The position numbers were made by a program, and so were the translations under genes. Positions 1 through 36,100 of a stretch of 36,100 nucleotides of DNA are shown in pieces (position 1 is the first letter of the stretch; each line of letters begins with the position of its first letter). Below the pieces are notes generated by a model. That model was not told where the DNA came from and did not search any database. It was given only the letters and a program-made list of their open reading frames with translations. The stretch comes from Candidatus Troglogloeales bacterium (GTDB taxonomy: Bacteria; Nitrospirota; Nitrospiria; SBBL01; SBBA01): contig SBBA01000174.1 in the NCBI GenBank assembly GCA_005239925.1, positions 1-36,100 on the forward strand, read 5' to 3'.

Positions 1-7
1 GCCCAAC
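1..7 (-). other. Putative attI/attC core site (GTTGGGC on the minus strand)
   Basis: Plus strand GCCCAAC matches RYYYAAC, i.e. GTTRRRY on the minus strand. It lies about 157 bp upstream of an intI-like gene in the expected orientation. Flanking cassette sequence is outside the window. Confidence 0.4.
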
Positions 8-41
8 AGAGCAATAAGCGGAAACTTTTCCATCATATTGC

Positions 42-75
42 CCAATATAGACGGAAAAAAATTCCGTGATATTGG
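42..75. repeat. Inverted repeat / hairpin upstream of intI
   Basis: CCAATAT-AG-ACGGAA-AAAAA-TTCCGT-G-ATATTGG: 13 paired bases with a small internal asymmetry. Confidence 0.75.
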
Positions 76-163
76 ATATTAAATAAACAAAAATAGAAAG
101 TCAAGTAAAAATTTGAACAATATATATCTAAATTTCCATCTATTATGATATAAATGACAAAAC

Positions 164-1165
164 ATGGAAAATAAAGAAAATAAGCCTAAGTTTAAACCAA
201 ACCCCTCCTTGAAATTAATGGATCAAGTGCGGGAGGTTTTGCGTTATCATCACTATGCCTATCGTACCGAATCAACATACGGTCAATGGATACTGCGTTA
301 TATCCGTTTTTATGGCGGGAAGACCCATCCCAAATTGCTTGGGGCCGGCGACGTTGAAAGGTTTTTATCCCACCTGGCGACAGAAGGGAAAGTTTCATCC
401 TCCACACAACGCCAGGCATTCAACGCACTGGTCTTTCTCTATCGCGATGTTCTTGATCGCCCCCTGGACGGGAAAATTACCCCCGCCCGTTCCAAAAAAC
501 ACCAGAGACCACCCACGGTTATGACGAAAGAAGAAGTACAACGCCTGCTCAAAATAATAGACGGAACACACGGCCTTATGGCAAAACTGCTCTACGGCTG
601 CGGCCTGCGCCTTATGGAGTGTGTCCGATTACGTGTCCAGGACATTGATTTTGGCCAGAACAAAATCTTTGTACGGGGCGGTAAGGGAGGCAAAGACCGA
701 ACAACCTTGTTACCCAAGAATATCAAGGAAGCGCTACAGGCGCATATGAAACGTGTTATCAACCTGCATCACAGCGATCTTCAAGAGGGTTTTGGAAAGG
801 TCTACCTGCCGGAGGCACTTGCCCGTAAATATAAAAACGCGGAACGAGAGACACGCTGGCAATATCTCTTTCCGGCCAAAAAAAGATCAATTGATCCACG
901 ATCGGGCCAGGAGATGCGACATCACATTTTAGAGTCGGGTCTTCAAAAGGCGGTGAAGTGCGCCGTTGAACAGGCCGGGATTTTAAAGCGAGTCAGTTGT
1001 CATACCTTTCGCCACAGTTTCGCTACCCACATGCTGGAAAATGGCGTGAATATCCGTGTGCTGCAGACATTGATGGGCCATGCCGATGTCAAAACCACCG
1101 AGATTTACACCCATGTCATGCAGCGCGACATAGAAAATATTGAAAGCCCCCTCGATCGGTTATAA
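164..1165 (+). CDS. intI: Integron integrase (IntI-type tyrosine recombinase)
   Basis: Tyrosine recombinase motifs (GLRLMECVRLR; HTFRHSFATH; GHADVKTTEIYTHV) plus the IntI-specific extra segment LHHSDLQEGFGKVYLPEALARKYKNAERETRWQYLFPAKKRSIDPRSG. Confidence 0.93.
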   Translation: MENKENKPKFKPNPSLKLMDQVREVLRYHHYAYRTESTYGQWILRYIRFYGGKTHPKLLGAGDVERFLSHLATEGKVSSSTQRQAFNALVFLYRDVLDRPLDGKITPARSKKHQRPPTVMTKEEVQRLLKIIDGTHGLMAKLLYGCGLRLMECVRLRVQDIDFGQNKIFVRGGKGGKDRTTLLPKNIKEALQAHMKRVINLHHSDLQEGFGKVYLPEALARKYKNAERETRWQYLFPAKKRSIDPRSGQEMRHHILESGLQKAVKCAVEQAGILKRVSCHTFRHSFATHMLENGVNIRVLQTLMGHADVKTTEIYTHVMQRDIENIESPLDRL

Positions 1166-1220
1166 AAACAATCGGAAGTTGTCGTCGGCTTAATCATCAT
1201 TGAACGCCCTTTATAAATCC

Positions 1221-2684
1221 CTACTTCACCACCGCAATCGTGCTGTTTTGGGCGTCAAGGCCATCTATTGTCGCGCCCAACTGGCTCATCTCCGTTACAT
1301 ACTCGATGATCTCCTCGGTCACCTGCTCCCCCGGCACAAGCAGGGGAATACCGGGCGGATAGACGGTTACAATCTCGGCACTGATTCTCCCCTTGGCCTC
1401 GGCCAAAGGGATATACTGCAACTCGCTGAAAAAGGCCTCACGGGGGGAAAGCCCGGCCGGCCTTCCAAAGGGGGGAAGCCCAATCTTTCCAAACGAAAAG
1501 GGGCGATTTCCACGGGACTCTTTCGCGATCTCTCGCAGGGCATCCACCAGACGATTGAGGTCGTCCTTGCGATCCCCAATACTAACAATGACCAACACAT
1601 TAAACGGGTCCGCCATCTCTACCTGAATGCCAAAACGGGTGTTCAACAACCGAGACACCTCATATCCTGAAAGGCCCAGGTCGCGCACCGTAATCGTCAG
1701 CTTGGTCACGTCAAGCCCACCCATGCCGCGAAATCGGGACTTGCATACCGCGCTGTCAAAACAGAAGAGACCTGGGGTCTTGTTGATCTTTTCCCGCGCC
1801 TCCTGCGCCAGTCGAATCGCCTTATCCAAAAGGGCCTTTCCTTCCGTCGCCATTTGCATACGGGCGAGATCAAGCGAGGCCATCAGGATATAAGACGGGC
1901 TGGTGCTTTGTACCAGTTTTAAAACGGCCGCCAGGGCCGTCATATCAACACGCGGCCCCTTGGCATGAAGCATGGAGGCCTGGGTCATTCCGCCGATAAT
2001 CTTGTGGGTGCTTTGCACCGCCAAATCCACGTCCACGTCCATGGCGGAGGGAGGCAAATCGGGGTGAAATCGCAAGTGGGGGCCGTGGGCCTCATCCACC
2101 AAAACCGTCAGACCCTTTTTATGGGCATAAGGAACAATCTCTTTGAGATCGGCGCAAATACCGTAATAATTCGGCGAGGTCAGTAGCAGCACTTTTGCCT
2201 GCGGATTGGCATCGATTGCAGCAAGGGTCGCCTCGGTCGTCACATTCAAGGTCATTTTCAATTCTTCATCCACCAGAGGGAGATAAAAGATGGGCTTCGC
2301 GCCCGAAAAAATAAGCCCGGCCATCACCGATTTGTGGGCATTCCTGGCAACCAGAACCGTATCGTTGGGGCTGCACGCGGTTAAGACCTGGGCGTGATTA
2401 CCGCCGGTCGTCCCGTTGATGAGAAAAAAGGAACGATCCGCGCCATAGGCCGAGGCCGCCAGTGTTTGCGCCTCTTTGATAACCCCCTTCGGGGCCTGCA
2501 GGGAGTCAACCTCATCTAATGTTGTGAGATCAATCGAAAAAATACGGGGGCCAACGAACTTTCGGAATCGGGTGGAGATGCCTTTTCCACTTTTATGACC
2601 TGGCGTGTGAAAGGAGACCTTGCGACTTTCGGCCAGGGCCACCATCGCGTCAAAAAGGGGTGTTTTAAACTGGTCTTCGTCCAT
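1221..2684 (-). CDS. Orn/Lys/Arg decarboxylase, PLP-dependent (probably biosynthetic arginine decarboxylase)
   Basis: FHTPGHKSGKG, INGTTGGNHA, VDEAHGPHLRFH and STHKIIGGMTQ motifs. The start is more likely the internal ATG (MDEDQF) than the ORF-track start, which lies in repeat sequence. Clustered with speE/speD. Confidence 0.9.
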   Translation of the reverse strand: MDEDQFKTPLFDAMVALAESRKVSFHTPGHKSGKGISTRFRKFVGPRIFSIDLTTLDEVDSLQAPKGVIKEAQTLAASAYGADRSFFLINGTTGGNHAQVLTACSPNDTVLVARNAHKSVMAGLIFSGAKPIFYLPLVDEELKMTLNVTTEATLAAIDANPQAKVLLLTSPNYYGICADLKEIVPYAHKKGLTVLVDEAHGPHLRFHPDLPPSAMDVDVDLAVQSTHKIIGGMTQASMLHAKGPRVDMTALAAVLKLVQSTSPSYILMASLDLARMQMATEGKALLDKAIRLAQEAREKINKTPGLFCFDSAVCKSRFRGMGGLDVTKLTITVRDLGLSGYEVSRLLNTRFGIQVEMADPFNVLVIVSIGDRKDDLNRLVDALREIAKESRGNRPFSFGKIGLPPFGRPAGLSPREAFFSELQYIPLAEAKGRISAEIVTVYPPGIPLLVPGEQVTEEIIEYVTEMSQLGATIDGLDAQNSTIAVVK

Positions 2685-2703
2685 GGGTACAGAATTAAGA
2701 ATC

Positions 2704-2873
2704 AAGAATCACGAATTACGAATAAAGAATAAAGGTCTCCTCTAAAAACCCCCTAAATCCCCCTTGTCAGGGGGACTTTTCAATCTGGAAGCCGTATTCC
2801 CCCCTGATAAGGGGGGTAGGGGGGTTGAGCCTTTAGTGTTTAAAGGTGCCCTAAAGCCTAATTCGTGATTCTT
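2704..2873. repeat. 15-bp inverted repeat (AAGAATCACGAATTA / TAATTCGTGATTCTT) flanking the family-1 element
   Basis: Exact 15-bp arms at 2704-2718 and 2859-2873 enclose the 2731-2855 element. Confidence 0.8.
2731..2855. repeat. Family-1 MITE-like palindromic element, copy 1
   Basis: aaaGGTCTCCTCTAAAAACCccctaaatcccccttgtcaggggga...ccccctgataagggggg...TTTAAAGGTGCCCTAAAG; nearly identical internal sequence to 33745-33869. Confidence 0.85.
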
Positions 2874-2902
2874 AATTCTTAACTTGCCTCCTTCTATGGC
2901 GA

Positions 2903-3823
2903 TCAATTATACGTAAATAAGGGAGCGTTATCCTCGATCACCCGCTCCTGCTTATCCATTGCCTGTCGAACCATTTTGGGAAGGACAAATTGACCCTGGT
3001 GGATCTCGCCATCATAATATTTCAACTCGGCTGAAATCCTTTGGGCAATCCGGTGATCCACCTCTTTGATCGTCAGTTCACGTGGATCATAGCGCTTCGA
3101 GGCCAGCGCAAACCCCCAGGGAAGCCCAAAAGAGGGGATGGAGGCATGATAACCCAAAACGATCGGGAAGACCTGCCGCAACGTTTTAAGCACAGCGGTG
3201 AAATTCAAAAGATTGTTGGCCGACGTGGTTCCCGCCTGAAGCGAAATAATGCCGTCCGGAGTGAGCCGTTCCATCACCAGGGAATAAAACTCCCTGGTGT
3301 AAAGCAGGTAAGCCGGGCCTTCCTCTACCGGCTCCGAAATGTCGATAATGATAATATCATACGTCTCGTTGGTTTCTTCAAGATAACGGCGTGCATCCAG
3401 ATGCGCCAACTCGGTCCTCGGATCATCAAAGGCCCCTTTACTCCATTGGGGAAGATGGTCTTTGCACAACGAGACGACCTCTTCATCAATATCCACCATC
3501 AGAACCTTCGTCACCGATGTGTGGTAGAGGATTTCGCGGAGTGTGGCCCCTTCCCCGCCGCCGACAATAAATACCTTTTTGGGGTTGGGATGGGTAAGCA
3601 GGGCCGGATGAACCAGGGCCTCGTGGTAGATAAATTCATCCACCTCGGAGGACTGCATCTTGCCGTCCAGCACTAAACAACGCCCGTAGCTGGCGGTATC
3701 GATGATTTCGAGCCGTTGATAACGGGTCTGTTTCGAGTAGACCATATTATCAATCCCATGGGCATGGGCCTCATGAGGCGAAAGGGCATCAAGAAACCAT
3801 TTGTAGATCTTCTGCTCGCTCAT
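2903..3823 (-). CDS. speE: Spermidine synthase (polyamine aminopropyltransferase)
   Basis: GGGEGATLREIL, VDIDEEVV and SEVDEFIYHEALVHPAL motifs; 306 aa; overlaps speD. Confidence 0.95.
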   Translation of the reverse strand: MSEQKIYKWFLDALSPHEAHAHGIDNMVYSKQTRYQRLEIIDTASYGRCLVLDGKMQSSEVDEFIYHEALVHPALLTHPNPKKVFIVGGGEGATLREILYHTSVTKVLMVDIDEEVVSLCKDHLPQWSKGAFDDPRTELAHLDARRYLEETNETYDIIIIDISEPVEEGPAYLLYTREFYSLVMERLTPDGIISLQAGTTSANNLLNFTAVLKTLRQVFPIVLGYHASIPSFGLPWGFALASKRYDPRELTIKEVDHRIAQRISAELKYYDGEIHQGQFVLPKMVRQAMDKQERVIEDNAPLFTYN

Positions 3824-4223
3824 TGCAGATATACCCTCCCTTTTCCGGTTTGTGCGGCAAGGCCTGATCCCTCAGAGATAATGTCCCCCGCCTCATTTCA
3901 ATAACGGCAGGGTTTTTTGATTGAAACTTCTCAACGAGGTAAGCCGCAGCGACGGAGGGCTGCAAGGTTTCTCCACAGGTAAAAACATCCACGGCGGCGT
4001 ATCCATATTCCGGCCAGGTATGAATGGAGATGTGAGACTCGGCCAGCACCACCACGCCGGTCAGTCCGTGAGGGCTGAATTGATGAAAGTGGGCGCCCAG
4101 CACGGTTGCCCGCGCGAGCTTGGCCGCACTCACCATCGCTTCCTTGGCCTTTTTTATATCGTCCAAAATCATTGTGTCGCAATCCCTTAACTCCACCAAC
4201 AAGTGTGTTCCTAACGCTTGCAC
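3789..4223 (-). CDS. speD: S-adenosylmethionine decarboxylase proenzyme, prokaryotic type
   Basis: ESHISIHTWPEYGYAAVDVFTCG includes the pyruvoyl self-cleavage site (E-S); small SpeD size. Confidence 0.94.
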   Translation of the reverse strand: MQALGTHLLVELRDCDTMILDDIKKAKEAMVSAAKLARATVLGAHFHQFSPHGLTGVVVLAESHISIHTWPEYGYAAVDVFTCGETLQPSVAAAYLVEKFQSKNPAVIEMRRGTLSLRDQALPHKPEKGGYICNERAEDLQMVS

Positions 4224-4294
4224 TCGATTTGCCCCCTTTCATATTCTTCCCTCTGTTTATCGCCTGCCCTCCAAGTATCAAAAACAGATATTTG

Positions 4295-4323
4295 TTTATT
4301 GCAGACTCACTCCCATTTGTCAA
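4295..4323 (-). promoter_or_regulatory. Candidate sigma70-type promoter for the speD-speE-decarboxylase operon
   Basis: Minus strand TTGACA (4318-4323), 17-nt spacer, AATAAA (4295-4300), upstream of speD. Confidence 0.55.
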
Positions 4324-4391
4324 TACATTTGGGAATTTTTTTTGGAAAATTTTTCCGCAGGCATTCGAGCGGATTTTATACGAGAAGCCAA

Positions 4392-4433
4392 GTGCACCTC
4401 TAACGCTTTCGTTAGTCAGTTTTTAGAGGTGCC
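4392..4433. repeat. Family-1 related short palindrome
   Basis: GTGCACCTCTAACG...TTTTTAGAGGTGCC shares the GCACCTCTAA terminal motif with family 1. Confidence 0.6.
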
Positions 4434-4463
4434 AGCAAAACCGGAGCAGACGCCAAATCGATG

Positions 4464-6041
4464 TTACAGACGCACCTGCTTAACCGCCAGCACGTTGGGG
4501 ATGGTGCGGATTTCCTTCAGAACCGATTCCGAAACCGCAACATCAATGCCGACGACCGAGATGGCCAACCCACCGGGACGCTCCCGCCCTAACTGCATGC
4601 GCGGAATATTGACCTGGTTCTTGGCCAAAAGATTGCCTAACCCGCCAATGACGCCCGGCTGATCGTTGTTCTGAATATAAAGCATGTCCCCCTCCGGAAC
4701 GATCTCAAGCGCCATCCCGTCAATCTCGACGAGCCTCGGCTCTGTCTTGTGGAAAATAGCGCCGGAAATCTTTTTTCTTCCAGAAGCGGTTTTGACCGTC
4801 ATCGTGAGCAGAGCGGCAAAATTACCTGCGTCGGCGGTCTTCGTCTCGGTCACATCAATGCCACGCTCCTTCGCCAGGGATGGGGCGTTGACGTAATTTA
4901 CCGTCTCGTTCACCATGGGCGCCAAAAGCCCTTTCAGGGCAGCCACAAAAATCGGCGCCGTTTGAAGCTCGGCAATCTCACCCAGATATTCAATATCAAC
5001 GGACTGCACCCCGCCTTCGACGGTCTGTCCAATAAAGGAGCCGATCTTTTCGGCCAACAGGACATAGGGAGAAACCTTGGGGATAAGGTCCAACGAAACC
5101 GAGGGGAGGTTCACCGCGTATCGCACCACGCCGCGTACCAGATAATCGACAATCTGGTTGGCAATCGCCAACGCGACGTTCTCTTGCGCTTCAAGGGTGG
5201 CAGCGCCCAGATGCGGCGTTGAGATAAAATTGTCCAACGCCAGGAGCGGATGACTCGGATCAACCGGTTCCTTCTCAAAGACGTCTGTTGCGGCCGCCGC
5301 AACCTTTCCGGATTGGAGCGCCGCCAGGAGGGCTGCCTCATCGACAATACCACCGCGTGCGCAATTGACAATCCGCACGCCGTCCTTCATTCTCGCAATC
5401 GCCTCTGCATTGATCATGTGTTTTGTGTCTGCCGTTAGCGGGGTATGAACGGTAATAATATCGGATCGGCTATAGAGGGTAGCCAGGTCCACCAACTCCA
5501 CACCCAGCTTTTCCGCGTTTTCAGACGAGAGAAAGGCATCGTAGGCCACCACGGTCATTCCGGCCCCTTGCGAAAGGCGGGCCACCCAGCTTCCAATCTG
5601 CCCCAGCCCAATAATGCCAATGGTCTTATTAAACAGCTCCATCCCCATAAACCGCTTTTTCTCCCATTTTCCGGCCTTGTTGGAGGCGGAGGCCTGTGGA
5701 ATCTGACGGGCCATGGAGAGAATCAGCGCAAAGGTATGTTCCGCCGTGGTGATCGTGTTACCGCCCGGTGTGTTCATGACCACGATACCGCGCTTGGTCG
5801 CCGCAGGAACGTCCACATTATCCAGCCCCGATCCGGCCCGACCAATCACCTTGAGGTTGGTTGCCGCGGCAATGACTTCCTTGGTAACCTTGGTATCGCT
5901 GCGAATCACGAGGCCGTCATATTGGCCGATTTCCTTAAGCAGTTGCTCGGGGGTCAGCTTTCCCTGCGTCACGGACAGTCCGCCCTTTTCTAAAATCTCC
6001 ACCCCTTGCTGTGAAACAGGATCGCTAATTAAAATCTTCAT
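4464..6041 (-). CDS. serA: D-3-phosphoglycerate dehydrogenase with C-terminal ACT domain
   Basis: GRAGSGLDNVDVPAATKRGIVVMNTPGGNT, GIIGLGQIGSWVARL, VNCARGGIVDEAAL; 525 aa long form. Confidence 0.96.
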   Translation of the reverse strand: MKILISDPVSQQGVEILEKGGLSVTQGKLTPEQLLKEIGQYDGLVIRSDTKVTKEVIAAATNLKVIGRAGSGLDNVDVPAATKRGIVVMNTPGGNTITTAEHTFALILSMARQIPQASASNKAGKWEKKRFMGMELFNKTIGIIGLGQIGSWVARLSQGAGMTVVAYDAFLSSENAEKLGVELVDLATLYSRSDIITVHTPLTADTKHMINAEAIARMKDGVRIVNCARGGIVDEAALLAALQSGKVAAAATDVFEKEPVDPSHPLLALDNFISTPHLGAATLEAQENVALAIANQIVDYLVRGVVRYAVNLPSVSLDLIPKVSPYVLLAEKIGSFIGQTVEGGVQSVDIEYLGEIAELQTAPIFVAALKGLLAPMVNETVNYVNAPSLAKERGIDVTETKTADAGNFAALLTMTVKTASGRKKISGAIFHKTEPRLVEIDGMALEIVPEGDMLYIQNNDQPGVIGGLGNLLAKNQVNIPRMQLGRERPGGLAISVVGIDVAVSESVLKEIRTIPNVLAVKQVRL

Positions 6042-6060
6042 TTTTTATTCTCCAATTTTC

Positions 6061-6160
6061 TAATCCGCCAACGGGCGGAAGCGAACGGAGCCCTCCCGTT
6101 GGTCGGTCTGGACATACCGATGTCGTTACACAAAAAATTATCTACACAAAAAACGTAGAT
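6061..6160 (-). repeat. Family-2 repeat copy A (upstream of serA)
   Basis: Minus strand ATCTACGTTTTTTGTGTAGATAATTTTTTGTGTAACGACATCGGTATGTCCAGACCGACCAACGGGAGGGCTCCGTTCGCTTCCGCCCGTTGGCGGATTA. Confidence 0.85.
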
Positions 6161-6181
6161 GTCACCAACAGAGAGTCTAAG

Positions 6182-6274
6182 GTAGGGGCACGTTGCAACG
6201 TGCTCCTACAAAAGACAACCACGCCCACAAGAGGGCACCACACCCAACAGGGCAACCAAGGGGGTTGCCCCTAC
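6182..6274. repeat. Family-3 palindromic element (GTAGGGGC...GCCCCTAC)
   Basis: 8-bp terminal inverted repeats with two inner hairpins (GTAGGGGCACGTTGCAACGTGCTCCTAC; GGGCAACC...GGTTGCCC). The right end contains the stop codon of the 6271-7410 CDS. Confidence 0.8.
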
Positions 6275-7410
6275 TTCTTTAGGAGGATCTCCTGGGCAAC
6301 ACCAACGCCAGTTCCCAGTTTTAACGGATGCCCCATGCCTTTTAACACCATCTCTACTGCAGCTACGGCGATAATAATATCAAACGTGTCTATATATCCC
6401 ATGTTGGCAATGCGAAAGACCTTGCCCTTCAGCTGATCCTGGCCGCCCGCAGCCGTAATGCCGTATTTGACCCGCAGGTCTTTATAAATTTTTTCTCCGT
6501 CATACCCCTCCGGCGCCTCAATCGCAGTGACCGAATCACTGGGACATTCCTTCGGATAGGGTTTGAGTCCGATTGCCTTCATTGCCTCTCGTGTCGCTAA
6601 GGCCAGTTTTGCGGAACGGGCAAAGATGTTAGCAAGCCCCTCTTCTTTCATCATCTTCAGCGACTGATCTAGTCCCACGATGAGGGAAACCGGCGCGGTA
6701 AAGGCGGTTTGATTGGTGGCAAGCGCGTCCTTTTCCTTTTTGAAATTAAAATAAAATTTGGCGTTCTTTGCCTTTTCCCCCTGTGCCCAGGCCTTGGGGG
6801 ATATCGAGACAAAAGACAGTCCAGGCGGCAGGGCCAGCGCCTTTTGCGAGCCGGCCACCATGATATCAATTCCCCATCCGTCGGTCTGAATATCGAACAC
6901 GCCTAAGGCACTGACCGCATCCACCACCATCAGACAGCCCGGATAGGCCTTGACGATCTCTCCGATCTCGCGGATGGGATGTGCTACACCGGTAGAGGTT
7001 TCGGAGGCCTGCACGAAGACACCCTTGATGGAGGGGTCTTTCTGCAACGCCGCCGTAATCTGATTAGGATTAACGACATGGCCCCATTCGACCATGATTT
7101 CTTCTACGATTACCCCATAGGCCTTACAGATTTTCGTCCATCGTTCTCCAAACTTTCCGCCATTGACGACCAGGGCATGATCCCCAGGAGAGAAGAAATT
7201 GGAAACCGATCCATCCATACCGCCGGTGCCGGTGGATGCCAGAATTAAAACATCATTTTGGGTTTGATAAAGCCATTTGATGTCCTCTGTGACCCGTTTA
7301 AACAAGGTCTGAAATTCAGGGGCACGGTGATGGAGGATGGGCTGGGCCATGGCCAACAGCACTTCGGGTGAGACCTGGGTGGGCCCGGGGGCCAAAAGAT
7401 ATCTTTTCAT
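6271..7410 (-). CDS. Class V aminotransferase (serine-glyoxylate / alanine-glyoxylate type)
   Basis: MKRYLLAPGPTQVSPEVLLAMAQPILHHRAPEF, VDAVSALG, GSQKALALPPGLSFVSIS. Adjacent to serA, consistent with serine metabolism. Confidence 0.9.
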   Translation of the reverse strand: MKRYLLAPGPTQVSPEVLLAMAQPILHHRAPEFQTLFKRVTEDIKWLYQTQNDVLILASTGTGGMDGSVSNFFSPGDHALVVNGGKFGERWTKICKAYGVIVEEIMVEWGHVVNPNQITAALQKDPSIKGVFVQASETSTGVAHPIREIGEIVKAYPGCLMVVDAVSALGVFDIQTDGWGIDIMVAGSQKALALPPGLSFVSISPKAWAQGEKAKNAKFYFNFKKEKDALATNQTAFTAPVSLIVGLDQSLKMMKEEGLANIFARSAKLALATREAMKAIGLKPYPKECPSDSVTAIEAPEGYDGEKIYKDLRVKYGITAAGGQDQLKGKVFRIANMGYIDTFDIIIAVAAVEMVLKGMGHPLKLGTGVGVAQEILLKK

Positions 7411-7650
7411 AACACTCCTTTTATTGATGGAATCGGTTGTTGGGTCAACGCTTTCAAAATCAAAGCGGCATGGTAGCACGGCAACGTAAAAATCGTCAAG
7501 GACGTCGAACCCCTTTATAAAATACCTTCAGGTGTTTTGAAGGGATTTTTCCCCTTACCTGTCCTTGCTAGGAGAGAGGACCGTAGGTAGAATGAGAAAT
7601 CATTCATGTTGTACCGTTTTGTTCACGATTTTGGGCGCTTTGAGTAAGGC

Positions 7651-8088
7651 CTAATGATACCGCTCAACCCCCTCTTCCGTAATTTCACACCTCACAATCG
7701 AGAAGGCGCGTACCGTAGGCGTTTCTTTTTCCAATGAAATAATGAAATACAAAACGTCCGAATAAAAGGCCAACCGAACGTCTGTTTCAGACGGAAATGC
7801 CTCGGAATGAGGATGCGAGTGATAAATACCCATCATCGTCAAACCCAAACGCCGCATCTCTTTGATAGCCGCCAACTGCCCCGCGGGATCCATCATGTAG
7901 CGAAAGCGGCGATCATTGGGAATGGCAAGGGTGGCAATGCGAGGGTCATCTGACGCCAGATTGTCCATGGCATAAAGGGTTGTGATCCGATCCCCTATGC
8001 CGGCAAGAAGGCCGCAACACTCGTTGGGCTTCTCCCTGATGGCATGGGCTACCATCTGATCATAAATATTCTGTGCGATTTTAGGCAT
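7651..8088 (-). CDS. M67 family metallopeptidase (JAB1/MPN+/JAMM)
   Basis: EKPNECCGLLAG and the JAMM motif HSHPHSEAFPSETD. Confidence 0.88.
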   Translation of the reverse strand: MPKIAQNIYDQMVAHAIREKPNECCGLLAGIGDRITTLYAMDNLASDDPRIATLAIPNDRRFRYMMDPAGQLAAIKEMRRLGLTMMGIYHSHPHSEAFPSETDVRLAFYSDVLYFIISLEKETPTVRAFSIVRCEITEEGVERYH

Positions 8089-8103
8089 GTTTGATTTGCG
8101 CAA

Positions 8104-8122
8104 CTAACCTGCAACAGGTTAG
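8104..8122. promoter_or_regulatory. Hyphenated palindrome in the M67/gspF divergent intergenic region
   Basis: CTAACCTG-CAA-CAGGTTAG (8-bp perfect arms). Confidence 0.45.
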
Positions 8123-8162
8123 AATACCGGCCATCTTAGCACGCTTCAAGCAATTATTGTAG

Positions 8163-8179
8163 CCACAATACATTTGTGG
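8163..8179. promoter_or_regulatory. Second palindrome in the M67/gspF divergent region
   Basis: CCACAA-TACAT-TTGTGG. Confidence 0.4.
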
Positions 8180-8227
8180 TGGTGCATTTGGGCACGTCCT
8201 CACAGGGTAAGAACAGGGAAAAACAGT

Positions 8228-9439
8228 ATGGCCGTTTACGAATATAAAGGTTTTGATGGCGCTGGAAAAGGCGTAACGGGTCTGATTGACGCCGACTCTC
8301 CCCGTCTGGCACGGGCAAAACTTCGTCAAAGCGGTTTGTTCACCACCGAGCTATTCCCCGTTCGTGAGGCGGCTGATTCACAACGCACGTTTTCCTCCAC
8401 CGATCGGGCCCCTCTGGGCGAATTGGCGCTCATGACACGACAATTGGCGACCCTCTTAAAGGCGGGTATGCCGCTGATGGAATCGTTAGCGGCATTAATC
8501 GAGCAGGCGGAAAAACCGGTCTCCCGAAAGGTATGGAGCGCGGTGCGGGACGCGGTGCGGGAAGGCGCTTCTTTCGCCGATGCCCTGGGGCAGCATCCCA
8601 AAACATTTTCCAACCTGTACCAACACATGGTTCGCGCGGGCGAGGCCTCTGGAACACTGGAGGCGATCCTGCTCCGCCTGGCCCAGTACCTGGAAAGTCA
8701 GGTCGCCCTTCGCGGCAAGATTGTTTCGATCTTGGCCTATCCGGTACTGATGATGATTGTCAGTGGGCTGATCCTGGTTTTATTAATCTCCTTTGTGGTG
8801 CCGAAGGTCACCGGCATTTTCGCCGATTTAAACCAGGCGTTGCCTTGGCCAACGGTACTGCTTCTGGGTATCAGTGACTTCTTTCGCAGCTTTGGGGTGA
8901 TCCTGATCCTCCTGGCCATTGGCGGCGTTGTTTTGCTCAAACAATATGTCAATACGCCAAAAGGGCGATGGCAATACGATCGTATTACGCTTCAATTGCC
9001 ATTGTTTGGGCGGTTGTTTAAGATTCTGGCAATTGCGCGATTTGCTAAGACGCTGGCCACACTGTTGGTCGGAGGGGTGCCTCTCCTTTCCGCAATGGCG
9101 ATTGTGGAGCAGGTGGTAGGCAATAAGATGATCGAGGAGGCCATTGGCAAGGCGCGCGAAAATATTCGCGAAGGAGAGGGGATTGCCGAGCCTTTAAAAC
9201 GAAGCGGTCTGTTCCCACCGCTCCTGACCCACTTGATTGCAATTGGAGAGAAGAGTGGTCAGTTGGAGCCGATGTTGGAAAAGGTATCGGAAAGTTACGA
9301 GAACGAAGTCGAACGAACAGTCACCACCGTCACTTCTCTGCTCGGCCCCTTTATGATTTTGGCCATGGGCGGGGTGGTTCTCTTTATTGTATTAGCAATT
9401 TTGCTTCCGATCTTTGATATCAGCCAGATCGTCCAATAA
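8228..9439 (+). CDS. gspF: Type II secretion system inner-membrane protein F
   Basis: MAVYEYKGFDGAGKGVTGLIDADSPRLARAKLRQSGL, LATLLKAGMPLMESL, GEKSGQLEPMLEKVSESYENEV. Confidence 0.95.
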   Translation: MAVYEYKGFDGAGKGVTGLIDADSPRLARAKLRQSGLFTTELFPVREAADSQRTFSSTDRAPLGELALMTRQLATLLKAGMPLMESLAALIEQAEKPVSRKVWSAVRDAVREGASFADALGQHPKTFSNLYQHMVRAGEASGTLEAILLRLAQYLESQVALRGKIVSILAYPVLMMIVSGLILVLLISFVVPKVTGIFADLNQALPWPTVLLLGISDFFRSFGVILILLAIGGVVLLKQYVNTPKGRWQYDRITLQLPLFGRLFKILAIARFAKTLATLLVGGVPLLSAMAIVEQVVGNKMIEEAIGKARENIREGEGIAEPLKRSGLFPPLLTHLIAIGEKSGQLEPMLEKVSESYENEVERTVTTVTSLLGPFMILAMGGVVLFIVLAILLPIFDISQIVQ

Positions 9440-9553
9440 TCCGCCAACGGACGGAGGCGAGCGAAGCCCTCCCGCTGGGCGGAACGTCGCCTGCGGTTGG
9501 TCTAGGTGTACAAGTGTTTTTACATGCAACGATTGTCTACACAAAAACTACCG
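9437..9553 (-). repeat. Family-2 repeat copy B (overlaps the gspF stop codon)
   Basis: Minus strand GTAGTTTTTGTGTAGACAATCG...GACCAACCGCAGGCGACGTTCCGCCCAGCGGGAGGGCTTCGCTCGCCTCCGTCCGTTGGCGGATTA. Confidence 0.8.
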
Positions 9554-9722
9554 CTTGCATCATTCTCTTGTGGCATCATTCCCGAATGGTTCTATCGGGA
9601 ATTCAGTGCCCCCCAAATAATGGGGATGGTGTAAAGGGCAAGAATCGTTATAATGGTGAAAATCGTTGACATGGTGCCAGGGGTATTTTACGATATGGGG
9701 TATAAAAATCCGGGAGTGGGAT

Positions 9723-10736
9723 ATGCCTATCGAGAAAAATAAAAGAGCGGAACCCCCGTCATGGATTCTCAAATTTGTTAACACCTTCTGGCAGCGAAGG
9801 CTCTGGTTTTTCGTTCCGTTCCTCAGCGGAATCGTTCTTTCCATCGGCCTGATTCTTATCCTGACACAATTTTACAATTCTGCGATATTTCCTCCGCATA
9901 TCAGGGAATGGTTGGAGGCGGAAAATGTACGACTCACCCGCAATTCCTTGGATGGTTTGAGAAAGATACTCTATCACCAGGAATCCGAGATCAACCAATT
10001 TAAGCGAATGAACGAAAACGAGTTGCCCTCCATGCTCAAGGCCAATCTGCGTATACTGGGACAACTTCATATTGATTTACATGAGACCCAAAAGGCGATA
10101 CGGGCCGAAAGCACCGGCGAGGCAAAACGCGGGCTATGGGCGGAAGATTGGCTGAAGAGAAAACGGGCCTTGGCGGATTTGCAAAAACGGTTTCCAGATC
10201 GTCATCCCAGGGTCGTTGCCGCAAAAAAGGAGTTTGGTCTTTTCGAGAAAAATATTTTGGATAAAGAAGCAGCCATATTGGCGGGGGACGTCCCCGTTGC
10301 CTTGATAGAGCGGGAAACACGACTGATGGAAAAGGTGCGCCTCTATGAAGGTCGCATTGAAAAGACGCCTGAACGGGAGAAGACGATGGCGCTCCTGTTA
10401 GAGAAAAGAAATCAAACCAAGGCGGCCTATCAAGCCCTTTTGGATAAAAAACCGTCGTATGTGCCGGATTCGGTGCTTATTGCACTCCAGGGCATTTTAT
10501 TCGGCTTCCTGGTTGGGGTTGTTCTGGTGTTTGTTCGAGAAAAAGCGGATCGTTCGATCCGTACGCACGAGGCATTGGAACAATTGCTTTCTGTGCCAGT
10601 TTTCGCATCCATATTAGACTACAAAGCGATTCCACCGGAAGGCAAGGCAAAGCCCTCCGCGATGAGGCCGACGGACGCCTCCAGTGCCTCTTTGTACGGC
10701 CAAAAAAGCCTGTTTTTTGCAAAGGATCGTCCATGA
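9723..10736 (+). CDS. Polysaccharide co-polymerase / chain-length-determinant-like membrane protein (Wzz/GumC-like)
   Basis: N-terminal TM (FVPFLSGIVLSIGLILILTQF), central charged coiled-coil, C-terminal TM (IALQGILFGFLVGVVLVFVRE), then a CpsD-like ATPase gene overlapping by 4 nt. Confidence 0.65.
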   Translation: MPIEKNKRAEPPSWILKFVNTFWQRRLWFFVPFLSGIVLSIGLILILTQFYNSAIFPPHIREWLEAENVRLTRNSLDGLRKILYHQESEINQFKRMNENELPSMLKANLRILGQLHIDLHETQKAIRAESTGEAKRGLWAEDWLKRKRALADLQKRFPDRHPRVVAAKKEFGLFEKNILDKEAAILAGDVPVALIERETRLMEKVRLYEGRIEKTPEREKTMALLLEKRNQTKAAYQALLDKKPSYVPDSVLIALQGILFGFLVGVVLVFVREKADRSIRTHEALEQLLSVPVFASILDYKAIPPEGKAKPSAMRPTDASSASLYGQKSLFFAKDRP

Positions 10737-11560
10737 CAGAAGATACAGAACCGATCATCAGCGGTGAAACCGTTGATTCTGATACCGACCTTTCAGAGGG
10801 TCTCACTAAATCAATTCCCGATCTAAAAGGGAAGGAAGGAGGAATGCCTGACCTGGTTCTTTTTAGTAGACCAGACTCCTCCCTGGGGGACCAATACAAG
10901 ATGCTTTTTACGGAAGTGGATCGGGCCTGTCAGGCCGGGGGAAAACGGATTATTGCCGTGACCAGTGCTGCCGCAGGCGAGGGGAAGACCTCGACCGTCG
11001 CAAATCTGGCCGTAGTGGCTGCCAGAAATTTTGGAAGAAAATGTCTGCTTATTGATGCCCACTTTAAAAGACCCAAGGTGGCCCACGTCTTTCGGTTGAG
11101 CCGTGGGCTGGGCCTCATTGATGTGATGATGAACCGGCGTTCCTTGGAACTGGTCTTAACCCAGAGCGCTATAGATAATTTGACACTTCTTCCGATGGGT
11201 CATTTTATCGGTAAAAAGGCAGAGGCGCTTAATATTGACGGGCTTAAGGATGTCTTCGCAAGGATTCGGGGGCAATATTACAATGTGCTCTGGAATGAAG
11301 AATTTGATGACTTTTCCGAGATGGCGCAATGCGAGATAGACCTGTTTGATTATATATTCATTGATGCGCCGCCGATTCCCTCTCCGGAAATGGCGATGAT
11401 CTCCGATGCGGCCGATGCTATTTTGCTGACGGTTCGCGCAGGAAGCACTCCCAAGGCCGTTGTGAAGCAGGCCGCGGCATCGCTTGATCCTGCCAAGTTG
11501 ATTGGGTCGGTTTTAACCTTTGCGCAGACCCCCTGGCCTCCCGCGGGGGCCTACCGGTAA
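10733..11560 (+). CDS. CpsD/CapB-family (BY-kinase-like) P-loop ATPase
   Basis: Walker A SAAAGEGKTST, degenerate Walker A' LLIDAHFKRPKV, Walker B YIFIDAPP. Confidence 0.75.
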   Translation: MTEDTEPIISGETVDSDTDLSEGLTKSIPDLKGKEGGMPDLVLFSRPDSSLGDQYKMLFTEVDRACQAGGKRIIAVTSAAAGEGKTSTVANLAVVAARNFGRKCLLIDAHFKRPKVAHVFRLSRGLGLIDVMMNRRSLELVLTQSAIDNLTLLPMGHFIGKKAEALNIDGLKDVFARIRGQYYNVLWNEEFDDFSEMAQCEIDLFDYIFIDAPPIPSPEMAMISDAADAILLTVRAGSTPKAVVKQAAASLDPAKLIGSVLTFAQTPWPPAGAYR

Positions 11561-11708
11561 TTGTCTTATGGAACAGATAGATTAAGCCTTCCACGTCTGT
11601 TTTCTTTTCGATCAGCGCCAGAAATTGACGAAATCGTACCAGGGTTTACCGATGCATAGAAATTGGTTCTACCGTGTTCACTGCCAGGGTAATCTCTCTA
11701 ACATTTCT

Positions 11709-11778
11709 TTAGGGTGTCTCTAAAAACCTAAGTCTCCCCGATAAGGAGGGTTTAGTGGATTTTTAGAGACACTCTTTA
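11709..11778. repeat. Family-1 MITE-like element, short copy upstream of rpsK
   Basis: AGGGTGTCTCTAAAAACC...CCCCGATAAGGAGGG...GGATTTTTAGAGACACTCT; terminal inverted repeats with one mismatch. Confidence 0.75.
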
Positions 11779-11871
11779 TCCCTATCTGATAAAAAATGTG
11801 TCGCGCCTGTTGCATACGGGCGCTTTTGTATGGTAGCCTTACGGTTTTACTGTCAATGAAGAAATGAGGAT

Positions 11872-12249
11872 ATGAAAAAGGGAGCCAAAAAAGAAAAGAA
11901 AAACGTTACCAGCGGGGTCGCCCATATCCAGGCCTCCTTTAACAATACCATCGTTACGATTACCGATACGTCAGGAAATGTAATCGTATGGGGCAGTTCC
12001 GGAAGTCAGGGATTTAAGGGGTCTCGCAAGAATACGCCATTTGCTGCGCAGCGCGCCGCGGAAACAGCGGCAAAGAAAGCAATGGAGCAGGGGATGCGAC
12101 ATGTTGATGTCCTCATTAAAGGGCCAGGTGCCGGACGGGATTCCACGGTTCGCGCGTTACAAGCAGCTGGTCTTAAGGTGAATCTGATTAAGGATGTTAC
12201 CCCCATTCCACACAACGGGTGTCGTCCACCAAAACGAAGACGGGTATAG
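11872..12249 (+). CDS. rpsK: 30S ribosomal protein S11
   Basis: [46 protein letters not shown]...[18 protein letters not shown]. Confidence 0.99.
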
Positions 12250-12350
12250 GAAGGGTTGGGCCCTGAGGGGGGCCTGATGGTAGGGGTATCCCCTTCGTGT
12301 ATTTAAACGAAGCGGAATTAGGCCCTTTGTTGGTAACATTCACATTTTTT

Positions 12351-12435
12351 GCTTAGGTAGTTTTTAGTGTAACAATGTCGGCGGGCTCACAGCGACCAAC
12401 GGGAGCTGTCGTTCGCCTCCGCTCGTAGCGGATGG
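12351..12435 (+). repeat. Family-2 repeat copy C (diverged, upstream of rpsD)
   Basis: TTTTTTGCTTAGGTAGTTTTTAGTGTAACAATGTCGGCGGGCTCACAGCGACCAACGGGAGCTGTCGTTCGCCTCCGCTCGTAGCGGAT. Confidence 0.6.
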
Positions 12436-12450
12436 GAGGGAAGAAAATAA

Positions 12451-13077
12451 ATGGGACGGTATCGTGGCTCGGTTTGCCGACTCTGTCGGCGGGAAACAAC
12501 AAAGCTCTATCTGAAAGGGTCGCGTTGTTTTACGGAAAAATGTGCGATTGATCGCAGAAACACCGTTCCGGGCCAACATGGTGGCGTAAGGCAGCGTCTT
12601 ACGGAATATTCGCTCCAGCTTCGCGAAAAGCAAAAACTAAAACGCATCTATGGGTTGTTGGAGGCCCAGTTTCGGCGCTATTTCTCCAACGCCGATAAGA
12701 TGAAGGGTGTAACAGGAGAAAACCTCCTTGTTTTGTTGGAATCACGGTTGGATAACGTGGTGTACCGGCTGGGGTTTGCCCTCTCTCGAAAACAGGCAAG
12801 GATGTTGGTCCGTCAGGGCCATTATCAGGTGAATGGGAAGACGGTCAATATTCCCTCTTACAATGTTGCCCTAAACGATACCGTGGGTGTTCGAGAGAAG
12901 AGTCGGACACTTGTGCCAGTAAGGGAGGCATTTGAAAAGATGGACACCCGAGTGATCCCCGACTGGCTGGAAGTGGACATCCCCCAGTTTCGCGGGTTGG
13001 TTCGGGGTCGGCCCACAAAAGAAGCCATTGCAATTCCTGTCAACGAGCAACTGGTGGTGGAGCTTTACTCAAGATAG
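12451..13077 (+). CDS. rpsD: 30S ribosomal protein S4 (four-Cys zinc-binding form)
   Basis: MGRYRGSVCRLCRRE...CFTEKCAIDRRNTVPGQHG; RLDNVVYRLGFALSRKQARMLVRQGHYQVNGKTVNIPSY. Confidence 0.99.
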   Translation: MGRYRGSVCRLCRRETTKLYLKGSRCFTEKCAIDRRNTVPGQHGGVRQRLTEYSLQLREKQKLKRIYGLLEAQFRRYFSNADKMKGVTGENLLVLLESRLDNVVYRLGFALSRKQARMLVRQGHYQVNGKTVNIPSYNVALNDTVGVREKSRTLVPVREAFEKMDTRVIPDWLEVDIPQFRGLVRGRPTKEAIAIPVNEQLVVELYSR

Positions 13078-13096
13078 TGAGGGATTAACCCAATCT

Positions 13097-13132
13097 AACC
13101 CGACGGAGCAGGAACCAGCGGGTTTTCTTTTT
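13097..13132 (+). terminator. Candidate intrinsic terminator between rpsD and rpoA
   Basis: AACCCG (13097-13102) ... CGGGTT (13119-13124) followed by TTCTTTTT. Confidence 0.5.
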
Positions 13133-13148
13133 AATTAGGATCATAAGA

Positions 13149-14108
13149 ATGACAGTTCAAACAAAAGATTTTCAAATGCCCTTCAAGTTAGAGTCGGAAA
13201 AAGAGACCTTAACCAAAACGTACGGAAAGTTTTTTGCCGAGCCGTTTGAGCGTGGATTCGGCGTTACCATAGGCAATTCGTTAAGGCGGGTGCTGCTTTC
13301 ATCCATTGCCGGAGGGGCCATTACTTCCATCAAGATTGAAGGGGTACAACACGAATTCTCCGCCCTGCCGGGAATGAAGGAAGATGTGACCGACCTGATC
13401 TTGAACCTAAAGCAGGTTCGTCTCAAGATGAATGCCGACAAGCCACAGACTATTCATATCAAGAAGAAGGGCGCCGGCGAAATACGGGCCAAAGATATTA
13501 TTCATTCTTCCGACATCGAAATTTTAAATCCCGACCTGTACGTGGCCACGCTGGATAAAGATGGCAATCTCGATATGGAAATGACAGTGAGAATGGGCCG
13601 GGGTTATCTGCCTGCGGAACGAAATGAAGAGGAAGGGGCGGTCATTGGGGTGATTCCCATTGATGCAATCTTTACCCCTATTAAGAAAGTGACCCTAAGC
13701 ATAGAAGCGGCACGTGTCGGTCGCCGAAGTGATTACGATAAACTGATTTTGGAAGTCCATACAGACGGGTCGGTTCGCCCAGAAGATGCCATTGGGTTTG
13801 CCGGAAAGATTTTAAAGGATCACCTGAAGATATTCATTAATTTTGAAGAGACCGATGAGGATATAGCCACCAAGGGAGACAAAAATAGAGCCTCGGGAAA
13901 AAATATTATGGATAAACCGGTTGCGGAACTTGAGCTATCGGTTCGAGCGGCGAACTGCCTTAAAAACGCGGAAATCTACACCATTGGTGAGTTGGTGAGT
14001 AAGACAGAAACAGAGATGCTGGACACAAAGAATTTTGGTGTCAAATCGTTAAACGAAATCAAAGATCTGCTTACTAGCATGGGGCTTTCTTTTGGAATGA
14101 AGAAATAG
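13149..14108 (+). CDS. rpoA: DNA-directed RNA polymerase subunit alpha
   Basis: [42 protein letters not shown]-terminal alpha-[26 protein letters not shown]. Confidence 0.99.
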
Positions 14109-14147
14109 AAGCGGCCGGAAGCCGCCTCTACGGAGAAGAGACTTTCA

Positions 14148-14621
14148 ATGAGACATCGTGCAAGTGGGAGACAATTAGGTAGAAACAGCTCGCATCGCAG
14201 GGCCCTTTTTCGCAATCTGGTTACCGCCCTGCTCCTACATGAAAGAATCGAGACCACGGAGGCCAAGGGTAAAGAACTCCGCGCCATTGCAGATCATATG
14301 ATTACCCTCGGTATTGCGGGTGATCTGGCCTCGCGAAGGGCGGCGTTGGCCTATGTACAGGATCCGAAGGCGGTGGTGCATCTCTTTTCAAAAATTGCCC
14401 CTTTGTTCAAAACAAACGGAGAAGCCGCAACGACAGCCAAGGGTGGATATACGCGACTTATTAAGACCCGTATCCGGTTTGGTGATGCTGCCCCCATGGT
14501 GATTGTGGAGTTCACGCGGAGAACGGAATCAGAGGCCTCTCTACCCGTGCCTGATAAAAAGGCAGTAAACCCAGCTAAGACAAAGGCGGAAAAAGAGGTT
14601 GCTGTTGCCGCTGCCTCCTGA
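14148..14621 (+). CDS. rplQ: 50S ribosomal protein L17
   Basis: MRHRASGRQLGRNSSHRRALFRNLVTALLLHERIETTEAKGKELR. Confidence 0.98.
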   Translation: MRHRASGRQLGRNSSHRRALFRNLVTALLLHERIETTEAKGKELRAIADHMITLGIAGDLASRRAALAYVQDPKAVVHLFSKIAPLFKTNGEAATTAKGGYTRLIKTRIRFGDAAPMVIVEFTRRTESEASLPVPDKKAVNPAKTKAEKEVAVAAAS

Positions 14622-14672
14622 CAACAATAATAAAGGTTTCTCTTCTGCCGGCTCGTATGCTTTGTGGCTGAT

Positions 14673-14771
14673 ATCTACGTTTTTTGCGTAGATCATTTTT
14701 TGTATAACAACATCGGTAGGCCCAGACCGACCAACGGGGGGGCTTGCTTGCCTCTGTCCGTTGGCGGATTG
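14673..14771 (+). repeat. Family-2 repeat copy D (upstream of gspM)
   Basis: ATCTACGTTTTTTGCGTAGATCATTTTTTGTATAACAACATCGGTAGGCCCAGACCGACCAACGGGGGGGCTTGCTTGCCTCTGTCCGTTGGCGGATT. Confidence 0.85.
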
Positions 14772-14778
14772 GCTTGAA

Positions 14779-15327
14779 ATGGCAAAAACCGGCTCTTTCC
14801 TGGCAAAACTTTCCCAACGTGAAAAACGCTTTTTATTTGTTGGAGGCGCCCTCATTGCGCTGATCCTTCTTTATCTTTATCTGATTGACCCGATACGGCA
14901 ACGTACCGCTCAATTGGATCAACTGATTCCCAAGCAGGAAGAGGCTATCAAAACACTGAGCAGCCTGTCAGAGGAGTATCGTTTCCTTTCTACCCAGATT
15001 AAGGCCATTGAGAGTCGTATGCCTGAAAAGAACCAGTTCTCGCCGTTATCCTATCTGGAGGACGTGGCCCGTCAAAACGACGTGCGCGACAAGATTTCCT
15101 ATATTCGATCCATGGTGCCGGTACCTCAGGCCCTTTATCAGGAAATCCCTATGGAGGTCAAAATGGAGGACATTTCTCTGTCCCGAATTGTTCCTTATTT
15201 GTCTACCCTGGAAAATGCTCCGTATTTTTTAAGGGTAAAACGGCTGAACATCAAAACCCGTTATGCCGATCCGGAAAAACTCGATGTCATCTTTGTGGTT
15301 TCTTCGTACGAAAAGATGAACCCATGA
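14779..15327 (+). CDS. gspM: Type II secretion system protein M (GspM-like)
   Basis: Short cytoplasmic N-terminus, one TM (RFLFVGGALIALILLYLYLIDPI), coiled coil, ferredoxin-like C-terminus; overlaps gspK. The ORF-track TTG start lies inside the repeat. Confidence 0.75.
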   Translation: MAKTGSFLAKLSQREKRFLFVGGALIALILLYLYLIDPIRQRTAQLDQLIPKQEEAIKTLSSLSEEYRFLSTQIKAIESRMPEKNQFSPLSYLEDVARQNDVRDKISYIRSMVPVPQALYQEIPMEVKMEDISLSRIVPYLSTLENAPYFLRVKRLNIKTRYADPEKLDVIFVVSSYEKMNP

Positions 15328-16274
15328 ACAAGAGAGGAGGAAGATGCCGACGTTTAGGCGAAGGCGGTTTCGCCCTTCTGATTACCCTTCTGGTCATTCT
15401 CCTTTTATCCGTTATTATTTTTGATCTTGATTTTCAGGCCCGGGCCGATTTGCGTTCGGCCTCCAACTTTCGAGACGATTTAAGCGCTTATTATCTGGCC
15501 CTCTCGGGTATTTCCGTTGGCAAAGAAATTTTGGAGCAGGACAGGACAGACGCCTCAAGCAGTTCAGATAACTTAGGCGAATTGTGGGCCACGCCGGTTC
15601 CACCGTTTCCCCTGGGAGAGGGAGAAATTTCAGGCGGAATACAGGACGAGCTAGGCAAGATTAATCTCAATGCGTTATTGGATATCAATGATCAACCGAT
15701 AGAATGGAGAGCAACGCAATTGAAAAATCTTTTTCAGTTACTAGAGGTGGGCCCAGAGCCTGTGGATGCCATCATTGATTGGATTGATAAGAACAGTGAT
15801 ACGCGAGGTTTTGGCGGCGCGGAGGATGAAACCTATCAACAGCTTGATCCTTCGTATTCTGCAAAAAACGGCCCCATAGACACACACAAGGAGCTTCGGT
15901 TTATCAAAGGCATCTCCTCAGAGGTCTACGAAAAGATTCTTCCCTATGTGACCATCTACCCGGATAACACCGATAAAGCTTTCTTTGGGAAGATTAATGT
16001 CAACACAGCGGATGCACTCATTCTTCAGAGTATGGGTATTGATGGCTCAGCCATAGAGCGCCTTATGAGGGAAAGACCTTATGACCAGAACACAATGGCA
16101 AACTTTAAAGCCGCGCTACCACCCAATCAAAACGTTGGTATTTTAGCTACGTTAGGTTACCAAAGCCATATCTTTTCCATGACCGCCGTAGGAGCCGTTC
16201 GAAACACCAAGAAGACGGTCCATGCCATTTGGGATCGTGACAAAAAGAAGCTACTCCATTTTCAGGTTGAATAA
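15324..16274 (+). CDS. gspK: Type II secretion system minor pseudopilin K
   Basis: GFALLITLLVILLLSVIIFDLDFQARADLRSASNF prepilin-type N-terminus; GKINLNALLDIN, IDWIDKN, and INVNTADALILQSMG. Confidence 0.9.
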   Translation: MNKRGGRCRRLGEGGFALLITLLVILLLSVIIFDLDFQARADLRSASNFRDDLSAYYLALSGISVGKEILEQDRTDASSSSDNLGELWATPVPPFPLGEGEISGGIQDELGKINLNALLDINDQPIEWRATQLKNLFQLLEVGPEPVDAIIDWIDKNSDTRGFGGAEDETYQQLDPSYSAKNGPIDTHKELRFIKGISSEVYEKILPYVTIYPDNTDKAFFGKINVNTADALILQSMGIDGSAIERLMRERPYDQNTMANFKAALPPNQNVGILATLGYQSHIFSMTAVGAVRNTKKTVHAIWDRDKKKLLHFQVE

Positions 16275-16305
16275 ACATCCTCTACACAGGCTATCCACAG
16301 CCAAT

Positions 16306-16321
16306 CAACAATATATTGTTG
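16306..16321. promoter_or_regulatory. 16-bp perfect palindrome upstream of the slp promoter (candidate operator)
   Basis: CAACAATATATTGTTG, self-complementary. Confidence 0.45.
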
Positions 16322-16359
16322 TTGAAAAATAATTTTACACTATATTTTGTATTTTTCTC

Positions 16360-16388
16360 TTGACAAGTCTATTTTTTTTAGTTAGACT
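16360..16388 (+). promoter_or_regulatory. Candidate sigma70-type promoter for slp
   Basis: TTGACA (16360-16365), 17-nt spacer, TAGACT (16383-16388). Confidence 0.6.
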
Positions 16389-16414
16389 GGTTTCAATCTA
16401 TCGTTTGAATGTAA

Positions 16415-16510
16415 GAGGTCGAGAGGTTGAGTTCTTTTATTTTGGGGAAATTCCCTCTAAATGGAGAACCCTCCTCTCCAAAACACTCCCCAGGCTTGCC
16501 TCTCGACCTC
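16415..16510 (+). ncRNA. Putative structured 5' leader of slp (cis-regulatory RNA candidate)
   Basis: Nested complementary arms: GAGGTCGAGAGG/CCTCTCGACCTC (12 bp, exact), TGGGGA/TCCCCA, GGAGA/TCTCC. Confidence 0.4.
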
Positions 16511-16525
16511 CCTAATAGGAACACG

Positions 16526-17083
16526 ATGATAACCTCTTCCTCTCCATGCTGTTTAAGTTCTTTGTTGTCTGATTTCTCCAAGTCGCTTGGACTAGGGGTA
16601 GTCTTGATCTCTTTCTTCTTTCTTTCTGCGTGTGGGCCGCGGGTTATCCCAAAAGAATTAAGAAACAAGGTAGACCGGGGCCTTTCTTTTGATGCGGTTT
16701 ATGCCGATCCTACTCTCCATCGTGGAAAAATGATGTTAGTTGGAGGTGAGATTATCGCAATACACAATAAAAAGGACGTAACGGAGATTGAGGTTCTTCA
16801 AAAGCCTTTAGGGGGAGACCATCACCCTCTTTCAGTGGATCAATCCGCAGGACGTTTTGTCTATACCTATCCAGGCTTTCTTGACCCGTCCATTTACAAG
16901 GGTGGCCGCAGGATCACCGTTATTGGCCAGGTTACGGGGGTGCAATCTAAGACCGTAGGCGAGGCCGAAGTCGTTTACCTCGTACTGACGGGGGAGCATC
17001 TTACCCTTTGGCCGGCCTCTCAGTTATACCGTGAGTCCTGGACGGGCGTTGGATTCGGATTTGACGCCACCTACAGTCGGTAG
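16526..17083 (+). CDS. Slp family outer-membrane lipoprotein
   Basis: Lipobox FFLSACG; VIPKELRNKVDRGLSFDAVYADPTLHRGKMMLVGGEIIAI...; Slp/YeaY-like size. Confidence 0.85.
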   Translation: MITSSSPCCLSSLLSDFSKSLGLGVVLISFFFLSACGPRVIPKELRNKVDRGLSFDAVYADPTLHRGKMMLVGGEIIAIHNKKDVTEIEVLQKPLGGDHHPLSVDQSAGRFVYTYPGFLDPSIYKGGRRITVIGQVTGVQSKTVGEAEVVYLVLTGEHLTLWPASQLYRESWTGVGFGFDATYSR

Positions 17084-17147
17084 CTAGGCCCTTCAACATA
17101 TCAAGCCATAAATTCAAGAAAAGAGAGCGGCGTCCTCGAGCTGATCC

Positions 17148-17224
<77 letters not shown>

Positions 17225-17360
17225 ACCCTAAGGATATCAGATCGCCTCTTCGTAACCTTTTTGGGAAGGAATTGTCAAGAGCGAAATCGGGTTGCCGAAA
17301 TCAAACTACCACATTCCAGGCGACATTGAATGAAATCAGAAGGATTTTACCCCCTTTTGA

Positions 17361-19256
17361 TTAGTCTGCCTCAACCAGAAGGGTCTCGAATTTGCGGCTT
17401 TTCTCATCATATTTCTGGGTGAGCCTTTCAAGGTCTTTATAGTTTTTGTCAATTTGTGCCTGTGTTGCCTTAAGCGACTTGGAAAGGGCGACAAAGGCCT
17501 CGATCTCTATGTTCACGGAGGCCGCAGCCAATTGCTCGTTAAGGATAGGAATTTCCGCCTCCATTCGGCTGATCTCCTCCTCAAGAAAGGTTATCTCTTT
17601 TTTGATGGGCGTTAAGACCAGGGACCGCTCGGCCATAATATCAGACTGATTTTTAGGGGGCTTCTTTTTATTCTTTTGTTCTGAAATGGCCGGCCTTGGG
17701 GCTGGCCCTGGGGCTGGCCCTGGGGCCTGTTTTATCGGTTGAGGCGCAGATGTACCCTTCCTCTCAGTCGCCTCTTCCTCCCAGCCGATCTTCTCTAAAA
17801 ATTCATCATAATTGCCATTGAATACCTCGGTTTTGCCGTTTTGAAAGACGATCAGCTTGGTCGCCACCTCCCGCAGGATCATCTCACTATGGGTGACGAT
17901 CACTACGGCGCCGGCAAACTGCTGAATACTCTCCACCAGGGCCTCAATTGACTGCATGTCTAGGTGGTTGGTCGGTTCGTCCAAGAGCAGCAGGTTGGCC
18001 GGGGACGCAATGATCTTACCCAACATCACACGACTTTTCTCGCCGCCTGAAAGAACCGATATTTTTTTCTCGGCCTGGATTCCGCTAAACATCATAATGC
18101 CGCAAATCGTTCGAACCTCGGTGCGATTCAAATCGGTATTCGCGTCGCCAATCTCGGCTTCAACGGTGGCCTGCGGACGCAACCGATCAATGTTGGTTTG
18201 GCCAAAAAAACCAAGCCGCTGATTCACGCTGGGCGTAACGCTCCCCGAGAGAGGCCGCAAAAAACCTGCCAGGATATTCAACAGGGTTGATTTCCCACGA
18301 CCATTCTTCCCGATAATGGCAATTCGATCTTTCGGCTCGATGGTCAGATTCAAATTGCGGATAAGCGGGACGTTGGGATCAAAATGGAAAGAGATATCCT
18401 GTGCGGTGAGCAGGGTTTTTCCCGTAAAGGGGGTGTAATGGAATTTAAAATGTAAATCGGCGATACGGGCCAGTTTGTCGCGGGCAGGCATCTTGTCTAA
18501 CAACTTCACCCGCGACTGAACGGCAGAGGCCTTGGTTGCCTGGGCGCGAAACCGGTTGACAAACGCCTCGATATGTTTTCGCTGCCTTTCCTCGTTGATT
18601 CGCGTTTTTTCGTGGATCTCTTCCTCCTGCTCAACCTGTGAATAAATCTTTCCAGTGGATCCCTCTACCTTTTTTATTTTGTGCCTGTGGATGAGCGCGG
18701 TATGGGTCGTGACGCTGTCCATAAATTCCCGATCATGCGAGATCAGAATCATTTCGTCCTGCCATTCATTTAAAAATCGGGTGATCCATCGAATCGAAAG
18801 AATATCGAGGTAGTTGGTCGGCTCGTCCAGCAGAAGGAGATTGGGGCGGGCCACCAGCGCCTTGGCCAGATTGAGACGCACCTGAAATCCGCCTGAAAAT
18901 TCGGAAGGGGCTCGATCCATATCCGCTTTTGTGAACCCCAGACCAAAAAGAATCTGTTCGACCTTGTAGTGATCGTATTCTTCCTCGGGCAAAAGGCCCA
19001 GGCATCCCTCTTCCAGAACGGTCGGCTTGGTAAAATGGATATGCTGTTCCAGGTGGCCGATGCGGTAATTTTTAGGGAAGGTGATTTCGCTGTCGTCCGC
19101 CTGCTCTTTGCCTAAAAGAATTCGGAACAAGGTCGTTTTTCCGTGACCGTTTCGCCCCACCAGGCCCAACCGTTCACCGGGCCCCATCTGAAGGGCTGCA
19201 TCTTCAAACAGCACCTGCTTACCATAATACTTGTACAATCCTTTAATCGAAATCAT
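17361..19256 (-). CDS. ABC-F family ATP-binding cassette protein (tandem ABC domains)
   Basis: Two Walker A motifs (GRNGHGKTT, GKNGRGKST), signature LSGGEKSRV, LLLLDEPTNYLD and LLLLDEPTNHLD; no TM domains. Confidence 0.93.
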   Translation of the reverse strand: MISIKGLYKYYGKQVLFEDAALQMGPGERLGLVGRNGHGKTTLFRILLGKEQADDSEITFPKNYRIGHLEQHIHFTKPTVLEEGCLGLLPEEEYDHYKVEQILFGLGFTKADMDRAPSEFSGGFQVRLNLAKALVARPNLLLLDEPTNYLDILSIRWITRFLNEWQDEMILISHDREFMDSVTTHTALIHRHKIKKVEGSTGKIYSQVEQEEEIHEKTRINEERQRKHIEAFVNRFRAQATKASAVQSRVKLLDKMPARDKLARIADLHFKFHYTPFTGKTLLTAQDISFHFDPNVPLIRNLNLTIEPKDRIAIIGKNGRGKSTLLNILAGFLRPLSGSVTPSVNQRLGFFGQTNIDRLRPQATVEAEIGDANTDLNRTEVRTICGIMMFSGIQAEKKISVLSGGEKSRVMLGKIIASPANLLLLDEPTNHLDMQSIEALVESIQQFAGAVVIVTHSEMILREVATKLIVFQNGKTEVFNGNYDEFLEKIGWEEEATERKGTSAPQPIKQAPGPAPGPAPRPAISEQKNKKKPPKNQSDIMAERSLVLTPIKKEITFLEEEISRMEAEIPILNEQLAAASVNIEIEAFVALSKSLKATQAQIDKNYKDLERLTQKYDEKSRKFETLLVEAD

Positions 19257-19292
19257 GACTGCTTCAGAAGCTCTTAAAATTGGGAAAAGGGG

Positions 19293-19709
19293 CTATTTTA
19301 ACTTAGAATTCAGGCCCTTGTCTATGCTCCTTTTTCTCCCTTTTATCCCAATAACTAGAAGCAGTATCCCGACCACCAGAAAGGTGACGGTGAGATGAAG
19401 ATGAGACCGTGGATTGGGATCGACATCAGGATACAGAAGGAATCGCGTCAATCGGACGGCCCAATAGCCGATCATGAAAATAGCCGCGCCAATCAACCCC
19501 GTGTAGTGGCGTAAGGAGGCCCGATTTCCCAATCTCCCCAGATAGACAAAAAACCCGCCCATCGCTAAATAGAACAGTCCGAACACAAGGGTGGGGGCCG
19601 GTGAGGGATCGGTCTCCCATCGAACAGATAAGATATAAAGCCGGAATCCCCAGGCAAAAAAAATCCAGCCTCCAGCAAGAAATAAAAATGGTTTAACCCA
19701 GCGAGACAC
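19293..19709 (-). CDS. Hypothetical four-TM membrane protein
   Basis: 138-aa ORF with about four hydrophobic segments; co-directional with the ABC-F gene. Confidence 0.55.
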   Translation of the reverse strand: MSRWVKPFLFLAGGWIFFAWGFRLYILSVRWETDPSPAPTLVFGLFYLAMGGFFVYLGRLGNRASLRHYTGLIGAAIFMIGYWAVRLTRFLLYPDVDPNPRSHLHLTVTFLVVGILLLVIGIKGRKRSIDKGLNSKLK

Positions 19710-19980
19710 GATGTTTTCCCTAAGAACGAACTGTATTTTATACCAAAATCAGGCCATTTTCGGAACCCCTGAATAATCCCCCCATTTTTTGGGATTGTTT
19801 TTTAGACGGCCTGGGTAGAAAATGTGGCAACTAAGCACCTTATTAAACTTTATTCGTTAGGGGTGTTTGGAGGGAAGTAATAAAAAAGGGCCGACTCAAG
19901 CTTACGTCAATCAGGCGAAGCGCAAGGGATAGATGGGAAACCAGTTCTCTTGCTGGTACATGTTAATGAGAGGGGAGGGT

Positions 19981-21246
19981 ATGACATTGAAACAGATATC
20001 GAAAAAGAAATTTGGATTTCCGAACGTAGCTTTATTCTTGGCTATGGCGATTCTAGGGATACCCGGAAACGGATATACGGACACTACGGTGCCACACAAA
20101 TTGAGCGAAGGGGCCATCAGCGCCGACAAACTCAATGAAAATTTTAACGCATTGATTGATGCAATCGATGAAATTCCCATAGGATCTCCCGGACCGCAAG
20201 GGCCGATTGGCCCCGCCGGCCCACAAGGTTTTGCCGGTCCACAAGGCGCACAAGGAACACAAGGGTTACAAGGGCCCGCGGGGGCACAAGGCCCTGCCGG
20301 GATACCAGGCCCCCAAGGCCCCCCAGGCCCAGAAGGTCCAGTAGGACCTACTGGCCCACAGGGGAATACCGGTGAGGGACTTCCCGGCCCGATCGGGCCT
20401 ACTGGCCCAACAGGCCCGACAGGCCCACAAGGTGAAAAGGGGAATCCAGGTGACGCAGGCCCGCGAGGCCCTCAGGGGGTACGCGGGCCAGCGGGGCCAG
20501 AGGGGCCACAAGGCCCAGTCGGTTCTCCGGATACCGGGGATCGGATTCGAGAAAAGTTTTTCTATGGCACCTCCTGCACCAACCCGATGAATCCAGAGGA
20601 TATCATGGTCAAGGTGGGGCCGTTGTGTGTGGATAAATTTGAGGCATCGGTCTTCACGCTGGCCAATGGCCGAGGCACTCAGTATGGGGTGGTGAAGGAC
20701 GATTATCCCAATTCTTTTCCCGATAATGGCAATTGGACGACACCGCTCTTTGCCGTTTCCAAGGAAGGGGTTATTCCGTCACGGCATATCACCTGGTTTC
20801 AGGCACAACAGGCCTGTGCCGCTAACGGAAAGAGACTGTTAACCAACGCCGAGTGGCAAATGGCCGCCGCAGGCACACCCGATACCGACAAGGACGATGG
20901 TGAGGCCAACTGCGCCACCGCAAGCTCCGTAGCACAAACAGGGGCCCGTGCCATGTGTAAATCAAACTATGGCACACATGATATGGTAGGGAACCTGTCC
21001 GAGTGGGTTGCCGACTGGATGCAAAACAATGGAAAATCCGATGAGGGAGCGGTATCCACGGATGAATATGGTCAGGATGGCATCTACAGTATTGACGAGG
21101 CAACGCCAAAAGAAAGTCGGTTTCCATCGGCGGTTGTTCGTGGCGGACATTTCACTGGGGCCACCGTTTCGGGGGTCTTCTCTTTGAGCGCATCCGTTTC
21201 ACCGGCATACTCGCACGAGAAATTCGGGTTTCGTTGTGGTAGATAG
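19981..21246 (+). CDS. Exported collagen-like (Gly-X-Y) repeat protein with C-terminal FGE/SUMF1-fold domain
   Basis: Signal-like N-terminus; 116-aa Gly-X-Y tract with one interruption; C-terminal [15 protein letters not shown]...[13 protein letters not shown]...VVRGGHF...FGFRCGR. Confidence 0.88.
20182..20529 (+). repeat. Collagen-like Gly-X-Y coding repeat (38 triplets, one GE interruption)
   Basis: [15 protein letters not shown]...[20 protein letters not shown]...GPQGPVGSP. Confidence 0.95.
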
Positions 21247-21357
21247 AACAATATGCCTTGCCCCTTCCTCCTTCTCACATTTGAGAAGAAGGAGGGTGGG
21301 GCAAGAAGAGGGTTGTCACGGCCACTCACGGTGGTATATCATGGGCGTCTACTTACA

Positions 21358-22251
21358 ATGGAATCCTCTCTTAAAAAATCGCCTTTTAAGAAACCTTCCG
21401 CTTCCTCATCGGGGCCTTCATTCCAACAGCTCATCTTACAACTGCATCAGTTCTGGGCCAATCAGGGATGTGTTATCCTGCAATCGTACGATACCGAAAT
21501 GGGCGCCGGAACCTTTCATCCGGCCACCTTTTTGTCCGCTTTAGGTCCTAAACCCTGGGCCGCGGCTTATGTGCAGGCCTGCCGCAGACCCACGGACGGG
21601 CGTTACGGCGAAAATCCCAACCGCCTGGCCCATTACTACCAGTATCAGGTCATCATTAAGCCGACCCCCGATAACATTCAAACGCTTTATCTCGACAGCC
21701 TGGCGTATCTAGGCATTCCTCTCGCAGAGCATGATATTCGATTTATGCAGGACGACTGGGAATCCCCAACCTTGGGGGCCTGGGGGCTGGGGTGGGAGGT
21801 GCGGCTTGATGGCATGGAGGTGACCCAGTTTACCTATTTTCAGGAGATTGGGGGCATTCCGCTCGATCCAATCTCCGTGGAAATCACCTATGGACTGGAA
21901 CGGGTCGCCATGTATCTTCAGGGGGTGGATAATCTGTTTAATCTGAAATGGACCGACGCAGTTTCATACGGCGATGTTCACCACAGGTCGGAGGTCGAAG
22001 GCTCACACTATAACTTTAAAGAGGCCCATGTCGAGACGCTTAAAGAGCGGTTTACCCTGGCCGAGGCAGAGTGCAACCATCTTATTGCAAAGGGGCTGAT
22101 TCGTCCTGCCTACGATGCCTGTATTAAGTGTTCCCATATGTTTAACCTTCTGGATGCGCGCGGCGCCATTGCCGTTGCGGAACGGGTCGGGTTTATCGCC
22201 CGCGTTCGCAAACTGGCGCGCCTCTGCGCGGAGGCCTATGTTAAAAGGTAG
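21358..22251 (+). CDS. glyQ: Glycyl-tRNA synthetase alpha subunit
   Basis: [69 protein letters not shown]. Confidence 0.98.
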
Positions 22252-22275
22252 GGGCACGTTGCAACGTGCCCCTAC
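22248..22275. repeat. Family-3 28-bp perfect palindrome (glyQ/glyS junction)
   Basis: GTAGGGGCACGTTGCAACGTGCCCCTAC; supplies the glyQ TAG stop. Confidence 0.92.
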
Positions 22276-22294
22276 GCCGGGGCGTTATTAAAAA

Positions 22295-24397
22295 ATGAAG
22301 AAAACAGCCGGACACGAGCTTTTCATTGAGATTGGGGTAGAGGAGATGCCGGCGCATCTGATTCCTACCGCGCTGTCCGACCTGAAGAAAAATGCAGAAC
22401 AACAATTAGAAGCCGCATCCCTCTCATACGCCCCTCTTTGCGAGTATGCCACGCCGAGACGGCTGATTCTTTATACCCCCCAACTGGCCCCAAGACAGGA
22501 GTCCCGTGTTGAAACGATTTTTGGCCCCCCCGCCAAGGTGGCCTTTGACCCAAAAGGAAAGCCTACTCCTGCCGCCACCGGGTTTGCCAAGGCGAACGGG
22601 GTTGCCCTATCCAAACTGGTTGTAACCAAGACAGAAAAGGGGGAATATCTCTCCATTCAGAAAAAGACCGCCTCTCAAGCCACACCGGCCCTCTTAAAAA
22701 CAATGATTCCTGAGATGATCGGCGCCCTGCGTTTTGTCAAGTCCATGCGATGGAACGGCCCCGTGGCCTTTATCCGACCCATTCGGTGGTTGGTTGCCCT
22801 CTATAATGGGAAGGTTATCCCCTGTGTCTTTGCGGGCGTTCCATCCGGCAATCTCTCTTACGGTCATCGGCTGGTTGCGCTCGCTGGATTTAAGGTTAAT
22901 CACTTTTCTTCCTATCAAAAGGAAATGCGCAAACGGTTTGTTATAATTGATCCTATGGAGCGGTATCAGACGATCCGAAAACAAATCGGTTCCCTGGCCA
23001 AAAAGGCGGGCGGAGCCATCGAAGAGGATGACGCCCTGTTTTGGCAGGCGGCCTATTCTACGGAATATCCAACGGCCATATGTGGCTCTTTCGACCCCTC
23101 TTTTCTTTCGATACCTAAGGAAATTATCAGCACCGCCATGAAGGAGCATCAAGGCTTTGTGCCCCTCCTTACAGAAAAGACCCTACTGCCCCGTTTTATT
23201 GCTGTATTAAACAATAAAGACAAGAATAAAAAAATCCAAAAGGGCAATGAACGGGTATTAAGGGCACGGCTTTCCGATGCAAAATTTTATTATGAGGAAG
23301 ATCGTGAGGTTCCCCTGGCCAATCGCCTGCCGGCCTTAAAAGGGGTGATGTTCCAGAAAGGCCTGGGCACCCTGCATGATAAGACCCAGCGGATCGTCGC
23401 GCTATCCAAAGCGATTGCTCAGAGGGTTGATCCCAACCTTTCAGAGAAGGAAGTCGAGCAAATCGCCACCCTTTGCAAATGTGACCTGACCACTGGCGTC
23501 GTGCGGGAGTTTCCATCGCTTCAAGGGATCATGGGCAGGATTCTCATGGAGTCAGATTCTCCTCATGCCAAAGTGATTGAAGAACACTATCAACCCCGGT
23601 ATCCGGGGGATCAACTCCCCCCAAGCCGAATGGGACAGGTTCTTTCTATTGCCGATAAGATGGATACGATTGTTGGCTGTTTTGGCATTGGTGCCATCCC
23701 CACCGGGTCCGAGGACCCCTACGCCCTGCGCCGTCAGGGACTGGGGATTGTCCAGATTTTAAGTGAGAAATCCTTTGACAGACCGCTGGCCCTACTGGAT
23801 ATAATCAACGAAGCAATCGCCTGTTACCGAAAAGAGAGTGGCATTACGTTTACGGACGAAGTCGCCTTGGAGGTATGGGCCTTCTTGAAACAACGGATTG
23901 CCTTTTATTTGCAATCTGAAAAGATTCGTTATGATATAATAGAAGCGGTGCTTTCCAGAGACTCCCCTGCTACGGCTGGAGTCTGCCAAAGCATCGTAAA
24001 ACTAGCAAGAGCACTTGCGGACTTTTCAGCTGAGGAGCTGTTTCGTCCGCTCATCACCTGTTACAAGAGAGCGGCACGCATTCTGCCGGAGAAGTTGGAG
24101 GGAATGATCCAGCGTTCTTTTTTAACCACAGGGGCCGACCTCGTGCTATACAACGCGCTTTTAGATCTTGATCAAAAAATAGACGCGAACATCAAAAGCC
24201 TGGCGTTTGGTCAGGCCTTGACGGCCCTGTCTGATCTCTATCATCCACTGGACCGGTTTTTTACGGAGGTGTTGGTGATGGACCCACGTCACGAAGTACA
24301 AAATAACAATCTCTGTCTGCTTCGAACCGTTAAAAATCTATTTGACCGACTAGGCGACTTTTCAAAGATTCAGGAAGGAGGGATGTCCAATGACTAA
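22295..24397 (+). CDS. glyS: Glycyl-tRNA synthetase beta subunit
   Basis: ELFIEIGVEEMPAHLIPTALSDLKKNAEQQL; RRLILYTPQLAPRQ; YPGDQLPPSRMGQVLSIADKMDTIVGCFGIGAIPTGSEDPYALRRQ. Confidence 0.98.
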   Translation: MKKTAGHELFIEIGVEEMPAHLIPTALSDLKKNAEQQLEAASLSYAPLCEYATPRRLILYTPQLAPRQESRVETIFGPPAKVAFDPKGKPTPAATGFAKANGVALSKLVVTKTEKGEYLSIQKKTASQATPALLKTMIPEMIGALRFVKSMRWNGPVAFIRPIRWLVALYNGKVIPCVFAGVPSGNLSYGHRLVALAGFKVNHFSSYQKEMRKRFVIIDPMERYQTIRKQIGSLAKKAGGAIEEDDALFWQAAYSTEYPTAICGSFDPSFLSIPKEIISTAMKEHQGFVPLLTEKTLLPRFIAVLNNKDKNKKIQKGNERVLRARLSDAKFYYEEDREVPLANRLPALKGVMFQKGLGTLHDKTQRIVALSKAIAQRVDPNLSEKEVEQIATLCKCDLTTGVVREFPSLQGIMGRILMESDSPHAKVIEEHYQPRYPGDQLPPSRMGQVLSIADKMDTIVGCFGIGAIPTGSEDPYALRRQGLGIVQILSEKSFDRPLALLDIINEAIACYRKESGITFTDEVALEVWAFLKQRIAFYLQSEKIRYDIIEAVLSRDSPATAGVCQSIVKLARALADFSAEELFRPLITCYKRAARILPEKLEGMIQRSFLTTGADLVLYNALLDLDQKIDANIKSLAFGQALTALSDLYHPLDRFFTEVLVMDPRHEVQNNNLCLLRTVKNLFDRLGDFSKIQEGGMSND

Positions 24398-27065
24398 AAA
24401 ATATGTCTATTCTTTTGGGGGGAAAAAAGCGGAGGGATCCGCAGCAATGCGAAATCTTCTCGGTGGTAAAGGGGCGGGCTTAGCCGAGATGACCCGATTG
24501 GGAATACCGGTCCCGCCCGGATTTACGATTACCACGGAGGCCTGTCTGGAATATTTCAAGAACAAGCAGTTTCCCAAGGGGATGTTCAACGAGGCGGTGG
24601 CCGCATTAACACGGGTTGAAAAAATTAAAAAAGAGAAATTTGGCGATCCGGCCAATCCCCTTCTGGTTTCGGTGCGTTCCGGCTCACGCGCCTCGATGCC
24701 CGGTATGATGGACACCGTCCTTAACCTGGGATTGAACGATCAGACCGTGTTGGGGATGATTAAAAAGTCCCACAATGAACAATTCGGCTACGACGCCTAT
24801 CGCCGTTTTGTCGCGATGTTCGGCACCATCGTCATGGGGGTAAAGCGGGAGCATTTTGATGAGGCGTTCACGGCCGCCCTGCATACCCATCGGGTTTCGT
24901 TGGATGCGATGCTACCGGCCAATGCGTTAAAGGAGTTGGTCGCCACCTTCAAGAAGATTGTCATGAAAGAGGCAAAGCGTCCCTTTCCCGACGATCCGAT
25001 GGAGCAGCTCCAGATGGCGATTGCCGCGGTTTTTGATTCTTGGTTTGGGGCGAGGGCGGTTACTTATCGGCGTCTGAACAATATCCCCGATACGTGGGGC
25101 ACGTCGGTTTCGGTGGTCGCCATGATCTTTGGAAACCGGGGGGACGATTCCGGCACCGGTGTTTTATTTACACGTAATCCCAATACCGGCGAACGGCGAT
25201 TCTTTGGCGAGTTCCTGTTTAACGCTCAGGGGGAAGACGTGGTCGCTGGGATTCGAACCCCCCTACCCATCTCTGCATTGGAACAGAAACTGCCGAAGGC
25301 CTATAAAGAATTGGTCTCCATTTTTAACACGCTGGAAAAACATTACAAAGATATGCTCGATCTGGAGTTCACCATTGAGGCCGGCAATCCGTACCTCCTG
25401 CAAACCCGTGTCGGAAAGCGGAGTGCGGCGGCAGCGGTACAGATTGCCGTGGATTTGGTTAAGGAAAAACGGATTACAAAAGAGGAGGCGATATTAAGGA
25501 TCTCCCCTGCCTCGCTGGATCATTTGCTACACCCGATGATTGATTCCACTGAAAAAATAAAGGTAATTGCTAAGGGGCTTCCGGCCTCTCCCGGCGCGGC
25601 CATGGGTCGAGTTGTCTTTTCTGCCGAGGATGCGGAGCAGAAGGCCGCTAAAAAGGAAAAGGTGGTTCTGGTTCGTGCCGAAACCTCGCCGGAAGATATT
25701 GGCGGGATGCATGCCGCCCAGGGGATTGTGACCTCTCGCGGTGGTATGACGTCGCATGCTGCAGTGGTAGCTCGCGGAATGGGAAAGTGCTGTATCACCG
25801 CCTGCGGAGACATAAGAATCAACGAAGAGGAAAAGTTTTTTACCGTAGGACGAAACGATACAGAGGGCGGAGAGCTAATGGTGCGAGAGGGGGATTTCAT
25901 TACCCTCAACGGCTCTACCGGGGAGGTGATTTTAGGCGAGGCCAAACTGGTGAAACCGGAAATGAGTGAGGCGTTTCAGACCCTGATGCGTTGGGCCGAT
26001 GCGGTGCGCAGGCTCAGGGTGCGCACCAATGCCGATACCCCACAGGATGCAAAAATGGCCCGAAAGCAGGGCGCGGAGGGGATTGGGCTTTGCCGAACAG
26101 AACATATGTTTTTCTCCGAAGAGCGGATTCTTGCCGTCCGTGAGATGATTCTTGCACATACGGTGGAAGAGCGAAAACAGGCGTTGGCTAAACTTCTTCC
26201 CATGCAGAAGAATGATTTTATGGCCATCTTCAAAGAGATGGAAGGGCTGCCCGTCACCGTGCGTCTTCTCGATCCACCCCTGCATGAGTTTATTCCACAT
26301 ACGTTGGATGAGATTGCCGTGCTTGCAAAGGAAATAGATTGGCCTGTTGACCGCTTGCAATCGGAGATTGCCGCTCTTTCGGAGGTGAATCCAATGCTGG
26401 GTCACCGGGGTTGCCGTCTGGGTGTGACCTATCCGGAGATTTATGAGATGCAGGTGCAGGCGATTTTTGAGGCGGCCTGTGAACTGAAACAGCAAGGGGT
26501 TCGGGCCGTTGTTGAAATTATGATTCCGCTGGTGGCGCATCAACGCGAGTTTGCTGAAATGAAGGCCCTGACGACCCGTATCGGCGAAGAGGTCATGAAG
26601 CGTTATAAAAAGAAGGTCGCCTATATGGTGGGTACGATGATCGAATTGCCGCGTGCGGCCCTGATTGCCGATGAAATTGCGAAAGAGGCGGCGTTCTTTT
26701 CATTTGGGACCAACGATCTGACGCAAATGACGTTTGGGTTATCGCGTGACGATTCCGCAAAATTCCTGCCCACCTATATCAAGAACAATATTCTGCCGGA
26801 GGACCCTTTTGTAACGATTGATCAAAGCGGGGTAGGTGCGCTGATGCAGATTGGGGTTGAAAGGGGGCGTAAGTCACGTCCCGAGTTAAAGGTGGGGATT
26901 TGTGGGGAGCATGGGGGTGAACCAGCCTCGGTGGAGTTCTGTCATAAGATCGGCTTAAATTATGTGAGTTGTTCTCCCTTTCGTGTTCCGATTGCCCGCC
27001 TGGCCGCGGCACATGCGTATCTAAAGGAAAAGGCAGAAAAAGGGAAGAAGGCTGGGAAGAAGTAG
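24390..27065 (+). CDS. ppdK: Pyruvate, phosphate dikinase
   Basis: GGKGAGLAEMTRLGIPVPPGFTITTEAC; VTSRGGMTSHAAVVARGMGKCCITACG; SFGTNDLTQMTFGLSRDDSAKFL; GICGEHGGEPASVEFCHKIGLNYVSCSPFRVPIARLAAA. Confidence 0.98.
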   Translation: MTKKYVYSFGGKKAEGSAAMRNLLGGKGAGLAEMTRLGIPVPPGFTITTEACLEYFKNKQFPKGMFNEAVAALTRVEKIKKEKFGDPANPLLVSVRSGSRASMPGMMDTVLNLGLNDQTVLGMIKKSHNEQFGYDAYRRFVAMFGTIVMGVKREHFDEAFTAALHTHRVSLDAMLPANALKELVATFKKIVMKEAKRPFPDDPMEQLQMAIAAVFDSWFGARAVTYRRLNNIPDTWGTSVSVVAMIFGNRGDDSGTGVLFTRNPNTGERRFFGEFLFNAQGEDVVAGIRTPLPISALEQKLPKAYKELVSIFNTLEKHYKDMLDLEFTIEAGNPYLLQTRVGKRSAAAAVQIAVDLVKEKRITKEEAILRISPASLDHLLHPMIDSTEKIKVIAKGLPASPGAAMGRVVFSAEDAEQKAAKKEKVVLVRAETSPEDIGGMHAAQGIVTSRGGMTSHAAVVARGMGKCCITACGDIRINEEEKFFTVGRNDTEGGELMVREGDFITLNGSTGEVILGEAKLVKPEMSEAFQTLMRWADAVRRLRVRTNADTPQDAKMARKQGAEGIGLCRTEHMFFSEERILAVREMILAHTVEERKQALAKLLPMQKNDFMAIFKEMEGLPVTVRLLDPPLHEFIPHTLDEIAVLAKEIDWPVDRLQSEIAALSEVNPMLGHRGCRLGVTYPEIYEMQVQAIFEAACELKQQGVRAVVEIMIPLVAHQREFAEMKALTTRIGEEVMKRYKKKVAYMVGTMIELPRAALIADEIAKEAAFFSFGTNDLTQMTFGLSRDDSAKFLPTYIKNNILPEDPFVTIDQSGVGALMQIGVERGRKSRPELKVGICGEHGGEPASVEFCHKIGLNYVSCSPFRVPIARLAAAHAYLKEKAEKGKKAGKK

Positions 27066-27089
27066 CCGTATATCCATCCGCATAATTTC

Positions 27090-27253
27090 GTAGGGGCGAC
27101 CCGGTGGGTCGCTCTCTCTGTTGTGCAATTGCATCAGTGGCGTCGCTTGGCACGATCGTGCCCCGTGGGGCAATACTCGGTCGTCCCGTTAGGTAACAAC
27201 ACCCTTTGGCGTGATGGCATCTGTGTTGGGCGACCTATCACAGTCGCCCTTAC
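27090..27253. repeat. Family-3 related MITE-like element (about 164 bp)
   Basis: Terminal GTAGGGGCGAC ... GTCGCCCTTAC (10 of 11 complementary); inner hairpins GCGACCC-GGT-GGGTCGC and GGGCGAC-N8-GTCGCCC. Confidence 0.75.
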
Positions 27254-27459
27254 AAATATCCTCCCTCCTCTTCTGCTTCTACAGGGGGGGCTACAGAGGG
27301 AACAGTGGGTGGGGGGCCCTTCTGGGCCTCTTTTTTTTGCCTGCGTTCTAAGGCGCGCCGTTTCTCACGCGAGCTTAGCGTGTAAGAGCTTTGTCGAGGC
27401 ACGCCTTTCTTGGTGCTTCTTTTTTTAAATGTACGATGTGGCCCTTGGGGTATTAGCAT
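27250..27459 (-). CDS. Possible small basic hypothetical protein
   Basis: 69-aa ORF, Lys/Arg-rich with an acidic tail (REKRRALERRQKKEAQKGPPPTVPSVAPPVEAEEEGGYL); no recognised family. Confidence 0.3.
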   Translation of the reverse strand: MLIPQGPHRTFKKRSTKKGVPRQSSYTLSSREKRRALERRQKKEAQKGPPPTVPSVAPPVEAEEEGGYL

Positions 27460-27604
27460 ACCAACCCTCTTTACGAATCATCACTAAAAAGATAAGTGTC
27501 GGAATCCGACTCGAACCGATGGGCAGCCGCTTTCCAGAGTGATTTTAGCGCAGGCCCCCTTTGACCATCAAGTACCCAAGGCCTTCTAATAGATTCTAAC
27601 TCAA

Positions 27605-28072
27605 TTATACAGGCAGGGAAGAAACCGCCTGAGGCAAAGAAGAGGTAAAACGGCCTCCACTTTCATACAGGGCCTTATTCCCATTGCGGAAACAGGCCCA
27701 TTCCTCCATCTGGTCTTTTCGATCCAGCATTTTTCGAATCAGATCAACCACCTCATCGATATTAAACGGCTTTAGAATATAGTTGTAGGCCCCATAGCGC
27801 ATCGCATCCAACGCCGTTCTTAAGGTTCCATATCCCGTAATCACCAATACCTCAATGGCAGGAAACTTTAACTTGATCTGCTTTAAGACCTCAATGCCGC
27901 ACGGTCCTGGCAATCTTAGGTCCATAGTAACACCATCAATTTTTTTCTTTGATAAAATATCAACGGCCTTAAGTCCGTTTTCTGCCACTTCAATGTTGTA
28001 ATGGGATCCCAGAATCATCTTCAAGGACTCCCTTGGCCCCAACTCATCTTCTACAATCAATATTGTTTTCAT
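27605..28072 (-). CDS. Single-domain response regulator (REC)
   Basis: ILIVEDELGPRESLKMIL, MDLRLPG, VITGYGTLRTALDAMRYGAYNYILKPF; no output domain. Confidence 0.9.
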   Translation of the reverse strand: MKTILIVEDELGPRESLKMILGSHYNIEVAENGLKAVDILSKKKIDGVTMDLRLPGPCGIEVLKQIKLKFPAIEVLVITGYGTLRTALDAMRYGAYNYILKPFNIDEVVDLIRKMLDRKDQMEEWACFRNGNKALYESGGRFTSSLPQAVSSLPV

Positions 28073-28160
28073 TTATGCCTTTCACGAATTCAAATAGTAT
28101 TGCTGATGACGGTTAATAGCCATAACTGACAAACAATCACTAAACTGCAATTGGCTACTC

Positions 28161-28189
28161 ATAGTACAAACTATTTATAGCTTTGTCAA
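28161..28189 (-). promoter_or_regulatory. Candidate sigma70-type promoter for the response regulator
   Basis: Minus strand TTGACA (28184-28189), 17-nt spacer, TACTAT (28161-28166). Confidence 0.55.
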
Positions 28190-28298
28190 TTACTTTTTAT
28201 GTTAGCTTTTAATACAAAAAGTTATAATAAAATATGTGGTGGAACAAGATAAGCTAGTCTATGGGAAAAGGAGGGCAGGATACGGCTCTGTCGCTGTA

Positions 28299-28988
28299 CT
28301 ACTGCAGGAGATCGTTTTGAAGCAGATAAGTAGAATGGGGGTACCGCGTTCTTAAATCCAAGAAGAGAAGACGCGCCTTTTCGATATTTCCATTTCGCAC
28401 ATGGGATTGACCCAGATAATAAAGGGTCTTTTCGGTGAGCGCACTATCCGCTTGGGCCATAGTCTTTTCAAATCGGGCGATCGCGGCGGGATAGGCCTTC
28501 TTCTTAAAATAAAAATGACCGATTAAAAATTCATGTTCCGCCTGTTGTTGTGTTAATACCTTGATCTTTTCGGCGGCCTTGGGGGCGTAAAGGCTTTCGG
28601 GGTAACGGCTGATAACTCCATTAAATGCTGCTATCGCCTCCTCAATAGGCGTGGGGTCACGATCAATGGTTGTAATTTGGTGGGCGTAACTTGATCCCAG
28701 TGCGTATTGTGCAAAAGGGGCCAGCCGATGAAAGGGATAAAGCGTGACAAAGCGTTTGTATTCCTCCGATGCAGCCTGATGATCCCCCTTTACTCCGTAG
28801 GCCTCGCCACGCTTGAGAAGATTGAGAGGATCATAAATATTCTCCGTCTCCTGCCCGGAAACATCTACGATCTCCTCATCAACATGGGTAAGCTTCAGTA
28901 GTCCGGATTGATCCAATGGCGTTGTGCAGCCGGTGAGGAAAAGAAACAGACCGATGAAGATTGCTTGCCTTGCTGGAAATAAGACCAA
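28299..28988 (-). CDS. bamD: Outer membrane assembly lipoprotein BamD-like (TPR)
   Basis: Lipobox FLTGCTT; YPFHRLAPFAQYALGSSYAHQ, AIAAFNGVISRYPESLYAPKAAEKI, HEFLIGHFYFKKKAYPAAIARFE. Confidence 0.85.
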   Translation of the reverse strand: MVLFPARQAIFIGLFLFLTGCTTPLDQSGLLKLTHVDEEIVDVSGQETENIYDPLNLLKRGEAYGVKGDHQAASEEYKRFVTLYPFHRLAPFAQYALGSSYAHQITTIDRDPTPIEEAIAAFNGVISRYPESLYAPKAAEKIKVLTQQQAEHEFLIGHFYFKKKAYPAAIARFEKTMAQADSALTEKTLYYLGQSHVRNGNIEKARLLFLDLRTRYPHSTYLLQNDLLQ

Positions 28989-29040
28989 AACCGCTCCTAT
29001 ATTACTGTCTCATTATAGAAACATCTTTAAAAGTCACTGG

Positions 29041-29065
29041 ATTCCGGCTTAAACATTGCCGGAAT
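29041..29065. repeat. Palindromic GGATTCCGGC...GCCGGAATGAC element
   Basis: ATTCCGGC (29041-29048) and GCCGGAAT (29058-29065). Confidence 0.65.
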
Positions 29066-29120
29066 GACGGCGTTGTATTGTTTTAATGATGAAGCTCTTA
29101 ATAACCACACCCGTTGGGGT

Positions 29121-30812
29121 CTATATTTCGTCGTGGGTGACCCGAAGCACTTCTTCCGTCGTGGTTATGCCCTCTAATATCTTGCGAACGCCTTCTTCCC
29201 GCAAGGTAAGCATCCCCTTTGACATCGCCTTGGCCTTGATCCGATTGGCATCCATCTTGGCCAAAACCAGCGCCCGGATTTCATCATCCACCAATAAGAT
29301 TTCATAGATGCCCATCCGGCCATGGAACCCCGTATTCATACAAGCGGGACACCCCTTTCCCCGGTAAAAGGGGCTGCCTGTTTTTTTGACCCCGAGCTTA
29401 CTGGCCTCTTCCTCCGTCGGATCATAAGGGGTTTTACAGGCCTGACAGAGGACACGTATCAGTCGCTGCGCAACAATCGCCAAGACGGAAGAAGAGACCA
29501 GGAACGGCTCGATCCCCATGTCCAGAAGACGTGTAATGGCTCCCGCTGAATCGTTGGTGTGCAGCGTCGAGAAGACCAAATGCCCCGTCAGCGAGGCATG
29601 AATGGCAATCGCCGCCGTCTCAACGTCCCGAATCTCTCCTACCATAATCACATCAGGGTCCTGTCGCAGGATGGACCGTAGGCCGTTGGCAAAGGTCAGA
29701 TCAATCTTGGGATTGACCTGAATTTGTCCCACCCCTTTAATTTGATATTCAATCGGGTCTTCAATCGTAATAATATTTTTTTCCGGCGAGTTGATTTTCT
29801 GAAGGGAGGCATACAGCGTGGTTGATTTGCCGCTTCCGGTGGGGCCGGTGACCAGAATGATGCCGTGGGTTCGTGTAACCAATCGGGAAAAGGTGGCCAG
29901 TCCCTCAGGTGAAAACCCGATATCCTCCAGTGTTAATACCAGCGTGGTTTTATCCAAAAGCCGTAAGACCAGTCGCTCCCCATGCACGGTAGGGACATCC
30001 GAAACGCGGATATCCACCTCACGCCCCCCAATCCGAATACTGATTCGGCCATCCTGCGGCAGCCGCTTCTCGGCAATGTTCATCCCGGCCATAATCTTGA
30101 TGCGAGAGGTCAGCGACGATTGAAAATGCTTCGGCACCGTTAGAATATTATAAAGCATTCCGTCAATACGATATCGAACCGTCATCTCGTTCTCAAAAGG
30201 CTCAAAATGGATGTCGGACGCCCGCTGCTTGCTGGCCTCAAACAGCACTGAATTCATCAGACGAATAATGGGCGCCTCATCGTCGGTATCCAGGAGGTCG
30301 GCCGTTTCAGGAAGTTGCTGGGAAAGCGGGGTGAGATTCTCTTCGGAAAGATCGGAGATCGCCTGCTCCGTCGTATCGGTCATCTGTTCATAAATCTTGT
30401 TAATCCAACGCTGCACCATCGCCGGTGGGGTGGCAATGACCTGAACCGGCGCCTTTAGCAAAAGGCGAAGATCGTCAATGGCCGCCGTATTGAGGGGATC
30501 AGAGGTGGCAATCTGAACGGTTCTCCCGATTTGCCGAAGGGGAAGCATTTTATATTTTTTGGCAAAGGAGATCGGTACCGACTGCGCGAGCTTGGCGTCT
30601 ATTTTTTCGAGATTAATGGAAGGGAGGAAAGGGATATCCCACTGATGGGCTACCGCCTCGATGACCGTCTCCTCGGAAAGATAGTTTAACCGGACCAGGA
30701 TTTCCCCAATCCGCTCCCCCGTTTTTGCTTTTTGAGAGGCAAGCGCTTCTTCCAGTCGCTCAGGCGTCAGCCCATGTTTTTCGATAAAGATTTGGCCTAT
30801 CTTGGGGCGCAC
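29121..30812 (-). CDS. gspE: Type II secretion system ATPase E
   Basis: GPTGSGKSTTLYASLQKINSPEKNIITIEDPIEYQIKGVGQIQVNPKIDLTFANGLRSILRQDPDVIMVGEIRD; CQAC...CPAC zinc motif. Confidence 0.97.
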   Translation of the reverse strand: MRPKIGQIFIEKHGLTPERLEEALASQKAKTGERIGEILVRLNYLSEETVIEAVAHQWDIPFLPSINLEKIDAKLAQSVPISFAKKYKMLPLRQIGRTVQIATSDPLNTAAIDDLRLLLKAPVQVIATPPAMVQRWINKIYEQMTDTTEQAISDLSEENLTPLSQQLPETADLLDTDDEAPIIRLMNSVLFEASKQRASDIHFEPFENEMTVRYRIDGMLYNILTVPKHFQSSLTSRIKIMAGMNIAEKRLPQDGRISIRIGGREVDIRVSDVPTVHGERLVLRLLDKTTLVLTLEDIGFSPEGLATFSRLVTRTHGIILVTGPTGSGKSTTLYASLQKINSPEKNIITIEDPIEYQIKGVGQIQVNPKIDLTFANGLRSILRQDPDVIMVGEIRDVETAAIAIHASLTGHLVFSTLHTNDSAGAITRLLDMGIEPFLVSSSVLAIVAQRLIRVLCQACKTPYDPTEEEASKLGVKKTGSPFYRGKGCPACMNTGFHGRMGIYEILLVDDEIRALVLAKMDANRIKAKAMSKGMLTLREEGVRKILEGITTTEEVLRVTHDEI

Positions 30813-30821
30813 TCCCTTTCC

Positions 30822-32399
30822 TTATTTTTTGGGTTGTGCAGGGATCATTTTCTCAAGGGTTTCCTTGCGCCCGGTATCCCCCTCTAAATCATGCTTTTCC
30901 ATAAACCCAATGGTTTCTTTCAGCTTCTTCTCTCGAATGGCGTCCAACCCTTTCTGCCCTTCCCCGTCCGGAACAATATAGGGGGTGATAAAAATCAAGA
31001 GATTCGTTTTTTCAATGCGTTTTGTCTCGGTCTTAAACAACCAACCCAAAAGGGGGATCGAGCCTAATAGGGGAACCTTTTTCGTAGACACCAGCAGATT
31101 GTCCCGAATGAGTCCACCAATCACCACGGTCTGTCCATCGCCTACGATGACATTGGTCGTAGCAGAGCGCTTGTTGGTCGTCGGCCCTAAATTTTTTTCT
31201 TCTGCCGACGCGGTATCCACCACGGAGGATATCTCTTGAAACACATCCAGGCCCACAGAGTTACTGGCCAGGATCGTGGGCGTCAGTTTGAGGGTAATAC
31301 CCACGTCCTTACGTTCAATCGTGGTTTGCACGTTGCCGCCCACCGTCTGACTTTGCGCCCCGGGAAAGGGGACGTTTTGACCCACGATAATCTCGGCCTT
31401 CTGCCGATCCGTCGTTAAAATCTGTGGGGTAGAAAGAACATTGACCTCCGGTTCCGATTGGAGTGCCTGTAAAAACACTCGGGCGCCCACCCCGCCCTTG
31501 ATGTCAATGGTTCCCGTCCCCGACCCAGCGCCCAACAACGTACTCGCCACACTCACCAACGCAGGCGGAGAGGTTTGAAAACCGCCGACTACACTTAGAT
31601 CATCCGATTTGATATACCCGAACAAGGCGCCCAGATCGGTGCCCAACTGCCTTAATTTTTCGGAGGCCATTTCTAAGACGACTGCCTCGACATAAACCTG
31701 TTTTCGCCGGGTGTCCAACGATTTGATCATCTCTTCAACAACCGGATAATCTTCATCGGAGGCTGTAATAATCAATTGGTTGGTCAATTTATCCGTAATA
31801 ATATCCACCTTGCCGGTAATATCTTTCCCAGGCGAGGAGCGCGACTCGATCCGACGAGGGGCCGCCGCCATGGAAACGACGCCGAGCAAAACCTTTGAGA
31901 TATCTTCCGCATTGGTATTTTGTACGGTGTAGACATGGATCGAACGGGGAGGTGGCGCTGCAGCAGCCGGAAAAATCTGGTTTACCTCTCCTGCCTCAAC
32001 GACCTTAAACCCTTTCATATCCAGAACGGAGAGGAAGACGTCATAGGCCTGGCTGATGGGAATTTTCACGGGTGAAAACAGGGTGACCTTGCCGCGAACC
32101 TGTTCGTCGATGACAAAGTTTTTCATTGTCAGTTCACCGATAAACTTAACCAGAACGGGGAGATCTACATTATCAAAGTCGAGCGAAACCAGCCGTTCCC
32201 CCGAAGCCCCCGGAGCGGGAGCAGGAGGTGGGGTGGGCTGCGCCTTTGGAGCAGGCGCGGGTGTGGGCACTGGTGTGGGCGCCGGTTCTGACACGGGCGG
32301 TTCATCGGTTAATTGGTCTGGATCGGGAGATTGTGCAAACGCAATGGGCGAGAGCAAGAAAAGGCCCATTGCCAAATACAAAAAGAGAGATCGTTTCAT
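30822..32399 (-). CDS. gspD: Type II secretion system secretin D
   Basis: Signal peptide MKRSLFLYLAMGLFLLSPIAFAQ, Pro/Ala-rich linker, N0 LDFDNVDLPVLVKFIGELTMKNFVID, secretin VPLLGSIPLLGWLFKTETKRIEKTNLLIFITPYIV. The longer ORF-track start is translated repeat. Confidence 0.96.
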   Translation of the reverse strand: MKRSLFLYLAMGLFLLSPIAFAQSPDPDQLTDEPPVSEPAPTPVPTPAPAPKAQPTPPPAPAPGASGERLVSLDFDNVDLPVLVKFIGELTMKNFVIDEQVRGKVTLFSPVKIPISQAYDVFLSVLDMKGFKVVEAGEVNQIFPAAAAPPPRSIHVYTVQNTNAEDISKVLLGVVSMAAAPRRIESRSSPGKDITGKVDIITDKLTNQLIITASDEDYPVVEEMIKSLDTRRKQVYVEAVVLEMASEKLRQLGTDLGALFGYIKSDDLSVVGGFQTSPPALVSVASTLLGAGSGTGTIDIKGGVGARVFLQALQSEPEVNVLSTPQILTTDRQKAEIIVGQNVPFPGAQSQTVGGNVQTTIERKDVGITLKLTPTILASNSVGLDVFQEISSVVDTASAEEKNLGPTTNKRSATTNVIVGDGQTVVIGGLIRDNLLVSTKKVPLLGSIPLLGWLFKTETKRIEKTNLLIFITPYIVPDGEGQKGLDAIREKKLKETIGFMEKHDLEGDTGRKETLEKMIPAQPKK

Positions 32400-32434
32400 C
32401 GTTTGTCCTCTGGTTAGACTCTTTGTGGATGGCA

Positions 32435-32542
32435 TTATTTTGTGTAGATCATTTTTGTGTAACAACATCGGTAGGCCCAAACCGACCGCAGGCGGTATTC
32501 CGCCCAACGGGAGGGCCCCGTTTGCTTCCGCCCGTCGGCGGC
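32435..32542 (+). repeat. Family-2 repeat copy E (between gspC and gspD)
   Basis: TTATTTTGTGTAGATCATTTTTGTGTAACAACATCGGTAGGCCCAAACCGACCGCAGGCGGTATTCCGCCCAACGGGAGGGCCCCGTTTGCTTCCGCCCGTCGGCGG. Confidence 0.85.
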
Positions 32543-33535
32543 TCATCTTATAGTGTAGTCGAATGTTTTTTCCTCGGAATTTCGCACCAGATCAATGGTG
32601 ATGCGGCTCTCATCTTTAAGCTGCTGGAAGACTTGCAGAAAGTTTTGCGGGTTGCGAACATCAATTTGATTGACCCGTTTTAGGATATCCCCGTTCTGTA
32701 GACCAATTCTGGCGTAAACGGAATCCTCCTGAATGGCAAAGATACGGAATCCGTCCGCCTGTCCATCGGTAAAATTGGGAACGACCCGTGCCTTGGTAAG
32801 GAGTTCGGGAAGATGAGCCACGGCGTAGTCCACCTCGGAGCGATCCATCAACCATCGTGCCTCTCCGATCTGACGAATCCCTCCGGCAGGAGGTCGCATG
32901 GGAGCAGGAACGGCAACCGGTTGGGGTGCCGGCTGTTGATGGGACTGAGGGAGCATCTCACTTCGACTGCTGGCCACCCCACTCAGTGAAATCTCTAAAA
33001 TGACCTTCTCGTCCTCTCCCCTTGAAATGACAACCTTATTACGCTCAATGAGGATGATCTTTGCGTCTTCCAATAAAAAATCGCCCACCCGATAGATGAG
33101 TTGTTTACTGGTTCGATTGTCTTGAATCACGGCGTAAGAAGGGCTGTCTATCCGAATAACCGTTCCGATGAGTCGGACGTTTAAGGGTACTTTTGGGACA
33201 ACGACAGGTGGAGGAGTAAAAACAGGTGGCGGCACAAACACGGGGGGGCGCACAATGGCCGGTGGCGGCGGGGGAGGAATAAAGATACCCATCGTGGGAT
33301 CAAAAATGTTTTTCTGAATGATCGAACTGTAACTCACCCCGCGAAGGGAGGCAAAGGCCAGTTCTGGACCTTGATTTACAGAGGGTTGAAATTTCGGGCG
33401 AGCCCCCATGGAGGTGTGGAGACGGTCCGCTATAAAAAAGTTGGAGATATCAGCCAGAAAATAGGCGCCTGTGGCAATCAGAACAAGATGCACCACCCAA
33501 AGATAAGGCCGAAATATAGCGCTGAAATGATCCAA
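32543..33535 (-). CDS. gspC: Type II secretion system protein C (PDZ-containing)
   Basis: N-terminal TM, Pro-rich linker, VRLIGTVIRIDSPSYAVIQDN homology region, C-terminal PDZ RIGLQNGDILKRVNQIDVRNPQNFLQVFQQLKDESRITIDLVR. Confidence 0.93.
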   Translation of the reverse strand: MDHFSAIFRPYLWVVHLVLIATGAYFLADISNFFIADRLHTSMGARPKFQPSVNQGPELAFASLRGVSYSSIIQKNIFDPTMGIFIPPPPPPAIVRPPVFVPPPVFTPPPVVVPKVPLNVRLIGTVIRIDSPSYAVIQDNRTSKQLIYRVGDFLLEDAKIILIERNKVVISRGEDEKVILEISLSGVASSRSEMLPQSHQQPAPQPVAVPAPMRPPAGGIRQIGEARWLMDRSEVDYAVAHLPELLTKARVVPNFTDGQADGFRIFAIQEDSVYARIGLQNGDILKRVNQIDVRNPQNFLQVFQQLKDESRITIDLVRNSEEKTFDYTIR

Positions 33536-33744
33536 TCTGCCCCCTGTTACTCTTTTTTTCCCTGAATTTTGGGATACGATTAACTACAATAAACCGACTA
33601 AAGGCCGAGTATATAAGGTGTATAACGGTAAAGTCAAACAAACAGGATCACGGCAATATACGTGGGAAATGGGCTTTGCCAAACACTGCCTTATTGGTGT
33701 AATCTTCCGTCTCGCTTCGCTCTATCATACATGGTAGTATAGGT

Positions 33745-33869
33745 TTAAGGGCACCTCTAAAAACCTCCTCAATCCCCCTTGTCAGGGGGACTTTCAATCT
33801 GGAAGCTGTATTCCCCCTGATAAGGGGGGCAGGGGGGTTGTGTCTTTCGATTTTTAGAGGTGCCCTTAA
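33745..33869. repeat. Family-1 MITE-like element with perfect 19-bp terminal inverted repeats
   Basis: TTAAGGGCACCTCTAAAAA (33745-33763) ... TTTTTAGAGGTGCCCTTAA (33851-33869), with two inner C/G-rich hairpins. Confidence 0.95.
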
Positions 33870-33884
33870 GGGGGCAAAATACGC

Positions 33885-34925
33885 ATGGATCTCTTTGAAG
33901 AAATAAAAAGCGGAGGACATGAACAGGTTCTCTTTTGCTCGGACGCACCGTCTGGTCTTTCCGCCATTATTGCGATTCATTCAACCCGACGAGGCCCGGC
34001 ATTGGGGGGATGTCGCATGTGGCCTTATCCTTCTCTGGATGCGGCCGTTAACGACGTCTTGAAATTATCCAGGGCGATGACCTACAAGGCGGCCATGGCC
34101 GGTCTCCCTCTAGGAGGTGGAAAGTCGGTCATTATTGGGGACTCCCGAAAGGACAAGACAGAACCGCTGATGACCGCCTTTGCAAAACATGTGGGCTCCT
34201 TAGGCGGACGCTACATTGTCGCAGAGGATGTTGGCGTTAATACCGCCGATATGGACCTTATTCACAAGGTGACCCCCCATGTGGCTGGCTTTAAAGAGGC
34301 GTCTGACGACCGTGGCGGCCCTTCATCGGCAACGGCATTGGGGGTCTTTCATGGCATGCGGGCCTGTCTCGAAGAGGCCTTTGGCCAGGCCTCCTTTAAA
34401 GGGTTGCGGGTGGCCATTCAAGGGGTCGGTAAGGTGGGGTATCCCCTGGCCCGGTTGCTGCATCAGGAGGGGGCCAGGCTTGTTATCTCCGATATGAACC
34501 CGGAGCTGGTTGCGATCGGATGCCGTGATTTTAATGCCGATTTGCTGCATCCCCATGAAATCTATCGTGTGGATTGCGACATCTTTGCCCCTTGCGCCCT
34601 GGGGGGAATTTTAAATGAACGTGCCATATCGGCCCTCTCATGCAAAATTGTGGCAGGCTCGGCGAATAATCAATTAGAGAACAAACAGGCCGCGCTCATA
34701 CTGCAAGAACGTGGGATATTATACGCCCCCGACTATGTTATTAATGCGGGCGGGTTGATTCATGTTGCGGGAGGGATCCAGAAGGATTCAAAAGAATTCA
34801 CCGACCAAAAGATTAAAAAGATTTACGACCGGTTAAAAGAGATATTTACAAGGGCCAAGGCCGAGGGGCGACTCACTTCCGACGTAGCCGACAGGCTTGC
34901 CGAAGAGCAATTGGGGAAATGCTGA
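33885..34925 (+). CDS. Leucine dehydrogenase-type Glu/Leu/Phe/Val dehydrogenase
   Basis: HSTRRGPALGGCRMWPYPSLDAAVNDVLKLSRAMTYKAAMAGLPLGGGKSVIIGD; NAGGLIHVAGG. Confidence 0.92.
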   Translation: MDLFEEIKSGGHEQVLFCSDAPSGLSAIIAIHSTRRGPALGGCRMWPYPSLDAAVNDVLKLSRAMTYKAAMAGLPLGGGKSVIIGDSRKDKTEPLMTAFAKHVGSLGGRYIVAEDVGVNTADMDLIHKVTPHVAGFKEASDDRGGPSSATALGVFHGMRACLEEAFGQASFKGLRVAIQGVGKVGYPLARLLHQEGARLVISDMNPELVAIGCRDFNADLLHPHEIYRVDCDIFAPCALGGILNERAISALSCKIVAGSANNQLENKQAALILQERGILYAPDYVINAGGLIHVAGGIQKDSKEFTDQKIKKIYDRLKEIFTRAKAEGRLTSDVADRLAEEQLGKC

Positions 34926-35155
34926 TGAAGGAATTGCGTCCTTTACTTGCAGCGTTACTCTCCCTGGTTTTTGCGGGGCTGGGGCATCTTGTCGTGCAAC
35001 AATATGGACGGGCCGTGTTGTTTATTCTCCCGGCCGCGTTCTTCTGGAAGTTGGCCGATTACTACCCCCAGATGATGCTCGCCAACGTGATACTTTTTAT
35101 CGTCTCTGCTGTAGATGCCTTCTCGTTAGGTAAGCGAGGCATTGGGATACTTTAG
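34925..35155 (+). CDS. Small TM2-like membrane protein
   Basis: MKELRPLLAALLSLVFAGLGHLVVQQYGRAVLFILPAAFF...FIVSAVDAFSLGKRG; start overlaps the preceding stop (TGATG). Confidence 0.6.
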   Translation: MKELRPLLAALLSLVFAGLGHLVVQQYGRAVLFILPAAFFWKLADYYPQMMLANVILFIVSAVDAFSLGKRGIGIL

Positions 35156-35200
35156 GGGATGAACGGGGAAGTGACGGTATAAAGCTCAACGGAGTATACT

Positions 35201-36100
35201 GTGTCTATGCTTCTTGATCGTCAAAGACAATTGCTCATGTTACTTTCGACCCTTGGAGGTGAAGTCGGAAATTTGGACTTTCAGAAGCTGCTTTTCCTTT
35301 ATTGCCAAGATGCAGAAGTTTCCACCTACGAGTTCGTCCCCTATAAATACGGTGGTTTTTCATTCACATCCTATGCAGACAAGCGACGACTCATCGAACG
35401 TGGGATGTTGATGAATGATGAGCGCGTCTGGTCACTGACGAAGGACGGCCAGACTACGACCGTGGCGCCATTATCCATTCGACAACGCATGGAGCAGTTC
35501 GCGAGGAGCCACAAGGGCCTGCGTGGCGACGACCTTGTGGCCGAATCGTATCGGCGGTATCCGTATTACGCCATTCACAGTGAAATGGCAGCGCGGGTGC
35601 TTGCCAACGACAAAACAACACTGGCTGCAATAGAGGCGGCACGCCCCGCAAAGGGAAAGCTGGGAATATGCACCATCGGATACGAAGGGCGCAGTGTGGA
35701 GAACTATTTGAATCACTTAATTCGGGACGGGGTCACACTGCTCTGCGATGTGCGACGGAATCCTTTGAGTCGAAAGTATGGCTTCTCAAAAAGCACGCTC
35801 GCAAACGCTTGCGAAGGTGTTGGCATCCGCTACGAACATTTACCGGAGTTAGGCATCGCATCCGAAGACCGACGCGGACTGGAATTACAAGCAGATTACG
35901 ATGCGCTTTTTGCCTTATATGAGCGTGAGGCCTTGCCCCGGCAAACGGCAGCACTTCTAACGATAAAACACTGGGTGGCAGAGGGCCATCGCGTGGCGCT
36001 GACCTGCTTTGAACGGCTACCGCGTCAATGCCACCGTCATTGCGTAGCGAATGCCCTGGAAGAAAGGTTTGGGCCAGGTTTTAAACCGCGGCATCTCTAA
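35201..36100 (+). CDS. Two-domain protein: N-terminal winged-helix/Panacea-like region + C-terminal DUF488
   Basis: N-terminal LDFQKLLFLYCQD...YEFVPYKYGGFSFTSYADKRRLIERGML; C-terminal TIGYEGRSVENYLNHL, CDVRRNPLSRKYGFSKSTL, YEHLPELGIASEDRRGL, LTCFERLPRQCHRHCVA. Confidence 0.85.
   Translation: MSMLLDRQRQLLMLLSTLGGEVGNLDFQKLLFLYCQDAEVSTYEFVPYKYGGFSFTSYADKRRLIERGMLMNDERVWSLTKDGQTTTVAPLSIRQRMEQFARSHKGLRGDDLVAESYRRYPYYAIHSEMAARVLANDKTTLAAIEAARPAKGKLGICTIGYEGRSVENYLNHLIRDGVTLLCDVRRNPLSRKYGFSKSTLANACEGVGIRYEHLPELGIASEDRRGLELQADYDALFALYEREALPRQTAALLTIKHWVAEGHRVALTCFERLPRQCHRHCVANALEERFGPGFKPRHL

Follow-up and report, generated by a model that had tools for sequence, protein, structure and literature searches.

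A complete integron integrase and attI site at a contig end of a Candidatus Troglogloeales genome, the probable platform of a chromosomal integron

The left end of a contig from Candidatus Troglogloeales bacterium very probably represents the platform end of a sedentary-type chromosomal integron in a fragmented, metagenome-type genome. The window analyzed here is the entire 36,100-bp contig C232, so that base 1 marks the place where the assembly stops and nothing to its left is readable. It belongs to a genome of 258 contigs and 2.37 Mb (94% complete, contamination estimate 0.32%) and also carries rpoA, serA, speE and GspF/GspK genes. As judged from the geometry in relatives and from attC sites on other contigs of the same genome, a cassette array likely adjoins base 1; in the available sequence, the C232 attI has neither an attC nor a cassette attached to it.

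The first-pass annotation had called the intI product an integron integrase, which was borne out by a family profile, the nearest solved structure, a family-specific insert and phylogeny. In a profile search, the protein matched the TIGR02249 model (integron integrase) over its full length with 445.9 bits against a cut-off of 265 (8e-134), and Xer models scored below their own cut-offs. The nearest solved structure is IntI4 (VchIntIA; 2a3v, 4.8e-94). In a single alignment with IntI and Xer rows, the catalytic residues of the window IntI are intact, and every IntI row has an insert (~residues 206-232 and 239-249) where the Xer rows show gaps; this corresponds to the extra segment between catalytic patches on which the annotation had relied. 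A tree of 27 proteins, comprising IntI, own-genome Xer-type and other Xer-type recombinases, separated IntI from Xer with a support of 100/99, the Xer branches being long. In agreement with the annotation, the window IntI lies inside the IntI clade, apart from Xer, and groups with the proteins of Scalindua (L016) and Nitrospinota (L017) at 100/99, sharing 79% identity with each of them. By sequence, protein and sites look intact, and the window IntI may be catalytically active. Two further recombinase loci of the genome are of other types: C229 was set aside because its integrase remnant, which neighbours a tRNA-like sequence, is of the phage type and not an IntI, and two adjacent tyrosine recombinase frames (348 and 412 codons) at one end of C159 (L076 ~4138-6169) are Xer-like and not IntI.

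The predicted attI crossover core is read as GCCCAAC on the plus strand at 1-7, and its last base is window base 1. We aligned the intI leaders of the window, of a paralogue on contig C200 and of ten relatives. A conserved element of ~70 bp, common to C200 and to relatives from several phyla, extends as far as CTG^TTRRRY (or a near variant of it), and beyond this point the aligned leaders share nothing, as expected of different first cassettes. The core stands at the window's point, or 1-2 bases from it, in C200, L016, L017, L018, L020, L023, L024, L025 and L026; weaker cores were read in L054 (GCTATAC), L017 (GTTATAC), L019 (GTTATAT) and C200 (GATAAG). Since the element ends at the crossover in relatives, the window core rests on comparison and not on a 7-base match alone, and this boundary supports the earlier placement of a putative attI core at base 1, upstream of the divergent intI. 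The R' boxes of several own-genome attC sites read GTTGGGC or GTTGGGT. Within the element, GGAAA/TTTCC inverted repeats were found at 18-34 (imperfect) and at 51-67 (ACGGAA-N5-TTCCGT), together with an inverted repeat ATATTG-CC-CAATAT at 35-48. A second GCCCAA at 40-45, previously considered as a second att copy, forms half of the latter repeat and also belongs to another conserved motif (TATA..GGCAATAT). In relatives, this place departs from GTTRRRY and the alignment shows no conserved core, so that the copy is not a second att core. A pattern count did not bear out an operator motif that the window would have in common with the intI leaders of gammaproteobacteria.

Table 1 Features of the window and of cassette contigs of the same genome.
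Feature	Location	Position	Strand	Basis or remark
attI crossover core GTTGGGC, predicted cut G^TTGGGC; also contig end	Window	1-7	-	Sequence; aligned with C200 and L016-L026 cores
Conserved attI element with inverted repeats	Window	1-72	-	Alignment of window, C200 and ten relatives; paralogue 84-85% identical
intI, integron integrase, 333 aa	Window	164-1165	+	ORF, TIGR02249, structure relative, alignment, tree
IntI-specific insert part 1, ~residues 205-232, DLQEGFGKVYLPEALARKYKNAERETRW	Window	776-859	+	Alignment; not in Xer
IntI-specific insert part 2	Window	~878-913		Alignment
Group II intron reverse transcriptase/maturase (RVT_1 + GIIM)	C6 (L087)	5013-6167	-	Upstream end of cassette array
GGGTATAATCGGTTC leader stretch	C161 (L089)	3360-3640		
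GGGTATAATCGGTTC leader stretch	C6 (L087)	622-900		
GGGTATAATCGGTTC leader stretch	C10 (L104)	700-1000		
GGGTATAATCGGTTC leader stretch	C247 (L100)	1330-1600		

Elsewhere in the genome, we identified ~16 attC sites on seven contigs other than C232 (five on C200, three on C6, two each on C177, C148 and C10, one each on C161 and C247). A strict RYYYAAC/GTTRRRY palindrome scan recovered one good own-genome attC and almost none in relatives. Because of this poor yield, sites recognized by eye on C200 served as the start for a search at DNA level and for covariance models, three in number; taxon-specific attC models are an established approach (PMC8352920). As the models were trained on these by-eye own-genome sites, and R3 also on six sites of relatives, they lean to this site type. 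C249 and C254 gave weaker matches that were left out of the count, and C81:10723-10770 was rejected, having exact boxes but no match to any attC model. Two attC types recur in the genome, but the array is not linked to the C232 platform. Most ORFs beside an attC site share its orientation. The genes on the cassette contigs encode toxin-antitoxin, methyltransferase, Kelch and C39-peptidase proteins as well as a group II intron reverse transcriptase. Rfam gave no match in C200 12-20 kb or on the other cassette contigs; in particular, no RNA of a group II intron reached the gathering score. Some attC sites are isolated beside housekeeping genes, namely cutA on C161 and an ileS-like gene on C10.

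Two recurrent arrangements were observed on the cassette contigs. In four unlinked places, a long-type attC or an attC-like sequence is preceded by one and the same stretch of ~150-200 bp, which lacks ORFs and contains a promoter-like GGGTATAATCGGTTC. Moreover, L087 988-2734 and L088 323-1867 are look-alike two-gene cassettes, each encoding two secreted proteins in succession, of which the first is STN/FecR_C-like on C177 only and the second is of unknown family; their likeness, judged by eye, suggests a recurring cassette family.

The only attI of this genome with sequence beyond the crossover is that of a broken platform on the 27.1-kb contig C200. Its attI/intI leader is 84-85% identical to window positions 7-180, and its intI is present in fragments only, indicating a dead platform. 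The crossover coincides with the start of a repeated hairpin element that is also found on C177 and C237. This hairpin-rich repeat, GATAAGTGGACTGCC-TTC-GGCACTCCACTTATC plus flank, is 98-100% identical between C200 12996-13062, C177 2443-2509 and C237 6207-6259. Past the element follow ~10 kb of cassettes encoding a Kelch-repeat protein, a PemK/MazF toxin, an N6/N4 DNA methylase, a helix-turn-helix protein and a Phd antitoxin, reaching tsaD- and clpC-like genes that were assigned by eye from translations.

In relatives, cassettes can be read together with the platform. Model R3 (E up to 5) gave 18 matches in 39 named relatives and the window, none of them in the window. All 18 have the predicted side and strand, lying to the left of intI in minus orientation; six had been part of the training of R3, the other 12 had not. 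Behind the 79%-identical integrase, the Scalindua array (L016) holds at least six attC sites, and 9 of 10 left-side ORFs are antiparallel to intI. The first cassette of the Nitrospinota relative L017 is a glyoxalase-family gene. In a sample of 41 same-class genomes, intI scored above cut-off in 12 and attC-like sites were found in 36; five intI contigs carry 11 attC sites (three each on G005, G017 and G023, one each on G007 and G028), all upstream of intI and antiparallel to it. As to its gene content, the Scalindua array includes a TIR + NACHT/NPHP3-type STAND protein of 831 aa (442-2937, minus strand), likely a defence gene, and an HNH protein.

Contigs of relatives also break on this side of the integrase. 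The intI match begins less than 1 kb from the left contig end, i.e., the intI 5' side, in 25/41 relative contigs, and none of the 41 ends within 1 kb of the 3' side. This bias may be inflated, as the search peptide EIYTHVMQ sits at the IntI C-terminus and could favour C-terminal fragments; it persists among full-length integrases only (~9 versus none). A break inside the attI core was likewise seen in relative L024 (GTTA). Flank synteny of the window with relatives gave nothing except one serA match. The contig ends C161 (L089) 4872-4921 and C6 (L087) ~6227-6276 have a repeat in common, TCGAATGCGAATTTGCTCCAAAATGCATGAAAACAAAAAAAGACCGTCAC; the assembly may have broken at this repeat as well.

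According to our model, IntI would recombine attI, with the crossover G^TTGGGC at bases 7-1, with the folded attC sites that circular cassettes carry, and new cassettes would enter at the core, directly left of base 7, pointing away from intI. C232 most likely stops at the core owing to a fork in the assembly graph, caused by cassette variation in the population or by repeats in the array, and such a fork would have split the array over other contigs. The own-genome attC sites would be substrates of the window IntI. With cassettes on other contigs of the same bacterium, the locus most likely represents a chromosomal integron platform of the ordinary kind that lost its array in assembly.

The main rival is an In0, i.e., a platform that has its full integrase and attI but carries no cassettes, the attC clusters of the genome being separate CALINs and the contig end at base 1 resulting, for example, from low coverage or a repeat. 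The C232 attI shows no cassette, isolated attC sites do occur beside cutA and the ileS-like gene, and intI without an attC next to it, accompanied by attC clusters on separate contigs, has been reported from metagenome-assembled genomes (Ghaly et al. 2022, PMC9668308). However, C232, like L024, stops right at the crossover, cassettes are present at the homologous attI of the nearest relatives, L016 and L017, and the orphan cassette contigs C6, C148 and C177 have no known platform, so that we consider an In0 unlikely. A less probable variant is that the C232 platform is empty but active, acting in trans on small cassette clusters scattered in the chromosome. If true, the GGGTATAATCGGTTC leader with its attC on C161, C6, C10 and C247 would be a spreading landing/expression module.

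It is more doubtful still that the intI contig and the attC contigs derive from different organisms and were misbinned, the platform's own cassettes then being elsewhere. Cassette arrays are often of odd composition and bin poorly, and a genome in 258 contigs leaves room for such errors, but the contamination estimate is low, C200 joins the attI paralogue, attC cassettes and the tsaD- and clpC-like genes on one contig, and C10 joins attC sites to the ileS-like gene. Finally, a Xer- or phage-type recombinase beside a chance core is hardly conceivable: chance alone gives roughly one GTTRRRY-type 7-mer per kilobase of a given strand, but tree and family score already refute such an identity, the IntI-specific insert speaks against it, and the base-1 core is the homologous end of an attI element kept in relatives.

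The preferred reading, a chromosomal integron platform separated from its array, resembles the Vibrio cholerae superintegron (VchIntIA/IntI4) in the additional IntI insert, in the G^TTRRRY-core attI upstream of a divergent intI, in attC types that recur per genome, and in cassettes for toxin-antitoxin and unknown-function proteins. Unlike in that system, the window IntI falls into a Scalindua/Nitrospinota subclade with Desulfobacterota, Nitrospirota and others nearby, the attI carries GGAAA/TTTCC inverted repeats, and the array was not assembled with the platform. The locus likewise resembles the In0 elements and CALINs of metagenome-assembled genomes (PMC9668308) in that intI and attI lack an adjacent attC and attC sites lie on other contigs. 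In contrast to those, the window contig ends inside the core, so that a lack of visible cassettes need not mean that there are none. We found no paper linking integrons to Scalindua in particular.

Taken together, a complete IntI and attI can be placed in a little-studied lineage, and integrons are common at the level of its class. The analysis also points to a blind spot, as in fragmented genomes the attI side of intI is where contigs tend to break. Through such breaks, complete integrons would be scored as In0 elements and CALINs, and their cassettes would not be credited to the platform.
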